Below are positions 1 to 64,000 of a stretch of 64,000 bases of DNA, one piece after another. The DNA lies in contig JABURP010000116.1 of NCBI GenBank assembly GCA_014762645.1, positions 1 through 64,000 on the forward strand, in the 5' to 3' direction. The stretch comes from Crocinitomicaceae bacterium. GTDB lineage: Bacteria > Bacteroidota > Bacteroidia > Flavobacteriales_D > Crocinitomicaceae. The notes beneath the pieces are model-generated. The model was not told the DNA's origin. It did not search any database and saw only the letters and a list, made by a program, of their open reading frames with translations. Made by a program: the position numbers and the translations under genes. Within the stretch, counting starts at the first letter, position 1; each line of letters opens with the position of its first letter.

Positions 1-1
1 T

Positions 2-613
2 ACATATGATTTATGGTTTCGTTGTGCAGCTATTCTTCAGGACATTGCGATACCTAAAACCAAACGATTTCACAAAGATGCAGGATGGACATTCCATGGT
101 CACGAAGATCTGGGCGCCAGAATGGTTCCTCGCATATTTAAGCGGCTAAAACTGCCACTTGATGCGAAGATGAAATACGTACAAAAATTGGTGCGCCTTC
201 ATTTAAGACCCATTGCTCTGGTAAGTGGTTCAGTGACAGATACCGCAGTTAGAAGGTTGTTATTTGAAGCCGGTGATGACATTGATGATCTCATGACGCT
301 TTGTAATGCTGACATTACAACGAAAAATGAGTTCAAGATGAAAAAATATCGCACTAATTTTGAAAAAGTGCGTAAAAAACTCAAAGACGTTGAAGAAAAA
401 GATCAAATTAGAAACTTCCAACCACCTATATCCGGTAAAGAAATTATGGAGATCTTTAATTTGGAGCCAAGTAAAATAGTTGGGGAGCTAAAAAATGAAA
501 TAAAAGAAGCGATTCTGGAAGGTCAAATTAAGAATGATTACAATGAAGCTTACAACTTGCTGATTCAAGTAGCAAAGAAGCAAGGCATAGAGGTTCCAAA
601 GCGCTCTAAGTAA
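2..613 (+). CDS. cca: CCA tRNA nucleotidyltransferase, C-terminal part (5' end outside window)
   Basis: This is the 3' part of a gene whose frame is open to the left edge. The enzyme adds or repairs the CCA end of tRNAs in the cytoplasm. What remains is the HD-type domain followed by the helical tRNA-binding tail: [14 protein letters not shown], then [16 protein letters not shown] and [18 protein letters not shown], which are typical of Bacteroidota CCA enzymes, and the tail [13 protein letters not shown]. The nucleotidyltransferase head lies upstream of the window. One oddity: where relatives have the signature LHDI at the start of the HD domain, the codons here read CTT CAG GAC ATT, giving LQDI, so the metal-binding His is replaced by Gln. 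The TAA stop is at 611-613. Identification is firm; full-length integrity cannot be judged. Confidence 0.9.
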
Positions 614-691
614 AAGATTTAAACATCAATCTCAACGTATTCATGTGGATAACTCTGGTAAGGCTAAGTTTACTTCATCCCTAATACCAAA

Positions 692-699
692 TACCTTTG
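692..699 (+). promoter_or_regulatory. Putative -7 promoter element (TACCTTTG)
   Basis: An exact match to the Bacteroidota -7 consensus TAnnTTTG, 28 bases before the ATG at 728. No clear -33 TTG was seen at the usual distance, so the assignment rests on one box. Confidence 0.4.
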
Positions 700-727
700 C
701 ATAATTAAAGGAATTATTTAATTCTTT

Positions 728-1273
728 ATGCTTGGAAATCTAATCAAACGCAAAATAGACGCAAATAGACTTGCTAATATATTTGTGAACTCAATTCTCC
801 AAATTACCGAACATGGTTTTGAAGACATCAAAGAAATGATTCGGGAGGATAGTGCGTTTAAGAAAAATCCAAACGTAACAGAACAACACGCTGACAATTT
901 CCTTTTAATTATCACAGTAGGTAACCTGGAGTTTTTGGACGATCATTTTGAAGTAGATGAGGCAGCTGAAATTCGAAAGCTTATTATTGAAAAATTTGCA
1001 AACATATACGGAGTGACGTATCGTGAATTTGAGGATTGGTTGTCCCAAACCAGAAGCTTTATTTCTAGTGTCAATCATCCATCCAAGAATATGCTCTACG
1101 GTATGTCTAAAGCCATTTTTCACAAATTTGGCCTCAACGATTACCAGGAGGATTACTTTCGAACGCTTAAAACACCGAATCCTCTTTTCCTTAAACGAAT
1201 GGACGATATTATGTCCAACTTTCTATGGGATTGGGATCAGTTTTTCAAGAAGCACAAGTTTCATTTGAACTAA
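728..1273 (+). CDS. Conserved hypothetical protein, 181 aa
   Basis: I do not recognise the family. The protein is soluble and mostly helical by composition, with no signal peptide or membrane segment. It is rich in Phe and charged residues, and ends in a Trp/Phe/Lys-rich stretch (LWDWDQFFKKHKF). The ATG at 728 is the first in the frame after a TACCTTTG promoter-like box at 692-699. It lies 114 bases downstream of the CCA-enzyme gene and about 100 bases upstream of a large secreted protease on the same strand, so it is probably transcribed alone. Codon use resembles its neighbours. No function is proposed. Confidence 0.75.
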   Translation: MLGNLIKRKIDANRLANIFVNSILQITEHGFEDIKEMIREDSAFKKNPNVTEQHADNFLLIITVGNLEFLDDHFEVDEAAEIRKLIIEKFANIYGVTYREFEDWLSQTRSFISSVNHPSKNMLYGMSKAIFHKFGLNDYQEDYFRTLKTPNPLFLKRMDDIMSNFLWDWDQFFKKHKFHLN

Positions 1274-1370
1274 ATTAACCGTTAATCCTGTTCATAATTA
1301 GGGCTTTATCTTTCTGAAAGGTCAAATAAAATTAGTATCTTAAGCCCTCAAATTTTCAAAACTTTCATCC

Positions 1371-4300
1371 ATGAAAAAAATTTACTTTTCCCTGGCGTCA
1401 CTTCTGATGCTGAATATCGGTTTTGCTCAGGTGAACACGAACCAAAATCACCAAACACCGATTAACAATGGGGTTACGGTTAAAACCAGCACCTCAATAC
1501 CTCAATTAACAACTATTAATTCTTCTGGAGGAAATGTAAACGGCATTTCTACTACCCAGCAGATCAATGAAGATCCGGGACATGATTATTGCCCAACTCA
1601 TGATGTTACAAAAGCTCATTTTGAAGAAATGGGACTTTGGGCGGATTATCAACAGAGTTATCAGGAGGGTATCCAGCAATCCCAAAATTATACTCAAAAT
1701 AAAACTCCGGGTACCAATACAATTGCTGTAATCTTCCATGTTGTTCATGAAGGTGAACCATTAGGTACGGGAACGAATGTTTCCAATGCAGCAATTATGA
1801 ACGTATTTAATGATCTGGTTGAAGATTATTCATTAACTAATGCGGATCAATCATTGGCAAGGACCGGATTAGGTTTTAATCCCTCAAACCCTGGAATTAA
1901 CTTTTGTTTAGCAACACAGGACCCTAATGGAGTCCCATTAACAGAAACGGGAGTTGTCAGAGTTCAAACAACGGAAACATGGTTTGATCCAGATGATCCA
2001 AGTGAACAAAACGCTATGAAATCAGCTCCGCTGGGTTCTCCTATATGGGATCGAGATGATTATTTGAATGTTTGGATTTGTGATATCTCTAATGGTGCCA
2101 GTTCAGGTACCGCTGGATATGCTTACGTCCCTACGACATCTTTTTTACCAAATTCTTCTATTGACGGAATTGTAATTGACTACAACCTAGGTGTAAATAA
2201 TGATAACGTATTAACCCATGAAGTTGGTCACTACCTTGGACTGTATCATACCTGGGGGTCCGGAGGATGCACGGTTGGTACAGATGATGGATTTACAGAT
2301 ACTCCACATACACCGGGGCCTTCATTTAATTTTGCTAACTCATGTAATTTCAGTGCAGGTCAACAGAATTGTGCTGGTATAGAAACACAGTTTGAAAATT
2401 ATATGGATTACTCCAACTGTACCGTAATGTTTACGCAAGAGCAATCCAATTATATGAATACCATACTTTCTGGAGTACGAAGTTCACTCTTACTTTCTCC
2501 AGGGTGTGACCCAGCAGGTCCACCGATTTGTGCTTTTTCATCATCTCCAATGGGACCGGCTCCCGTTGTTGTGGGTACAAACGGAACGGTTGTGTTTATA
2601 GATGAATCTACTGGTGCACCAACTTCCTGGAACTGGACCATATCCGGTGTACAAGGCACGGACTGGGATTTCACGGGTGGAACAACTGCAAGTTCTCAAA
2701 ACCCAGAAGTTACTTTCTATAATGTAGGTTTATATACCATTACACTAACTGCTACCAATTCATTTGGAACTTGTAGTGGGCTCACAGAAACAGATTACGT
2801 ACAAGTGGTTTCCCCGGCAGCAGGTACAGCCTGTGACACCTTAAGAAACTGGGACCCTGCTGATGCTGATCTCAATGGATATTTCACCTATAACCCAGCA
2901 GCTGGTGGTTGGGGAGGATACCCTGGACATTGCGATAATAATGGAACAGGATTGACTTCCGTGGCTTATGCTGAAAACTTTAACTATGTCGGAACTGCAG
3001 AAGTAAGAAGATTGAGATTTCCGGTTTTCCAGGCCGACACGCTCACCGCTTCATCAACGGTTACTTTCACAATTTGGGATGATGATGGTGCTGGTGGTAT
3101 TCCAGGAACCGTTTTAGCAACCGAAGCAATACCGGTTGGAGATTTGAATGTTGGCTTTTTTAATGAAATTGATTTTACAACTCCGGCGTCTGTCACTGGT
3201 GGATTCTGGGCAGGATTTCAGTTGGAATACGGTGCAGATCAAGACACTTTGCTACTTGGTATGACGAACACTATTGCTGGTGGTGTTGATTCTTATTATA
3301 GTGATATCACGGGAATTGGTTGGTTTGATATGTCAGGTATTGGTATCACCGGTTCAATTGCAATGGATGTTCTATTGTCTAACGGACCTGCTCCTGTTGC
3401 CGATATGCAATTTAGTGATGCAGCTGTTTGTCCGGGTGGTGATATTACTGTAAACGGATCTAATTCAACCAATACTACTGATTATTACTGGTATCAAACG
3501 GATGATCCTTTTACAACAATTATTAATTCGAATTTCACAGCAGGTACAACTTTCAATTTCCCTGGACCTGCAGGAAATTATGCTATTTATCTCTTTGCAG
3601 ATGGTTCGTGTATGACAGATGGTCTTGTGCTACCGGTTACCGTTTATAACGCAGTAACGGCAAGCGTCAATGTAACAAATACGACCTGTGGAAATAACAA
3701 CGGGGCCGTAACAATTACAGGAGCAGCTGGTGGTGATGGAACTTATGAATACAGTTTGGATGGTGTAAATTATCAAGCTGGAAACACGTTCTCTACTTTA
3801 CCGTCAGGAAATTATACGGCTTACGTCAGAACCTCAGGTGATGCCTGTGAAGCTCAAATACCATTTACAATAAATAGCTCCACAGCTTTATCCGGATCAG
3901 TTTCACCAACCACTCAGGGAATTTGCCCTGGTAACAGTGCTACTTTAACAGCATCAGGCGGAACAACATATACCTGGTATGACGGAGCTACAGTAATTGG
4001 GTCTACAGCATCAATTAACGTGACCCCTACTGTTCAAACACAATATACGGTTGAGATTTCTGACGGTACATGTACAGATATCCAATATTCAACAGTAAAT
4101 GTTTATCCAAACCCGGTTGTAAACGCAGGTGTAGATCAAACTGTTTGTTCAGGAACCAGTGTTACGCTGACAGCATCAGGAGCGTCTTCTTACAGCTGGG
4201 ATAATGGAGTTACGGACGGAGTGTCATTTACACCAACAGCGACGACAACTTATACAGTAACAGGTACAGACGGCAACGGATGTCAAGACACGGATCAGGT

Positions 4301-5972
4301 TCTCGTAACTGTAAACCCTGTGCCTTCCACATCTAACCTTACTGAAGTTTGTAATGGAATAAATACTGAGTATACAGTAAGTTTTGACGTAACGGGTGGA
4401 ACTTCACCTTATACAGTAACAGGTGAGTCAGGATCGTTCTCAGGTTCAACATGGACTTCAGTTCTTATTCCTTCCGGGAATGCTTATAGTCTTACGGTCA
4501 CGGACCTTAATGGATGTTCTGCACCAGTTATTAACGGTACAAACAACTGTGGGTGTACAACTGATGCTGGGACCATGCAAACGGGTACGACAATTACAGT
4601 TTGTGGTACAGGTTCTGCAACAGCAACACATGATGGTAATCAAAACTTTGATGCCAATGACGTGATGGAGTTTTACCTGCACGATAATTCAGGTGTAAGT
4701 CTTGGTACTACGTTTGGGACCTCAACAACACCTACCTTCTCATTTGGTGGAGGTATGACTTATGGAACTACGTATTATATTTCAGCTGTTGTTGGAGATG
4801 ATGCCGGTGGAGGAACTGTGGATCTTGCTGATCCTTGTTTATCTGTTAGTGGCGGAACGCCGGTGGTATGGTACGATTTCCCTACAGTTAGTGCAGGATC
4901 TGATCAAACAGTTTGTGCCGGTGCGAGCGTTACGCTTTCAGGTTCTGGTGCATCATCATACACTTGGGATAATGGCGTTTCTAACGGAGTGTCATTTACA
5001 CCAACAGCTACAAATACATATACCGTAACTGGAACAGATGTTAACGGCTGTCAGAATACGGATCAGGTTGTTGTGACAGTGAACGCACTACCAACAATTA
5101 GTGGTGGACCAGACCAGTCTATCTGTATTGGTGATGCAGTAACTTTATCCGGATCTGGAGGAACTTCTTACACCTGGAACAATGGTGTTACAGATGGGGT
5201 TTCTTTTACTCCTAGCAGCACAATGACATACACTGTAACTGGAACAGACGCTAATGGATGTTCTAATACCGATCAGGTTGTGGTTGCTGTAAATCCTCTT
5301 CCGACAGTTGATGCTGGTGCAGATACAACAGTTTGTGGGCCAACGGATATCACCTTTACAGGATCAGGTGCATCAACCTATACATGGGACAATGGAGTCA
5401 CTGATGGAGTACCTTTCACTGTTTCAACGACAACAACATTTACCGTTACGGGAACAGATGCCAATGGATGTTCAAGTACTGATCAAATTACAGTAACAGT
5501 TGGAGCCGGACCTTCAATTACAGGTGTTGTAACACACGATACCGGATCATCAGACGGTGGTATTGACATTACCGTAACGGGTGGCACAGCTCCATATACC
5601 TATACATGGGATAATGGACCGACAAGTGAAGATCAAACTGGTTTAGCATTTGGTACATATACAGTAACAGTAACAGATGCAACGGGATGTTCCGTACAAC
5701 AATCATTTACAGTATTAAATACGGTTAGTGTAACGGATAACTCGGTTAATGAAGAATTACTGATATTCCCTAACCCGACAACAGGTGCATTTACTATTCA
5801 GCTTTCAGGGCAGTACGATCTGGCAATTACAGATGCCAGAGGAAGATTGATATTAACAAGATCTGCTAACGACAACTCGGAAATCGACCTTTCAGTTTAT
5901 GAAGGTGGCGTTTACTTCATTCGAATTTATAAGGATGGACAAACAGTTGTCAGAAAACTGATAATGGAATAA
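1371..5972 (+). CDS. Secreted M43-family (pappalysin-like) zinc metalloprotease with Ig-like repeats and T9SS sorting domain
   Basis: A predicted extracellular protease of 1533 residues. Residues 1-19 form a signal peptide. The catalytic domain (about 115-375) has HEVGHYLGLYH, with His283, Glu284, His287 and His293 as zinc ligands and general base, and a Met-turn Met345 in ENYMDYS, as in the cytophagalysin/pappalysin M43 family. A PKD-like domain follows (about 387-475). Next comes a long stalk with SprB-like and Ig-like modules, including a 70-residue module at about 915-984 and three tandem copies at 1171-1380. The end (about 1458-1533; LLIFPNPTTGAF ... GGVYFIRIYKDG ... VVRKLIME) is a type A T9SS sorting domain, so the protein should pass the inner membrane by Sec and the outer membrane by T9SS. 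A strong terminator follows at 5999-6031. The substrate is unknown. Confidence 0.9.
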   Translation: MKKIYFSLASLLMLNIGFAQVNTNQNHQTPINNGVTVKTSTSIPQLTTINSSGGNVNGISTTQQINEDPGHDYCPTHDVTKAHFEEMGLWADYQQSYQEGIQQSQNYTQNKTPGTNTIAVIFHVVHEGEPLGTGTNVSNAAIMNVFNDLVEDYSLTNADQSLARTGLGFNPSNPGINFCLATQDPNGVPLTETGVVRVQTTETWFDPDDPSEQNAMKSAPLGSPIWDRDDYLNVWICDISNGASSGTAGYAYVPTTSFLPNSSIDGIVIDYNLGVNNDNVLTHEVGHYLGLYHTWGSGGCTVGTDDGFTDTPHTPGPSFNFANSCNFSAGQQNCAGIETQFENYMDYSNCTVMFTQEQSNYMNTILSGVRSSLLLSPGCDPAGPPICAFSSSPMGPAPVVVGTNGTVVFIDESTGAPTSWNWTISGVQGTDWDFTGGTTASSQNPEVTFYNVGLYTITLTATNSFGTCSGLTETDYVQVVSPAAGTACDTLRNWDPADADLNGYFTYNPAAGGWGGYPGHCDNNGTGLTSVAYAENFNYVGTAEVRRLRFPVFQADTLTASSTVTFTIWDDDGAGGIPGTVLATEAIPVGDLNVGFFNEIDFTTPASVTGGFWAGFQLEYGADQDTLLLGMTNTIAGGVDSYYSDITGIGWFDMSGIGITGSIAMDVLLSNGPAPVADMQFSDAAVCPGGDITVNGSNSTNTTDYYWYQTDDPFTTIINSNFTAGTTFNFPGPAGNYAIYLFADGSCMTDGLVLPVTVYNAVTASVNVTNTTCGNNNGAVTITGAAGGDGTYEYSLDGVNYQAGNTFSTLPSGNYTAYVRTSGDACEAQIPFTINSSTALSGSVSPTTQGICPGNSATLTASGGTTYTWYDGATVIGSTASINVTPTVQTQYTVEISDGTCTDIQYSTVNVYPNPVVNAGVDQTVCSGTSVTLTASGASSYSWDNGVTDGVSFTPTATTTYTVTGTDGNGCQDTDQVLVTVNPVPSTSNLTEVCNGINTEYTVSFDVTGGTSPYTVTGESGSFSGSTWTSVLIPSGNAYSLTVTDLNGCSAPVINGTNNCGCTTDAGTMQTGTTITVCGTGSATATHDGNQNFDANDVMEFYLHDNSGVSLGTTFGTSTTPTFSFGGGMTYGTTYYISAVVGDDAGGGTVDLADPCLSVSGGTPVVWYDFPTVSAGSDQTVCAGASVTLSGSGASSYTWDNGVSNGVSFTPTATNTYTVTGTDVNGCQNTDQVVVTVNALPTISGGPDQSICIGDAVTLSGSGGTSYTWNNGVTDGVSFTPSSTMTYTVTGTDANGCSNTDQVVVAVNPLPTVDAGADTTVCGPTDITFTGSGASTYTWDNGVTDGVPFTVSTTTTFTVTGTDANGCSSTDQITVTVGAGPSITGVVTHDTGSSDGGIDITVTGGTAPYTYTWDNGPTSEDQTGLAFGTYTVTVTDATGCSVQQSFTVLNTVSVTDNSVNEELLIFPNPTTGAFTIQLSGQYDLAITDARGRLILTRSANDNSEIDLSVYEGGVYFIRIYKDGQTVVRKLIME
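4881..5510 (+). repeat. Three tandem 210-bp repeats (70-aa Ig-like modules) in the metalloprotease gene
   Basis: Copies begin at 4881, 5091 and 5301, each exactly 70 codons, opening with P-T-V/I and containing a Tyr/Thr-rich core (YTWDNGV ... FTP ... YTVTGTDANGC). A fourth, separated copy lies at about 4113-4322. They encode stalk domains of the secreted protease. DNA identity between copies is moderate. Confidence 0.85.
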
Positions 5973-5998
5973 CCTCCTAAGGTTTGATAAAGTTATAT

Positions 5999-6031
5999 AA
6001 ACCCGCGCTCATTATGAGTGCGGGTTTTTTT
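5999..6031 (+). terminator. Rho-independent terminator after the metalloprotease gene
   Basis: ACCCGC at 6001-6006 pairs with GCGGGT at 6020-6025. The stem continues through a G-T pair and CTCA/TGAG around a TTA loop, and a run of seven T follows. It lies 27 bases after the TAA stop. Confidence 0.9.
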
Positions 6032-6099
6032 GTTACTTTTTATTTATAATTGAATTCACATGATAACCGCATATACCAATGCAACGAAAACCAGAGGGT

Positions 6100-6140
6100 G
6101 AGAGCCACTTCTTGTAAAGGAGTGGTTCTCTTTTCTTTTA
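6100..6140 (+). terminator. Second hairpin with T-rich tail between convergent genes
   Basis: GAGAGCCACT at 6100-6109 pairs along all ten bases (one G-T) with AGTGGTTCTC at 6121-6130, and TTTTCTTTTA follows. On the plus strand it looks like a backup terminator. On the minus strand it sits 20 bases past the M28 peptidase stop but lacks a T-run in that direction. Confidence 0.6.
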
Positions 6141-6149
6141 GAAGAACTA

Positions 6150-7523
6150 TTAGAGGGTTTTATCCATCAAGTATATGATTGCGGCCATTGCTGCAGCACC
6201 AAGATGCAATTCGCGTTTATTTACATTTTCAAATACGTCTGCAGCTGAATGATGGTAATCAAAATAGCGTTGTGACGATATGGCCATCCCTAGCTGGATC
6301 ATATCCGGATAATATTCTTTAAGTGGTCGGATATCAACACCACTATACCCGGGTTTGAATTTGTACAATTGAAAGTCTTCCATCATGTCGGCGTACTGCA
6401 TTACCATTTGAACTTGTTTATCTGTTCCCCATACATCAAACCCGATCGGAAGAAAACCTCCACGGTCCGATTCTATGGCACAAATATGTTCTTCTCCCTT
6501 TTCATGAGCAATCCGTGCGTAGTTTTTACCGCCAAAATTGCCGTTTTCTTCATTCATAAACAACACACAACGTAAGGTGTGCTTAGGTTGATACCCCAGT
6601 TTTTTAAGAATTCTCAATGCTTCTATACTATGCACTACTCCTGCACCATCATCATGTGCTCCCTCTCCCACATCCCATGAATCAAGATGACCACCAAACG
6701 TAATAATCTTATTGTCCTGGTTACCGGTCATTTCAGCAATGACATTGTGAGATATTTCATTTTCATAATGTCTGCAGTCCATCTCTAATTTTAACATCAC
6801 TTTACCTTTAGACACCCATTCAGCCAGGATGTCAGCATCTACAGTACTTATTGCAGCAGCCGGGATACTGTCCACACCTTCCTCATACCTGGTTGACCCT
6901 GTATGCGGATGTTCATCTGTTGAAGATGCTAGTGATCGTATTACCACTGCCTTCGCCTCTAACTTTCCAGCCTCATTGGCGCCAATGTGCCGCTGAGCAA
7001 TACATGCGCCATAAGCCCTAAATGTCTGCAACAACTTTTGATCAAATGCCTTATTGAAAAAAACGATTTTCCCTTTAATCTCCTCTTTTCCCAATTCGTT
7101 CATTTCTTCAATTGAATTCACCATAACAACCTCCCCTTCCATCAAACCATTTGTTCCGACAGATCCTCCTAAAGCAAGTACATGCATTTTGGCAACATCT
7201 CCCTGCTCATTTTCTATCCAGCATGATTCAGTGGTTCCTCTTTCCCAGTGCGGAACTTCTATTTCTTGAAGATATACCTTATCAAACTCATATGATTCCA
7301 GCACTTTCTTGCCCCACTTAACAGCCATTTTTGCTTCAGCTGAACCAGTAATTCTTGCACCTACATCCTTGCAAAGGGATCTCAGGTTTTCATACGCTTC
7401 TCCATTTTCCAGTGCCTCATCAAAAATCATACGCACGAATATGGAATCGTCATTGGGTTGTCCTTCTTTTCCATAAGACAGGACTGTTATACAAATACTT
7501 AGGGTGAGAAATAGTGACTTCAT
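6150..7523 (-). CDS. M28-family zinc aminopeptidase/carboxypeptidase (PGCP-like), exported
   Basis: A predicted exported dinuclear-zinc exopeptidase, about 457 aa. The N-terminus MKSLFLTLSICITVLSYG is a signal peptide; the ATG at 7523 is preferred over a TTG three codons upstream. Catalytic-domain motifs are GGHLDSWDVGEGAHDDGAG (His and bridging Asp of the zinc site), FMNEENGNFGG (catalytic Glu pair) and FDYHHSAADVFENVN (C-terminal His ligand), in the order expected for the M28 family. An inserted PA-like domain lies between the signal peptide and the catalytic domain. The arrangement is closest to plasma glutamate carboxypeptidase-like enzymes. It is the last gene of a minus-strand run (MFS, rlmB, glycosyltransferase, M28), 31 bases after the preceding stop. 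The peptide substrate is unknown. Confidence 0.88.
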   Translation of the reverse strand: MKSLFLTLSICITVLSYGKEGQPNDDSIFVRMIFDEALENGEAYENLRSLCKDVGARITGSAEAKMAVKWGKKVLESYEFDKVYLQEIEVPHWERGTTESCWIENEQGDVAKMHVLALGGSVGTNGLMEGEVVMVNSIEEMNELGKEEIKGKIVFFNKAFDQKLLQTFRAYGACIAQRHIGANEAGKLEAKAVVIRSLASSTDEHPHTGSTRYEEGVDSIPAAAISTVDADILAEWVSKGKVMLKLEMDCRHYENEISHNVIAEMTGNQDNKIITFGGHLDSWDVGEGAHDDGAGVVHSIEALRILKKLGYQPKHTLRCVLFMNEENGNFGGKNYARIAHEKGEEHICAIESDRGGFLPIGFDVWGTDKQVQMVMQYADMMEDFQLYKFKPGYSGVDIRPLKEYYPDMIQLGMAISSQRYFDYHHSAADVFENVNKRELHLGAAAMAAIIYLMDKTL

Positions 7524-7554
7524 AAGCACCAAAGATATAGAAAATGAACTTTGC

Positions 7555-9474
7555 TTAGTTCCAGATATTATCGTAGACTTCTATTACCATCCGTGTAATA
7601 TATACTGGTTGATCCGGGTTTCTACTCCAAACGCCGATCTTCAGCTGATCAGTTTCCCTTAGAAAATCGGGGATTTTAAATACGAAATAACCTTCTCCGG
7701 CAGTTTCGATCATTCGTTCCAAATCCCTTCCTTGCCAAAAAGGCTCACCACGATATTCCAGTACCTGATTATTCCGTGTGCCATTCACGGATGCGGTTAG
7801 CTGTGCTCCTTCAGATAAGACAGCTTGTACTGAAACTTTGATGTACTTCGAAAACGGATCTTCAATTTTGTTGAGTAAAAATTCATAATGAGGACCGTAA
7901 TTATTTTCTCCGGAAATAAGGTATCCCTTAGCAATTTTCATAGTTGAATCCTGGTCATAAAGTGTGTCTCTACTAAATAGTTTTTCATCCAAAATCCAGC
8001 CTTTGGTGTTGTTTTCATCAAAGTATGCAAGTGTTGCTTTTTGTTGTGTCAGACCATTTGGCTGTTTTCGTGACAATAAGAACACTGCTGCATTGTTGTA
8101 TTTTTTGTATTCCACAATGGTTGGATAAAACTCTTTACACGTCTCAAATACTTGCGGTAATGTCAATCGCGCAGAATATCCGACAATGCAATAGTCTTCC
8201 TCTCTATCTAACAAATCCTCACGCAGCTTAACAGCATCCCCGAATTCAAGTACATCCCAATCAAAATGTATTTGCTCGCCCCACTGATTAGCGTAAAAAT
8301 TCATGTAGTTCGGATTGTTGATATTGTAAACCGTATAGATATTTTCCTCGCCATAATCCTCGTTCCACCGGGTGATATCCACCGCTACTTCTCTAAATAG
8401 TTCATAATGCATATTCCCAAAAAGATCTTTTTCTCGTGTAGTTGATGTTGCCAATACTATCATCAGAACAGAAAAGAGCACTCCCTGATATTTAAAACGA
8501 GATAACATATAACTCAATGGGATCAATAAAAACGGAAATGCAAATAACATTACTGGGTATTTCAAAACGGGTGTACTTACCAGAGAATAGACATGTGCCA
8601 CTATATAAATACCAAAAAACCAGATTACTGATAGTATCAGTACTTGTGTCTTCAATATCTTCGGATTTCGATTTAAAATAACAGACAGTAACAGGGTAAT
8701 TCCAATTGTTCCAATTATCCACCAGGATTCATTAAAAGCATAAAATATAAAATGTAACAACCAATCGCTCTCTGGTGGACCTAACCATTGTAATCCTCCA
8801 ACACTTAATTGATATTGAGTTATAGCAACATGAGGTAGGTACAGAATAATTGCCAATCCGGCTGCCAGCAACACAAATTTGAATTTTGTTTTTTTTATAA
8901 AGAGTAAACCTGAAAAACCTATCCAGCCAACAAATAAGAAGGCAAAATGATGTGTATACATGGCTGCTGCCAATGAAATCCCCATTAAAATGGCGTATTT
9001 GTAACCTGCCTTTTTGTCAAAGAGTAACTTTAAATAAAACCAGGCACTGAGTAGACAAAACAGCAAACCAGGGCTGTAGGGTCTGGCAAATTCAGAATTG
9101 AGAATAGGAAAATAAAGTAAGGATAAGAAAATGGCCGCGATAAGACCTGTGGATCTGTTCACCCATTTATTTCCAATCAGGAAAATTATCAACACCGAAA
9201 GTGTTCCGCAAAGGACAAATGGAAAGCGCATGAATAACTCATTTGTTCCTCCCAGGAGTGACCAAGCCTTCATGAAGAGCTGAACACCTGCCGGGTGCAT
9301 ATCACCTGTTTTTACCCCGAATTCAATCAAATCTGAAAAATTATCATATTGAAGTCGGTTAATAGCGCTTAACTCATCATTTGAATAGGAATGTGTAAAT
9401 GAAATAGTAAATCGCAAGACGAATCCCACCACCAAAATGATGATAATATCCATATTACGCTTTAAACTTTTCAT
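7555..9474 (-). CDS. GT-C fold membrane glycosyltransferase (GT39/ArnT-like)
   Basis: A 639-residue multi-pass membrane protein. It begins with a transmembrane helix (MDIIIILVVGFVLRF) followed by the acidic periplasmic loop SNDELSAINR and DMHPAG, as in PMT/ArnT-type GT-C enzymes that take a sugar from a polyprenyl-phosphate donor. About ten more hydrophobic segments follow up to about residue 350. The C-terminal third is soluble and beta-rich (about 370-639) and probably periplasmic. It starts one base after the rlmB stop, so the two are surely co-transcribed. The acceptor (protein, lipid or polysaccharide) cannot be told from sequence. GT-C membership is likely, exact specificity unknown. 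Confidence 0.75.
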   Translation of the reverse strand: MKSLKRNMDIIIILVVGFVLRFTISFTHSYSNDELSAINRLQYDNFSDLIEFGVKTGDMHPAGVQLFMKAWSLLGGTNELFMRFPFVLCGTLSVLIIFLIGNKWVNRSTGLIAAIFLSLLYFPILNSEFARPYSPGLLFCLLSAWFYLKLLFDKKAGYKYAILMGISLAAAMYTHHFAFLFVGWIGFSGLLFIKKTKFKFVLLAAGLAIILYLPHVAITQYQLSVGGLQWLGPPESDWLLHFIFYAFNESWWIIGTIGITLLLSVILNRNPKILKTQVLILSVIWFFGIYIVAHVYSLVSTPVLKYPVMLFAFPFLLIPLSYMLSRFKYQGVLFSVLMIVLATSTTREKDLFGNMHYELFREVAVDITRWNEDYGEENIYTVYNINNPNYMNFYANQWGEQIHFDWDVLEFGDAVKLREDLLDREEDYCIVGYSARLTLPQVFETCKEFYPTIVEYKKYNNAAVFLLSRKQPNGLTQQKATLAYFDENNTKGWILDEKLFSRDTLYDQDSTMKIAKGYLISGENNYGPHYEFLLNKIEDPFSKYIKVSVQAVLSEGAQLTASVNGTRNNQVLEYRGEPFWQGRDLERMIETAGEGYFVFKIPDFLRETDQLKIGVWSRNPDQPVYITRMVIEVYDNIWN

Positions 9475-9475
9475 A

Positions 9476-10237
9476 TTACTCGGTTAATCTTTGACGACTA
9501 CATTCATAGAGCATAATGCCTGCAGATACGGATACATTCAGTGATGCAATAGTTCCTTCCATAGGAATTTTAGCCTTTTCATCCGCTTCTGCCAAAATTT
9601 TATGCGAAACACCGTCCTCCTCAGAGCCCATAACAATGGCCGTGGGAAGTGTAAAATCCACATTATAGACCGGTTTTTCCGTTTTTTCGGTAGCGGCAAC
9701 AATCTGTACACCAAATTCCTTTAACTCGTGAATGATACTAGATAAATCCTGCACCTGACATACAGGTATTTTATTCAGTGCACCGGCTGATGTTTTAATC
9801 GCATCTGAAGTAATTGAAGCACTATCTTTTTGAGGTATAACAATTGCATCTACACCATGACACTCAGCTGTTCTTGCAATGGCACCAAAATTTCTCACAT
9901 CCGTAATTCGATCTAAAATAAGAACTAATGGAACTTCACCTGCTTCAACCAGTTTTAAGATAATTGGTGACAATTCCTGGTACTCAACCGGTGAAATTTG
10001 GGCAACAACCCCTTGATGATTTTTCCTGGTTAACCGGTTCAGTTTGTGTATGGGTACGAATTGTAAATTGTATTTTTTATTTGCAAGTTCTTCTTTGAGT
10101 TCATAAAAGAGTTCCTTGTTCATTCCTTTCTGAATGAATATCTTATTGATTGGTCGATTCGCTTTTATTGCTTCAATAACCGCTCTGACACCATAAATGA
10201 TATCTTCGACATCCTCACTCTGTCTGTTTTTGTACAT
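9476..10237 (-). CDS. rlmB: 23S rRNA (guanosine-2'-O-)-methyltransferase RlmB
   Basis: A SpoU/TrmH-family (SPOUT) methyltransferase of 253 aa that methylates the 2'-O of a guanosine in the peptidyl-transferase region of 23S rRNA using SAM. The N-terminal substrate-binding domain starts IIYGVRAVIEAIKANRPI, typical of RlmB. The knot motifs are DRITDVRNFGAIARTAE (motif 1), VMGSEEDGV (motif 2) and IPMEGTIASLNVSVSAGI (motif 3). It lies 13 bases after the MFS gene and one base before the glycosyltransferase gene on the same strand. The family also contains TrmH-like tRNA methylases; the N-terminal domain makes RlmB the better call. Confidence 0.92.
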   Translation of the reverse strand: MYKNRQSEDVEDIIYGVRAVIEAIKANRPINKIFIQKGMNKELFYELKEELANKKYNLQFVPIHKLNRLTRKNHQGVVAQISPVEYQELSPIILKLVEAGEVPLVLILDRITDVRNFGAIARTAECHGVDAIVIPQKDSASITSDAIKTSAGALNKIPVCQVQDLSSIIHELKEFGVQIVAATEKTEKPVYNVDFTLPTAIVMGSEEDGVSHKILAEADEKAKIPMEGTIASLNVSVSAGIMLYECSRQRLTE

Positions 10238-10250
10238 GGCTCAAAAATAA

Positions 10251-11468
10251 TTAATTATAACTCGTTTTGCTTTTACGTGCGACTAAAATCAGATACATCA
10301 AAGCAATTGCACTTAATACCGCTCCAAAAACAAATGTTCTCAGAATATTTTCACTATCGTTGAGATAAAATTGTTGTGCAAAGAAATTCCCACTTAAAAA
10401 CCCTAACTCAAGCATAATAAACATAGTTCCCATTCCTCTGCCCTTATACACAGGATTTGCCAAATCTGCCGTCCAGGCCATAATCGCCGGGGAAATTATT
10501 GCTGTACCAAATCCAAATATTAAAGAACTAAGTAAGAAGTGCGTTTGGGTAGTAGCTGAGCCAGTAATGAGACAGCTAATCATTAATACAGATAAACCAA
10601 CTCCTATATTTCTTTTGGCCCCTACTTTATCCACTAATTTTCCTGCAGCGAATCGTGTGACAACCACCACAAAAAGGTTCACTACGAAAAACAGCCCCTT
10701 GTTTTCCAGCCCCAAATGCTTACTAAAATCTGGTATTAGTAGGAAATACATTCCCGTAATGTTAGCATACACAAACATGATAATTGATGGATGAACGACC
10801 TCCGGTCCAATAATTTCATCCCATTTGGGTATGACTTTTTCCCAAAAAGTTGTGTACCCTTTTTCTTTGGCATTCTGCTGCACCACTGTTTTATCTTCAG
10901 AAACAAGTAAAATGAGTAATAATGATATGGTCCCCAGAATTCCTGCCGTTAGAAATAAGCCATTCATATCAAAAGTCTTTTTTACCACATTTCCAATGGC
11001 CATACCCAAACTAAACCCCAGGGTGATGGTAACACCAAAAATACCCATGGCTTCTCCTCTCTTCCCCTGAGGAATAATATCTGCGATTAAAGCTGTTGCT
11101 CCAGTAGGTTGAAACCCTGTACTGAAACCGTGTAAAAATCGAAGAAACAAGAACCCGGCGACTGTAGCAAACCAGGGATAACTAAAAGAAATAATTACAG
11201 ATACAGTGACACCTACAAACATCACTGACTTCCTACTAATGTTATCCGCGATTTTACCGGAAATAGGCCTAGAAATTGCAGCAGCAATGGTCCATAGTCC
11301 TAGAATCATCCATTTTTTATCTGCACCACCCAATAATGTGATATAATCATTCATTTCCGGGATTAGCATGTTAAAACTGGTAAAAAACAAGAGCACATGG
11401 ACATTTAGGAACCAAAATTCTCTAGGGTAATCTTTTAATGTTGAAAAATATGCCTGAATTGCACTCAT
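10251..11468 (-). CDS. Major facilitator superfamily transporter
   Basis: A 405-aa inner-membrane protein with about twelve hydrophobic helices. The loop between helices 2 and 3 has the MFS motif A form GKIADNISRKSVMFVG, and the matching position in the second half reads GKLVDKVGAKRNIGVG. It resembles drug/efflux-type 12-helix carriers, but no substrate can be assigned. It is the first gene of a four-gene minus-strand run. A TAATTTTG box lies at 11483-11476, only seven bases from the ATG, so the transcript may be nearly leaderless. Confidence 0.88.
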   Translation of the reverse strand: MSAIQAYFSTLKDYPREFWFLNVHVLLFFTSFNMLIPEMNDYITLLGGADKKWMILGLWTIAAAISRPISGKIADNISRKSVMFVGVTVSVIISFSYPWFATVAGFLFLRFLHGFSTGFQPTGATALIADIIPQGKRGEAMGIFGVTITLGFSLGMAIGNVVKKTFDMNGLFLTAGILGTISLLLILLVSEDKTVVQQNAKEKGYTTFWEKVIPKWDEIIGPEVVHPSIIMFVYANITGMYFLLIPDFSKHLGLENKGLFFVVNLFVVVVTRFAAGKLVDKVGAKRNIGVGLSVLMISCLITGSATTQTHFLLSSLIFGFGTAIISPAIMAWTADLANPVYKGRGMGTMFIMLELGFLSGNFFAQQFYLNDSENILRTFVFGAVLSAIALMYLILVARKSKTSYN

Positions 11469-11475
11469 GAACGTG

Positions 11476-11483
11476 CAAAATTA
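11476..11483 (-). promoter_or_regulatory. Putative -7 element (TAATTTTG) for the MFS-rlmB operon
   Basis: An exact TAnnTTTG match on the minus strand just before the ATG at 11468. A TTTG (11502-11499) lies 15 bases further upstream, slightly close for a -33 box. Confidence 0.4.
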
Positions 11484-11537
11484 CGTCTAATATCCGTGCA
11501 AATAGCGCAATACAGTAAGATTATAATTTATTAGATT

Positions 11538-11568
11538 TTGTGCCGCACGCAACTTTTTAGTACCTTTA
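11538..11568 (+). promoter_or_regulatory. Putative promoter of the adhesin/porP operon
   Basis: TTG at 11538-11540 and TACCTTTA at 11561-11568 are separated by 20 bases. This matches the -33 TTG / -7 TAnnTTTG spacing of Bacteroidota, with one mismatch in the last base of the -7 box. It lies 67 bases before the ATG. Confidence 0.4.
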
Positions 11569-11634
11569 CCCGTATAGTCTTCAATAACTTAACCCCCCTT
11601 TTGAACTTATCGTTTACACCAAAATTAATTTGCT

Positions 11635-14600
11635 ATGACAAAATTAATGCAAAGAATGGTACGTGAACTTACACTTAGTCTAGTTGTAGGTCTAGTTTCT
11701 TTTAGCGTACAGGGTCAGGAAAAAATGGAAAGTGGAAAATTGAATTTTTTCAATTTCGCTACTGAAAAATATGCCGACCAAAATGAACTAGCTAATTTTT
11801 CTAATAGTCAGGGACATCCGGAGTATGGTATACTTCCTTATAACGCCCCATGTGATGATTGCATTGAAGTTATAGAGGAACGAACACAATACTCAAGGAA
11901 ATTTATCACTGTAGGTACGAATGGTACTGAAGTGAAAACACAAAAAGGATATTCCCCACTTCATTACAAGGATAATTTCGGTAGATGGATTACCTATAAC
12001 CCTCAATTAAAACCCTTAGGTGCCAATCAATTTGGAGTAAGTAATGACTATTACAAGATAAATATTGATCCGGTTCAAGGGTACATCTTCTTTGAAAACT
12101 ATCACAATAACCTTGAACCGTTGGTTTATCACAAAAACCTTCAATTTCAGGCATTAGACAATAATGGACAGGTATTAAATACTATAAATGCCAACTGGAG
12201 TAATTACTCTGTTGGAGATGACGGGATGAAAGTAACCAATATTTTCCCAGGTATAGATTTGGAAATTTACGTCTTCAGGGCCCAAATAAAAACAAATTTT
12301 ATCGTCAATCAGAACCTAGGGTCTTTCAGAATTGAAGAAACTTTAGAAAATGATGTCTTGAACCGAATTTCCAATACTGCTGGTAACATTCAGTTTGTAG
12401 AACTTGAAGAAAATGGCGGTCCTGCTTATTTAATGAGTGACATTAAAATATTTGGATCAGGTACCCCAGACAGAAACTCTTTTGTTCAGGGTTATTACAC
12501 AATCGAAGGAAACAAACTTTATTACAACTGGGAAGAGAATGATTTTCAAAATTTGAACTATCCGATCACTATTGATCCTACTGTTACTTCCAGCAACACT
12601 CTTCCGCAGGGAAGTATTATTGGAGCAGGAACCTGGGCGAATAATGGTTCATTTGATGTAGGTTGTACCTACAACCTGACTGTTGCTACTCCAGCCAACT
12701 GTACCATAACAGATATAGACTGGACTTTTAGCTATGTTGCACAAAACGGTGCTACCATGTCTGAAGGCGCATGTAAATTTTATTATGGCGCTTGTGTGAG
12801 CCCTGCCACTGCTGGTTTTTTCTGGTATTGTAACGACCCTATTTTTGGTGGAACTTGTAACGGAGTGAATATTTCCATTTTTTCAGATTTCCAAGCCTGT
12901 GTACCTGCACCTCAATGTTCTCCTTACAACATGGATTTCACTATGGAATTCTTTGATGCTTATGGTGCGTTTAATGCTTCTAATTGTGATCCTACTTACA
13001 TTACTGCGGGTACAGACTGGACTATGGTGATTACAGGTGAAACTGTCGCTCAACCAAATCCGCCAACTTCATCAGCAGGAAGTACGATATGTGAAGGTCA
13101 ATCAACCAACTTAACAGCCACCGCAACTTTTGGAGTACCTCCTTACTCATATTCATGGGATAATGGTGCAGGTTCGGGAAACCCGGTAAGTGTGAGTCCA
13201 ACTACGACAACAACTTATACCTGTACGATTACAGATGCCTGTAGTCAAACAGCAACGAATAGTTTTACAGTAAACGTAAATCCAGCACCAGATGCAGGAA
13301 CAAGCTCAAGTGTTTCATTTTGTGCAACTGACCCGGTAACCAGTTTATTAGGTCAATTAGGCGGAACACCGGATGCTACCGGTTCATGGTCTGGTCCTTC
13401 TGCACTAGGCGGAGGAAGCAGTGGTAATTTTAACCCGGCAACTATGAACGCAGGCGTTTATACATATACCGTAAATGGTACTCCGCCTTGTACAAACGCC
13501 AGTTCAACTGTAACGGTAACATTAAGTCCAGCACCAGATGCAGGAACAAATGGTTCGACATCATTTTGTCCGTCAGACCCATCAGCAGATTTATTCAATT
13601 CGTTAGGTGGAACACCAGATGCTGGGGGAACCTGGTCTCCGGCATTGGCTTCAGGGTCTGGTGTATTTAACCCAGCGGTTGATCCGGGAGGAACGTACAC
13701 CTACACAGTAACCAACTCTTGTGGTACGGCTACTGCAGATGTGAATGTCACACTTAACCCGAACCCTGATCCGGGTACGAATGGTTCCGCTACTTTTTGT
13801 CCATCAGACCCATCTGCTGACTTATTTAACTCACTTGGAGGTACACCAGATGCTGGTGGAACCTGGTCTCCAGCAATGGCATCAGGATCCGGTGTGTTTA
13901 ACCCAGCGGTAGATCCGGCAGGAACATATACCTATACTGTTACTAATTCTTGCGGATCACTTTCTGCAGATGTAGTAGTTACTATAAATCCAGCACCAGA
14001 TGCAGGTACTAACGGTTCAGCGTCATTTTGTCCGTCAGACCCATCAGCAGATTTAATCAACTCATTGGGTGGAACTCCGGATGCAGGTGGATCATGGTCT
14101 CCGGCATTAACTTCTGGGTCTGGCGTATTTGATCCAGCTGTAGATGGAGCAGGAACATATACCTATACAGTCACCAATTCATGTGGTTCAGCAACAGCTG
14201 ATGTCGCAGTAACAATCAACCCTGCACCAGATGCAGGAACGAATGGTTCGTTAACAATATGTGCAACGGATCCTTCCACTGATTTATTCAATCAATTGGG
14301 AGGAACACCGGATGCAGGTGGTACATGGTCTCCGGCAATGGCTTCAGGGTCCGGTGTTTTTGACCCGGCCGTAGATCCGGCAGGAACTTACACCTATACC
14401 GTTACTAACGGTTGTGGAACGATATCCGCAGATGTAACAGTATCTGTTGTTAGTGCTCCAGATGCTGGAACAAACGGATCAACATCATTTTGTCCTTCGG
14501 ACCCATCAGCTGATTTATTCAACTCATTAGGCGGTACACCAGATGTTGGTGGTACTTGGTCGCCGGCATTAACTTCAGGATCTGGTGTATTTGATCCGGC

Positions 14601-16620
14601 TGTAGATCCGGCAGGAACATACACGTATACAGTGTCTGCTTCGTGCGGTACCTCGTCAGCAGATGTAACCGTAACGATTGATCCAGCACCAAATGCAGGT
14701 TCAAATGGCTCAACTTCATTTTGTCCATCTGACGCACCTGCTGACTTGTTTAACTCACTTGGAGGTACACCAGATGCTGGTGGCACATGGTCGCCGGCTC
14801 TTACGTCCGGATCAGGCGTTTTTGACCCTGCCACCGACGCAGCTGGTACTTATACATATTCAGTAACCACGGTATGTGGTACTGCAACGGCAGATGTGGT
14901 AGTTACCATTAATCCTAATCCGGATGCAGGTACAAACGGAGCAATATCTTACTGTCCGTCAGATCCATCATCTGACCTATTTAATGAACTTGGTGGCACA
15001 CCAGATGCTGGTGGAACATGGTCACCTGCATTGACATCAGGTTCAGGAGTATTTGATCCGGCAACAGATGCTGGCGGAACGTATACCTATACCGTTACAA
15101 ATACATGTGGCACAGCCACGGCGGATGTAGTTGTTACTATAAATCCAGCGCCAGATGCAGGAACGAACGGAGCAGTGACGTTCTGTCCTACTGATGCCCC
15201 GGCTGATTTATTTAACTCACTTGGAGGTACACCAGATGCTGGTGGTACATGGTCTCCGGCATTAACTTCGGGAACCGGAGTATTTGACCCGGCGACAGAT
15301 CCTGCTGGAACCTACACTTATTCTGTTACCAACTCTTGTGGTACAATTACCGCAGATGTGGTTGTGACAATTTCGGCAAATCCAAGCCCTGGAACGAATG
15401 GAGCAGTTTCTCTGTGTTCATCAGATGCACCTATCGATCTATTTAACTCACTTGGAGGGACACCAGATGCTGGTGGTACTTGGTCTCCGGCACTTACTTC
15501 CGGAACTGGAGTATTTGATCCTTCTGTTGATCCTGCAGGTACCTATACATATACTGTAACCGCATGTGGCGGAGGACCAATAACAGCAGATGTAGTTGTT
15601 ACATTAAACCCTTCACCAAATGCCGGAACGAATGGTACATTAACATTGTGTGATAACGATCCTGCTACTGACCTTTTCAATGCACTTGGAGGAACACCGG
15701 ATGCTGGTGGAACATGGTCACCTGCACTTACTTCAGGAACGGGAATGTTTGACCCAACCGTGGATGCCGCTGGCACATATACCTATTCAGTCACTAATTC
15801 ATGTGGAACAGCCACAGCAGATGTAAATGTAACAGTTACCAACTGTGCACCTCCTGTAGCTGACTTCACTATGTCCGATACAGCACTGTGTATCGGTGAA
15901 TGTGTAAATCTTATGGATATGTCCACAGGAGGTATTACAGCCTGGGAGTGGGATTTTGGTGGTGCAGCAACCCCAAATACATCAACTGATCCAAATCCAG
16001 TATTATGTCCTACCGTTGCAGGAACATTTAGTATCTCCCTAACTGTTACCAATGCAAACGGTACAAATACTGCGACAGCAACGCTTTTGGTGGGAGATAC
16101 TCCATCAGTAACTGCTTTAGGTGATACAATTATTGGTCTAGGTGAATCAACTGATTTATACTCCTTGGTCTCACCACTAGGAGGAAGCTATTCTTGGACG
16201 GATGGCGATAATGACAATACTATTGATTGTATTACTTGCCCGGATATTGTTGTGACACCAGACAACACCACGAATTACGTCTTGACCTATACATCTGCAT
16301 TTGGCTGTTCTGCCAGCGATTCAGCCACCGTCTTCATTACGGTTGTTGACATGGTAGACGTTCCGAATGGATTCTCACCGAATGGTGATGGTCTTAACGA
16401 CATTCTATTTGTCAAAGGAAAAGGAATTGATTACATGAAGTTTACCATTTACAATCGTTACGGGCAAAAAGTATTTGAATCAGATGATCAAAATATAGGA
16501 TGGGATGGCACATTTATGGGCGTTCCTGAAAACCCAGGGGTGTTTGCCTGGTACGTCGAGTATACACTCATAGATGGTACTCAAAATTTCAAAAAAGGTA
16601 ATGTTACCCTAATTAAATAA
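11635..16620 (+). CDS. Giant T9SS-secreted repeat adhesin with CHU_C (gliding-motility-type) C-terminal domain
   Basis: A 1661-residue surface protein. A signal peptide lies at about 1-28 (LTLSLVVGLVSFSVQGQ). A unique N-terminal region (about 30-330) of unknown family is followed by a Cys-rich beta domain and an Ig-like module. Eleven tandem repeats cover residues 550-1402; most are exactly 77 residues, with two conserved cysteines each and the core LGGTPDAGGTWSPAL. A PKD-like domain (about 1404-1485, WEWDFGG) comes next, then a further linker. The end (about 1573-1661: VPNGFSPNGDGLND ... FTIYNRYGQKVF ... GWDGTF) is the CHU_C/type B T9SS sorting domain. A porP/sprF-family gene starts 7 bases after the stop, the usual partner of such adhesins. 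A role in adhesion or gliding is inferred from the family. Confidence 0.9.
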   Translation: MTKLMQRMVRELTLSLVVGLVSFSVQGQEKMESGKLNFFNFATEKYADQNELANFSNSQGHPEYGILPYNAPCDDCIEVIEERTQYSRKFITVGTNGTEVKTQKGYSPLHYKDNFGRWITYNPQLKPLGANQFGVSNDYYKINIDPVQGYIFFENYHNNLEPLVYHKNLQFQALDNNGQVLNTINANWSNYSVGDDGMKVTNIFPGIDLEIYVFRAQIKTNFIVNQNLGSFRIEETLENDVLNRISNTAGNIQFVELEENGGPAYLMSDIKIFGSGTPDRNSFVQGYYTIEGNKLYYNWEENDFQNLNYPITIDPTVTSSNTLPQGSIIGAGTWANNGSFDVGCTYNLTVATPANCTITDIDWTFSYVAQNGATMSEGACKFYYGACVSPATAGFFWYCNDPIFGGTCNGVNISIFSDFQACVPAPQCSPYNMDFTMEFFDAYGAFNASNCDPTYITAGTDWTMVITGETVAQPNPPTSSAGSTICEGQSTNLTATATFGVPPYSYSWDNGAGSGNPVSVSPTTTTTYTCTITDACSQTATNSFTVNVNPAPDAGTSSSVSFCATDPVTSLLGQLGGTPDATGSWSGPSALGGGSSGNFNPATMNAGVYTYTVNGTPPCTNASSTVTVTLSPAPDAGTNGSTSFCPSDPSADLFNSLGGTPDAGGTWSPALASGSGVFNPAVDPGGTYTYTVTNSCGTATADVNVTLNPNPDPGTNGSATFCPSDPSADLFNSLGGTPDAGGTWSPAMASGSGVFNPAVDPAGTYTYTVTNSCGSLSADVVVTINPAPDAGTNGSASFCPSDPSADLINSLGGTPDAGGSWSPALTSGSGVFDPAVDGAGTYTYTVTNSCGSATADVAVTINPAPDAGTNGSLTICATDPSTDLFNQLGGTPDAGGTWSPAMASGSGVFDPAVDPAGTYTYTVTNGCGTISADVTVSVVSAPDAGTNGSTSFCPSDPSADLFNSLGGTPDVGGTWSPALTSGSGVFDPAVDPAGTYTYTVSASCGTSSADVTVTIDPAPNAGSNGSTSFCPSDAPADLFNSLGGTPDAGGTWSPALTSGSGVFDPATDAAGTYTYSVTTVCGTATADVVVTINPNPDAGTNGAISYCPSDPSSDLFNELGGTPDAGGTWSPALTSGSGVFDPATDAGGTYTYTVTNTCGTATADVVVTINPAPDAGTNGAVTFCPTDAPADLFNSLGGTPDAGGTWSPALTSGTGVFDPATDPAGTYTYSVTNSCGTITADVVVTISANPSPGTNGAVSLCSSDAPIDLFNSLGGTPDAGGTWSPALTSGTGVFDPSVDPAGTYTYTVTACGGGPITADVVVTLNPSPNAGTNGTLTLCDNDPATDLFNALGGTPDAGGTWSPALTSGTGMFDPTVDAAGTYTYSVTNSCGTATADVNVTVTNCAPPVADFTMSDTALCIGECVNLMDMSTGGITAWEWDFGGAATPNTSTDPNPVLCPTVAGTFSISLTVTNANGTNTATATLLVGDTPSVTALGDTIIGLGESTDLYSLVSPLGGSYSWTDGDNDNTIDCITCPDIVVTPDNTTNYVLTYTSAFGCSASDSATVFITVVDMVDVPNGFSPNGDGLNDILFVKGKGIDYMKFTIYNRYGQKVFESDDQNIGWDGTFMGVPENPGVFAWYVEYTLIDGTQNFKKGNVTLIK
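13282..15840 (+). repeat. Array of eleven tandem 231-bp repeats (77 aa) in the adhesin gene
   Basis: Copy 1 (13282-13527, 82 codons) is divergent. Copies 2-9 start at 13528 and recur every 231 bases exactly (13759, 13990, 14221, 14452, 14683, 14914, 15145). Copy 10 is 78 codons (15376-15609) and copy 11 is 15610-15840. Each opens with P-x-P-D/N-A-G-T-N-G and carries one Cys near position 14 and one near 65, suggesting an intra-module disulfide. The protein is more conserved than the third codon bases. Confidence 0.95.
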
Positions 16621-16627
16621 TGAAGTG

Positions 16628-17650
16628 ATGAAGAAATTAGTATTAGTATTCGTTGGAGTTCTGACCTTTAGTTTTGCGGAGGCACAACAAGACAGACACT
16701 TCAGTATGTTTTTTGCTAATCCGGTACTAACAAACCCGGGAGCTGCAGGTCATGGTCTGGGAACATTTCAGTTGTTTACCAATTTCAGGACTCAATGGTT
16801 TACCCTATCTAATCAATCTTTCAGGTCTTTTTCCGCGAGTTTTGACTCGAGGATATTGGATAAAGCAATTGATAACGGATTTATAGGTTTAGGTGCTAAT
16901 ATGATTAATGACGTATCCGGTGATGGGAAATATACCGTAAATGTCATTCAGATACCGTTAAATTATACGCTTGAAATTGGAGAAAACTCCTACCTTTCAT
17001 TGGGGTTACAACCGGGTATGTATATGCAAACCCTCAATGAAGACGCTCTCTATTTTGATAGTCAATGGACCGGAGCAGGATTTGATCCGGGGTTATCCAG
17101 TGGTGAATCATTGGGAGCGTTTAATGTGTCGCGTTTTGACCTTGGCGCAGGTATCTACTACAATGCTTTTCTTAAGGATAATTTCAACCTTCAGTTAGGA
17201 GTTGGAGGCCTACACCTTACCGGACAAAAGATTAGTTTTTATAACATCTCCGAGAATTTATACCGACATTTTAACTTTCAGGGTATCGCACACATTTGGC
17301 CGGAAAACCAAAATTTATCATTTCATCCAGCTATTTATGGTCAAGCTCAGGGACCAAACTTTGAAATTATAGTTGGTAACAACTTTGAGTATGCACTTAA
17401 ACCAGTTTCTCAACACACAGGCTTTTATGATGGTATGGCACTATCATTTGGGTTATACTACAGAGTTGGAGATGCTATTATTGGAAATATTATTTATAAA
17501 GCAGGGCCGCTTGCATTCGGAGTATCCTATGATGCGAATTTATCCGGGTTATCGCCTGCAACCAATGGTGTAGGTGCTGTTGAGGCATTTCTTAGGTTTA
17601 ATCCAAGTATCAAACCTAAGTTTGGAACCCCAAGCCTCGGAAGATTTTAA
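16628..17650 (+). CDS. PorP/SprF family type IX secretion system membrane protein
   Basis: A 340-aa outer-membrane beta-barrel protein. The N-terminus MKKLVLVFVGVLTFSFAEAQQ is a signal peptide, followed by the family start DRHFSMFFANPVLTNPGAAG. Many alternating hydrophobic strands follow, and the end has the typical GVGAVEAFLRFNP. In Flavobacterium, SprF is needed for secretion of the adhesin SprB, and PorP-like proteins with CHU_C adhesins form a recurrent gene pair. Here it begins 7 bases after the repeat adhesin, so the two form one operon. The ATG at 16628 is taken rather than the GTG codon just before it. A bidirectional terminator follows at 17656. Confidence 0.92.
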   Translation: MKKLVLVFVGVLTFSFAEAQQDRHFSMFFANPVLTNPGAAGHGLGTFQLFTNFRTQWFTLSNQSFRSFSASFDSRILDKAIDNGFIGLGANMINDVSGDGKYTVNVIQIPLNYTLEIGENSYLSLGLQPGMYMQTLNEDALYFDSQWTGAGFDPGLSSGESLGAFNVSRFDLGAGIYYNAFLKDNFNLQLGVGGLHLTGQKISFYNISENLYRHFNFQGIAHIWPENQNLSFHPAIYGQAQGPNFEIIVGNNFEYALKPVSQHTGFYDGMALSFGLYYRVGDAIIGNIIYKAGPLAFGVSYDANLSGLSPATNGVGAVEAFLRFNPSIKPKFGTPSLGRF

Positions 17651-17655
17651 AAAAG

Positions 17656-17693
17656 AAACCTCCTGAAGACAATGTTCTCAGGAGGTTTTTTTT
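17656..17693 (+). terminator. Bidirectional rho-independent terminator
   Basis: AAACCTCCTGA at 17656-17666 pairs with TCAGGAGGTTT at 17678-17688, followed by a run of T to 17693. The A-rich flank on the left gives TTTCTTTT on the minus strand, so it can also stop transcription of the convergent Spy-like gene. Confidence 0.9.
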
Positions 17694-17714
17694 GAAAGAT
17701 GGTCTAACAAGTGC

Positions 17715-18125
17715 TTATTTATCTTCCTGACAGCATCTTTCTCTTCTCTTTTCCTCTCTTTCTTCACGGTGCTTTTTCATTTCCTCTTGCATTTTGGCTT
17801 TTTGATCATCATTTAGCACAGATTCAATTTCAGATTTAGTCTTTTCCCGTTGAGCTTTTGCTTTTTCCTTCAAGGCTTCCATTTCCTGATGTATTTTATC
17901 CATCTCAGTTGCATGGGCAAGATTAATAGCTTTAATCCTATCTGCTTGTTCCTGGCTTAAATCCAGGTGTTTAGTCATTTTTTCGGTCCTTTTCGTTGCT
18001 TTCTCTTCGGGCGTCAGATTCTTGTATTTGTCTGGTTCCATTTGTGGTCTGTCCTCCTGACTATACCCTATTATTACAAACATCCCCAGTAATAATGTTA
18101 AGATCATTTTTGTATTCATTGTCAT
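17715..18125 (-). CDS. Small exported Glu/Lys-rich helical protein (Spy/CpxP-like)
   Basis: About 136 aa. The signal peptide is KMILTLLLGMFVIIGYSQ. The mature part is strongly charged and helical: EKATKRTEKMTKHLDLSQEQ, then ADRIKAINLAHATEMDKIHQ, ending in a Glu/Lys/Arg-rich tail with CCQEDK. The pattern of LdLseeQ followed by a long amphipathic helix resembles periplasmic Spy/CpxP-like proteins with LTxxQ motifs and Bacteroidota DUF4890-type proteins. A chaperone or stress role is inference only. The start could be the ATG at 18125 or at 18119. It converges on the PorP/SprF gene with a shared terminator between them. Confidence 0.7.
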   Translation of the reverse strand: MTMNTKMILTLLLGMFVIIGYSQEDRPQMEPDKYKNLTPEEKATKRTEKMTKHLDLSQEQADRIKAINLAHATEMDKIHQEMEALKEKAKAQREKTKSEIESVLNDDQKAKMQEEMKKHREEREEKRRERCCQEDK

Positions 18126-18224
18126 CAATTTTAAATTGTTTCTGTATTTAGGACTTGTTAAAAAGAAATTGGTTTAAAAAATAAATTCATACACCTAAAT
18201 CGTTAGTGATAAAAGATATATGAT

Positions 18225-18232
18225 TAATTTTG
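18225..18232 (+). promoter_or_regulatory. Putative -7 element (TAATTTTG) for the PKD/CHU_C gene
   Basis: An exact TAnnTTTG match, 83 bases before the ATG at 18316, with a weak TTAG about 20 bases upstream in the -33 position. Confidence 0.35.
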
Positions 18233-18315
18233 TAACAACTCCAGTAATTTCAAGTGATTCAAAAGCAACCCTAATCATCTATCGAACGTATAGATTATGA
18301 ACCGATTATATTGCT

Positions 18316-21300
18316 ATGAATAGACTTCTCATACTTACTACTGTACTACTATTATCTTCAATCTCTTATGGACAAGAAATCTGCGATAACGGAGTTGATG
18401 ATGATGCAGATGGCCTAATTGATATGAATGATCCGGACTGTGCTTGTAACGGGCTTGGCGGGTCAGGACAATCCGTAACATCACTAATACCTAATCCTTC
18501 TTTTGAAAATAATTCTTGCTGCCCAAGTGGGGTTAGCCAATTATATTGTGCAGATAACTGGATTCAGGCTTCTAATGCCACATCCGATTATTTTAACACG
18601 TGTGGATATACCGGGATTTTCAACAGTCCTGATTTACCATTACCGGGTTCCGCTGGTGGAGCCGGTTATGGCGGATTTTATAGTAATCCTAACTGGGAAG
18701 AAAATATTGGAGCTTGTCTGAATTCTCCTATGACAGCAGGTACATCTTACACTATGGATCTTTGGACCGCATGGTCCACAGGTAGTCAAACACTACAATT
18801 GACACTGTATGGGACACCAAATTGTGGAGATTTACCCTGGAATACAAGTAATTGTGCAGTGGGAAGTGGTTCATGGATGGTACTTGGTTCGGTTACCGTC
18901 AACTATGCCCCAAACCAGTCATGGCAGCAGGTACAAATTACTTTTACACCACCTGTAGATATTAATGCTGTTTCACTTGGTGGACCATGTGGTGGACAGA
19001 CATCCGGTACAAACTATTACTTCATTGATGAATTAACTTTGGCCTCAACCGCCTCTTTCCAACCTGGTTTGATTACTGAATCTGGCAACTGGTGTACGAA
19101 TGACCTTGCATTAACTGCATCTCTAGATACCGTTGGCGGAAGCTGGCAATGGTATGAAAATGGTATAGCACTTGCCGGAGAAACTGATTCGGTATTAAAT
19201 GCAATGCCGTATGGTCCTGGCGATTATACAGCCGTGTACACGCTTGGTACCGAATGTGAAAGTTCAGATTATACTCTAACAGTCCCCGGAGCTCCTACAG
19301 CTAATTTTACTTTTACCAATCAGTGTGACGGAAATGCAGTAACATTTACGGATGCTTCAACGGTTATTGCTCCGGCCATAATTACCAACTATGATTGGGA
19401 TTTTGGTGACGGAAACACGTCTACCACTCAAAGTCCATCTCATACCTATGCCTCTGATGGTACCTATAACGTATCCTTAACCGTTACGGATGATAACGGG
19501 TGTCAGAACACAATGACACAAGCGGTTACGGTATATCCTAACCCGGTGAACGATATCGAATTTGTTATTAATGGAGTTTCATCAGCAACAGGTCTGACAG
19601 GCGGATGTCTGGTTGATCAGGTGAATTTTGTAAATAATACTACTATTAATGCTCCTGATAACATTACCACATGGAACTGGGATTTTGGGGATGGGAATAC
19701 TTCCACAGCTCAAAATCCTCCGGCTCACACGTACGCCGCAGCAGGAAACTACACTATTCAGTTAACAACCACCAGTAATAATGGTTGTACCGATAACGTT
19801 ACTTTACCGATTACAATATTCCCAAGTCCTGTAGCTGCATTTACGGTACCAGATGATTGTATCAGTCAGCCAGCGGCATTTACGAATAATTCAAGCATTA
19901 GCTCAGGAACAATAACTACCTATGAATGGGATTTTGGGGACGGAAATACTTCTGGTGTACAAAATCCAACACATAATTATGCATCTTCCGGCAATTACAA
20001 CCTTCAATTGGTTGTAATATCAGATCAGGGATGTACAGATACTGCTACTGGCGCAACAACTCGTTTTCCTGAACCAGTTGCTGATTTTACAATGACCAGT
20101 GAATGTATTGTGGTAGCATCAACCATTGTAAATAACTCGAGCGTACCTGCTCCGGATAATATTACCACCTGGTTCTGGGATTTTGACGACGGTAATACTT
20201 CAACGGTTCAAAATCCGGGATCACATGCTTATGCAGTAGAAAATACATACAATGTTATGCTAGCTGTTGAGACAAACAATGGTTGTCAGGACACCATGTA
20301 TTTACCAGTGACAGTTAACCCAAGTCCAGTGGCGTCTTTCACAATTACAGATGAATGTTTAGGTGTGCCGGCAAACTTTAATAATACTTCTAGTATTTCT
20401 TCCGGATCAATTAGTAATTATGATTGGGATTTTGGGGATGGAAACACTTCCACTCAGCAATCTCCTACTCATAACTATAACTCTGACGGAACATACACGG
20501 TCGAATTGATTGTAACATCAAATCTTGGATGTCCGGATACCGTAACTGGTACAACCACAAGACACCCAATACCGGTACCAAATTTCACGGTAAATGATGT
20601 TTGCGTCTACGACCCAATTACAGTTACAGAAAATGTTACGATAAATGCTCCAGACAATATAGCGAGTTGGGACTGGGATCTAGGTGACGGTAATACCGGA
20701 ACCGGAGCCACTGCTAATCATACATATGCGACCTACGGCACCTACAATATTGAGATGACAGCAACTTCGAACAATGGCTGTACGGCAGACACAACAATAT
20801 CAGTTAATATTCATGCGCAACCTGTTCCGAATTTTACCTCAACCACTGTTTGTGAAAACCTTCCACCAACAGTATTTACAGAGTCTTCAAACGTTCCGGG
20901 AGGATCGATTGCTAGCTGGCAATGGGATTTTGGGGATGGAAACACAGGAACTGGTGCCGGAATTTCACATAGCTACTCTAATTTTGGCGTGTACAATGCC
21001 GAGCTTTTGGTAACTTCTGCGTTTGGATGTGTAGATAGCATTACACAACCAGTAACAGTGTATGAAGTACCGAATGTTTCGTTCATGTCCGACCTCAATG
21101 CAATTTGTAGTCCTGATACTATCGTATTTACGGATAATTCAACCACACCATCCGTTTCATTAACTAACTGGCAATGGAATTTTTATGGTGGTTTAGGATC
21201 AACATCAGGAGCACAATCAACCGTTAACTATATAAACAGCGGTTCAGTTCCGGTAGATTATGATGTTCAATTAATTGTAACAAACAGTGTAGGATGTAAA

Positions 21301-21885
21301 GACACTGTTCTTTATACGGATTATATTACTGTTTATCCAACTCCGGATGCTCAATTTACTACTAACCCTAATTCACTGAACATCCTGGAAACTGAAATAG
21401 ATTTTATAAATACTTCCGTAAATTCAGATGAATGGGAATGGAATTTTGGAGACGGCACACCTATCTCCATGGTTGAAAATCCAACACACCTCTACCCTAC
21501 TGAAATAGCCACTGAATATGAAGTAGAGTTAATTGCTTATAACTACGGCAGGATGTGTTCCGACACAATAACTAAAATAGTTGTGGTGGAGGATGTCATT
21601 ATATTCCATGTACCAAACATCTTTACACCAGACGGTGATGAGTTCAATGAAACCTGGAAACCTATTTTCTATAGTGGTCATGATCCATTTGATTTCCACC
21701 TTATCATTTTCAATCGTTGGGGTGAAATTATTTGGGAATCATTTAATCCGGATGTCGCCTGGGATGGACATTATGGTGATGGAGGTCTCGTAGAAGATGG
21801 CGTTTATATATGGACATTGGAATTCAGTGAAACCATGTCTGACAAGCGACACTCGTACAACGGTCATGTCACTGTACTGAAATAA
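18316..21885 (+). CDS. Surface protein with nine PKD domains and CHU_C T9SS sorting domain
   Basis: 1189 aa. A signal peptide (LLILTTVLLLSSISYGQ) is followed by an Asp-rich motif (ICDNGVDDDADGLIDMNDPD), likely calcium-binding, and a lectin-like first domain (about 55-250). Nine PKD modules then run from about 325 to 1085; seven have a clear WDFGDGNT-type core, the eighth and ninth are divergent (WQWNFYGG, WEWNFGDG). The end (VPNIFTPDGDEFNE ... IIFNRWGEIIWE ... VAWDGHYGDGG) is a CHU_C/type B T9SS signal. Such PKD stalks hold adhesive or enzymatic heads away from the cell; no catalytic domain was recognised here. No PorP/SprF gene is adjacent, unlike the adhesin at 11.6 kb. Confidence 0.88.
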   Translation: MNRLLILTTVLLLSSISYGQEICDNGVDDDADGLIDMNDPDCACNGLGGSGQSVTSLIPNPSFENNSCCPSGVSQLYCADNWIQASNATSDYFNTCGYTGIFNSPDLPLPGSAGGAGYGGFYSNPNWEENIGACLNSPMTAGTSYTMDLWTAWSTGSQTLQLTLYGTPNCGDLPWNTSNCAVGSGSWMVLGSVTVNYAPNQSWQQVQITFTPPVDINAVSLGGPCGGQTSGTNYYFIDELTLASTASFQPGLITESGNWCTNDLALTASLDTVGGSWQWYENGIALAGETDSVLNAMPYGPGDYTAVYTLGTECESSDYTLTVPGAPTANFTFTNQCDGNAVTFTDASTVIAPAIITNYDWDFGDGNTSTTQSPSHTYASDGTYNVSLTVTDDNGCQNTMTQAVTVYPNPVNDIEFVINGVSSATGLTGGCLVDQVNFVNNTTINAPDNITTWNWDFGDGNTSTAQNPPAHTYAAAGNYTIQLTTTSNNGCTDNVTLPITIFPSPVAAFTVPDDCISQPAAFTNNSSISSGTITTYEWDFGDGNTSGVQNPTHNYASSGNYNLQLVVISDQGCTDTATGATTRFPEPVADFTMTSECIVVASTIVNNSSVPAPDNITTWFWDFDDGNTSTVQNPGSHAYAVENTYNVMLAVETNNGCQDTMYLPVTVNPSPVASFTITDECLGVPANFNNTSSISSGSISNYDWDFGDGNTSTQQSPTHNYNSDGTYTVELIVTSNLGCPDTVTGTTTRHPIPVPNFTVNDVCVYDPITVTENVTINAPDNIASWDWDLGDGNTGTGATANHTYATYGTYNIEMTATSNNGCTADTTISVNIHAQPVPNFTSTTVCENLPPTVFTESSNVPGGSIASWQWDFGDGNTGTGAGISHSYSNFGVYNAELLVTSAFGCVDSITQPVTVYEVPNVSFMSDLNAICSPDTIVFTDNSTTPSVSLTNWQWNFYGGLGSTSGAQSTVNYINSGSVPVDYDVQLIVTNSVGCKDTVLYTDYITVYPTPDAQFTTNPNSLNILETEIDFINTSVNSDEWEWNFGDGTPISMVENPTHLYPTEIATEYEVELIAYNYGRMCSDTITKIVVVEDVIIFHVPNIFTPDGDEFNETWKPIFYSGHDPFDFHLIIFNRWGEIIWESFNPDVAWDGHYGDGGLVEDGVYIWTLEFSETMSDKRHSYNGHVTVLK

Positions 21886-21910
21886 ATCACCTATTCAATC
21901 AAAAAGGTCG

Positions 21911-21918
21911 TATCTTTG
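21911..21918 (+). promoter_or_regulatory. Putative -7 element (TATCTTTG) for trhO
   Basis: An exact TAnnTTTG match in the context CGTATCTTTGCGG, 58 bases before the ATG at 21977. No convincing -33 box was seen. Confidence 0.45.
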
Positions 21919-21976
21919 CGGCCAGCATCTTGATTATCAAGGTTAGCTAGTTTTTTAGAACTTAATTATTTATAGC

Positions 21977-23038
21977 ATGCAACTGTACAATAAATTGAGT
22001 GCTAAAGAAAGAGAAGAATTAATTGATCAGGCTGGCGAAGAACGTCTGACTATCTCTTTCTATCAGTACCATCAAATTGGAAATCCACAGATTTTTAGAA
22101 ATCACTTATTTATTGCCTGGGATGAATTGGACGTTTTAGGCCGAATTTATGTGGCTCACGAAGGTATTAATGCCCAGTTATCTGTCCCGGCACCTCGTTT
22201 TAAAGAATTTAAGGAGCATCTGGACAGTATCACTTTTCTAAAAGACATACGACTGAATATTGCGATTGAACAATACAACAAGTCTTTTCTTAAGTTAAAA
22301 GTTAAAGTTCGTAAGAAAATATTAGCGGACGGTCTCAATGACAAGTCATTTGATGTTACCAATAAAGGAAAGCACCTCAAGGCTAAAGAATTCAATGATC
22401 TTATTGAAAAAGACAATGCTATATTAATTGACATGCGGAATCACTATGAGCATGAAATTGGTCACTTTCAGGGTGCAATTAAACCGGATGTAGATACTTT
22501 TAGGGACTCGTTACCGGTAATTGTAGACGAATACATTGAAAGCGCTAAGGAAGACAAGCATATAGTAATGTACTGTACCGGTGGAATTCGTTGTGAGAAG
22601 GCATCCGCCTATTTTAAGCATTTAGGGGCTAAGAACGTCTACCAGTTAGAAGGCGGGATAATTGAGTATGTACGCCAGGTAAAGACAGAAGGGCTGGAGA
22701 ATAAGTTTGTCGGAAAGAATTTTGTGTTTGATGATCGCATGGCAGAACGTGTGAGTGATGACGTGATTGCCCACTGCCATCAATGCGGAGAAACTTGTGA
22801 CAATCACACAAATTGCGCAAATGTTCACTGTAACCTATTGTTTATTCAGTGTGATAATTGCAAAGAACAAATGGAAAACTGTTGTTCGGATGAATGCGTT
22901 GACATCATCCATTTACCTGAAGAAAAGCAGAAAGAATTGAGAAAAGGTAAAACGGTTAGTAATAAAATATTTAAAAAGGGACGATCACCAAAGTTGAAAT
23001 ATATGCATAAAATAGAGGTGAAAACTGATAAATATTAG
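21977..23038 (+). CDS. trhO: tRNA uridine(34) hydroxylase TrhO (rhodanese-like, YceA family)
   Basis: 353 aa. TrhO performs oxygen-dependent hydroxylation of U34 in certain tRNAs, a step toward 5-(carboxy)methoxyuridine. The N-terminal ferredoxin-like domain carries RIYVAHEGINAQLSVP. The rhodanese domain follows (about 135-235) with IDMRNHYEHEIGHF and the active loop YCTGGIRCEKA, where Cys200 is the likely catalytic residue. A Cys-rich tail (CHQCGETCDNHTNC and CDNCKEQMENCCSDEC, about 255-310) fits the zinc-ribbon of the family. It stands alone between a TATCTTTG promoter box and the paa operon 78 bases downstream, which has its own promoter. Identification is firm. Confidence 0.93.
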   Translation: MQLYNKLSAKEREELIDQAGEERLTISFYQYHQIGNPQIFRNHLFIAWDELDVLGRIYVAHEGINAQLSVPAPRFKEFKEHLDSITFLKDIRLNIAIEQYNKSFLKLKVKVRKKILADGLNDKSFDVTNKGKHLKAKEFNDLIEKDNAILIDMRNHYEHEIGHFQGAIKPDVDTFRDSLPVIVDEYIESAKEDKHIVMYCTGGIRCEKASAYFKHLGAKNVYQLEGGIIEYVRQVKTEGLENKFVGKNFVFDDRMAERVSDDVIAHCHQCGETCDNHTNCANVHCNLLFIQCDNCKEQMENCCSDECVDIIHLPEEKQKELRKGKTVSNKIFKKGRSPKLKYMHKIEVKTDKY

Positions 23039-23081
23039 TTTTCGTCGTTATTTATCTCACAAAAAATAAACTTTAAAATCG

Positions 23082-23089
23082 TATCTTTG
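23082..23089 (+). promoter_or_regulatory. Putative -7 element (TATCTTTG) for paaABCD
   Basis: An exact TAnnTTTG match 26 bases before the paaA ATG at 23116. The sequence upstream is A-rich with no clear TTG at -33. No palindromic PaaR/PaaX-type operator was recognised. Confidence 0.45.
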
Positions 23090-23115
23090 TTTATTAGAGA
23101 AAGAAGAATTAGAAC

Positions 23116-24045
23116 ATGGATAAATATCAAGAAGCGTTTGACGGAATTATAGAGAGAGATGAGCGTGTAGAGCCAAGAGACTGGATGCCTGACGAGTACA
23201 GGAAACATCTTATTCGACAGGTTTCTCAACATGCGCATTCAGAGGTGATTGGAATGCAACCTGAAGGTAATTGGTTACTTAGGGCTCCGTCTTTGCGTTC
23301 AAAGCAGGTTTTACTTGCCAAAATTCAAGACGAAGCCGGTCACGGTTTGTATTTGTATTCTGTAGCTGAAACATTAGGTATTTCTAGAGCAGAGATGTTA
23401 CAGCAGCTACACGACGGAAAAGCTAAGTATTCCAGCATCTTTAATTATCCTGCCTTAACATGGGCAGATATTGGTGCTATTGGTTGGTTGGTTGATGGTG
23501 CAGCTATCGTTAACCAGGTTTCCTTGCAGCGTACATCTTACGGGCCGTATTCTAGAGGAATGATCCGTATTTGTAAAGAAGAAAGTTTCCACCAAAGACA
23601 GGGTTTTGAAATCATGTTACACATGGCAAACGGAACCCCTGAACAAAGAGAAATGGCGCAGGATGCCCTTAATCGCTTTTGGTGGCCATCTATAATGATG
23701 TTTGGTCCACACGACTCTGACTCACCCAATACTGGTAATGCCATGAAATGGAAAATCAAAAGGGAGTCGAATGATGAACTGAGACAAAAATTTATTGATA
23801 AAACCGTTCCACAGGCTGAATTCCTGGGACTTACCATTCCTGATCCTGATCTCAAATGGAATGAGGAAAAAGGATCGTATGATTATGGTGAGATTGACTG
23901 GGAAGAATTTTGGGCTGTTGTTAAAGGAAACGGACCATGCAATAAAGAACGTCTGGATCATCACATCAAGGCACATAAAGACAATGCCTGGGTAAGAGAA
24001 GCTGCAGAAGCATACGCAGCAAAAACAGAAGGTGAGTTAGTTTAA
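23116..24045 (+). CDS. paaA: 1,2-phenylacetyl-CoA epoxidase subunit PaaA
   Basis: 309 aa, the catalytic subunit of the diiron monooxygenase that epoxidises the ring of phenylacetyl-CoA. Iron-ligand motifs are visible: [12 protein letters not shown] (Glu and His of the first ExxH-like site) and [11 protein letters not shown] (Glu and His of the second). The family start [20 protein letters not shown] and the [13 protein letters not shown] helix support PaaA over other ferritin-like proteins. Length is normal for the family. It is the first gene of paaABCD, with 18 bases to paaB. Its partner PaaC is the structural non-catalytic homologue. Confidence 0.95.
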
Positions 24046-24063
24046 GAGAAACCAAAATAGAAT

Positions 24064-24348
24064 ATGAAATCAGGAGATAAAGTTTGGGAAGTTTTTATTC
24101 AGAAAAAACCCGGATTACCATTTAAGCATGCAGGAAGTGTGCATGCTTATGACAAGAAAATGGCCATTCAAAATGCAAGAGATACGTATACCCGAAGAGG
24201 TGAAGGACGCGCCTTGTGGGTAGTTCCTGCTGAGGCTATAGTATCTGTACCATTAGATCAGGCGGATGCCTTTTTTAATCCTTCAGAAGATAAAATTTAT
24301 CGTCATCCGACTTTTTATGAAATTCCGGATGGAGTTGAAAACCTGTAA
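24064..24348 (+). CDS. paaB: 1,2-phenylacetyl-CoA epoxidase subunit PaaB
   Basis: 94 aa, the small bridging subunit of the epoxidase. It has the family signature WEVFIQKKPGLPFKHAGSVH near the start, then ALWVVPAEAIVSVP. In characterised systems PaaB links PaaAC dimers and is needed for activity. It sits between paaA (18 bases) and paaC (10 bases). Confidence 0.95.
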   Translation: MKSGDKVWEVFIQKKPGLPFKHAGSVHAYDKKMAIQNARDTYTRRGEGRALWVVPAEAIVSVPLDQADAFFNPSEDKIYRHPTFYEIPDGVENL

Positions 24349-24358
24349 CTTGTAAATA

Positions 24359-25111
24359 ATGAAAATTACAATAGATAACGATTTGGCAAAATTCATCATT
24401 CGTTTGGCGGATACAGAAATGATTCTTGGTCAACGATTGTGTGAAATGTGCAGCAATGGACCTTTTTTGGAAGAGGATATTGCACTTTCAAATTCAGCTT
24501 TGGACCTTATCGGACGCGCAGAAGAACTTTACAAGATTGTGGCAGAAATTGAAAATAAGGGGATTTCACCTGATGATTACGTTTACAGAAGAAACGAACG
24601 TGAATATTTCTGTTTGAAATTAGTAGAACAACCCAATACGGATTTTGCCTGGACCATTGCGCGATCTTATTTGCATGATGTTTATGCCAACGAAGTATTT
24701 ACTCAACTCCAGAATAGTAAAAATGAAAACCTGGCGGCGCTTTCCAAGAAAGTTCTGATTGAGATTATGTATAATCTTGACCGAACAAGAGACTGGATGG
24801 TGAGATTAGGTCAGGGAACTGAAGAAAGCAACAGTAGATTACAGGAAGCGGTAAACCACATGTTCCGATATATTCCTGAAATGTGGAATTGGGATGATAT
24901 TGATCAAAAATATCTTGCTGATACCGATAAAGTAAAAGCAAATTGGGAAACCGAAGTTAATGGCATCCTAAAAGCATCTAATATTGAAAAGCCTTCGGAT
25001 GATCCATTTTTCATGGGAGATTACAGAGACGGCATTCACAGTGAATATTTGGGACACATCCTTACGGACCTTCAGTACCTACCGCGTGCATATCCGGACG
25101 CAAAATGGTAG
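24359..25111 (+). CDS. paaC: 1,2-phenylacetyl-CoA epoxidase subunit PaaC
   Basis: 250 aa. A ferritin-like, diiron-protein-derived structural subunit that pairs with PaaA. Family motifs are FIIRLADTEMILGQRLCEMC at the start (Glu-bearing helix), NSALDLIGRAEELY, and the end EYLGHILTDLQYLPRAYPDA. Its 3' end overlaps paaD by seven bases (ATGGTAG), which indicates translational coupling. Length matches the family. Confidence 0.95.
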   Translation: MKITIDNDLAKFIIRLADTEMILGQRLCEMCSNGPFLEEDIALSNSALDLIGRAEELYKIVAEIENKGISPDDYVYRRNEREYFCLKLVEQPNTDFAWTIARSYLHDVYANEVFTQLQNSKNENLAALSKKVLIEIMYNLDRTRDWMVRLGQGTEESNSRLQEAVNHMFRYIPEMWNWDDIDQKYLADTDKVKANWETEVNGILKASNIEKPSDDPFFMGDYRDGIHSEYLGHILTDLQYLPRAYPDAKW

Positions 25112-25581
25112 CTGAATCGTTAAATAAAGACACCGAACATCTTTGGGAACTTTTACGTGAAGTCCCTGATCCTGAAATTCCGGCGATAAACCTGGTTGAA
25201 CTGGGTGTAGTACGAGACATAGAAAAAGTTGGGGATCTTGTTAAGGTAACAGTAACCCCGACGTATACCGGATGCCCGGCCAAACAATTCTTTAATAGCC
25301 TCATCCTTGAAAAACTGAAGGAAAACGGATTTGACAAGGTTGAGATTATTACCAAACTCAGTCCTGCATGGAACACGGACTGGCTCTCGGATGAAACCAA
25401 GCAGAAATTAATGGATGAGGGAATCTCCCCTCCTACTATGGACGATAAAGTGGTTACTTGTCCTCATTGTAAGTCTACCAACACTAAAGAAGTCAGTCGG
25501 TTTGGATCTACACCTTGTCAGGCGTTATATAGCTGCAAGGATTGTCAGGAGCCCTTTAATTACTTCAAATGTCACGTTTAA
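25105..25581 (+). CDS. paaD: Phenylacetyl-CoA epoxidase assembly factor PaaD (PaaJ)
   Basis: 158 aa. PaaD belongs to the MIP18/DUF59 family and is thought to help build the iron centre of the epoxidase. The DUF59 part (about 12-90) has EVPDPEIPAINLVELGVVRD and TPTYTGCPAKQF. The C-terminal zinc ribbon has CPHCKSTNTKE and CKDCQEP. The start ATG overlaps the paaC stop. It is the last gene of the cluster: the next gene is convergent, and no paaE (FAD/[2Fe-2S] reductase) is present anywhere in the window. Confidence 0.94.
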   Translation: MVAESLNKDTEHLWELLREVPDPEIPAINLVELGVVRDIEKVGDLVKVTVTPTYTGCPAKQFFNSLILEKLKENGFDKVEIITKLSPAWNTDWLSDETKQKLMDEGISPPTMDDKVVTCPHCKSTNTKEVSRFGSTPCQALYSCKDCQEPFNYFKCHV

Positions 25582-25608
25582 CTCATCTGTCCAGAGCTAA
25601 TTCAGGAT

Positions 25609-26448
25609 TTACTGACGTTTTTCGGGCGTTAAAATAACTTTCCCATCTTTTTTATCCGGATCACGCTTTGTTTTGGTATCATGCTCACGTACGGTCACAA
25701 AATAGAAACGTACACCCAGAGAGAACCCCCATTCAGGCGTGCTCCAGACACGATCTGAGGTAAAATCAACAGTGCCGGCAGAAGCGTTTAATTTAGCGGT
25801 GGAAAGATCCACAACATCCCGCCACCCGAAATACTGGTAATTGATACGCCCGACAACAGAGAAAATGCTGTTTGGGAAACCTACAACTTCCAATCCTGTT
25901 TTGAATCCCGGCATCCATTTTTTTGATATCAGCATTGAATTTGCCGTATTTGCGAGCTCAGGACTCACTTCATCTTCCGGATCGATTCCCTGTCCTTCAT
26001 ACGCATAAAAGTAGCCGTGTTGCTTTGTCAAACGAACAGTAAACATCACCGGAAGACCAATTTCAAGTTTAGGATGGGGTTGAAAGGCCATTACAGATCC
26101 AATAGAGCCACTAAATCGTTTGGTCCACGCCGAAAATCCACCCAAATACCCTCCTTGAAATTCAATGTTCTCAACAAGGTCAGGAACTTCTTTCCCTGCG
26201 AACAGACCGCTCACCATTTGTTTCCAGCGCCATTGGCCAAATGTGTAAGCCAGGAACTCTCCCTCTAATCCAAATGAATTGAAGTTTGGTACTCCTGCTG
26301 CGTTGTAATCTGAACATGCCGGAAAAATCCTGTCATAAAACATGGTTCCGGACTCAAAATAACGCAAGGGACGTGTATTTTCTTCATTGCTTTGTCCAAA
26401 CCCGGAAAAACAGATTACTGTAATAATATAGACTAAAAAATAACGCAT
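25609..26448 (-). CDS. Secreted/outer-membrane beta-rich protein of unknown function
   Basis: About 279 aa from the ATG at 26448; a longer frame exists upstream, but the signal peptide MRYFLVYIITVICFSGFGQ begins here. The mature part alternates aromatic and polar residues with Gly, like an outer-membrane barrel (GGYLGGFSAWTKRFSGSIGS, ending GFSLGVRFYFVTVREHDTKT). The tail is Lys/Asp-rich (TKRDPDKKDGKV). No family is recognised. It is the last of four minus-strand genes for exported proteins (29.1 to 25.6 kb), 48 bases after the YwqK-like gene, and converges with paaD. Confidence 0.7.
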   Translation of the reverse strand: MRYFLVYIITVICFSGFGQSNEENTRPLRYFESGTMFYDRIFPACSDYNAAGVPNFNSFGLEGEFLAYTFGQWRWKQMVSGLFAGKEVPDLVENIEFQGGYLGGFSAWTKRFSGSIGSVMAFQPHPKLEIGLPVMFTVRLTKQHGYFYAYEGQGIDPEDEVSPELANTANSMLISKKWMPGFKTGLEVVGFPNSIFSVVGRINYQYFGWRDVVDLSTAKLNASAGTVDFTSDRVWSTPEWGFSLGVRFYFVTVREHDTKTKRDPDKKDGKVILTPEKRQ

Positions 26449-26496
26449 AAGAATCTTGTTTACAAGATACAAATCAAATGCTGTACCATGCAAGTA

Positions 26497-27267
26497 TTAT
26501 AGGTCGCCATCCGCGTAATATTTGCCGTTTTTCCAGATTTCAATTTTCAGGAGTATGTTGTCAGAATCGTATTTGTATAGCTTTCCGTCGCAAAGTTTCC
26601 CATCTGCAAAACAACCATCCATCCATAATTCGTCATCTTTGTTATATATCTTATTGTACCCGTTGGGATCAAAATCTTTTCCGTTCTTCGTTTTACCAGA
26701 AGTGCCCGACGGTCCTTGCATAGAATCTGGCTTGCAATCACAGGAATACTTGTTATATGCATTTGCTGTATCTTTTTCCACCACTTCTTCTCTTCGGGCA
26801 AATCCATATACAACATCCCCTTTAAGGGAGTCGGTCTCAAAGCAATTATCTTCGTAGAATATAATTGCCGAATCGGTTAATTCCTGCTCCATACAACCGG
26901 ATTGATAGAATCGTTCATAGAGGGTTTTGTTTCTTCCACCGAAAAATGAACCATGTTCCATTAAACTGCCATTCTCATAATACTTCCAATACTCGCCATG
27001 GGGTCGGTTATTCACGTATGTACCCTTTAGTCTTGGTGTCTTTTCGTCTTTATGATATTTTGTCCAGACACCATTTTTTCTATCGTCTTTGTAAGAGCCT
27101 TCTTCGATAATGCAAGAATCACAATATCCCTTTTCAGGTTTCATGTGGCCATAGATGATCCAATAACCTTGTTTCAAGCCTTTATCATCTACTTGATTTA
27201 GGGTGTCTTTTTGCCCATAAGCTTCAATTACAAGAAAAAGGGGCAATATGTATAGGAAATACCGCAT
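26497..27267 (-). CDS. Exported YwqK/MORN-like repeat protein, copy B
   Basis: 256 aa with signal peptide MRYFLYILPLFLVIEAYGQ. The mature part contains short G-x-Y/W-x-x-Y-Y-x-x-G repeats: GLKQGYWIIYG, KNGVWTKYHKD, RPHGEYWKYYENGSL. These resemble the YwqK antitoxin-family and MORN-type repeats. The C-terminal about 70 residues (GYNKIYNKDDELWMDG ... LYKYDSDNILLKIEIWKNGK) closely match the neighbouring upstream paralogue at 27334-28188. The middle is different and has a Cys-containing stretch (YNKYSCDCKPDSMQ). Function is unknown; in Bacteroidota such exported proteins are common and are not shown to be antitoxins. Confidence 0.75.
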   Translation of the reverse strand: MRYFLYILPLFLVIEAYGQKDTLNQVDDKGLKQGYWIIYGHMKPEKGYCDSCIIEEGSYKDDRKNGVWTKYHKDEKTPRLKGTYVNNRPHGEYWKYYENGSLMEHGSFFGGRNKTLYERFYQSGCMEQELTDSAIIFYEDNCFETDSLKGDVVYGFARREEVVEKDTANAYNKYSCDCKPDSMQGPSGTSGKTKNGKDFDPNGYNKIYNKDDELWMDGCFADGKLCDGKLYKYDSDNILLKIEIWKNGKYYADGDL

Positions 27268-27333
27268 GTTGCAGATATCAAGCTGTTACCAGCAGTAGTT
27301 TGAGCCATGAAAAGAAGGTGAAAAACCCGAACG

Positions 27334-28188
27334 CTACAGATGTCCGTCGGAGTGGTATTTACCGTTCTTCCAGATTTCTATTTTCAAAAGAATACCATCT
27401 GAATCATATTTGTACAATTCACCCTCCCAGAGTTTTCCATTTTTGAATTCTCCGTCCATCCATATCTCATCATTCTCATTGTACAACTTATTGTATCCAT
27501 CCCGGTTAAATGGTGTTCCATCTTTCTTAATACCATCAGAACCACTTGGACCACCTGCACCGGCGGTATCCTGCTCTTCTTTTGACGGATTTACCATTTC
27601 TTTTTCTTCGGTACTCACTATTTCACCCGTTTCACTGTAAGTGACAACTTTTTTAACGTCCCCATTTTGGTAATAGGTAGTTGCAGGACCAGTAGGTACA
27701 CCATCTTTTTTGGTCATTTCCATTTGTAGTGAACCGTCATCATAATAGTATTTTACCGTACCTTCTTCTTTACCACCCTCATTAAAGGTTTTTTCCTGTG
27801 TGAGAATACCTTTTTCGTTATACACTTTAAAATCCCCAACCATTTTTCGTTGGGAATAGGTGCCTTCTTCACGAACCACGCCTTGGTCGTCAATTTTAAT
27901 GTACGGGCCATTTGGTCTTCCGTTTACATAATTTCCCTTTAATCGGGGGGTGACACCATCCGGGTGATATTTGATCCACATACCAGTTTTCCGATCATCT
28001 TCATAGTACCCTTCTTCAATTTTTCCATCTGCAGGATAGCCTTTTGAAGGATTATCGCGTCCATATACAATCCAATAACCTTGTTTCATGCCATTGACCG
28101 TTTGATTTAGGGTATCATTTTGCCCGTAAATTTGAAATGCGCTGAGGGGCAATACAGTAAGTAATATTAATAATGGCAATATCTTCAT
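27334..28188 (-). CDS. Exported YwqK/MORN-like repeat protein, copy A
   Basis: 284 aa with signal peptide MKILPLLILLTVLPLSAFQI. At least six repeat units follow, for example GMKQGYWIVYG, KTGMWIKYHPDG, RPNGPYIKIDDQG and GTVKYYYDDGSL. A Glu-rich linker is followed by the same C-terminal block as copy B (GYNKLYNENDEIWMDG ... LYKYDSDGILLKIEIWKNGK). The two genes are tandem duplicates, 66 bases apart, and copy A has about two extra repeats. It lies 33 bases downstream of the barrel protein gene at 28222-29133. No function is known. Confidence 0.75.
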   Translation of the reverse strand: MKILPLLILLTVLPLSAFQIYGQNDTLNQTVNGMKQGYWIVYGRDNPSKGYPADGKIEEGYYEDDRKTGMWIKYHPDGVTPRLKGNYVNGRPNGPYIKIDDQGVVREEGTYSQRKMVGDFKVYNEKGILTQEKTFNEGGKEEGTVKYYYDDGSLQMEMTKKDGVPTGPATTYYQNGDVKKVVTYSETGEIVSTEEKEMVNPSKEEQDTAGAGGPSGSDGIKKDGTPFNRDGYNKLYNENDEIWMDGEFKNGKLWEGELYKYDSDGILLKIEIWKNGKYHSDGHL

Positions 28189-28221
28189 AGCAAGTTTGAA
28201 TATACGAAAAAATCCATACTG

Positions 28222-29133
28222 CTACAAATAGTAGTTGAGTCCCAAACCGAGGCTATAAAACATTCTCGCATTGACACTTGCACCTGGATTTATTTGAATT
28301 TCAGTACCTATCTTTCCGTTGATATCTACTGTAAAATTGGACAATTTGGGACGATCTGAAAGTGCTGCTTCTATTCGAATAGGGATATAGGGACGAATGA
28401 AATAAGCTGTTGATATCTTTTGAAGATTTGAATTACCATAGACGTAATTCACGTTTCCATAGGAATATGTATCTGTATTTGGATTATAAACCACCGGTGT
28501 ATACCTGGCGATTCCACTTTCATCATAAAGCGCGGTTGAGTAATTCAAGGTTTGCCTCACCTGAGCTTCATACAACAAGGTCATATCTGTCGCAATACCT
28601 ATACCGGTAGCCAATCCCGGCATTCCTTCTCCTGTATAAATCAGATACTCACAGAACAATCCTACATTTTGAGATCGGGCTGAATATTCTGTGTCGTTAT
28701 AATAAATCGTGTCCCGATAAAGTGTTTCCGTCGATCCGGATGAAGATGTTAAGGTTACTGTATCAGCTCTGACCCTGTAGGTTTCACTGAATTGGAAGGT
28801 GTAGTTATTCCCGGAATTATAAAGCAAACCTGTTACAAATCTCGATTGTTTAAATGCCCCCAGATTCTCAGCATCCGGTCCCCGAAAGATAAATCTGGCG
28901 CGAAGACCATTTCTGTAGAACAAATTGTCAGATGCAATCAACTCAGCATTATCAGAGTGTAGAAAAAATTCGGGATGACCTACCACAGATTTATATTCCG
29001 AAAAAGAAAGTGTGGGTTCATCTAACAAGTTCACCACTCCTTCAAAGCCAAAGCCCATAAATTTATTGTCCTTCTCGGACTGTGATCGTCCAAGAACAGG
29101 CAAAATCAACATAAACGTCACGAGTAGTCGCAT
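28222..29133 (-). CDS. Predicted outer-membrane beta-barrel protein of unknown function
   Basis: 303 aa. Signal peptide MRLLVTFMLILPVLGRSQ. The mature protein has many short amphipathic strands with aromatic girdle residues and loops rich in Tyr, Ser and Asn (YNPNTDTYSYGNVNYVYG), and ends in a terminal strand with a C-terminal aromatic (MFYSLGLGLNYYL), which is typical of outer-membrane barrels. No Pfam family is recognised. It is the first gene of the minus-strand run that continues with the two YwqK-like genes, so it may be their outer-membrane partner; that is inference from position only. Confidence 0.75.
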   Translation of the reverse strand: MRLLVTFMLILPVLGRSQSEKDNKFMGFGFEGVVNLLDEPTLSFSEYKSVVGHPEFFLHSDNAELIASDNLFYRNGLRARFIFRGPDAENLGAFKQSRFVTGLLYNSGNNYTFQFSETYRVRADTVTLTSSSGSTETLYRDTIYYNDTEYSARSQNVGLFCEYLIYTGEGMPGLATGIGIATDMTLLYEAQVRQTLNYSTALYDESGIARYTPVVYNPNTDTYSYGNVNYVYGNSNLQKISTAYFIRPYIPIRIEAALSDRPKLSNFTVDINGKIGTEIQINPGASVNARMFYSLGLGLNYYL

Positions 29134-29196
29134 GCTGTTAACGTAGGGTTCTTAATAATAAACAGTAAAAAAGCGCACTTATTATCTGCTTCTGTA

Positions 29197-29204
29197 TAAT
29201 TTTG
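29197..29204 (+). promoter_or_regulatory. Putative -7 element (TAATTTTG) for murB, near-leaderless
   Basis: An exact TAnnTTTG match ending only six bases before the murB ATG at 29211. If it is the true promoter, transcription would start at or very near the A of the ATG. Confidence 0.4.
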
Positions 29205-29210
29205 AATTAA

Positions 29211-30218
29211 ATGATTCAAGAAAACGTCGACTTAACACCTTACAACACCTTTGGTTTATCCGTAAAAGCCGAGTATTTTTCCACGTTTTCATCTGTAGAT
29301 GAACTGAGAAAACTCCTCCGTGAAAATTCGGATAAAAAATTACTGGTGTTAGGTGGAGGTAGTAATATGCTGCTTACTTCAGATGTAACCGGGCTTGTCT
29401 TAAAAAATAATCTCACCGGGATTGAGGTAATTGAAAAGGATGAAAAGACTGTGAAAGTTAAGGTCCAGGGAGGTGAGGTGTGGCACGACTTTGTGATGTA
29501 TTGTATTGATAGAGGATTTGGCGGAATAGAAAATCTTTCATTGATTCCAGGAAGTGTTGGAGCAGCACCTATGCAAAATATAGGTGCTTATGGTGTTGAA
29601 ATTAAAGACGTTTTTGAAGAACTGGAGGCTTATGAAATTGCCAGTGGCGAAGTGAAAACCTTTGATAAAGCTGCCTGCGCATTTGGTTACCGAGAAAGTG
29701 TTTTTAAACGATCGTTAAAGGGAAAGTATATTATTACTTCAGTAACCCTCAACCTGACAACAGAACATAAATTAAATACTTCATACGGTGCAATATCGTC
29801 CCGTTTGTCAGAAATGGGTGTAACTGATCCAACTATAAAAGATGTCAGTGATGCTGTCATTTATATACGACAAACAAAATTACCTGACCCAGCTGAAATT
29901 GGGAATTCAGGAAGCTTTTTTAAGAACCCGGTTGTCAGCAGGGAAAAATTTGAAGCGTTACAGGCTAAGTTCCCTGATATTGCAAATTACCCGGTAGATG
30001 ATGCGCATGTTAAAATTGCTGCAGGATGGTTGATCGATAATGCAGGATGGAAAGGAAAAACCCTCGGCAATTATGGTGTACACAAAAATCAGGCGCTTGT
30101 TCTTGTCAATTACGGAGGTGCTAGTGGACAGGACATCTTCCAGTTATCAGAGGATATCCTTAAATCCATCAAAGAAATGTATGGAATTGAACTCGAAAGA
30201 GAAGTAAACGTTATTTGA
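29211..30218 (+). CDS. murB: UDP-N-acetylenolpyruvoylglucosamine reductase MurB (type I)
   Basis: 335 aa. An FAD enzyme that reduces UDP-GlcNAc-enolpyruvate to UDP-MurNAc with NADPH, the second committed step of peptidoglycan synthesis. FAD-binding motifs are LGGGSNMLL and PGSVGAAPMQNIGAYG. Catalytic residues are in place: the Tyr-Arg of FGYRESVFK, the proton-donor Ser in NSGSFFKNP, and a C-terminal Glu in LEREVNV, as in the E. coli-type (type I) enzyme, whose length it also matches. Its 3' end overlaps the convergent beta-helix gene by eight bases. Identification is firm. Confidence 0.96.
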   Translation: MIQENVDLTPYNTFGLSVKAEYFSTFSSVDELRKLLRENSDKKLLVLGGGSNMLLTSDVTGLVLKNNLTGIEVIEKDEKTVKVKVQGGEVWHDFVMYCIDRGFGGIENLSLIPGSVGAAPMQNIGAYGVEIKDVFEELEAYEIASGEVKTFDKAACAFGYRESVFKRSLKGKYIITSVTLNLTTEHKLNTSYGAISSRLSEMGVTDPTIKDVSDAVIYIRQTKLPDPAEIGNSGSFFKNPVVSREKFEALQAKFPDIANYPVDDAHVKIAAGWLIDNAGWKGKTLGNYGVHKNQALVLVNYGGASGQDIFQLSEDILKSIKEMYGIELEREVNVI

Positions 30219-31569
30219 AAAAACTCTTCTTTTCTGTATACTTCTCACTTTTCCTGGGAATTACTTTATCCCCAATAGTATTGTACTGTTCGTAATGTTT
30301 ACCCCGTACTTTGTACCTGCCTTTTGGCCATTTTGCAGGTTCAATGGTGTTATTGACAAAAGCCTGTCCTTTTGATTTGCGACTTACAATGATTCCATAT
30401 CCGATCAGGTTATTATTGAAAAAGAGATTATCTGGCCCATTTGCTCCATGTGACTTGTCCACTACAATGGTGTGACACTGATTCCACTCTATCAGGTTAG
30501 CATATACATAATTCCCGTGTAGTACTATATCTCCGGCACTATCTTCAGGTAAGCGGACATTGGTCCAAAACGGGTTTCTTGATGAATTAAAGCTGATCAC
30601 ATTACCATTAGCGCCGGCCTGTAATAAAAATGAATGTCTTAAATTATTGCAAAAGTTATCTGCAACCAGGCAATTACTTGTTCCAAATTGAAGTGTTACG
30701 CCATACCCTTTACCTCCGTTCCCATAGTTGTGCGCTTTTTCAAAAGAACTATAGGCAACCTCACAGTTTACCGCAAACTCCATCAAAACGTGCGAATAAT
30801 TACAATCGAGACTCCATACATTTCTCACAAAACAGTTAGAAGCGTATCTGAACTGAATATTGGATGTTTGCCCTTCTGTTGCCCGGTTATTGACAATTTT
30901 GAGGTTCTGCACTCCGGCTCCATCTACTAAATCTATGGCAACAAGCCTTGGTGTCATCTTTTCAGAACTACGGTTAAAATCCCGTCGACAAGCTCCTAAT
31001 ATTTCAACCTTCTTTCCGTTGGAAGCTTTTACAGAAACAAATTGACCTGTTTTGCCTTTTGCCCAGTACGAATCAGCTAATTCATCATCCTCATCTATTA
31101 GGTAAAATAACTCATCTTCCTGAAAATCATGCGCCTCTTTTAGTGTGAGGGTAGAATTTCCTTTGGCAACCGGCATTATCTCATAGTAAGTGTCTTGCTG
31201 ACCTTTTCCTGCGGCGAGAATACAATCACGTTCTTTTTCAAGTTCGAATGTTAAAATGCTATTGGCTCCATCTCCTTTGAGTACCATGTTGGAATACAAA
31301 CGGATTTGCTCCTTAAAAAGATAATTGCCCTCAGGGAAATATATGATGATCTGACTCCCCTTATATTCTGCAATGATCTCCTTTATGACCACATCATCTG
31401 ATACATCTGCAGAATAAGAAGATTTTACCTTTTTAAAATTGATGATGGGTGAATCTTCTGTCTGTATGATTTCTTTTGCTCCGGCATAACTCCAATCAAC
31501 ATTAGGAATACACTGCCCTCTGGCTTGCGAAACAATGAAAAATGCTATTAATACAAGTAGATTCTTCAT
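30211..31569 (-). CDS. Exported right-handed parallel beta-helix protein (pectate-lyase-superfamily-like)
   Basis: 452 aa. Signal peptide NLLVLIAFFIVSQARGQ. An N-terminal cap like that of Pectate_lyase_3 proteins (IIIYFPEGNYLFKEQIRLYS, NMVLKGDGANSILTFE) is followed by repeated short strand turns with Asn ladders (LKIVNNRATEG, CFVRNVWSLDCNYSHVLME, GNVISFNSSRNPFWTNVRLP). The fold suggests polysaccharide binding or cleavage, but no catalytic triad is clear. It starts one base after the DUF2461 stop, so the pair is co-transcribed. Substrate is unknown. Confidence 0.75.
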   Translation of the reverse strand: MKNLLVLIAFFIVSQARGQCIPNVDWSYAGAKEIIQTEDSPIINFKKVKSSYSADVSDDVVIKEIIAEYKGSQIIIYFPEGNYLFKEQIRLYSNMVLKGDGANSILTFELEKERDCILAAGKGQQDTYYEIMPVAKGNSTLTLKEAHDFQEDELFYLIDEDDELADSYWAKGKTGQFVSVKASNGKKVEILGACRRDFNRSSEKMTPRLVAIDLVDGAGVQNLKIVNNRATEGQTSNIQFRYASNCFVRNVWSLDCNYSHVLMEFAVNCEVAYSSFEKAHNYGNGGKGYGVTLQFGTSNCLVADNFCNNLRHSFLLQAGANGNVISFNSSRNPFWTNVRLPEDSAGDIVLHGNYVYANLIEWNQCHTIVVDKSHGANGPDNLFFNNNLIGYGIIVSRKSKGQAFVNNTIEPAKWPKGRYKVRGKHYEQYNTIGDKVIPRKSEKYTEKKSFFK

Positions 31570-31570
31570 T

Positions 31571-32236
31571 TTAATTCATGGCTGCTGCAAAATAATCCAT
31601 CAATTTTTTATTGGCTTTGTATGCATCCATGGTCTTCTTCATAAAATCACTTTTTAAGGCATCTTCAGGCTTAAATTGGGTGAACCAGTAGAACTGTTTA
31701 TTATAGATGATATCCGCCTTTTCACCTACTTCCTTGAATTCTTTGGGAATAATTTTATTCTTTTCGCCTCTTACTTCACCAAAAACCTCCTTAAACTTAT
31801 TATCAGACATTAATTTTTCCAGTTTTTTTGGCTCATTAGCGATCGTTTCCCTGATATTATACAGTTGATGCTTATCCGGCATGTATACTCCTCCATAAAC
31901 CCGGCAATGTTCCGGTGATATTTCCACATACAATCCCGGATTGGCTTTGTCTTTCTTGCCTACGGGTGAAACTATGGCCGACCGGTTGAGTTTATAGGGC
32001 GTTTTATCCTTTGAAAACCGAATATCGCGGTTAATTCTGAAAATAGCATCCTTTGGTTGAATAGCTACTTTACTGTCTATTTTATTTATTTCCGAAATCA
32101 GGTCCGAAATAAACTTTTCAAAAGGTTTTTTTACAGAATTCTCGTAGCGTTTTCGGTTAGCATCAAACCAGTCTTTGTTATTGTTGGCAGCAAGTTCCTT
32201 AAAAAAGTCAAAATAATCTTTATCAAAATAAGTCAT
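31571..32236 (-). CDS. DUF2461 family protein (TIGR02453)
   Basis: 221 aa, cytoplasmic. The family signature is clear: FFKELAANNNKDWFDANRKR at the start, then IFRINRDIRFSKDKTPYK, YVEISPEHCRVYGGVYMP, and IPKEFKEVG. The family is widespread and of unknown function. It heads a two-gene minus-strand unit with the beta-helix protein. Its 5' region is divergent from the plus-strand gene at 32329, with 92 bases between the two starts. Confidence 0.9.
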   Translation of the reverse strand: MTYFDKDYFDFFKELAANNNKDWFDANRKRYENSVKKPFEKFISDLISEINKIDSKVAIQPKDAIFRINRDIRFSKDKTPYKLNRSAIVSPVGKKDKANPGLYVEISPEHCRVYGGVYMPDKHQLYNIRETIANEPKKLEKLMSDNKFKEVFGEVRGEKNKIIPKEFKEVGEKADIIYNKQFYWFTQFKPEDALKSDFMKKTMDAYKANKKLMDYFAAAMN

Positions 32237-32253
32237 CCTTGTGATTTTTGAAG

Positions 32254-32281
32254 TTTGTCCGTTGGAATATTTCTAAATTTG
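32254..32281 (+). promoter_or_regulatory. Putative promoter of the 32.3 kb gene
   Basis: TTTG at 32254-32257 and TAAATTTG at 32274-32281 are 16 bases apart, both boxes matching the Bacteroidota -33/-7 pattern, with the spacing slightly short. The -7 box is 47 bases before the ATG. Confidence 0.5.
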
Positions 32282-32328
32282 CAAACATTCCGATTCCTAA
32301 AAATAGGTAAAATAGAGGTTTACACAAC

Positions 32329-32808
32329 ATGGCACAGGTTACGAGAGAAAATATAGAAAAGGCATTAAAAAAGATTGATAGTCTTGACGAAAGTGCCCTG
32401 GATAAACTGATTGAAACCTATACTTTACAGCAACAACCTTTGGTTGATTATATCCTTCAGGCGGGGATGGAATTTAGTAATGAAGACCTGAATGTATTTT
32501 CGATTTATTACTTCGCTATAATATCTGAAGCATTTTTTCAACAGGGCATTACACTAAAGCCAATTACAGAAGATGTGATTGAAGAATTTCAGGAGCCCTA
32601 TCTACTCGCCCTGGATGCCATCAGAAGTGATGAAGATTATGAACCTATGCAGGATTTGATCCAACAACATCATTTGCAACAATTCATGCTGGAGGAAATT
32701 GAATCACCTGATTCTGACGGAGTTATTTTGGATGAAGAATTACAGACTCAACTTTATATTGTGACAACATCCATGATTGGTCTTATGCACGGTGCAACAG
32801 CCAATTGA
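32329..32808 (+). CDS. Conserved hypothetical protein, 159 aa
   Basis: An acidic, helical soluble protein without signal peptide. It is rich in Glu, Asp and Gln (ENIEKALKKIDSLDESALDK, IEEFQEPYLLALDAIRSDED) and has a QQHHLQQF segment. I do not recognise the family. It has a good promoter match upstream, and the SiaC-like gene follows 118 bases later on the same strand, so it may be a separate unit or the first gene of the small regulatory group. Nothing in the sequence suggests an enzyme. Confidence 0.7.
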   Translation: MAQVTRENIEKALKKIDSLDESALDKLIETYTLQQQPLVDYILQAGMEFSNEDLNVFSIYYFAIISEAFFQQGITLKPITEDVIEEFQEPYLLALDAIRSDEDYEPMQDLIQQHHLQQFMLEEIESPDSDGVILDEELQTQLYIVTTSMIGLMHGATAN

Positions 32809-32926
32809 CCTTGATAATTTGGCAATTAGTCGAAAATTTAGTCGAATAACCCAATTTAGCGTAACAAATTGAAACAATATTGGGTAAATTAGAGTATACG
32901 TTAAAACAAAACAATCGATCGAACCA

Positions 32927-33310
32927 ATGTCGATACATATTGAAGCATCTGTAAAAACTCCATCCATAAACATGGATGAAAATGAGGGGAGTATATCTAT
33001 CAAAGGTATTTCCATACCGGAAGATCCTCACGAGTTCTATTATCCTTTGCTCAAAGCAATTGAGGATTACAGGACTTCACCTGCCGAAAAAACTGCACTT
33101 AACTTACACCTTGAGTATTTCAATACCAGTTCAACTTTGATCATCAGAAATCTTATTAAAGACCTTACTGAGATTAAAGAAAAAACAGATTTGGTAGTGA
33201 ACTGGTATTTTGAGCAAGATGATGAGGACATGAAAGAGGCAGGCGAAGAGTTTAAAATGTTGTTTTCGGATATTACTTTTAACGTTACTCCGGTAGATTC
33301 TTTCTATTAA
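32927..33310 (+). CDS. SiaC-family regulatory phosphoprotein (DUF1987)
   Basis: 127 aa. Family features: EASVKTPSINMD at the start, ISIKGISIPEDPHEFYYPLL, and LEYFNTSSTLII, where Thr67 in NTSS corresponds to the Thr phosphorylated in Pseudomonas SiaC. In that system SiaB phosphorylates and SiaA dephosphorylates SiaC, which then activates a diguanylate cyclase. No SiaA, SiaB or cyclase gene is nearby, so the partners here are unknown. The stop overlaps the start of the thioesterase gene by one base (TAATG), indicating coupled translation. Confidence 0.85.
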   Translation: MSIHIEASVKTPSINMDENEGSISIKGISIPEDPHEFYYPLLKAIEDYRTSPAEKTALNLHLEYFNTSSTLIIRNLIKDLTEIKEKTDLVVNWYFEQDDEDMKEAGEEFKMLFSDITFNVTPVDSFY

Positions 33311-33726
33311 TGGCACTTTCTTCACGCGAGATTATTGATACTATGATGGCTGATGATAAAATGAGCCAGTGGTTGGGTATTGAAATCCTGGATTATACAC
33401 CAGGTGCTGTATCCTTAAAAATGACCGTTCGTGAAGAAATGGTAAACGGGTTTAAAGTTACCCATGGAGGAATCACATATTGTTTGGCAGATAGTGCGCT
33501 GGCCTTTTCTGCTAATGCGCATGGAATCAGATCTATGTCGATTGAAACTTCTATATCTCATCTCAAAAAAGTGACAACGGGTGATGTGTTAACCGTCCAA
33601 TCCAAAGAGCTCTCTTTGAGCCGTAAAATAGGTGTGTATGAGATGGATGTCTTCAATCAGGATAACAATATTGTAGCTCATTTTAAAGGAACCGTTTACC
33701 GCTCAGGAATTGAATGGGAGAATTAA
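33310..33726 (+). CDS. paaI: PaaI-type hotdog-fold acyl-CoA thioesterase
   Basis: 138 aa. The hotdog domain has the PaaI core: DKMSQWLGIEI, MTVREEMVNGFKVTHGG, and ITYCLADSALAFSAN, where the Asp after ALA is the expected catalytic acid; then TGDVLTVQSKE and FKGTVYR. PaaI hydrolyses hydroxylated phenylacetyl-CoA dead-end products and so relieves CoA sequestration during phenylacetate breakdown. The paaABCD genes lie about 8 kb away on the same strand, which makes this role plausible but not proven; related hotdog enzymes act on other thioesters. It is coupled to the SiaC-like gene by a TAATG overlap. Confidence 0.82.
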   Translation: MALSSREIIDTMMADDKMSQWLGIEILDYTPGAVSLKMTVREEMVNGFKVTHGGITYCLADSALAFSANAHGIRSMSIETSISHLKKVTTGDVLTVQSKELSLSRKIGVYEMDVFNQDNNIVAHFKGTVYRSGIEWEN

Positions 33727-33766
33727 TAATATTAATTTCGTCCCTTTTTTTATAAGGAATTGATTT

Positions 33767-34168
33767 ATGGTTGAAGATGTAATAGAAGTAGTCGAAAGAG
33801 TTGATTTTAAGAAGTCTACTTACGAATTTCAGTCAGATGGCATTGTTGTAATTACCATTAAAGATGATGTTCATCTGGAAATTGAAGATGCTCTGGAAGA
33901 ATTCCGAGTTCTCCTTCAAAAGCAAAGCTACCATCCGGTTAAAGCTTTAATCATTCCTGGCGAAAATGCATCTGTATCTAAAGAAGTTCGTGATTTTGCC
34001 AATTCTGCAGAAGGAAAGAGTATTATGAAATGTCAGGCCATTGTCGTAGAATCACTTGCGCATAGAATTATGGCTAATTTTATGAAGCGTTTTTATAAAA
34101 CACCGGTTACAATCAAGATCTTCAATGATAAATATGAGGCTTTAGATTGGCTACAAAGCGTCAGATAA
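33767..34168 (+). CDS. Possible STAS/SpoIIAA-like protein, 133 aa
   Basis: A small soluble protein with alternating beta-strand and helix pattern: YEFQSDGIVVITIKDDVHLE, then VKALIIPGENASVSKEVRDF, KCQAIVVESLAHRIMANFMK, and TIKIFNDKYEALDWLQ. This order of a strand-rich start, a central buried strand and a closing KAEDWL-like end resembles STAS/SpoIIAA-like Bacteroidota proteins. No canonical phosphorylatable DS motif is evident. It follows the thioesterase gene by 40 bases and may share its transcript; its end overlaps the convergent glycosylase gene by 18 bases. The fold call is inference. Confidence 0.6.
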   Translation: MVEDVIEVVERVDFKKSTYEFQSDGIVVITIKDDVHLEIEDALEEFRVLLQKQSYHPVKALIIPGENASVSKEVRDFANSAEGKSIMKCQAIVVESLAHRIMANFMKRFYKTPVTIKIFNDKYEALDWLQSVR

Positions 34169-34729
34169 TATCGTGTGTACTTTCTCTTTTAGAATCGGAA
34201 CCACAGCATCCTCAAACCAGTCATTTTTCTTCATCCACAACCTGTTTCTAGGTGATGGATGGGGCAAGACAAAGTAATCCGGTAAATATTCTTCAAAATT
34301 TTGCACGGTTTCAGTGAGCGTTTTCTTTTTGTTTTTCAAATAATAATTCTGTGCATAACTGCCAATGAGTAGCGTCAATTCAATGTTGGGCATTTTGTCC
34401 CAAATCTGTTGATGCCATTGGGGTGCACATTCTTCCCGTGGTGGAAGATCACCTGATCTACCCTTTCCGGGGTAACAAAATCCCATAGGTACAATTCCAA
34501 ATAATTCAGGGTTATAAAATTGTTCATCACTAACCCCCAACCAACTGCGAAGATTTTTACCGGATTGATCATTCCATGGAATTCCGGAATGATGCACTTT
34601 GGTACCGGGTGCCTGCCCGATTACCATTATTTTACTGTTTACTGAAGCGCGAAGTACCGGATTTGCACCTAGAGGAAGGTCTTTACATAAATTGCAAGAC
34701 CGAATCTCTTTCAGCAAGCTATCCATCAT
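34151..34729 (-). CDS. Uracil-DNA glycosylase family protein
   Basis: 192 aa. The UDG superfamily fold is shown by VIGQAPGTKVHHSGIPWNDQ (the GxAPG water-activating loop), a Cys pair near the start (CNLCKDLP), FGIVPMGFCYPGKG and LPHPSPRNR (the HPSP-like DNA-intercalation motif). This subgroup is common in Bacteroidota and resembles family 4/5 enzymes; uracil removal is likely but not shown for this subgroup. It starts two bases after the secA stop, so it is co-transcribed with secA. The two consecutive ATG codons leave the start ambiguous by one codon. Confidence 0.82.
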   Translation of the reverse strand: MMDSLLKEIRSCNLCKDLPLGANPVLRASVNSKIMVIGQAPGTKVHHSGIPWNDQSGKNLRSWLGVSDEQFYNPELFGIVPMGFCYPGKGRSGDLPPREECAPQWHQQIWDKMPNIELTLLIGSYAQNYYLKNKKKTLTETVQNFEEYLPDYFVLPHPSPRNRLWMKKNDWFEDAVVPILKEKVHTILSDAL

Positions 34730-34731
34730 AA

Positions 34732-37700
34732 TTAAGCTTCCTGCTTAACGATCATCCATTGGCCGCTTTTTAAGAGTGGTTCTGCTTGCTTGTACTTAAC
34801 CGTTTTTGTTTCTCCGGTTTGCAAGTTTCGAATCTCAACTTTTTCGTTACGACCAATTTTTGGTGCAGCTGTAATTGGTTTTCTCTTCTTAACGCGTTGC
34901 GCCTGGTTGCCGGAACTCTCCATGGCTTCCTGATAACCGTCACTTCCTGAGAACTGTTCAGGTTGTTGCTTGTTAACGTGTGCATTTTCGTAAGCAGATC
35001 CACCAAAGCCTTGTGATTTCTGATCTTGAACCGCTTGTGTTTGTGGTTGATTCGGAAGATTGGCCTTACTTAAAAATCCAACTACTTCTTTACTCATCTT
35101 ACCAAGCATGGTTCTGAACAACTCATAGGACTCTTTCTTATAAATTACCAATGGATCTTTCTGCTCAATTGAAGCGTGTTGCACCGCCGTTCTCAGGTCA
35201 TCCATCTGACGTAAGTGCTCTTTCCACTCGTTATCAATAAATCCAAGTGTAATAATCTTCTCAATTTGCTTTTTCAAGCTTTTACCGCCTGTTTTGTGAG
35301 CTTCTTCCAAATCAACAACACAATTGATGGATTTTTCCCCGTCAGTAATTGGGAATGCCATGTTTTTGTATTTATCACTTTCGTTAGCGTATACCTGATC
35401 AATAACTGGTTTGGCAACTGTAGCTAATCGTTGTGATTTCTCGTTGTAAGCTGAAACAGCTTTATCGTAAATAGCGTCTACCAGGTCATTTGGGTTTGTG
35501 TTTTCAAACTCACTTCGTGTAATAGGAGATTGAATCTGCAAATACTGGATCAAGTCAATTTCAAAGGAATCAAAATCTTTGCTTGGATAATGATCATTCA
35601 CAATCTCCTCTGCCACGTCATAGAACATATTTGAGATGTCCAGTTCCAAACGATCTCCGTAAAGTGCATTTCGTCGCTTTTTGTAGATGGCGTTACGTTG
35701 TGCATTCATTACGTCATCATATTCCAACAACCGTTTACGCACACCAAAGGCATTCTCTTCCACTTTTTTCTGTGCCCGCTCTATGGATTTAGAGATCATG
35801 TTGTGTTGAATAACCTCTCCTTCTTTGTAACCGAAACGGTCCATCACTTTAGCAATACGCTCAGAACCGAATTTACGCATCAGGCTGTCTTCCAGTGATA
35901 CAAAAAACTGAGATGACCCCGGATCACCCTGACGACCTGCACGTCCTCTTAACTGACGGTCTACACGTCTTGAGTCATGTCGTTCCGTACCAATTATAGC
36001 CAAACCTCCTGCTTTTACAACTTCAGGAGTAAGTTTAATATCCGTACCACGACCGGCCATGTTGGTGGCGATTGTCACTTTTCCAGGTTGTCCTGCTTCT
36101 GCAACAATTTCCGACTCTTTCTGGTGGTGCTTGGCGTTAAGTACGTTGTGTGGGATGTTTCTCATTTGAAGCATCCTGCTTAACAATTCAGAAATTTCAA
36201 CAGTGGTTGTACCGACAAGCACAGGTCTTCCGGCTTCTACCAGGTTGTTGATTTCATCTATAACGGCATTAAATTTTTCTTTCTGTGTTTTGTACACTAG
36301 ATCCTGCTTGTCTTCTCTGGCAATTGGTTTGTTGGTTGGAATAACCACCACATCCAATTTGTAGATATCCCACATCTCCTGTGCTTCAGTTTCTGCCGTA
36401 CCGGTCATACCCGACAGTTTGTGGTACATTCTAAAGAAGTTCTGCAGTGTAACCGTTGCGTATGTTTGAGTAGCCGCTTCCACCTTTACGTTTTCTTTGG
36501 CTTCAATGGCCTGATGCAGTCCGTCAGAATAACGTCTACCATCCATAATACGTCCTGTCTGCTCATCTACAATCTTAACCTTACCGTCAATTAAAACGTA
36601 CTCATTCTCCTTTTCAAATAAGGTATACGCTTTCAACAACTGATTCATAGAGTGGATACGCTCAGACTTAACCTTATATTCTTTTACCAGTTCATCTTTC
36701 TGCTTGAGCATTTCCTTTCTTTCCATGCCTGATTTCTCAATTTCATTGAGTTGTGTAGCAACATCCGGCATGATATAGTAATCCGGGTTTTCACCTTCAG
36801 CAAGTAAGTCGATTCCCTTTTCAGTAAGATCAATTTGGTTATGTTTTTCATTGATAACGAAGTATAATTCCTTATCAATCTTAGGCATTTCACGCTCTCT
36901 GTCCTGCAGGTAATAATTTTCTGTTTTCTGCAACTGGGCTTTTATACCCGGTTCAGATAAAAACTTAATCAATGCTTTGTTTTTAGGCATAGCACGGTGA
37001 CATCTCAGCAAAGCATCACTTCCTTGCTGAAGTGTTTCTTTGTCAATAGATCCATCCTCCAAACCTTTTAATTTTTGTTTGGCTTCTATAATTAAGGAAT
37101 TGACGAGTTTTTTCTGTGCATTTACAACCTTTTCGATTTTGGGCTTTAGCTCATAAAACTCGTGTTTGTCTCCACCTGCTGTGGGACCTGAAATAATAAG
37201 TGGTGTACGAGCATCATCAATAAGGACTGAATCCACCTCATCAATAATTGCAAAGTGGTGTTTATGTTGAACAATCTGATCCGGGTCAGAGGACATGTTA
37301 TCTCTCAGGTAATCAAATCCAAATTCGTTATTGGTTCCAAATGTAATGTCAGCACGATACGCTTTTTTACGTTCCGGTGAATTTGGCTTGTGTTTATCAA
37401 TACAGTCCACTGATAATCCATGAAACTGATAAAGTGGCCCCATCCATTCGGAGTCCCTTTTAGCGAGGTAATCGTTTACGGTGACCAAGTGCACGCCTTT
37501 ACCCGGAAGCGCGTTTAGGTATACCGGCAAGGTAGCCACAAGGGTTTTACCTTCCCCTGTTTGCATCTCCGCAATATTTCCTTTATGTAACACAGCTCCA
37601 CCATACAACTGAACATCATAATGAACCATGTTCCAGGTAACTTGTGAACCCCCTGCTGTCCATGTTTTATGATAGATAGCTTTATCGCCGTCAATATCTA

Positions 37701-38136
37701 CAAAATCCCATTTTTCAGCCAATTCACGGTCATAATCCGTTGCGGTAACCACCACATCCTCATCTGCAGTAAATCGCTTAGCAGTTTCTTTTACAACGGC
37801 AAATGCTTCCGGTAGAATTCCTTCTAAAACCTCTTCAATCTCCTGATCTACTTCCTTTTTAAGCTTATCTACTTTGTTGTAGATCTCATCCTTTTGCTGA
37901 AAATCCATTCCCGGGTTATCTTCAACTTGTTTTTCGAGTCGGGTTATTTCATCTTCCAGGTTCTGAACGGCGGCAGCTATTTGCTCTTTAAAGCTGATTG
38001 TTTTAGCTCTCAATTCATCATTTGAAAGCGTTTCAATTTTGCTCTCATACGTTTTTACTTTCTCAACGTATGGCTGATATATCTTATCATCCTTCTTCGA
38101 CTTGCTTCCTACTATCTTCTTGAATATGTCTAACAT
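34732..38136 (-). CDS. secA: Preprotein translocase subunit SecA
   Basis: 1134 aa. The ATPase that drives proteins through SecYEG. Walker A is MQTGEGKT (about 191-198), Walker B/DEAD is DEVDSVLIDDA, and motif VI is GRAGRQGDPGSSQFF; the preprotein crosslinking, scaffold and wing regions are present. Two Bacteroidota traits are seen: a charged helical insertion near residues 50-105 and others in the middle, making it over 200 residues longer than E. coli SecA, and a C-terminus without the usual Cys/His zinc motif, ending instead in KIGRNEKVEIRNLQTGETKT and a short tail. It carries the first export step for the secreted proteins in this window. Confidence 0.96.
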   Translation of the reverse strand: MLDIFKKIVGSKSKKDDKIYQPYVEKVKTYESKIETLSNDELRAKTISFKEQIAAAVQNLEDEITRLEKQVEDNPGMDFQQKDEIYNKVDKLKKEVDQEIEEVLEGILPEAFAVVKETAKRFTADEDVVVTATDYDRELAEKWDFVDIDGDKAIYHKTWTAGGSQVTWNMVHYDVQLYGGAVLHKGNIAEMQTGEGKTLVATLPVYLNALPGKGVHLVTVNDYLAKRDSEWMGPLYQFHGLSVDCIDKHKPNSPERKKAYRADITFGTNNEFGFDYLRDNMSSDPDQIVQHKHHFAIIDEVDSVLIDDARTPLIISGPTAGGDKHEFYELKPKIEKVVNAQKKLVNSLIIEAKQKLKGLEDGSIDKETLQQGSDALLRCHRAMPKNKALIKFLSEPGIKAQLQKTENYYLQDREREMPKIDKELYFVINEKHNQIDLTEKGIDLLAEGENPDYYIMPDVATQLNEIEKSGMERKEMLKQKDELVKEYKVKSERIHSMNQLLKAYTLFEKENEYVLIDGKVKIVDEQTGRIMDGRRYSDGLHQAIEAKENVKVEAATQTYATVTLQNFFRMYHKLSGMTGTAETEAQEMWDIYKLDVVVIPTNKPIAREDKQDLVYKTQKEKFNAVIDEINNLVEAGRPVLVGTTTVEISELLSRMLQMRNIPHNVLNAKHHQKESEIVAEAGQPGKVTIATNMAGRGTDIKLTPEVVKAGGLAIIGTERHDSRRVDRQLRGRAGRQGDPGSSQFFVSLEDSLMRKFGSERIAKVMDRFGYKEGEVIQHNMISKSIERAQKKVEENAFGVRKRLLEYDDVMNAQRNAIYKKRRNALYGDRLELDISNMFYDVAEEIVNDHYPSKDFDSFEIDLIQYLQIQSPITRSEFENTNPNDLVDAIYDKAVSAYNEKSQRLATVAKPVIDQVYANESDKYKNMAFPITDGEKSINCVVDLEEAHKTGGKSLKKQIEKIITLGFIDNEWKEHLRQMDDLRTAVQHASIEQKDPLVIYKKESYELFRTMLGKMSKEVVGFLSKANLPNQPQTQAVQDQKSQGFGGSAYENAHVNKQQPEQFSGSDGYQEAMESSGNQAQRVKKRKPITAAPKIGRNEKVEIRNLQTGETKTVKYKQAEPLLKSGQWMIVKQEA

Positions 38137-38312
38137 TTTCTATTCCTTCTAAAAATGGGTTTGTAAAAATAAGAGGTTTGTTTGGTAATTCCTCCGTTGC
38201 GATCAAAAAATGACACAAACCATTCCATATAATGAAAAACGGACAAGATGGCCGATTATGCTCTCTTTTGTCGCAAACTTTGGCATTTAACTGACAATAT
38301 GAAAGTTAAAGG

Positions 38313-38347
38313 CAAAAAAAATCCCATCTGCTCAAGCAAATGGGATT
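38313..38347 (-). terminator. Rho-independent terminator of the DUF2795 gene
   Basis: AATCCCAT at 38320-38327 pairs with ATGGGATT at 38340-38347, and inside it TGCT (38329-38332) pairs with AGCA (38335-38338). On the minus strand a run of seven or more T follows directly (the A-run 38314-38320). It lies 25 bases after the stop. Confidence 0.92.
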
Positions 38348-38371
38348 GCAATTTTATCTGAGTAGTTACTA

Positions 38372-38593
38372 CTAATATTCATCTTCGTTGAAGAAGAAGT
38401 CTTCCTTTGTAGGATAATCCGGCCAGATCTCCTCTATACTTTCGTATGTTTCTCCCTCATCTTCGATTTCCTGCAAATTCTCCACTACTTCTAATGGTGC
38501 TCCCGTACGCATAGCAAAGTCGATTAACTCGTCTTTAGCTGCAGGCCACGGGGCGTCTTCAAGATATGAAGCCAATTCCAACGTCCAATACAT
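38372..38593 (-). CDS. DUF2795 family small protein
   Basis: 73 aa, acidic and cytoplasmic. It has the family core WTLELASYLEDAPWPAAKDE, LIDFAMRTGAPLEVVENLQE, and an Asp/Glu/Tyr-rich tail (IWPDYPTKEDFFFNEDEY). The family is small and without assigned function; the acidic tail is usual in Bacteroidota members. A strong terminator follows. It lies 93 bases downstream of the cobalamin adenosyltransferase gene. Confidence 0.88.
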   Translation of the reverse strand: MYWTLELASYLEDAPWPAAKDELIDFAMRTGAPLEVVENLQEIEDEGETYESIEEIWPDYPTKEDFFFNEDEY

Positions 38594-38686
38594 AATTTTA
38601 TCGTTTACTTTTTCGCAAATGAAATTTTTTTTCTCTTTAAAAGCAAGTATTTTGCCAAAAAAAAATCATTTTTCTTTATAATTCCT

Positions 38687-39235
38687 TTATTTACGGGGGA
38701 TCCAGGGGATCTCTTCTGCCTTAAGGTGAAGCGACAAATATCTACTATATACAAATAAGTAGTCACTCAATCGATTCAGATAGGCCAAAATCACCGGATC
38801 CTGAGGTGAAGATTGGTTTAATTCTACCACCAATCGTTCTGCTCTTCTACACACACAACGTGCGATATGAGCAAAAGATACAACCTGATGTCCTCCAGGA
38901 AGAACAAAGCTTTTCATGGGCTCTAGTTCTTCTTCCATCTTGTCAATGGCATCTTCCAACTTCTTCACATCTTCTTCCATTATTTCAGGTAACTGCATTT
39001 TTGACTTCTCCGGATCTGACGCCAGCCAGGATCCTAAGGTAAAAAGACGGTCCTGAATATAAATGATGTCTTGTTTTAATATATCATTTATTGTGGTATC
39101 ACGCAAGAGTCCCATGTATGAATTTAATTCATCCACTGTCCCATACGCATCAATCCTGGGGTTTGACTTCAAAACACGCGTTCCTCCGATTAACCCTGTA
39201 TTGCCCTGATCTCCCTTTTTAGTATATACTTTCAT
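38687..39235 (-). CDS. Cob(I)alamin adenosyltransferase, PduO type
   Basis: 182 aa. It transfers the 5'-deoxyadenosyl group of ATP to cob(I)alamin, giving adenosylcobalamin. The N-terminal ATP loop is KVYTKKGDQGNTGLIGGTRV; RIDAYGTVDELNSYMGLL and CRRAERLVVELN with YLNRLSDYLFVYSRYL complete the PduO-type helical bundle and its conserved Arg/Asp/Asn residues. No cobalamin biosynthesis or cobalamin-dependent enzyme gene is in the window, so it probably serves uptake of external cobalamin. Family identity is firm. Confidence 0.93.
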   Translation of the reverse strand: MKVYTKKGDQGNTGLIGGTRVLKSNPRIDAYGTVDELNSYMGLLRDTTINDILKQDIIYIQDRLFTLGSWLASDPEKSKMQLPEIMEEDVKKLEDAIDKMEEELEPMKSFVLPGGHQVVSFAHIARCVCRRAERLVVELNQSSPQDPVILAYLNRLSDYLFVYSRYLSLHLKAEEIPWIPRK

Positions 39236-39278
39236 TTGTTCTGTTGTTGTGCTAAGATGACATTCCTTACACGTAAAA

Positions 39279-40043
39279 TTAAATCTTCAAAACAAAGTGC
39301 TCCTTTGCCTGTTCCTTTCGCTTTAAAACAATCCCCATCCTGAAAAACTCCAGGCTAACATGAATCCTTTCATCCGATACAATCTTATCCCAGGCTTTCC
39401 GCATTCCTTCACTCCAGTTAATATCATCAAAAATGATAAAAGTATCGTTATGTGCTTTAGTTAAAATTGTTTCGAAATAGGATAATGTAGGTTCATAACC
39501 GTGATTTCCATCAATAAAAGCCAAATCCAATTTTTCCATTTGATTCAAAACATGTGGTAAAACTTCAGAAAACTCACCTTGTACATAGTGTATTTTTTCC
39601 GGTTGGTATTCGGCCCAAATCTCTCGAGCTTTTTCTTGAATATTTGAACATCCTTCAATGGTCAACACTTTGTTGGCATGCTGGGCAAGGTATGCTGTTC
39701 CAAAACCAAGGGATGTGCCCAGTTCCACACATTGCTCAAGCTTATAATGCTCTACAAGCTTGCTTAACAATCGTCCATATTTTTTTGAAATGCCCTGCAC
39801 ACGGACCAATTCAGAAATTTTCCTTTTCTGTTGATTACCTGATTTTCTGGAACCCTGCCCCAGATCAGTTATCGTTATCTCACGGTGGTCCCTGCTCAGT
39901 GAAGATCGGATCATCCGGATATAGGAATCATCTACGTCTCTCGTTTTACTCACTACTTCATTGTACATATCAAATACAAAAGGTGAGTGGATTCCATGCG
40001 CATTCACGGACTTTTTACGGTATTTCCAATAGGCTTTTATCAC
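39279..40043 (-). CDS. Class I SAM-dependent methyltransferase (O-methyltransferase-like)
   Basis: 254 aa. The N-terminal part (NAHGIHSPFVFDMYNEV) is characteristic of a Bacteroidota family. The Rossmann core follows: QCVELGTSLGFGTAYLAQHA (motif I), VLTIEGCSN, KLDLAFIDGNHGYEPTL (motif IV/V) and FIIFDDINWSEGMR. The substrate is unknown. The start is GTG at 40043: the codon before it gives CCA and then AGC and a TGA stop, so no in-frame ATG exists upstream, and the family's N-terminus begins here. It lies 43 bases upstream of the adenosyltransferase gene on the same strand. Confidence 0.82.
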   Translation of the reverse strand: MIKAYWKYRKKSVNAHGIHSPFVFDMYNEVVSKTRDVDDSYIRMIRSSLSRDHREITITDLGQGSRKSGNQQKRKISELVRVQGISKKYGRLLSKLVEHYKLEQCVELGTSLGFGTAYLAQHANKVLTIEGCSNIQEKAREIWAEYQPEKIHYVQGEFSEVLPHVLNQMEKLDLAFIDGNHGYEPTLSYFETILTKAHNDTFIIFDDINWSEGMRKAWDKIVSDERIHVSLEFFRMGIVLKRKEQAKEHFVLKI

Positions 40044-40070
40044 TGGGCTTCAAGATGCCGAATTTTCTCT

Positions 40071-40078
40071 TAATTTTG
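40071..40078 (+). promoter_or_regulatory. Putative -7 element (TAATTTTG) for the DUF4301 gene
   Basis: An exact TAnnTTTG match 27 bases before the TTG start at 40106. It supports a non-ATG start there rather than a much shorter protein. Confidence 0.4.
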
Positions 40079-40105
40079 AAGTTCGATTGACGAAATTAAG
40101 GCATT

Positions 40106-41512
40106 TTGCAAGACAAAACTGACATCCAACGTAAAAAAATAAAGCAAGGAAATCCAACCATTAACCTTCAGGATTCTTGTAGAATTGGAAACGGTATTCA
40201 GCAATTAACTTCAGCTGAAAAAGCACATTTAATTCAGCTGTACCAGGAGCGCAAAGATGCATTGGAGATTTGCTTTTTTATTCCGGCAAGTGGTTCAGGA
40301 TCAAGGATGTTTAGCGATTTTTATGCCTATCTGAGTGAACCAGAAAATCTGGATTTACAAAAGGCTGCGCAAAATTTTATGGCCAACATTCAAAACCTGG
40401 CGATCTTTCAAAAGTTGTCAGATGATTGGAAGGAAAAAATCCGTCAAAATGCTGTTCATCCGACAGAATTTCTGCATTATTTACTCTCAGAACAGGGATT
40501 AAACCTGGGAAATCTTCCAAAAGGTATGATTCCTTTTCACCAATACGGTGACCGTGTTCTCAATCCGTTTCAGGAGCATTTGATACAGGGATCAACAATT
40601 GGAAATTCTTCCTCACAGTTTCACTTCACGATTAACAAGCAGTTTGAAGATGAAATTAAGGCTAGTTTGCGGCAAGTTGAGCAGGATTACGGAGTAACTT
40701 ATAATTTCTCTTTTTCTGAGCAGGACCCGGACACTCATTCAATTGCATTTACTCCAGATTTGGAACCCGCAGCTAATGGTTCAGGAAAGATAATAACCCG
40801 ACCTGCTGGTCATGGTGCCTTGATCAAAAACCTGAACAAAATTATTGCTGATCTTGTCTTTATCCGCAACATAGACAATATGCAGCATCAGGAAAAGGCC
40901 ACAGCATCAAATCAAACCCGGCAACAGCTGGCAGGCGCATTATTACGATTTCAGGATGATATTCGGGAAATCCTGGAAAAAGTGACTAACAATGAAAATT
41001 TCAGTGAAGATGTTCGTTCCTTCAATGAAACGTATGATATGCGCATTCCGGATGATCTCTTTGGAGATAGAGAATTCGTGCTGAATTACTTTAACCGGCC
41101 ACTTCGCGTCTGCGGAATGGTTAAAAACGAAGGCGCACCGGGTGGAGGTCCGTTTTGGGTGAAAAATAATGGCTATTTGACACGCCAGATAATTGAAAAA
41201 TCACAGATTGATGATCATCCTGAGCAAATAAAACTGATGGAGACGGCGACACACTTTAACCCGGTTGAATTGGTTTGTTCCGTTAGAGATTATACTGGAA
41301 ATAAATTTGATTTAAGCCAGTTTGTGGATGAACATCAGTATTTCATAGTGCATAAAACGCAGGAAGGCAAATCAATTCAGTACATTGAACAGCCCGGACT
41401 TTGGAATGGCGCCATGGCTCATTGGTTAACTTTATTCTATGAAATTGACAGTGCGTGTTTCAGTCCTGTAAAAACGGTGATGGATTTGTTAAAACCAGCA
41501 CACCAAGGCTAA
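40106..41512 (+). CDS. DUF4301 family protein with a TTG start
   Basis: 468 aa, cytoplasmic. Sequence blocks fit DUF4301: FFIPASGSGSRMFSDFYAYL (a loop like the G-x-G-x-G-T-R-M loop of sugar nucleotidyltransferases), RPAGHGALIKNLNKI, CGMVKNEGAPGGGPFWV and THFNPVELVCSVRDYTG. The resemblance to UDP-sugar pyrophosphorylases is suggestive; activity is not known. The frame has a stop at 40097-40099 and no ATG before residue 68, so TTG at 40106 (MQDKTDIQ...) is the likely start. Its last four bases overlap the convergent FeoB-associated gene. Confidence 0.85.
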   Translation: MQDKTDIQRKKIKQGNPTINLQDSCRIGNGIQQLTSAEKAHLIQLYQERKDALEICFFIPASGSGSRMFSDFYAYLSEPENLDLQKAAQNFMANIQNLAIFQKLSDDWKEKIRQNAVHPTEFLHYLLSEQGLNLGNLPKGMIPFHQYGDRVLNPFQEHLIQGSTIGNSSSQFHFTINKQFEDEIKASLRQVEQDYGVTYNFSFSEQDPDTHSIAFTPDLEPAANGSGKIITRPAGHGALIKNLNKIIADLVFIRNIDNMQHQEKATASNQTRQQLAGALLRFQDDIREILEKVTNNENFSEDVRSFNETYDMRIPDDLFGDREFVLNYFNRPLRVCGMVKNEGAPGGGPFWVKNNGYLTRQIIEKSQIDDHPEQIKLMETATHFNPVELVCSVRDYTGNKFDLSQFVDEHQYFIVHKTQEGKSIQYIEQPGLWNGAMAHWLTLFYEIDSACFSPVKTVMDLLKPAHQG

Positions 41513-41634
41513 CAATCACATTTATCGCAACCTGATCCTTTTGATTTTTTCACTTTTGACCGGTAAAAACGGAACACCAGATAGACAATAGCTAACCCAA
41601 AAAGACTATATACTATGATCTGTTGTGTATCCAT
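41509..41634 (-). CDS. FeoB-associated Cys-rich membrane protein, 41 aa
   Basis: A very short gene missed by length filters. The ATG at 41634 directly follows the feoB stop (41637-41635), and the TAG is at 41511-41509. The product is one membrane helix (IIVYSLFGLAIVYLVFRFY), a basic stretch (RSKVKKSKGS) and a Cys-rich tail ending GCDKCDC. This layout fits the FeoB-associated Cys-rich family, which in some bacteria is proposed to take the place of FeoC or to handle ferrous iron at the inner face. It completes a feoA-feoB-small-protein operon with no spaces between genes. Confidence 0.85.
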   Translation of the reverse strand: MDTQQIIVYSLFGLAIVYLVFRFYRSKVKKSKGSGCDKCDC

Positions 41635-43704
41635 TTATTTTAAAAGTTGGAACGCAATGAATGCAGCAAAATAGGCCAAAAGTGTCATGTACAGGAACTG
41701 TAAACCTGTCCATTTTATTGATTTGGTTTCTTTATATGTGACGGCTACTGTGCTCAAACATTGCAAGGCAAATGCATAAAACAACAGCAACGAAACACTC
41801 GTAGCGAACCCAAAAGCCAGAGAACCATTGGCAGATCTTTCTTTTTTAAGTTTATCCCTGATGGTCAGTTCTTCATCTGAATTAATGGAATATATGGTTG
41901 ACATGGTGCTCACAAATACTTCACGTGCTGCCAAGGAAGAAATAAGTGCGATTCCAATTTTCCAGTCGTACCCCAAAGGTTCAATGGCTGGTTCAATGCT
42001 TCGTCCCATAATTCCCAGGTAAGAATTTTCCAGTTTAAAGGCATCAATTTTTTCCTGTGGTACATTTTCCTGCTGAGTGGTTTTGGACAAAACTGTTTCT
42101 GCATTTTTGAATTTTTCTCCACCGTTAGTAGCCAGAACAAACAAAATAATTGAAGTGGCCAGAATTATCCTTCCAGCATCCCAAACAAATGAGCGGACAT
42201 TGTTCCACACAGAAATCAATACGGATTTAATCTCCGGGACCAGATATTCAGGCATATCAATGAGGAGATAACTTTTAAATTTTGTTTTGATGATTGCTTT
42301 TAAGACCAGTGCAACAATCAGTGACATTACAATTCCGAGCAGGTACATCCCCATAAGCATCAGCCCCTGTACCTGAAATATTCCTACAAACTTGTCATCC
42401 GGAATTATCAGTCCAATAATTACAATATATACCGGAATTCGGGCCGAGCAAGTCATAAGAGGAGTAATCAGAATGGTAATCATCCGCTCTTTGGTGTTCT
42501 CAATGGTGCGTGCAGACATTATTGCCGGTACAGCACAGGCCATACCAGATATCATTGGAACAACACTCTTCCCGCTCATACCAAAACGTTGCATGAACTT
42601 ATCCATCAAGAAAACGATTCGTTGCATGTAGCCCGATTCCTCCAGTAATGCAAACAGAAAAAACAGAATGGCGATTTGCGGCACAAAAATGAGGACACCT
42701 CCGATACCCGGAATAAGACCTTGTGATAACAAGTCTGAAAAATACCCTTCCGGCAATGTGTCACTGGTCCAGGAAGATAAAGACGCAATGCCCGAATCAA
42801 TCCAATCCATTGGATATGCAGCTAAGAGGAATATGGCCTGGAAGATGCCGAATAAAATTGCCAGGAAAATGACATATCCCCAAACATTGTGGGTCAATAC
42901 GCGGTCAAGTTGAGTTGTAAAATCAATAGCTTTGGACTTATCGATCTCAACAGACTGTTCCACCAGTTTTCCAAGGAATTTGTACCTCAGAATAGACTCG
43001 TTGGTTTTCCATTCCTTGATATTTACGCCGTGATGTTCTGCAAATTTGGAATAGTCTCCTCCCCCATTGGCTAACTGTAAAAAAGCCGTATACGGATGTT
43101 CCGAGTTCGTAATTTTCTTAAAAGAGAGAAGCGTATCCAGATCACTTTCCCGTACAAAATGAATATCGCGTTCAACAATATCAGTTTTCTCCAACAAGGC
43201 ATCTTTTAACTCGTCCAAACCCGTTTTGTGTTTGGCATCTACCAAAATAACCGGGACACCCAATTGCGCCGAAAGTTTATCTACATCAATAAAAATTCCC
43301 CTCTTTTTTGCCAGTTCGGAGAAATTAATTGCCAGTACCATGGGTTTATTGAGGTCCCTAACCTGATCAAACAGGTAGAGACTACGCTTCATGTTGAGTG
43401 CATTGGCCAGTACGATTAGTTTATCCGGAAACTCATTTTCAGGAGTTTCCATCAGGTATTGTACCACCAACTCTTCATCTGAAGACTTTGGAAAGAGGCT
43501 ACTTATTCCCGGGAGGTCAATGAGCTCTATTTTCTGATCCTGGTGTTCAAAAAAGCCCTTGTTTTTGTCTACCGTAACGCCCGGATAATTACCCGTTTTT
43601 TGTTTTAAGCCGCAAAGTTTATTGAAAAGTGTGGTTTTCCCCAAATTGGCGTTTCCGATCAACGCCACGCGTAAATTGCTTTTTATGGAAGGATCTTCTT
43701 TCAA
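41635..43704 (-). CDS. feoB: Ferrous iron transport protein B (FeoB)
   Basis: 689 aa, inner-membrane Fe(II) transporter. The N-terminal G domain has G1 GNANLGKTTLFN (about 17-28; note Asn-Ala-Asn-Leu, where Asn-Pro-Asn-Cys/Ser is usual), G2 region GNYPGVTVDKNKG and G3 DLPG (63-66). The helical GDI domain follows, then about eight membrane segments with the Gate motifs (GIGGVLIFVPQIAILFFLF, GMACAVPAIMSARTIEN, CSARIPVYIVI), where the Cys and nearby polar residues are thought to line the path. The gene abuts feoA upstream and the 41-aa Cys-rich gene downstream without any gap. Confidence 0.96.
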   Translation of the reverse strand: MKEDPSIKSNLRVALIGNANLGKTTLFNKLCGLKQKTGNYPGVTVDKNKGFFEHQDQKIELIDLPGISSLFPKSSDEELVVQYLMETPENEFPDKLIVLANALNMKRSLYLFDQVRDLNKPMVLAINFSELAKKRGIFIDVDKLSAQLGVPVILVDAKHKTGLDELKDALLEKTDIVERDIHFVRESDLDTLLSFKKITNSEHPYTAFLQLANGGGDYSKFAEHHGVNIKEWKTNESILRYKFLGKLVEQSVEIDKSKAIDFTTQLDRVLTHNVWGYVIFLAILFGIFQAIFLLAAYPMDWIDSGIASLSSWTSDTLPEGYFSDLLSQGLIPGIGGVLIFVPQIAILFFLFALLEESGYMQRIVFLMDKFMQRFGMSGKSVVPMISGMACAVPAIMSARTIENTKERMITILITPLMTCSARIPVYIVIIGLIIPDDKFVGIFQVQGLMLMGMYLLGIVMSLIVALVLKAIIKTKFKSYLLIDMPEYLVPEIKSVLISVWNNVRSFVWDAGRIILATSIILFVLATNGGEKFKNAETVLSKTTQQENVPQEKIDAFKLENSYLGIMGRSIEPAIEPLGYDWKIGIALISSLAAREVFVSTMSTIYSINSDEELTIRDKLKKERSANGSLAFGFATSVSLLLFYAFALQCLSTVAVTYKETKSIKWTGLQFLYMTLLAYFAAFIAFQLLK

Positions 43705-43920
43705 TTATTTGACAAGAATGCAATCAGCTTCAGATTTGCGCAGAGCGATCAAACTATCATCTACTTTTATATACACCGGACCGTTAAATGGCGCTTTACC
43801 AATCAGAGTAAACGAAGCGCCCGGCAGGATACCAAACTCAAACAATTTAGCTGAAAACGAGCCTTCCAGGATTTCAATGATCGTCCCCGTAAAATATTTT
43901 TCAAGTGTTGATAGTTTCAT
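43705..43920 (-). CDS. feoA: Ferrous iron transport protein A (FeoA)
   Basis: 71 aa, an SH3-like FeoA-domain protein that acts with FeoB in Fe(II) uptake. Features: KLFEFGILPGASFTLIGKAP and VYIKVDDSLIALRKSEADCI, which are standard for the FeoA domain. Its stop is immediately followed by the feoB ATG. A TATATTTG promoter-like box and a small inverted repeat precede it, and a perfect eight-base palindrome lies about 50 bases upstream. Confidence 0.93.
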   Translation of the reverse strand: MKLSTLEKYFTGTIIEILEGSFSAKLFEFGILPGASFTLIGKAPFNGPVYIKVDDSLIALRKSEADCILVK

Positions 43921-43922
43921 TA

Positions 43923-43938
43923 CACTACAAATATAGTG
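43923..43938 (-). promoter_or_regulatory. Putative feoA promoter -7 box overlapped by an inverted repeat
   Basis: On the minus strand TATATTTG (43935-43928) matches TAnnTTTG, seven bases before the feoA ATG. The same bases lie inside CACTA-CAAATA-TAGTG (43923-43938), a 5+5 inverted repeat that could be an operator. A TTG (minus 43961-43959) is 23 bases upstream. Confidence 0.4.
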
Positions 43939-43971
43939 AACTGCATCCTATTTAGATTCAATCCAGATAAG

Positions 43972-43991
43972 AATACCACAAAAGTGGTATT
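43972..43991. repeat. Perfect 8+8 palindrome upstream of feoA
   Basis: AATACCAC (43972-43979) and GTGGTATT (43984-43991) flank AAAA. It could be an operator for the feo operon, or a hairpin at the end of the minus-strand gene at 44116, although no T-run follows it on that strand. Confidence 0.55.
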
Positions 43992-44115
43992 GGGTTTTTA
44001 GGCGTGAAAACAAGAGATTTTCGTTGCGGGAATTACCGTAATTTCATTATCAGGGAGTTAAAACGGTTTTTTTAAGTTTTGAATACAGACATTACGCTCC
44101 GAAGTCACTTCAGAA

Positions 44116-44553
44116 TCAAACCCTCTGATCCAGTAAATACTCCAGCATTCTCCCACGAATTTCAGAAACATACAAAGCAATATACAAGTACTGTGAGTAT
44201 TCTGAACGCATTAAGCTGGAGAAATCTTCAACGGAAATTGTTCTGTACTCAATTTCTTTCACATTATTCAGTACAAACTCATACGCATCCAACTTTACAG
44301 TCAAGCATTTAGCTGCAAGCGCTTTTCTATCTTTAATTGGCGGTCTGCGTGTTGGATTTCTCAGATTCATGTGCACATATTCGTCCAATATTCCCCTTGT
44401 CGCTTTCAATATATATAGTTCAATGGAGGGGCGGGAATGATTAGCCAATAAGGTATTTACAATGTTATCAATACATTCTAACCGTTCGTCCTTTTCAAGG
44501 AGAAAGAAATCACTGTTTGCCTGGCTGAGTAACCTGTAAAAGATTTCCGTCAC
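44116..44553 (-). CDS. Hypothetical protein, 145 aa
   Basis: A helical, soluble protein I do not recognise. No signal peptide or membrane segment is seen. Notable segments are FYRLLSQANSDFFLLEKDER, RRPPIKDRKALAAKCLTVKL and a C-terminal SEIRGRMLEYLLDQ. The start is GTG at 44553: upstream, the same frame reaches a TAA stop three codons earlier without an ATG. It lies between eno and feoA on the same strand with about 110 and 195 bases on either side, so it is likely a single-gene unit. Confidence 0.65.
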   Translation of the reverse strand: MTEIFYRLLSQANSDFFLLEKDERLECIDNIVNTLLANHSRPSIELYILKATRGILDEYVHMNLRNPTRRPPIKDRKALAAKCLTVKLDAYEFVLNNVKEIEYRTISVEDFSSLMRSEYSQYLYIALYVSEIRGRMLEYLLDQRV

Positions 44554-44666
44554 AAAGGGAAGTTACTATATTTTGAAGAGAAAGAGCTAGCGTTTATTGG
44601 TGTTCTTTCAGGTAAAATTGTTTGTGTGGAATTACGACAAATTGCGTGCTACGAAATTATACCTGT

Positions 44667-45953
<1,287 letters not shown>

Positions 45954-46038
45954 TTATTTAGATTAAAGATATAAGATGTAAGATTAAAGATTCAATGCAT
46001 CACTTCTTAATTGATTTTTGAAACCCTCTTATCATCTT

Positions 46039-46344
46039 TTAAAATTCATTTATTATACTATCACGGTTACTTTGTGTCAAGATATTAATCTCCCAACTTA
46101 GTATCCGCTGTGTCTTTAGTTCGTATGCCGACCCCATGGCTATAACCAGAAACCCCGAAAAATCTCTATTGGTTGTCCTGGCGGATCCTTCTGCAATGTT
46201 GGAAGGAATCGATATTGCGCATCTATTGATTTGAGCGGTAATACCATATTTCATTTCTTCAGGGAAAGATGTTGTCAGACTCAACACTTTTTTAGCTAGA
46301 TCCATTCCTTTTTTCCAAATATTTAGCTCTCTAAAATTGTGCAT
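46039..46344 (-). CDS. Four-helix bundle protein (S23/IVP family), shortened by a premature stop
   Basis: 101 aa. The family core is present: MHNFRELNIWKKGMDLAKKV, FPEEMKYGITAQINRCAISI, and PSNIAEGSARTTNRDF, as in the S23 ribosomal-intervening-sequence-type four-helix bundle proteins common in Bacteroidota. The frame stops at TAA (46041-46039), but the codons after it, still in frame, read KMIRGFQKSIKK and then TGA at 46002-46000. This is the typical last helix of the family (QKMI...), so one CAA-to-TAA change probably removed the final 12-13 residues. The protein may still fold or may be a decaying gene. It sits between carA and eno on the same strand. Confidence 0.82.
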   Translation of the reverse strand: MHNFRELNIWKKGMDLAKKVLSLTTSFPEEMKYGITAQINRCAISIPSNIAEGSARTTNRDFSGFLVIAMGSAYELKTQRILSWEINILTQSNRDSIINEF

Positions 46345-46405
46345 TTCATTCGAGTCTTCTGTCTTTTAACTTTTATCTTTTGTCTTGCATCTAGTAACTT
46401 TCCCG

Positions 46406-47521
46406 CTAGACAACTTTCTTCTCGACTTTAACGCCAGCCATATTTTCAATAAACTGATCAAACAAATATCTTGAATCATGCGGTCCGGCTGAAGCTTCGG
46501 GGTGATATTGAACAGAAAATACTTTTTTGTCTTTCAAACGAATTCCTGCCACGGTGTTGTCATTAAGGTGAATGTGGGTTAATTCAACATTGCTGTTGTC
46601 TTCTACCGAATCATGGCTCACTACAAATCCGTGATTTTGTGAAGTAATCTCCCCTTTTCCTGTAATTAGGTTTTTAATAGGATGATTAATTCCCCGGTGT
46701 CCGTTATGCATTTTTTCGGTAGATAATCCTTGACTTAGTGCTAAAACCTGATGTCCCAAACAAATTCCGAAAACCGGAATGTTGCTGTTGACAATACCCT
46801 TTACCAACTCCACGGTATCTTTCATTGCTGCCGGGTCTCCGGGTCCGTTTGAAAGCATAAACCCGTTTGGTTCAAAGGCCATCATTTCATCCAGTGAAGC
46901 AGACATTGGAAATACTTTCACGTAACACCCTCTGTCCACAAGACATCTTACAATGTTCTTTTTAACGCCAAGATCTAACAAAGACACTCGAAGGCTGGCA
47001 TTTTCATCTCCCATTGTATATGCTTCTTTGGTAGAAACTTCAGAAGATAACTCAAGGCCTTCCATAGAAGGTACCTTTGCCAACTCAGCTTTTAAGCTAT
47101 CCACGTCCAAATTTTCAGACGAAATAATAGCATTCATAGCTCCGGCATTGCGAATATGTCTTACCAGTGCGCGTGTATCGATATCTGAAATACCAACTAC
47201 GCCATCATTCTCCATAAAATTCTGCAAAGAGTCATTGGCAGATGGACGAGAAAACATGTGTGAAAATTTCTTAGTAACCAGTCCTGCTATTTTCATACTA
47301 TCCGACTCAATCTCCTCCGGATGAACGCCATAATTCCCAATATGAGAAGTGGTCATTACTAAAATTTGTCGGTGATAAGAAGGATCTGTAAATACTTCCT
47401 GGTAACCAGTCATGCCTGTATTAAAGGCTATTTCACCGGTTGTAGTACCCATCTTTCCAATTGCATTTCCTTTGAAAACTGTGCCGTCGGCTAAGACTAA
47501 AACTGCTGGATTTTTCTCCAT
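46406..47521 (-). CDS. carA: Carbamoyl-phosphate synthase small subunit
   Basis: About 371 aa. The glutaminase subunit supplies ammonia to CarB for carbamoyl phosphate, used in pyrimidine and arginine synthesis. N-terminal domain: VLADGTVFKGNAIG, NTGMTGYQEVFTDPSY. The class I glutamine amidotransferase domain has FMLSNGPGDP, the nucleophile Cys in FGICLGHQ, and the His-Glu pair in QYHPEASAGPHD. The ATG at 47521 is chosen; a TTG eleven codons upstream overlaps a TAATTTTG promoter-like box and cannot be used if that box is real. CarB is not in the window. Confidence 0.95.
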   Translation of the reverse strand: MEKNPAVLVLADGTVFKGNAIGKMGTTTGEIAFNTGMTGYQEVFTDPSYHRQILVMTTSHIGNYGVHPEEIESDSMKIAGLVTKKFSHMFSRPSANDSLQNFMENDGVVGISDIDTRALVRHIRNAGAMNAIISSENLDVDSLKAELAKVPSMEGLELSSEVSTKEAYTMGDENASLRVSLLDLGVKKNIVRCLVDRGCYVKVFPMSASLDEMMAFEPNGFMLSNGPGDPAAMKDTVELVKGIVNSNIPVFGICLGHQVLALSQGLSTEKMHNGHRGINHPIKNLITGKGEITSQNHGFVVSHDSVEDNSNVELTHIHLNDNTVAGIRLKDKKVFSVQYHPEASAGPHDSRYLFDQFIENMAGVKVEKKVV

Positions 47522-47551
47522 GTGATATATTCCGATTTGGTGATCGGACAA

Positions 47552-47559
47552 CAAAATTA
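47552..47559 (-). promoter_or_regulatory. Putative -7 element (TAATTTTG) for carA
   Basis: An exact TAnnTTTG match on the minus strand, 30 bases before the ATG at 47521. It overlaps the alternative TTG start and so argues for the ATG. Confidence 0.45.
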
Positions 47560-47641
47560 CAGTTAAACACTTAAACGATCACTATAATGTTGAAAAAGGT
47601 CGCGTTTTTTTGAAAAAATTAAGTTAAAACCTGATTTTTTT

Positions 47642-48487
47642 TCAAATTGACTCCTCATCTTCAAACTCTAAACCGTCTAAAACATCCTCTGAACCTCTCT
47701 CCCGTGTTGGAAAAAGTGCATACATCAGAATAGAAAAACCATATCCAGCCATTCCCAATAGTAACATTTCATACTCTCTGCCACGACTCATTTCCATGAT
47801 AAATAATGTACCACCGATTCCCATTAACGAAATACCATAAAAAAACCGGGATACTTTTCGTGTCACCAACACATCTTTTAGCTTAAAGGCTTGTTCCACA
47901 CCCATTTTAACGACAACCCAAAAGAGAAAAATCCAGGAGATGTTCCTTACAAGAAATGAGCGTTGCGGAGATAACACATTATACCAGGATCTAAACTCTT
48001 CTGAAGCGTAAAAATATTTATACACATAAATAGCAAATGTCAACCCCAGGATAGCGTGTATGATTAAACTGAATTTTTTATCATTTGCACCGATTTCTTC
48101 ATCTGGCTCTTTCGCATCATATACTCGTCTCTTTTCCGAGTATAAAAACGAGATTAAAATCGTCAGGATAAAACTGAATACCGGAATTAGAAAATGCCAA
48201 TCTTCGGGCCTTCCCCCGGTATGCGTTCGAATGGCAATTAGCACCAGTGAACCCATTGCGATAAAACTAAAAACTCTAGCGCCTAACACCGCAAAATATG
48301 GATTCTGCATCCCTCTAAATACAATTATCCCCCAACGAACTACTGCAAGTAAAGGAATCAGAAGAAGTATGAAAGGCATAACTTCTATAAGCACTCGAAC
48401 ATTAAACACAATTATTCGAAATCCTAACAGTGTAAAAAATCCGATCAGAACGAGCAAAGCGAGGTCCAATATTCTTATGGGTAGCAT
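47642..48487 (-). CDS. Multi-pass inner-membrane protein of unknown function, 281 aa
   Basis: About eight hydrophobic segments, for example IRILDLALLVLIGFFTLLGF, VMPFILLLIPLLAVVRWGII and FLIPVFSFILTILISFLYSE. A charged loop (KEPDEEIGANDKK) and a Glu/Asp-rich cytosolic tail (GSEDVLDGLEFEDEES) are also present. No family is recognised. The last about 100 residues are clearly related to the 98-aa protein at 62478-62774 (both have xxSRFFxG and end near T/S-x-DVLDx-L/I). It is probably transcribed alone, divergent from the large surface protein gene. Confidence 0.75.
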   Translation of the reverse strand: MLPIRILDLALLVLIGFFTLLGFRIIVFNVRVLIEVMPFILLLIPLLAVVRWGIIVFRGMQNPYFAVLGARVFSFIAMGSLVLIAIRTHTGGRPEDWHFLIPVFSFILTILISFLYSEKRRVYDAKEPDEEIGANDKKFSLIIHAILGLTFAIYVYKYFYASEEFRSWYNVLSPQRSFLVRNISWIFLFWVVVKMGVEQAFKLKDVLVTRKVSRFFYGISLMGIGGTLFIMEMSRGREYEMLLLGMAGYGFSILMYALFPTRERGSEDVLDGLEFEDEESI

Positions 48488-48771
48488 ATTTTGTTAAAGA
48501 TGAATAAAAATCATTTCCAAACTGTCAGATTTCTCTCAAATTTCAGAGCAATTATCGACGAATAAGGCTTTTTTGTAGACTAATTTTTAACAACTAAATC
48601 GTTTAAATGTCTTGTAGAACATAAAAAATTAAAAAGATCCACGAAATAATTCGTTGAAAATCAAACCTCACAGTACCTTTTAACACAATGTTAAAATTTG
48701 CACTTCGAATAATTTCTCTAAAGACGAATTTTGGCGTATTTTTACGTATTACACATAGCACAAACGAAATC

Positions 48772-51700
48772 ATGACAAAACAAGTACAACATTTTTGGTT
48801 GTTGCTGGCCTCAATCCTAACGAGCAGCATTGCTTTTTCTCAGCCTTCCAATGACGATCCTTGTAACGCTATACCACTTACAGTCAATTCGTCCTGTACT
48901 TACTCGACGTATACAAATGCATCTGCAACAGCATCATCAGGTGTTCCGGCTCCTGGATGTGCTAATTATTCGGGTGGAGATGTATGGTTTACAGTTACTG
49001 TTCCTGCCGGTGGTCAGATTACAGTGGATGGAATTCAAGGGGTTGTTACTGATGGAGGAATGGCAATTTATTCAGGATCTTGTGGTTCGCTTTCACTTGT
49101 CGCATGTAATGATGACAGCAGTCCTAACGGATTGATGCCAATGATAACACTAACGGGACAGACACCTGGAGCAACACTTTGGATACGATTTTGGGAATAT
49201 GGAAATAACAATAACGGAACTTTTGGTATTTGTGCCACCCAACCGGCTGGACCTCCACCAAATGATGATTGTTCAGGTGCTATTGGATTAACAGTAAATC
49301 CTGATTTAAACTGCGGAACAGTTACGGCCGGAACGATTGAATCAGCAACAGGATCCTCTCAAAGTACTGCCGCATGCGGTGGAACAGAAGATGATGATGT
49401 TTGGTTTTCATTCACAGCAACAGGAACAACGCATACCATTGATCTTTTGAACATTACTAGTGGTACGACTGATCTATACCATTCCGTATGGTCTGGTAAC
49501 TGTCCGGCACTAGGGCTTGTCGCAGGATCTTGTAGTGACCCGAATAGTAGTACAGTTACTGGTTTAACACCAGGTAACACCTATTATGTGAGGGTATATT
49601 CGTGGACCAGTACCGCAGGGCAAACCTCTGATTTTGATATTTGTATCGGAACGCCACCTGCACCTCCAGCGAATGACGAGTGCTCTGGTGCATATCCTGT
49701 GACAGTAAATCCGGACTTTAGCTGTACTTCTGTTACTTCGGGAACAATTGCATCAGCAACAGGTTCAACGCAAAGCACGGCAGCTTGTGGAGGAACAGAA
49801 GATGATGACGTGTGGTTTTCGTTCACAGCAACAGGAACAACACATACGATTGATCTTCTAAATATCACCAATGGTACTACCGACCTTTATCATTCTGTAT
49901 GGTCTGGTAACTGTCCGGCACTGAGCCTTGTTACAGGATCTTGTAGTGACCCTAACAGTAGTACAGTCACTGGATTAACACCCGGTAACACCTATTACAT
50001 ACGAGTGTATTCATGGACCAGTACTACCGGACAGACATCTAACTTTGATGTTTGTGTAGGAACGCCTCCACCACCGCCAGCCAATGATGACTGCTCCGGA
50101 GCCTTCCCTGTGACGGTAAACCCGGACAACCTGTGTGGCTCAACAACTTCTGGAACTATTGCTTCTGCCACTGGTTCAACACAAAGTACGGCAGCATGCG
50201 GCGGAACAGAAGATGATGATGTTTGGTTTTCGTTCACAGCAACCGGAACAACGCACATGATTGATTTATTAAACATTACAGGTGGTACATCCGACCTTTA
50301 TCATTCGGTTTGGTCTGGAAACTGCCCTGCACTAAGCCTTGTTGCAGGGTCTTGTAGTGACCCTAACAGTAGTGTTGTCTCCGGACTAACACCTGGTAAC
50401 ACGTATTATATTAGAGTTTATTCATGGACCAGTACTACGGGCCAAACCTCAAGCTTTGATGTTTGTGTCGGTACACCACCACCGCCACCAGCAAATGATG
50501 ATTGTGCAAATGCAACTACCGTTCCTGTATCCACAACAACCTGTAATTATGTAACGGGTAGTATTTATAGTGCGACAACCTCTTCTCAAACAAATGATTG
50601 TGGTGGAACAGCAGATGATGATGTTTGGTATCAGTTTACCGCAACATCTCCTGCCGCACAAATTAGTTTAACAAACATAACAGGTAGTACATCAGACCTG
50701 TATCATTCGGTTTATGCTGGTTCGTGTGGTTCTCCAGGTGCCGCCATAATTTGTAGTGACCCGAACTCCAGTTCGGTTACTGGATTAACACCTGGTAACA
50801 CTTACTTTATCCGAATTTTCTCCTGGACTGGAACTGCCGGTCAAACTTCAACGTTTGATTTGTGTGTTATGGAAACAGGAGCCTGTGGAACTCCGGAAAC
50901 ACAAGATTTTTGTGTGGCACCGGCAGTATTGACAGCAGGAGCAGGTAGTTTTTCATCCAATACTTCAGGTACGTATACTTCTGATACACCTGCCAATTTG
51001 AATACTGTTTTCTGTGGTTCGATTGAAAATAATTCCTGGTACGAATTTGTTGCTGCTTCTACTTCAGAGGTCTTTAATTTTACTTCTGTAACGGGATGTA
51101 CATCTGGAATTCAGGCAGAAGTATATGAAGTTACCGAAGATGTCAACGGATGTTGTACCAACTTCACTTCCATGTCAAATTGCTGGAACCCTGCAACAGC
51201 TACGTCCGGTACTGTAACAGCCACGGGACTTACACCAGGAAACACATACGTTCTTATGGTGGATGGATTTGGTGGAGACGTATGTGATTTTACCGTTTCA
51301 AACTGGACAGCTTCAGGTATTTTACCGGTGACACTTGTAAACTTTAATGCACAAGCAGCTTTTGATCATAACCTGATTAACTGGACAACAAAATCTGAAA
51401 TTGAAAATGATCACTTTAATGTGATGCGTTCATTTGATGGGGTTAATTTTCAAAAGATTGATGAAGTGGAAGGCGCAGGAAACTCGAGTAGTGAGTTACA
51501 CTACCAGGTAGTGGACAGAGATATCCGTCCTGGTATCGTTTATTATCAGTTGGTACAAGTAGATATCAACGGTGATACTAAGTCATCTGAAATAATTTCA
51601 CTGAACAGAGAAGAGCAAGATGACATGCTTCAATTCTGGCCTAATCCAACCAACAGCAATCTTTACGTGAACCTACAGCCATCTACACACCCAACTTCTG

Positions 51701-51873
51701 AAAAGTTAGAAATACTGGATGTTAATGGTAAGGTAATTAAGAGAATTTACGTTGACCGAAATGAAGACCATGACATCACCATTCCGGTAACAGACATTAA
51801 CGAAGGTGTTTACATGATTCGTTTTGTAGATGAAACCGGAGTAGTAACGATCAAAAAATTTATTAAATCCTAA
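48772..51873 (+). CDS. T9SS-secreted repeat protein with 137-residue modules
   Basis: 1033 aa from the ATG at 48772; an upstream ATG at 48688 would add 28 residues before the signal peptide QHFWLLLASILTSSIAFSQ and is rejected. A divergent first module (to about 160) is followed by three near-identical modules of exactly 137 residues (about 164-574), a fourth less similar one and a further degenerate one. Each has NDDCSGA, CGGTEDDDVWFSFTATGTTH, TDLYHSVWSGNC and LTPGNTYYIRVYSWTST, like pre-peptidase C-terminal (PPC-like) beta domains. A FnIII-like domain (ILPVTLVNFNA) and a type A T9SS signal (LQFWPNPTNSNLYV ... GVYMIRFVDETG) end the protein. No catalytic domain is seen; binding is likely. Confidence 0.85.
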   Translation: MTKQVQHFWLLLASILTSSIAFSQPSNDDPCNAIPLTVNSSCTYSTYTNASATASSGVPAPGCANYSGGDVWFTVTVPAGGQITVDGIQGVVTDGGMAIYSGSCGSLSLVACNDDSSPNGLMPMITLTGQTPGATLWIRFWEYGNNNNGTFGICATQPAGPPPNDDCSGAIGLTVNPDLNCGTVTAGTIESATGSSQSTAACGGTEDDDVWFSFTATGTTHTIDLLNITSGTTDLYHSVWSGNCPALGLVAGSCSDPNSSTVTGLTPGNTYYVRVYSWTSTAGQTSDFDICIGTPPAPPANDECSGAYPVTVNPDFSCTSVTSGTIASATGSTQSTAACGGTEDDDVWFSFTATGTTHTIDLLNITNGTTDLYHSVWSGNCPALSLVTGSCSDPNSSTVTGLTPGNTYYIRVYSWTSTTGQTSNFDVCVGTPPPPPANDDCSGAFPVTVNPDNLCGSTTSGTIASATGSTQSTAACGGTEDDDVWFSFTATGTTHMIDLLNITGGTSDLYHSVWSGNCPALSLVAGSCSDPNSSVVSGLTPGNTYYIRVYSWTSTTGQTSSFDVCVGTPPPPPANDDCANATTVPVSTTTCNYVTGSIYSATTSSQTNDCGGTADDDVWYQFTATSPAAQISLTNITGSTSDLYHSVYAGSCGSPGAAIICSDPNSSSVTGLTPGNTYFIRIFSWTGTAGQTSTFDLCVMETGACGTPETQDFCVAPAVLTAGAGSFSSNTSGTYTSDTPANLNTVFCGSIENNSWYEFVAASTSEVFNFTSVTGCTSGIQAEVYEVTEDVNGCCTNFTSMSNCWNPATATSGTVTATGLTPGNTYVLMVDGFGGDVCDFTVSNWTASGILPVTLVNFNAQAAFDHNLINWTTKSEIENDHFNVMRSFDGVNFQKIDEVEGAGNSSSELHYQVVDRDIRPGIVYYQLVQVDINGDTKSSEIISLNREEQDDMLQFWPNPTNSNLYVNLQPSTHPTSEKLEILDVNGKVIKRIYVDRNEDHDITIPVTDINEGVYMIRFVDETGVVTIKKFIKS
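49261..50493 (+). repeat. Three tandem 411-bp direct repeats in the surface protein gene
   Basis: Copies start at 49261, 49672 and 50083, each 411 bases (137 codons) beginning AATGA at the NDD/NDE motif. A fourth, less similar copy starts at 50494. Long runs of bases are identical between copies, so recombination between them is possible. Confidence 0.92.
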
Positions 51874-51877
51874 GGGT

Positions 51878-52270
51878 ATGAAGGTATTCTCAATTATATT
51901 GTTTTGTGCGTTGGGTGTTATCACTCACGCTCAACAAGGAGAACAGGCAGATCAGCAAATGGAAGTTTACGACTTTCATGAAGATGAAATGTACGAAAAA
52001 GCACGATTTGAGGTAAAGTATAAGGAATCCAATGCCTATACCACAGATCTTGAAGTAAAAGGTGCTGCGGTAACTCCCGAGTTATTGTTTCGCATTAAAA
52101 AGAGTATTTATGAGAAGGATGGGATTTTTCTTGTAGAAAGCTTAAAGGATGGAATGGTATTACGCATTTATCACTTAGAGCATATAGAAATTGAAACCAT
52201 CAAGCACTTCATTTTACCATTTGTTTCGGATTTCCATCCCAACGAAAGGGTACTTTACTATATGAATTAA
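51878..52270 (+). CDS. Small exported protein of unknown function, 130 aa
   Basis: Signal peptide MKVFSIILFCALGVITHAQ, then an acidic, mixed alpha/beta mature part with EVYDFHEDEMYEKARFEVKY and a closing HFILPFVSDFHPNERVLYYM. No family is recognised. It starts four bases after the repeat protein stop, so the two genes share a transcript and perhaps a task. An inverted repeat TTAAGCCAG/CTGGCTTAA follows the stop. Confidence 0.72.
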   Translation: MKVFSIILFCALGVITHAQQGEQADQQMEVYDFHEDEMYEKARFEVKYKESNAYTTDLEVKGAAVTPELLFRIKKSIYEKDGIFLVESLKDGMVLRIYHLEHIEIETIKHFILPFVSDFHPNERVLYYMN

Positions 52271-52296
52271 GCCAGAGAAATTACTCCCTGGCTTAA
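52267..52296 (+). terminator. Weak hairpin after the 51.9 kb gene
   Basis: TTAAGCCAG (52267-52275) pairs with CTGGCTTAA (52288-52296) across a 12-base loop. There is no T-run after it, so a terminator role is uncertain; convergent genes meet here. Confidence 0.35.
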
Positions 52297-52321
52297 GACT
52301 TCACGTTACTGTACCTACTTC

Positions 52322-53209
52322 TTATTGTATAACAATTCTCCTAACTGCAAATTGATCTTGCGTTTGAATTCTTACGAGAAATACACCGCGTTGATCTAAT
52401 TCTACAGGCATTTGATAGCTACAATTTTGCTGTTGATAAACGATACGGCCGGCAAGGTCCATTATCGTCATGTCATATTTTTCAAGGTCCGTTTTGACAA
52501 AAAATTGATCCAATGTAGGATTTGGAAACAAGGTCATTTCTAAATCTTGGGTTAATTCAAGATCAATTACTTCCTCTAAATATATATTGTCAATTCCCAT
52601 ACGAAGGTTACCATCTTCCTTATCGTGATTATAAACGTTATCGTCATCTACCGGTAAAAACTTAATAACATGTGATTCAGCCGTTGCTGTAAACTCCATA
52701 GAGCGCTTGTCCCATTTTGTTTTTTCAGAAGAAAATGATTCCTGACTTGAACTGACCGAGGACACTCCAATCATATGATCATCCTGGTAAACCATCCATG
52801 ATCCACTTGTATCAAGTGCATTATTCTGTTTGATAACTGCCTGATAAAAATGAATGCGATAAACTGTTCCGGGAATTAAACCGGTAAGCTTTTGTTGTAT
52901 TCCTTCGTGATGCCAACCTGGCCCAAAATCAAGTGCGGAAATAAAAGTCTCCCCGGATTGAGGCGTTCCCACTATGGTAACTGATGAAGGCAATGGAATG
53001 CTACTGGTTAAATCTGGTGTTGCTTTATAGGCTTCATTTGCTCTACAGATTACATCCGTGTGAGAAATGGCTTGCCAACCATCAGGTAAATAAGATACTT
53101 CAGGAATATTTTTATCTCCCTCCAGGTCTCCGTTAATAAAATCTTGTGAAAATGTATGGGTTCCTGTTCCGATCAGAACAACCCCAAGAAAGGTGTAAAG
53201 TGTTTTCAT
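52322..53209 (-). CDS. T9SS-secreted protein with galactose-binding-like domain
   Basis: 295 aa. A signal peptide is followed by a beta-sandwich domain (about 22-205): GDLEGDKNIPEVSYLPDGWQ, LTGLIPGTVYRIHFYQAVIK, and MEFTATAESHVIKFLPVDDD, then DNIYLEE. This order resembles carbohydrate-binding, galactose-binding-like domains. A type A T9SS signal ends it (MTLFPNPTLDQFFVK ... GVFLVRIQTQD ... AVRRIVIQ). A related domain occurs in the protein at 60320-60919. The ligand is unknown. Confidence 0.78.
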   Translation of the reverse strand: MKTLYTFLGVVLIGTGTHTFSQDFINGDLEGDKNIPEVSYLPDGWQAISHTDVICRANEAYKATPDLTSSIPLPSSVTIVGTPQSGETFISALDFGPGWHHEGIQQKLTGLIPGTVYRIHFYQAVIKQNNALDTSGSWMVYQDDHMIGVSSVSSSQESFSSEKTKWDKRSMEFTATAESHVIKFLPVDDDNVYNHDKEDGNLRMGIDNIYLEEVIDLELTQDLEMTLFPNPTLDQFFVKTDLEKYDMTIMDLAGRIVYQQQNCSYQMPVELDQRGVFLVRIQTQDQFAVRRIVIQ

Positions 53210-53388
53210 AATGCGTGGATTTGTTATACGTTCTAACTCTCTCTACAATCTGAATGTCAGAAAGTTCAAAAAAGTAACATCTGTAACTATACTATTGATG
53301 TAACTACATAACAATTTCCACAAAACTTGGTTACGTAAAAAGCAATAGCTTTTTTTCGCGAGGAATAATTTATTAAGTGTATAATATG

Positions 53389-53862
53389 CTATTTGATCGG
53401 AATGTCTTTCACCACATTTTTATCCTCATCTGCATCTTTTTTATGGTGTAGCGTAATGTACAGCACTCCATTCTTCACTCGCGCCTCAATATTATCCTGA
53501 TCCGTGATGGATCCTAACTGAAATGAACGCTCAAACTGCTCCAGATCATGTTCCAAAATAATATAGTTGGAATCATTCAGGTCATCTTTTTCGCGTTTAC
53601 CTTTCACTGTTAACACATCATCCTCGATATGAACAGAAATGTTCTCCTTCGTAAATCCTGGAACCGGAATTTCCAAAACATATCTGTTTTGGTTGGCAAT
53701 CAAGTTGGTCAATGGTTCGTTTCCTTTATCAACGAAATCACTATCTTCATAAGGATTCCTTGCTAAAAGGTATCTTCTGTCAAACATATCCCCATAATGA
53801 CTCCCAAATTTATGTTTGAAAATCTGAGGGTGCCAGGTCGGTTTATTTGTAAATCTCCACAT
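53389..53862 (-). CDS. Small heat shock protein, Hsp20/alpha-crystallin family
   Basis: 157 aa, cytoplasmic ATP-independent chaperone. The alpha-crystallin domain (about 50-148) has NRYVLEIPVPGFTKENISVH, DDVLTVKGKRE and the A-x-x-x-n-GVL signature RVKNGVLYITLHHK. The C-terminal I-P-I motif (DIPIK) used for oligomer assembly is present at the very end. No CIRCE-like inverted repeat was seen upstream. Confidence 0.93.
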   Translation of the reverse strand: MWRFTNKPTWHPQIFKHKFGSHYGDMFDRRYLLARNPYEDSDFVDKGNEPLTNLIANQNRYVLEIPVPGFTKENISVHIEDDVLTVKGKREKDDLNDSNYIILEHDLEQFERSFQLGSITDQDNIEARVKNGVLYITLHHKKDADEDKNVVKDIPIK

Positions 53863-54078
53863 AACATTTGTTTTTAAGCTATTTATTATAAAATAAGGAG
53901 ATTTAAAGCCAATTCAAAATGAGTTCTGTCAGTTAATCTATTGACATTGTGAATACTACATTTAGCATTGTGAATTTAGGAAATAGCCTGATCTATTAAA
54001 AATTTTGAACTTCCCGAATTAAATCGCGTTCTCCATCAAATTGATTATTTTTAGTACTTCAGGTTAAACCTAAACTGT

Positions 54079-55635
54079 ATGATACCCCATCAAAAAGAAG
54101 ATCCATCCATTATTGATGCCCAGGAAGATGAAAATGGAGCTTTTACACTACCTCGCTCTTCTACGCAGGTTTCTCTCTATTATATATGGGCCCTTTTGGT
54201 GTGTTTTCTTTTCGTAGGAGAATCTTTTGGTTTAAATGTTCTTCTGACAACCACCATGACTGTTCCGTTATATGCGTTTCTTGATCTGGAAAATCTCAGG
54301 AAACCAAAATGGTGGCTTGCTTCTTTAATTTTCCTGCTCACCGCCATAGGGGTCTTTGTTCATCCAACCAACACGGCAATTACAGCATGGTTTGTTTCAT
54401 TTATGTACTTTTTTGTCGTCACCAATTTCTCTAGATTCTCCCTTTACATAGGCTTGTTGCAGGCATTGATTGCAGTACTGAACAGCTACGCCAGCTTTTT
54501 TGAGGCGTTAAGTAACTTTTTCAGGCAAAAAACAGAAAAAAAGAAGAGAGCTTACATTCGAATTCTCCAGATAATTGTTCCAATTACACTTGGGATGATT
54601 TTCATAAAACTCTATCAACGCGCAGACAAGAACTTCCATGACATGACCTGGTTCATTAACCTTGAGTGGTTTTCATGGCGATTTGTAGCCTGGTATTTAA
54701 TTGCCATTTTCGTTCTATTCGGTACTTATTTTGGTGTAACAAGCAGCATTTTGAAAGAATGGGAGCAAAAATGTAAAGATGATGTACCTAAAGATCATGA
54801 GGACCGCATTGAAAAATACCTGGGAGAAGACAATGAAGCACGGATTGCTTCCACTACACTTATCTTACTGAATTTAATTCTGGGACTTTACGTGTTGATG
54901 GATTTCAGGTATTTATTCACTGGCCTCACGAATCCGGTAACTGATCCCAACCTGGCTGAAGTAGTCCATGATGGTATTGTGGCGTTAATCTCTTCCATTA
55001 CATTGGTCATTCTTCTCGTTACTTTTTTCCTGCGTGGTAAACTCAATTTCAGGAATAACAAGCGCGTGGAATGGTTAACAATCACCTGGTTGGTATTAAA
55101 TATTCTACTGGTGTTTACAACCTCCGTTAAGAATTTTGAATATATCAGCTCCTGGGGATTAACCTACCGAAGAATGGGAGTTTATATTTATCTGTTTTTA
55201 TGCCTTGTAGGATTAGTCATTGCTATCGTTAAGGTTAGAAAGAAGAAGACATTTTGGTTTCTACTGCGCAATACAACCTTGGCATTTGCATTAGTGCTGG
55301 CTTCACTCTTAACATTTAACTGGAACCGGTTCATCACGGATTACAACCTAACAAACATTGAAAAAGAACATATCGATTTTCAATACCTGGTAAGTCTTGG
55401 TCCGGATACGTATGCGTACATCATCCACTACCATAACAACGTCTCAGAAGTGGATGACGAGATATTAAAGCAGATTGCAGATGAGGCCCCAAAGCATTTG
55501 AGTAATCTCAGCAGTAAAAAAGCCACCACCACGTGGAAATCATATACCATCAATGATGCAAAATTGTACGAAGAACTCTCCAATCTGGAACTCGATTATA
55601 AAGACAGGAATTTTTTGTGGAAACTCTTCAATTAG
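54079..55635 (+). CDS. DUF4173-family multi-pass membrane protein
   Basis: 518 aa with about twelve hydrophobic segments and an acidic N-terminal tail (PHQKEDPSIIDAQEDENGAF). The DUF4173 parts are WGLTYRRMGVYIYLFLCLVG and NWNRFITDYNL with YLVSLGPDTYAYI. The family's function is unknown. It is 27 bases upstream of the Nramp-like gene, so it may belong to the transporter-pxp unit. A C-terminal soluble tail (about 440-518) is likely cytosolic or periplasmic. Confidence 0.8.
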   Translation: MIPHQKEDPSIIDAQEDENGAFTLPRSSTQVSLYYIWALLVCFLFVGESFGLNVLLTTTMTVPLYAFLDLENLRKPKWWLASLIFLLTAIGVFVHPTNTAITAWFVSFMYFFVVTNFSRFSLYIGLLQALIAVLNSYASFFEALSNFFRQKTEKKKRAYIRILQIIVPITLGMIFIKLYQRADKNFHDMTWFINLEWFSWRFVAWYLIAIFVLFGTYFGVTSSILKEWEQKCKDDVPKDHEDRIEKYLGEDNEARIASTTLILLNLILGLYVLMDFRYLFTGLTNPVTDPNLAEVVHDGIVALISSITLVILLVTFFLRGKLNFRNNKRVEWLTITWLVLNILLVFTTSVKNFEYISSWGLTYRRMGVYIYLFLCLVGLVIAIVKVRKKKTFWFLLRNTTLAFALVLASLLTFNWNRFITDYNLTNIEKEHIDFQYLVSLGPDTYAYIIHYHNNVSEVDDEILKQIADEAPKHLSNLSSKKATTTWKSYTINDAKLYEELSNLELDYKDRNFLWKLFN

Positions 55636-55662
55636 CGACAAAAGGAATCAGGCGTATCATAC

Positions 55663-56859
55663 ATGAGAAAATGGATTAGAAATTTCGGACCCGGAACTTT
55701 GATTGTTGCGGCCTTTATTGGTCCTGGAACAATTACAACATGTATCAGGGCTGGTGCTAATTTTGGGTTCTCTTTGCTTTGGGCATTGCTTTTTTCAATT
55801 GTAGCTACCATTTTTCTCCAGGAAATGGCTGCCAGGGTAGGTTTAGTGACCAAAAAAGGCTTAACTAACGCCATTACAGACCAACTCTCCTCACGAATTG
55901 CAAAAACACTAATAATTACATTGGTATTTACGGCCATTGTAATTGGAAACACTGCTTATGAAGCAGGAAATATTTCCGGTTCTGTTTTAGGAATGGAAGC
56001 ATTGTTTGGACCTGAAGCGATCCGCTTATACCCTATCATCATTGGATTGATTGGATTTGGATTACTTATAACAGGAAGCTATAAAGTCATAGAAAAAAGC
56101 CTGATGGTCCTGGTGGTTTTGATGAGTATCTCTTTTATTCTGGCAGCTGTGATTACACAACCGGATTTATCTGAAATTTCTAAAGGGATGTTCATCCCTA
56201 CTACTCCGGAAAATAGCTTGCCAATTATTATCGGAATTCTTGGAACCACAGTGGTTCCTTACAATTTGTTTCTGCACTCCTCGCTTGTGCGTGAAAAATG
56301 GAAAAGTGTTGACAAGTTGAGATTGGTACGTATTGACCTGATAGTATCCATTATTTTAGGTGGAATTGTCTCCATAGCCATTGTGATTTCTGCTGCGGCA
56401 ATGACTGGTGGCAATGTTAGTTCCGTCATGGATTTGGCAAAAGGTTTGGAACCTGTTTATGGCGATATGGCACGCTATTTTTTAGGAATCGGATTATTCG
56501 CTGCTGGTATCACTTCTGCCATTACAGCACCACTTGCGGCAGCCTTTGTGGCTCGCAATTGTTTTAAATGGGATGCCTCTTTAAAAGATATTAAGTTTAG
56601 GGCCGTTTGGATGGGAATTTTGATCCTGGGGGTTGTATTTTCATCCATCAACCTAAAACCAATAGAAGTAATATTGTTTGCACAGATTATTAATGGATTA
56701 TTGCTCCCAATCGTTGCTATATTCCTGCTGTGGATAGTGAACAATAAAAAAGTGCTTGGGAAGTACACCAACAAACTTGTGACAAATATCCTGTCCGTCA
56801 TCATAATTTTGTTGACTATCTTCTTAGGTTTTAAGGCAATTCAGAACGCAATAGGATGA
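55663..56859 (+). CDS. Nramp-like transporter linked to 5-oxoprolinase genes
   Basis: 398 aa, about eleven membrane helices. It belongs to the Nramp/SLC11 superfamily by its helix-1 start (GPGTLIVAAFIGPGTITTC) and by helix 6 (TTVVPYNLFLHSSLVR). The metal-site motifs are changed: helix 1 has GPGT (20-23) where metal carriers have DPGN, and helix 6 has VPYN (198-201) where they have MPHN. Loss of the Asp, Asn and Met ligands argues against manganese or iron transport. The stop overlaps the pxpAB start (ATGA). In Bacillus subtilis an Nramp-like gene (ycsG) neighbours the same enzyme genes, so uptake of 5-oxoproline or a related compound is a reasonable inference, not shown here. Confidence 0.85.
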   Translation: MRKWIRNFGPGTLIVAAFIGPGTITTCIRAGANFGFSLLWALLFSIVATIFLQEMAARVGLVTKKGLTNAITDQLSSRIAKTLIITLVFTAIVIGNTAYEAGNISGSVLGMEALFGPEAIRLYPIIIGLIGFGLLITGSYKVIEKSLMVLVVLMSISFILAAVITQPDLSEISKGMFIPTTPENSLPIIIGILGTTVVPYNLFLHSSLVREKWKSVDKLRLVRIDLIVSIILGGIVSIAIVISAAAMTGGNVSSVMDLAKGLEPVYGDMARYFLGIGLFAAGITSAITAPLAAAFVARNCFKWDASLKDIKFRAVWMGILILGVVFSSINLKPIEVILFAQIINGLLLPIVAIFLLWIVNNKKVLGKYTNKLVTNILSVIIILLTIFLGFKAIQNAIG

Positions 56860-58292
56860 TTGATATCAATTGTGACGTAGGTGAAGGAACGGGTAATGAG
56901 CATTTGCTATTCCCCTATATCTCTTCCTGTAATATTGCTTGTGGTGGACACGCCGGAGACACGGAAAGCATGAGGAGCATTTTACAGTTAGCAAAACGCC
57001 ATCACATCAATGTGGGCGCGCATCCCTCCTACCCTGACAGAGCAAATTTTGGACGAAAATCAATGACCTTATCCGCTGATGAACTCTCTACTTCCATTTT
57101 TGGTCAAATTAAAGGATTACAGCAACTCGCACATGAGTTTGGGCTTACACTTCATCACATTAAACCGCATGGTGCTTTGTATCATGATGTATGTCAAAAA
57201 GAGGAAGTAGCCGGGATTTTTTTGGAGGCAATTGAAGAATTTAGGACAAGTTGCAAGCTCTGTGTACCCGGGCATTCTCGCATTGCCCAATTGGCACTGG
57301 ACAAAGGATTTGATGTTTGTTCTGAAGTATTTGCGGATCGGAACTATAATGAAGATCTCAGCCTGGTAAACAGAACTGCCATTGACGCACTAATTACTGA
57401 CCCTACGGTAGCAGCTGAACACGTAGAAAATATGATCAGTAAAAAACAGGTCAGAACCAAATCCGGCAAATTTGTTCCGATTCAAGGACAAACCTATTGC
57501 GTTCATTCAGATACAAAAAACTCGGTGGACATTGTCCGACATTTATATTTGAAATACGGAAGAACCTACCCTTTAACCTTTAAACCATTTGGAGCCTCAG
57601 CCTTATTGATCGAGTGGCCGGAACAGATGAATGAATCCATCCTTCGGGATGTTCTGGCCTTTAAAGAGACAATTGAACAGGCTGCTATTGAAGGAATAAA
57701 CGAGTTGGTGCCTTCCATCCATTCCATTACCGTGATTGTTGATAGCACGATTCAAGATTTTGATCACCTGATAAAAGAATTACAAGCACTGTATAATAGC
57801 AGATCTGAACCCTTTGAACTACCGCGAACAATATGGAAAGTACCCGTATGTTATGATGAGAACTTTGGATCAGATATAAAAGAATTGGCTGAGAGTCATT
57901 CGCTGTCAAAAGAAGAGGTGGTTCAACTCCATACCAAATCGAATTACCGAATTTATGCAATTGGTTTTTTGCCGGGATTTCTTTACCTGGGTGGATTAGA
58001 TGAGCAACTACATACTGACAGAAAAGAAACACCCCGACTAAGTGTGCCAAGCGGTGCTGTTGGGATCGGAGGAAGTCAAACTGGTATTTACCCATGCGAA
58101 AGCCCTGGAGGTTGGCATTTGATAGGTAATTCTCCTCTTAATTTTTTTGATCAGACAAGTGATCAACCGTGTTTTGCCTACGCGGGTGAACGGATACAGT
58201 TTTATGCTATATCTCAAGATGAATATAACGAGATCAAAAAACAAGTTGAATCAGGACAATACCGCTTAAGAAAGGAGGAAAATGATGATTGA
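56856..58292 (+). CDS. Fused 5-oxoprolinase subunits A and B (PxpA-PxpB)
   Basis: 478 aa, a single frame that joins two proteins usually encoded apart. Residues 1 to about 232 are PxpA (LamB/YcsF family): MIDINCDVGEGTGNEHLLFP, SCNIACGGHAGD, VGAHPSYPDRANFGR and HHIKPHGALYHDV. From about 236 the PxpB (KipI/allophanate hydrolase subunit 1-like) half begins: PLTFKPFGASALLIEWPE, YAIGFLPGFLYLGGLDEQ, TPRLSVPSGAVGIGGSQTGI and ESPGGWHLIGNSP. With PxpC they should form the ATP-dependent bacterial 5-oxoprolinase that opens 5-oxoproline to glutamate. It overlaps the transporter by four bases and pxpC by eleven. Confidence 0.93.
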   Translation: MIDINCDVGEGTGNEHLLFPYISSCNIACGGHAGDTESMRSILQLAKRHHINVGAHPSYPDRANFGRKSMTLSADELSTSIFGQIKGLQQLAHEFGLTLHHIKPHGALYHDVCQKEEVAGIFLEAIEEFRTSCKLCVPGHSRIAQLALDKGFDVCSEVFADRNYNEDLSLVNRTAIDALITDPTVAAEHVENMISKKQVRTKSGKFVPIQGQTYCVHSDTKNSVDIVRHLYLKYGRTYPLTFKPFGASALLIEWPEQMNESILRDVLAFKETIEQAAIEGINELVPSIHSITVIVDSTIQDFDHLIKELQALYNSRSEPFELPRTIWKVPVCYDENFGSDIKELAESHSLSKEEVVQLHTKSNYRIYAIGFLPGFLYLGGLDEQLHTDRKETPRLSVPSGAVGIGGSQTGIYPCESPGGWHLIGNSPLNFFDQTSDQPCFAYAGERIQFYAISQDEYNEIKKQVESGQYRLRKEENDD

Positions 58293-59121
58293 AGTAATCC
58301 AACCGGGTCTTTTCACCAGCCTTCAGGATCTGGGGCGTTTTGGTTATCGTCACCTTGGAGTTCCCGTTTCCGGAGCAATGGATTTGGATGCGGCTCAACA
58401 TGCTAATCATATTCTGGGAAATGACCCGACCTGTGCGGTATTAGAAATCACACTGCAAGGACCCACGTTAAAGTTTTTAATTGATACTAAGATTACACTA
58501 ACCGGAGCGCACTTAAGTCCAGAAGTCAATCAACAACCGGTTGAAATGTATCAACCAGTAGAAATATACAAGGATGATGAATTAACCTTTGGAAAAAGAA
58601 TTAGTGGTGTGCGATCTTACCTGGCAGTTACAGGAGGCTTTAAAACCGATATGATATTTAACAGTAAGAGTTTTTACAAAGGGATCACATCACAAGAAAA
58701 ATTAGTGGAAGGAGATATATTGGAGTTAGCATCAACTTCAGGGAAAAAAGCTGCCGAACTGCAAGTTGAACCTCCAGCGTATAATACACATGAATTATAC
58801 GTTACTCCGGGCCCGGAATTTGAACTTCTTCATCCTCAACAAAAAGAAAAACTCCTTTCCGAAAAATGGACCCTTGGCATGAATAGTAGAATGGCCTATC
58901 AAATTGAAGAATTAATGCCTAACAGGTTGCCTTCTATTTTAAGCTCTGCTGTCCTTCCAGGAACGATTCAACTTACTCCTTCGGGTAAAATGATTCTATT
59001 GATGAGAGATTGTCAAACTATGGGAGGATACCCGAGGATATTACAATTAACTGAGAAATCCATCAATCTCCTGGCACAAAAAATGCGGTTTGAAGAAGTA
59101 AGTTTTCGACTGATTCATTAA
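58282..59121 (+). CDS. pxpC: 5-oxoprolinase subunit C (PxpC, KipA family)
   Basis: 279 aa. The allophanate-hydrolase-subunit-2-like family motifs are present: IEVIQPGLFTSLQDLGRFGY, GVPVSGAMDLDAAQHANHIL, LEITLQGPTL, FGKRISGVRSYLAVTGGF, and RMAYQIEE ... TPSGKMILLMRDCQTMGGYP. Length is a little under the usual 300-330. It overlaps the pxpAB fusion by eleven bases, and there are two ATG codons at the start, so the true start may be one codon later. It closes the operon; no clear terminator follows within 200 bases. Confidence 0.93.
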   Translation: MMIEVIQPGLFTSLQDLGRFGYRHLGVPVSGAMDLDAAQHANHILGNDPTCAVLEITLQGPTLKFLIDTKITLTGAHLSPEVNQQPVEMYQPVEIYKDDELTFGKRISGVRSYLAVTGGFKTDMIFNSKSFYKGITSQEKLVEGDILELASTSGKKAAELQVEPPAYNTHELYVTPGPEFELLHPQQKEKLLSEKWTLGMNSRMAYQIEELMPNRLPSILSSAVLPGTIQLTPSGKMILLMRDCQTMGGYPRILQLTEKSINLLAQKMRFEEVSFRLIH

Positions 59122-59336
59122 CTCCAAAACAAGCATACAAGATAGCACAATACCTCCTGTATAAATTGAGAATCATCAGTTTATCCGGTGATTTAAATTT
59201 GTCAAAACCTTCTGTTTCAGCACCCATCTGCATCTGTGTGATTCCGGTGATTTTAATCAATCACATCCTTGCTTGAAGTCAGAAATATTTACCTGTTGAC
59301 CATCTAATTTTACTATTAAATCAAACACTTAGTATT

Positions 59337-60317
59337 ATGGAAAAGTCAGGTAAATATCTTGTGAAACTCTGGACCATATTACTCACTTTAATATTTCTTT
59401 CATTTTACACGGCACGGGCTTCAAAAGTAGAAGCAATTAAAACCGGAAACTGGGTAGATATTGGATGTTGGGATCCGGAAGTTGTTCCGGGATGTTTTGA
59501 CACCATCCTAATCCCAGCCGGGATGGTCATTACCGTGACCGATCAGATCGATTTAACCATGTGTAATCCAACAATTGTATTGGTAGAAGGAGAATTAACC
59601 TTTCAAACCGGTAAGAAAATTGATCTTTCATGTGGTTCCTGCATAGAACTTTCGGGATTTCCAAATCAGGGTATACTATCTGGAGGTAACGGAGGTGGAA
59701 GTTCGAATTGGGTTACAATTTGCGAGCAGGGTATGTGGAAAGCCGAAGATGGAACCGCTTATGGGCCTTTGTCACTATGCAACTTATTATTATTTGCAGA
59801 TTTGACAGCTTTTGAGGCGAATTCTTTGGCTGACAATGTACTACTATCCTGGACCATTGCAACTGAAAACAACTGTGACCATTATACTATTGAACGCAGT
59901 GAAGATGGAGTTAACTGGAGAAATATTGGAGATGTGCAAGGAGCAGGTTACAGCAATAGCAGCATTGACTACTCCTATACCGATTGGTCACCTGTGAATG
60001 GTTTGTCCTATTACCGTCTAACGGAGATTGACTTTAATGGAAATACATCCATCCTCAAAACGATTAGTCTTAACTATAATGCAGAGCGCCCGGTAATTTA
60101 CCCAAACCCTGTGCACATAGGCGAAACATTATCAATTGCTTATTCATCAGATTCACCTACCAAATTTGTACAGATCTATTCGCAGGATGGAAAAGTCATT
60201 TATGAGCAACAATTTGAAGGAGACCAATTAATAAGCATTGAGGTTAGTGATCGATTATCTTCAGGGATATATATTGTAGACGTCAATGGTATCCAGACAA
60301 GAATGGTGATTCGATAA
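59337..60317 (+). CDS. T9SS-secreted protein with G8-like and FnIII-like domains
   Basis: 326 aa. Signal peptide about 1-28. The first domain (about 30-130), KTGNWVDIGCWDPEVVPGCF with FDTILIPAGMVITVTDQIDL, resembles the G8/Ig-like beta domain of Bacteroidota surface proteins. A FnIII-like domain follows (about 158-248; LLSWTIATENNCDHYTIERS, VNGLSYYRLTEIDFNGN). The type A T9SS signal is PVIYPNPVHIGETLSI ... SSGIYIVDVNGIQ ... RMVIR. There is no catalytic motif. It is a single-gene unit that meets a convergent gene two bases after its stop. Confidence 0.8.
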   Translation: MEKSGKYLVKLWTILLTLIFLSFYTARASKVEAIKTGNWVDIGCWDPEVVPGCFDTILIPAGMVITVTDQIDLTMCNPTIVLVEGELTFQTGKKIDLSCGSCIELSGFPNQGILSGGNGGGSSNWVTICEQGMWKAEDGTAYGPLSLCNLLLFADLTAFEANSLADNVLLSWTIATENNCDHYTIERSEDGVNWRNIGDVQGAGYSNSSIDYSYTDWSPVNGLSYYRLTEIDFNGNTSILKTISLNYNAERPVIYPNPVHIGETLSIAYSSDSPTKFVQIYSQDGKVIYEQQFEGDQLISIEVSDRLSSGIYIVDVNGIQTRMVIR

Positions 60318-60319
60318 AA

Positions 60320-60919
60320 TCACCTGACAAGGGGTGCTGCAAGTTGATAACCTGAATTATCTACAACAATGGCGCTTCCGTAATCTCCTATAGGACCGTT
60401 TTTTGGTTCAGACACCTTAATTTTCAGTACAACCGACTCAGCTTTAGCTGTGAACACGAAAGTAGCCGTTTGCCATTCATCTTCAATTCCTGAAACTGAA
60501 GTAAATATTTTCTCTTTATCATCTACAGCCATGTATAAATTACCACCACTATAGGTAATACTTGAATGATTGGTTAAAGTTGCCTGTTGCCATTTTAAGG
60601 TAACTGAATACTTCTCTCCAATGGTTAAATTGTTAAAGGTTGTGGTCCAACCTTCCTGAATCCCACCTTCATTGGCCAAAAAAAGCCCCATACTGAAACC
60701 TGCTACATTTTTTCCGTCGACATCCTCAATGGTATAACCTCCTCCGGGCCAAGCGCCATTGCCCGATATAACATCTGGTGACTCCTGCCAAACCGACCAG
60801 CCAATAGGCGCTTTATGAGGTTCAGGAGTGGCTTCAATAGCAGGTAAACGCAGTTCAACTTGTCCAAATCCCAGGAACTCTATAAATGAAAACATTAAAA
60901 CGATTAGCAGTGATTTCAT
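60320..60919 (-). CDS. Exported protein with galactose-binding-like domain, 199 aa
   Basis: Signal peptide MKSLLIVLMFSFIEFLGFGQ. One beta-sandwich domain follows: APIGWSVWQESPDVISGNGA, LTIGEKYSVTLKWQQA, LYMAVDDKEKIF, FVFTAKAESVVLKIKVSE. The latter blocks match the domain of the protein at 52322-53209 in order and character. Unlike that protein it has no T9SS tail, ending in APLVR after the domain. The ligand is unknown. Its stop is two bases from the stop of the convergent T9SS gene. Confidence 0.72.
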   Translation of the reverse strand: MKSLLIVLMFSFIEFLGFGQVELRLPAIEATPEPHKAPIGWSVWQESPDVISGNGAWPGGGYTIEDVDGKNVAGFSMGLFLANEGGIQEGWTTTFNNLTIGEKYSVTLKWQQATLTNHSSITYSGGNLYMAVDDKEKIFTSVSGIEDEWQTATFVFTAKAESVVLKIKVSEPKNGPIGDYGSAIVVDNSGYQLAAPLVR

Positions 60920-60972
60920 GACAAAGTCATGTACAATTTTTGGGCCGGAAGGTTCATTGTGGTGTTAGTAAT

Positions 60973-61431
60973 CTACTCGCCAAATACACTGAGCAAAATA
61001 ATCTTATCCTCCATTTCACTAAATTCCTGATCAAACAAGTTGCGAATAACCATGGCCTCTTCGTCCGAGTCATCCTTGATAAGGCGAATTTCCTGTTTCA
61101 TGGCATGAATGAGTTCGCCTGAACTTTCTTTTGGTTGGATCAATGCATAATGTGGGATGTCACTTCCATTGGGTAGAATGGTGTATTTATATTGGTTACC
61201 GGGAGGTAATACGATTACGAAAAAGCCAGTTTTACTATTGCTGATAAATGTTCCGTATTGCTCTCCCGTGTCATAATTCTCTACCTTAATGCGAACTGAT
61301 TTGTTGCTGGTATCAATTTCATTGTGATAATACCCGGCAAACACAACGTATCGTGTTGAATCTTCCTGAGCCCACCCTGTATTTAAATGAAGTAGAAAAG
61401 CGAGAATAATATACAAAGGGAATCTATTCAT
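60973..61431 (-). CDS. Exported protein of unknown function, 152 aa
   Basis: Signal peptide PLYIILAFLLHLNTGWAQ. A short beta-rich module like a carboxypeptidase regulatory-type domain follows (KSVRIKVENYDTGEQYGTFI, SKTGFFVIVLPPGNQYKYTI), then a helical acidic tail (MKQEIRLIKDDSDEEAMVIR, DQEFSEMEDK). No family is recognised with confidence. It is 53 bases downstream of the Usp-gene side spacer on the same strand as its neighbours; it is probably one unit with none of them. Confidence 0.65.
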   Translation of the reverse strand: MNRFPLYIILAFLLHLNTGWAQEDSTRYVVFAGYYHNEIDTSNKSVRIKVENYDTGEQYGTFISNSKTGFFVIVLPPGNQYKYTILPNGSDIPHYALIQPKESSGELIHAMKQEIRLIKDDSDEEAMVIRNLFDQEFSEMEDKIILLSVFGE

Positions 61432-61508
61432 ACGATTGAAAATTAAGGGGATACATAAGTTATGAAAAAATACACTTCCAAAAAAGTGTATTTACAAATA
61501 TCCCTGAA

Positions 61509-62363
61509 TTATTCGTGTAGCACCAACATTGGAACCTTTGCTAATTCGGACAGGAGTTGAGTTTGGCTATGCTTTAACAGTCGTTCAAAAAAATTGTGCT
61601 TTCTTGCCAGTACAATTACCAAGTCTGAGTGAGAAGATTCTACAAAACTTGAGATGCCGTTCATAATAAATTTATTATTCGAATGATGAAACTCATGCGG
61701 CACTTCAATGAAATAATTGTCTAAAAATAAGCCAGCTTCTGCCTGTTGTCCAACCAATACCTCCTCTTCGTTTGAAACATATAAAATATGAAGTTTTGCA
61801 TCACTTGATTTCACTAACCGAAGGGCCGGATCCAGCACATGCATATCCTTAATGTTTTTCATATCGCTGGCAAAAGTCACTTCCTGAACAGGTGTATACT
61901 TAAGATGACTGGGAACCGCTAATACCGGGCCTTTAATTTTCCGAATAAAATTAGCCGTTTTATATCCAAGTAATCTGCTCTCCAGATCAAAATCAGCTTT
62001 GTTACCAATGACCACATAATCCGCTTCATATTGGCTGATGGTATCATTTATGGCAGAAACTAATACACCGTACTGCGAAACACATTCCATCTCATCCAAA
62101 TCCAAATGTGTAAACTCCTGCCGAAACTTTTCCTTTTCATCCTGAAGTTTCTTCATTGAGTTTTGCTCCATCAGTTGATCTGCCGAATACAGTCCATCAT
62201 GGTCCGCCAATGGTTCGAAATAAGAATGCATCAGTACGTAATTTACCTGTTCATCACCAAAAAGCTGCAGTGCATACCTACAGGCATTTCTAGAACCTTC
62301 GGTAAAGTTGGTGGTTAGAATAATGGTTCGTTCAGGTTGCTGTGTGTTAATGTCTAAAATCAT
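61509..62363 (-). CDS. Universal stress protein family, two Usp domains
   Basis: 284 aa. Two Usp modules in tandem: the first (about 12-150) has TIILTTNFTEGSRNACRYAL and ADYVVIGNKADFDLESRLLG with VLAVPSHLK. The second (about 155-284) has VTFASDMKNIKD and DLVIVLARKHNFFERLLKHS with VPMLVLHE. The ATP-binding G-x2-G-x9-G-S/T motif is not intact in either half, so it is likely a non-ATP-binding type. It is a stress-linked cytoplasmic protein by family; its partner is unknown. Confidence 0.85.
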   Translation of the reverse strand: MILDINTQQPERTIILTTNFTEGSRNACRYALQLFGDEQVNYVLMHSYFEPLADHDGLYSADQLMEQNSMKKLQDEKEKFRQEFTHLDLDEMECVSQYGVLVSAINDTISQYEADYVVIGNKADFDLESRLLGYKTANFIRKIKGPVLAVPSHLKYTPVQEVTFASDMKNIKDMHVLDPALRLVKSSDAKLHILYVSNEEEVLVGQQAEAGLFLDNYFIEVPHEFHHSNNKFIMNGISSFVESSHSDLVIVLARKHNFFERLLKHSQTQLLSELAKVPMLVLHE

Positions 62364-62477
62364 GGAGGCAAGATACTGCAGGTATTAGCTTGGTGCATTG
62401 AGAATTGACAGTTTACAAGAAGATAATAATCAGTAATAGATATTTTCGTCATTCTCAAAACATGTTTCCTACAGTGA

Positions 62478-62774
62478 TCAAATATCATCTAACACATCCT
62501 GTGTTGTTTCTGTCTCCGAATTGATGAAGAAATAGGAAATAATTGATAGAATATAACATGCTGAAGCACCATAAAATAAATAATGCGCACCAAACCAGTG
62601 TCTTTTTTTAAAGACCATAGCAGAAATCAACATTCCTAAGCAGACTCCCCAAAAGAATCTGGAGGCTTTCTTAGATTTCAAGCCATCATTAAATTTTAAG
62701 AGTTGTTGAGCACCAAATTTGAACAAAATCCAAATCAGCATTATCAAACTAAAGTACCTGAGGAAAAATGGCAT
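62478..62774 (-). CDS. Shortened paralogue of the 47.6 kb membrane protein, 98 aa
   Basis: Two or three hydrophobic segments (RYFSLIMLIWILFKFGAQQL, AHYLFYGASACYILSIISYF). The whole protein aligns with the last about 100 residues of the 281-aa protein at 47642-48487: both have a Phe-Leu/Val-Arg start, then K-F/M-G...Q..K-F/L, SRFF-W/Y-G, and an end near DVLDDI/DVLDGL. Upstream of its ATG the same frame reads GNDPIAVNTETYINN and continues the loop seen in the paralogue before hitting TGA, which suggests loss of a longer 5' part. It may be a functional small protein or a remnant. Confidence 0.65.
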   Translation of the reverse strand: MPFFLRYFSLIMLIWILFKFGAQQLLKFNDGLKSKKASRFFWGVCLGMLISAMVFKKRHWFGAHYLFYGASACYILSIISYFFINSETETTQDVLDDI

Positions 62775-62904
62775 ATTATTAATATACGTTTCAGTGTTAA
62801 CTGCTATAGGATCATTCCCTCACGGCCCACGTCAATGTACTCAGATAGAATTAGGCAGATTACAACTGTAGTGAATAAAATTCATAAAAATTTAGGTGTT
62901 TTAA

Positions 62905-63690
62905 TTAGTGTTTCTCAGCCAAAAGAAACAAATAATCTCCTTCGGGTTGTTCAGCATTCGCAATGATTTCCTGCATTTTTCCAGTCTTGATATCATTTCG
63001 CAATTTCGTCAAACCACTTTCCACTTCCCTGGGATCAGCCAAAGCGGCAAATGAAGATATCCCATTTCTCACCTTCCTGTTAAAGTATAACTCCGGATTG
63101 TATTTTCCACTGTAGAGAAATAGATCTTTCAGGTCAGGTTTTACAGCATACGGCTCTTTTTTTAGCAGTTTAAAACCATTGTTTGACAAAAGGTCTTCTA
63201 ATTGTTGAAAGGTGGGCAATTGAATCGCAGAATTTTCAATCATATCCGGAAAGTATTTTGCAAGCCAGTAATTTCTGGTTTGTTCCAGTGTGGGAGAAAA
63301 AATAACTACCCGTCCTCCCTTTTTCAAAATGCGATTTACTTCAGAAAATCCTTTATCCCAATCTGACCAATGATGAATAGTAAGGCTTATTAGAACGCCA
63401 TCCATAGATTCAGATTCCAGATCAATGTCTTCAGCATTACCTTGTCTCCAATCAACAGCATTAATTTTTTCTCTTGCCTGTTCCAGCATTTCCAGAGAAG
63501 GATCGATACCGATAAAACGAATACCATTTTTAGCAAGTTCAGTGGTATAATTACCGGTTCCACAACCAAGATCAAGATAGATTCCCTCCGAAGTGGGTTG
63601 AAACAGTTCATACATCCGAGACAACAAATAAGGATCTGCCTTTCTGGAAAGGTCATAATCAATCCCTATTTTATCGTATTTGGTGAGCAT
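62905..63690 (-). CDS. Class I SAM-dependent methyltransferase
   Basis: 261 aa, cytoplasmic. SAM-binding core: YLDLGCGTGNYTTELAKNG (motif I), GIDPSLEMLEQAREK (motif II), WRQGNAEDIDLESESMDGVL, ISLTIHHWSDWDKGFSEVNR and LKKGGRVVIFSPT. This is the Methyltransf_11 group, close to UbiE/arsenite-methylase-like small-molecule enzymes, but with no feature that fixes the substrate. It is 17 bases downstream of the partial gene at the window's right edge, so the two are likely in one operon. Confidence 0.85.
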   Translation of the reverse strand: MLTKYDKIGIDYDLSRKADPYLLSRMYELFQPTSEGIYLDLGCGTGNYTTELAKNGIRFIGIDPSLEMLEQAREKINAVDWRQGNAEDIDLESESMDGVLISLTIHHWSDWDKGFSEVNRILKKGGRVVIFSPTLEQTRNYWLAKYFPDMIENSAIQLPTFQQLEDLLSNNGFKLLKKEPYAVKPDLKDLFLYSGKYNPELYFNRKVRNGISSFAALADPREVESGLTKLRNDIKTGKMQEIIANAEQPEGDYLFLLAEKH

Positions 63691-63707
63691 TAAATCCGTA
63701 ATTTAAA

Positions 63708-64000
63708 TTAATCTATTCCTACATAACATTGTTCCATGGCCATAACAAACCTTTCGGCTTCCTCCGTGCTCCAGTTTTTCATCACGGTAACTTCCAACCC
63801 TCTCATGATGGGATACGATTTCTTTCCTTCAACCGCTAGCGGACGTTCATGAACAATGGCCAGCAGTTCATCCTCCTGAAAAACCAATCTCAACCTGTCA
63901 ATGGGTGACGGATCGTCAATAAAACTTCCGTAGATCATATACTGATCGGTGTTTTCATATCCTTCAATGTTGAAATTCTCATTTCTGAACTGAAAATTCG
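63708..64000 (-). CDS. Hypothetical protein, C-terminal part (5' end outside window)
   Basis: The frame is open to the right edge; visible residues run from NFQFRNENFNIEGYENTDQY through an internal Met to the stop TAA. It contains FIDDPSPIDRLRLVFQEDEL, LLAIVHERPLAVEGKKSYPI and RFVMAMEQCYVGID. The protein is soluble and of unknown family. The ATG at 63938 is internal to the open frame, so the real start is probably beyond the window. Confidence 0.6.
   Translation of the reverse strand, partial: NFQFRNENFNIEGYENTDQYMIYGSFIDDPSPIDRLRLVFQEDELLAIVHERPLAVEGKKSYPIMRGLEVTVMKNWSTEEAERFVMAMEQCYVGID

Follow-up and report, generated by a model that had tools for sequence, protein, structure and literature searches.

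Canonical Nramp (SLC11/MntH) transporters carry a metal site at a DPGN motif in TM1 and an MPHN motif in TM6, with the Asp, Asn and Met ligands, and a glutamate in TM3. The substitutions D38A and E116A leave the B. fragilis Nramp with almost no metal transport (PMC12873925). The NRMT Mg transporters are defined by the motif DxxG-TxxA/T (PMC8806188). Other members of the family have been studied in relation to 5-oxoproline. In C. glutamicum, in-frame deletion and complementation showed that pxpT is required for growth on this compound. With this work, an Nramp relative has already been published as a 5-oxoproline transporter, although the authors cannot exclude metal transport by PxpT (PMC13274462). 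In B. subtilis, ycsG has been reported to be needed for growth on 5-oxoproline, polar effects not being ruled out by the authors (PMC13274462, PMC10448178). Overexpression of YcsG ('MntG') also leads to higher cell Mn in B. subtilis, where a triple mutant in mntH, mntA and ycsG proved unobtainable (PMC10448178), and deletion of MumT lowers cell Mn in A. baumannii, with complementation (PMC5050338). The function of these carriers is currently disputed. Although both YcsG and MumT have been published as importers of Mn, the YcsG-type members that we read, the presumed MumT among them, lack all the classical metal ligands and lie mostly in pxp (5-oxoprolinase) operons, the carrier of Ilyobacter having no pxp gene within 4 kb.

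An Nramp-type carrier in a 5-oxoprolinase operon

The window, i.e. the whole stretch of 64,000 nucleotides of Crocinitomicaceae DNA that was analysed, contains the following features.

54079..55635, plus strand: DUF4153 membrane protein (PF13687, E 3.6e-40), ending 27 bases upstream of the carrier and judged to lie outside the unit
55663..56859, plus strand: Nramp-family carrier of the GPGT type (PxpT-like), 398 aa (PF01566, E 3.8e-94; AlphaFold2 pLDDT 86.8; nearest folds Nramps, Z 35-49.5)
55720..55731, plus strand: GPGT of TM1, residues 20-23, at the DPGN metal site (sequence and alignments)
55969..55971, plus strand: N103 in TM3, where the four canonical and two NRMT rows compared have Glu (alignment column; phmmer pairs these residues likewise against 10ky)
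56254..56265, plus strand: VPYN of TM6, residues 198-201, at the MPHN metal site (sequence and alignments)
56856..56859, plus strand: ATGA, four-base overlap of the carrier stop (TGA) and the pxpAB start (ATG)
56856..58292, plus strand: fused pxpA-pxpB, 478 aa, 5-oxoprolinase subunits A and B (PF03746, residues 2-230; PF02682, residues 241-440; TIGR00370 PxpB above cut-off)
58282..59121, plus strand: pxpC, 279 aa, 5-oxoprolinase subunit C (PF02626, E 2.3e-67)

The carrier matches the full PF01566 domain (profile positions 1-356 of 357). Its AlphaFold2 model has a LeuT-like fold with helix breaks at residues 19-20 (TM1) and 198 (TM6), and the structures nearest to this model are Nramps. The original prediction of an Nramp-type protein devoid of the three classical ligands was borne out. 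In an open frame of 398 aa, GPGT and VPYN align to the DPGN and MPHN sites, and alignment with solved Nramps and canonical relatives gives G20 for Asp, T23 for Asn and V198 for Met. Moreover, the TM3 Glu is replaced by N103 and the TM6 His by Y200. The carrier thus has GPGT in place of the canonical DxxN of TM1, T195xxV198 in place of the A/CxxM of TM6, and N103 in the column of the TM3 Glu (E134 in DraNramp, E116 in BfraNramp); its GxxT-TxxV also departs from the NRMT motif.

All three 5-oxoprolinase domains are present in the window in the order T-AB-C, with overlapping genes: PxpA (LamB_YcsF) and PxpB (CT_C_D) in one ORF, followed by PxpC (CT_A_B), which scores 172 bits, under the NCBIfam PxpC cut-off of 500. 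The predicted 5-oxoprolinase context and four-base overlap were both found, and the latter suggests translational coupling of carrier and pxpAB. The upstream gene had been predicted to encode a DUF4173 protein possibly belonging to the unit. Pfam assigns it to DUF4153 instead, and we rejected its membership, since tblastn (E<=1e-6) detected no homologue next to any of 98 other pxpABC loci, five of which have less than 1.5 kb of upstream sequence. Between positions 53400 and 59400, no Rfam family, metal riboswitches among them, matched at E<=0.5. A promoter scan was uninformative: it returned 11 candidate sites where chance alone predicts 11.0.

Association with two families of enzymes

The GPGT carrier type was detected in 63 of 296 genomes of the phylum, representing 30 genera. 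This sample was drawn without motifs and scored with the A1 profile, itself built from GPGT members; a gap between 279 and 204 bits separates carriers from non-carriers, and four of the 63 genomes (G008, G058, G203, G278) were included on score only. PxpA (PF03746) is present in 41 of the carrier genomes and PF02538 (hydantoinase B/oxoprolinase) in 22; none has both and none has neither. The corresponding count for the 233 other genomes is 38 (Fisher 4.5e-38, kinship ignored), and a bound at the genus level gives 30/30 versus at most 27/110 (p 4.4e-15). The PF03746 and PF02538 matches were counted by Pfam score, so that enzyme identity is predicted, and PF02538 covers 5-oxoprolinases and hydantoinases alike. 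Since the long fused frame (>1000 aa) typical of OPLAH occurs in only 9 of the 22 PF02538 carrier genomes and the other 13 have split HyuB-sized frames, we do not call all of them OPLAH. The enzymes to which the carrier is linked, PxpA and hydantoinase/OPLAH, belong to unrelated families that both have 5-oxoprolinases among their members. For 59 of the 63 carrier genomes we read the motifs and found GPGT in 58 and GPGS in one; G20, N103 and Y200 are kept in all 59.

The gene order of the window is not due to chance, as 76 of the 80 named relatives have pxpABC downstream in the same orientation (fetched flanks of up to 7 kb), the flanks of L105, L126, L141 and L161 lacking it; the 80 loci were fetched with patterns containing GPGT or VPYN, so that motif conservation among them is partly due to selection. 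Loci L034, L037, L038 and L087 have no pxpABC nearby, with pxpA elsewhere in their genomes, and the named relatives L175, L176 and L178 have no oxoprolinase-type enzyme within 6 kb. The GPGT lineage occurs in Bacteroidota and haloarchaea; no relative was found on viral contigs. In a related subclade, a hydantoinase/OPLAH gene is located within ~5 kb on the same strand at 9 of 15 loci. On haloarchaeal plasmids, HyuA and HyuB directly follow the carrier in five of the seven loci viewed, and at two haloarchaeal loci an Asp/Glu racemase-family gene comes after them. Genome G282 has the carrier and no pxpA; at a distance of 0.6 kb, however, it has a fused OPLAH gene oriented the other way (L083), an exception that fits the 5-oxoproline reading. 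Against this reading, the eight loci of a VTYN subclade have no oxoprolinase nearby, and 2-oxoacid:ferredoxin oxidoreductase-family genes lie near six of them (by clustering, with Pfam for one).

Other carriers also adjoin pxpA. Of the pxpA loci, 17 have no scored GPGT carrier; among these, we found a YcsG-type carrier at nine and an MFS carrier at two; a Pantoea plasmid pxp operon likewise has an MFS carrier, which stands in for the Nramp in a few pxp operons. None of the searched carrier types lies beside pxpA in four of 57 pxpA genomes (G143, G162, G182, G275), nor in G303, outside this sample. Among eight pxpA plasmid loci opened, an NRAMP carrier is annotated in three (L213, L216, L217), the remainder having an MFS carrier, DUF969-DUF979, a 'permease', an ABC-type system or no annotation. 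Three of 23 PF02538 genomes without a GPGT carrier were inspected, and none has a searched carrier type alongside.

Candidate substrate and alternative readings

We infer the substrate, direction and mechanism of the carrier from these data, and we consider it very probable that it is an importer of 5-oxoproline (pyroglutamate) feeding PxpABC, in which the Nramp (LeuT-like) fold is kept and the classical metal site is gone. The organic substrate originally predicted, e.g. 5-oxoproline, is strongly supported by context (63/63 genomes) and agrees with PxpT genetics; it is contested by the Mn-importer papers. The carrier would work by alternating access, binding its substrate between the unwound segments of TM1 and TM6. 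The loss of the TM1 Asp (G20) and TM3 Glu (N103) would remove acids that serve metal transport and repel anions. In amino-acid carriers of the APC superfamily, backbone amides help to hold the substrate. Here, the carboxylate and the lactam may be held by the GPGT backbone amides, T195/T196, Y200, N201, N103, Q341 and N344. Imported 5-oxoproline would then reach PxpABC, the product of the two genes that follow that of the carrier (with a fusion of PxpA to PxpB), for ATP-driven hydrolysis to glutamate as a carbon and nitrogen source.

The carrier might instead import a divalent metal (Mn) through an unusual site, and lie in the operon for metal supply or under nitrogen/metal co-regulation, as has been claimed from in vivo Mn measurements for YcsG (PMC10448178) and for MumT (PMC5050338). 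We tried the argument that a cell with its own MntH would not need the carrier for Mn, and it fails: a second strong Nramp (E<1e-40) is found in only 9 of 38 pxpT-carrying genomes and not in the window genome, so that redundancy does not exclude a metal role, and the 29 genomes without one speak for it. However, the three ligands and the TM3 Glu are absent from the window carrier, from the presumed MumT and from a YcsG-type carrier of a ycsFG-I gene order; MFS carriers occupy the same place in some pxp operons, PF02538 enzymes replace PxpA in 22 carrier genomes, and the published data concern another lineage at the cell level, where effects can be indirect. We therefore regard a metal importer as quite improbable. 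A broader specificity for five-membered lactams and imides (hydantoins, other lactams), with 5-oxoproline as one substrate and hydantoin perhaps the main one in haloarchaea, seems unlikely, though somewhat less so. The haloarchaeal HyuA/HyuB neighbours, two of them followed by the racemase-family gene, agree with it, as do the 13 genomes with split HyuB-sized frames, which could be hydantoinases; against it, the window enzyme is PxpABC, PxpA accompanies the carrier in 41 of 63 genomes and 9 of the 22 PF02538 genomes have an OPLAH-sized frame. An exporter of 5-oxoproline, or of glutamate made from it, that relieves 5-oxoproline build-up would also adjoin a 5-oxoprolinase, and 5-oxoproline arises spontaneously in cells (PMC13274462); nevertheless, C. 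glutamicum pxpT mutants do not grow on external 5-oxoproline, which fits import (PMC13274462), and we give export hardly any credence.

Relation to YcsG, MumT and the metal transporters

The original prediction had cited B. subtilis YcsG for the gene context and proposed placement in an Nramp tree. YcsG is not the same carrier: the two share 21% identity in a structure alignment, and the ten YcsG-type rows form a separate side of the tree with 100/100 support, leaving the window carrier outside, so that orthology with YcsG was rejected. Identity to 16 YcsG-type members is 18-23%. C. glutamicum PxpT, which shares 50% identity with YcsG (PMC13274462), hence also belongs to the other lineage. G20, N103 and Y200 are common to 12 GPGT and 16 YcsG-type sequences, with Asp, Glu, and His or Trp at these columns in four canonical and two Mg-type rows. 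In one open-licence library, we found no published account of the second lineage, the two-enzyme link or this residue signature. A paper on gallium resistance, in which pxpB and an Nramp gene are named, is in its available part without bearing here (PMC12393781).

In the unrooted tree, the sampled Mn/Fe and Mg types fall on one side (support 92/98). Monophyly of all GPGT carriers, with support of 79/59 and a p-AU of 0.49, is neither established nor rejected. Because two deep ligand-less lineages (GPGT and YcsG/MumT) are tied to 5-oxoproline enzymes and the metal types lie on one side, it is conceivable, if doubtful, that non-metal 5-oxoproline-type carriers are the ancestral Nramp stock, metal transport having been gained once with the TM1 Asp and TM3 Glu. 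The Mn phenotypes of YcsG and MumT would then be indirect by-effects of 5-oxoproline/glutamate metabolism. The ligand-less 'Nramp outgroup', for which the available parts of the evolutionary papers PMC12873925, PMC9606685 and PMC4072509 name no organic substrate, now has a candidate one in 5-oxoproline, which bears on the origin of metal transport in a fold shared with amino-acid carriers. Public records of several relatives annotate GPGT-lineage members as 'Nramp family divalent metal transporter'; metal-uptake models built on this label may be wrong for the lineage, and G20/N103/Y200 offers a simple handle for re-annotation.

Compared with described systems, the carrier shares the fold of the canonical SLC11/MntH members (DraNramp, BfraNramp), with ~20-27% identity to solved ones, but retains neither DPGN nor MPHN nor the TM3 Glu. 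Its best PDB sequence match is EleNRMT (29% identity), which belongs to the NRMT Mg transporters; these also lack the Met ligand, but the rows compared retain the TM1 Asp and TM3 Glu. Like PxpT of C. glutamicum and YcsG of B. subtilis, it is an Nramp-family protein in a pxpABC operon, with GPGT and GTTVVPYN where the YcsG type has GPGF in TM1 and GGT[VI]GGY in TM6. Finally, one YcsG-type carrier, which we take from gene order to be A. baumannii MumT, is the first gene of an operon (mumRTLUHC) that, like that of the window, encodes a PxpA homologue and a PxpB/PxpC-like protein; MumT differs in its YcsG-type lineage (21% identity) and in the additional hydro-lyase and biotin carboxylase of its operon.

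Carrier operon and metal site

The Nramp-family (PF01566) carrier, called GPGT type after its TM1 motif, precedes genes for the 5-oxoprolinase subunits PxpA, PxpB and PxpC, which convert 5-oxoproline to glutamate.

Genes and overlap in the carrier region of the window
54079-55635, + (same strand as the carrier), DUF4153 membrane protein, 27 bases upstream of the carrier
55663-56859, +, Nramp-family carrier, 398 aa, intact reading frame, full-length Nramp family match
56856-56859, +, four-base overlap of carrier stop and pxpAB start (ATGA), from the sequence
56856-58292, +, fused pxpA-pxpB, 478 aa in one frame, PxpA domain at residues 2-230, PxpB domain at 241-440
58282-59121, +, pxpC, 11-base overlap with the fused pxpA-pxpB

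The overlap with pxpAB is thus as originally predicted. The upstream gene had been named DUF4173 and tentatively assigned to the same unit. Its domain match is DUF4153, and a search of 98 other pxpABC loci (five with <1.5 kb upstream) gave no neighbouring homologue, so it is excluded from the unit; in the window it may share a transcript with the carrier. The gene for a 1061-aa protein (48688-51873) ends 2.2 kb before it. This protein, in which repeats of some 130 residues, nearly identical to one another, recur several times (by eye), is probably secreted, and its C-terminal domain is presumably of the sorting-signal kind. Elsewhere in the window genome, PF01566 matched only L002 (C79:30522-31601; 36 bits), which is of a divergent 'GVSH' type, likewise without the metal motif, that recurs within the same order.

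In alignments with solved Nramps and canonical relatives, the window carrier has GPGT where DPGN stands in TM1 and VPYN where MPHN stands in TM6, which bears out the claim that all three classical metal ligands are gone. Two further residues are replaced, the TM3 Glu by N103 and the TM6 His by Y200. G20, N103 and Y200 are invariant across 12 GPGT and 16 YcsG-type sequences, the latter a separate lineage; the same columns hold Asp, Glu and His in four canonical rows and Asp, Glu and Trp in two rows of the NRMT type (Mg-transporting relatives). In the phylum sample, 59 sequences of the GPGT type were read, the window carrier among them, and G20, N103 and Y200 are invariant in all 59. In the B. 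fragilis Nramp, D38A or E116A alone is reported to nearly abolish metal transport (PMC12873925). The AlphaFold2 model of the window carrier (50 rows, mean pLDDT 86.8, pTM 0.87) retains the broken helices. Among solved folds, Nramps come nearest to it (Z 35 to 49.5), followed by the APC-superfamily amino-acid carriers AdiC (Z 30.4) and ApcT (Z 30.0); likeness of fold does not by itself show function. We take the GPGT loop to resemble the TM1 loop of amino-acid carriers, which is rich in glycine.

Association of the carrier with oxoprolinase families

From a sample of 296 genomes of the phylum, taken to be Bacteroidota on the basis of the window's closest named relatives, GPGT-type loci were read together with 11 from lower score classes. 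A profile of 25 rows of GPGT carriers, scored on these genomes, gave at least 279 bits in 63 of them and 204 bits in the next. PxpA (PF03746) occurs in 57/296 genomes and PF02538 (hydantoinase B/oxoprolinase) in 45/296. Every one of the 63 carrier genomes holds exactly one of these families (41 PxpA, 22 PF02538), whereas 38/233 other genomes hold either (Fisher p 4.5e-38, uncorrected for kinship). The carrier is spread over 30 genera, and a bounded genus-level test gave p 4.4e-15. For other Nramps in the profile list, an enzyme was present in 5/55 of their genomes. Within the window's own family, 4/36 genomes have the carrier (the window genome and three others, in which the motifs were read); pxpA, sought in 26 of the 36, was found in all four and in one more (p 3e-4 over 26). 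Carrier presence implies the enzyme; enzyme presence does not imply the carrier. Among the 22 PF02538 carrier genomes, nine have a fused, OPLAH-like frame of >1000 aa; in the other 13 the frame is split and HyuB-sized, and its product could act on a hydantoin.

The GPGT type splits into the window's clade (GPGT/VPYN), beside pxpABC at 76/80 named loci, a VPYNLFLG subclade (15 loci) and a VTYN subclade (eight loci, one VAYN); NRMT-like and canonical carriers were also present among the loci read. In the VPYNLFLG subclade, 9/15 loci have a hydantoinase A/B (OPLAH-type) match on the same strand within about 5 kb (tblastn), confirmed by Pfam at L041. According to PMC13274462, this family and PxpABC share no sequence similarity. 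At 5/7 loci viewed, relatives on haloarchaeal plasmids (42-48% identical for all seven) are directly followed by HyuA and HyuB; the record end cuts one of the other two. In two haloarchaeal loci an Asp/Glu racemase-family gene comes after HyuA-HyuB (L209 9374-10108, L212 9351-10043), which hints at a D/L-5-oxoproline or hydantoin step. Near 6/8 VTYN loci (L039, L042, L044, L045, L047, L049), clustering placed 2-oxoacid:ferredoxin oxidoreductase-family genes, identified by Pfam at L045; in this subclade the oxoprolinase-family gene lies elsewhere in the genome.

Neither carrier nor pxpA was found in three congeners of the window organism. The window carrier pairs with a Kordia carrier (support 99/88) in a tree with nine rows of its clade, a grouping not resolved in another tree. 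The pxpA-pxpB fusion is limited, among 99 pxpABC loci, to the window (56856-58292) and two Kordia loci (L093, L095). Together, carrier grouping and fusion hint that the window genome gained the operon horizontally from a Kordia-like flavobacterium, or has it in common with one.

Other carriers in pxp operons and the likely substrate

B. subtilis YcsG (PDB 9a52, integrative model), cited in the original prediction for the same context, proved not to be the same carrier: identity by structure alignment is 21%, and in the tree a long branch with full support sets ten YcsG-type sequences apart. GPGF in TM1 and GGT[VI]GGY in TM6 are common to all 16 sequences of the YcsG type, which therefore lack Asp, Asn and Met. 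Such carriers were read from plasmid records of B. badius (pxpA-NRAMP-hydro-lyase, pxpBC divergent), L. plantarum, C. freundii, Shinella, Paracoccus and Ilyobacter, the last with no pxp gene within 4 kb. An A. baumannii record has the order regulator-like frame, carrier, PxpA, hydro-lyase, PxpB/C-like, biotin carboxylase, matching the published mumRTLUHC (PMC5050338). On this match we take its carrier as MumT, the strain being other than the published one; the first frame, read from its start, appears to encode a LysR regulator. The gene content of this operon (L241 5196-12702), including a fused PxpB/PxpC-like protein, is that of a pxp operon; in print it is described under manganese and urea metabolism (PMC5050338). 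At 17 pxpA loci of Bacteroidota with no scored GPGT carrier, the search gave a YcsG-type carrier in nine, an MFS carrier in two, a contig-end fragment of the GPGT type in one and none of these in the remaining five. MFS carriers stand in the Nramp's place at L220 3728-4987 (Pantoea plasmid), L232 4959-6173 and L233 4656-5870 (both Bacteroidota). Such swaps are compatible with an organic substrate.

We propose that the window carrier is a 5-oxoproline importer, which would bring in 5-oxoproline and pass it to the PxpABC pathway. An anionic substrate would fit a site that has lost two acids (TM1 Asp, TM3 Glu). Growth of C. glutamicum on 5-oxoproline requires PxpT, 50% identical to YcsG, as reported from an in-frame deletion with complementation (PMC13274462). 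It is possible that the window carrier imports Mn, because in vivo Mn data exist for two related proteins and 29/38 pxpT-carrying genomes have no second strong Nramp. Cell Mn is reported to rise on overexpression of YcsG, its gene renamed mntG, by authors for whom the ycsG 5-oxoproline phenotype leaves polar effects possible (PMC10448178), and to fall on mumT deletion, with complementation (PMC5050338). A range wider than 5-oxoproline, including lactams or hydantoins, is also possible, above all in haloarchaea, where the racemase-family gene follows in two loci.

A 5-oxoproline importer would join a known paraphyletic group or outgroup of Nramp-related proteins without metal residues, for which the sole function assigned in the relevant passages of these sources is that of Mg carriers (PMC12873925, PMC9606685, PMC4072509). 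One of them likens the outgroup to a link toward carriers of non-metal substrates (PMC4072509).
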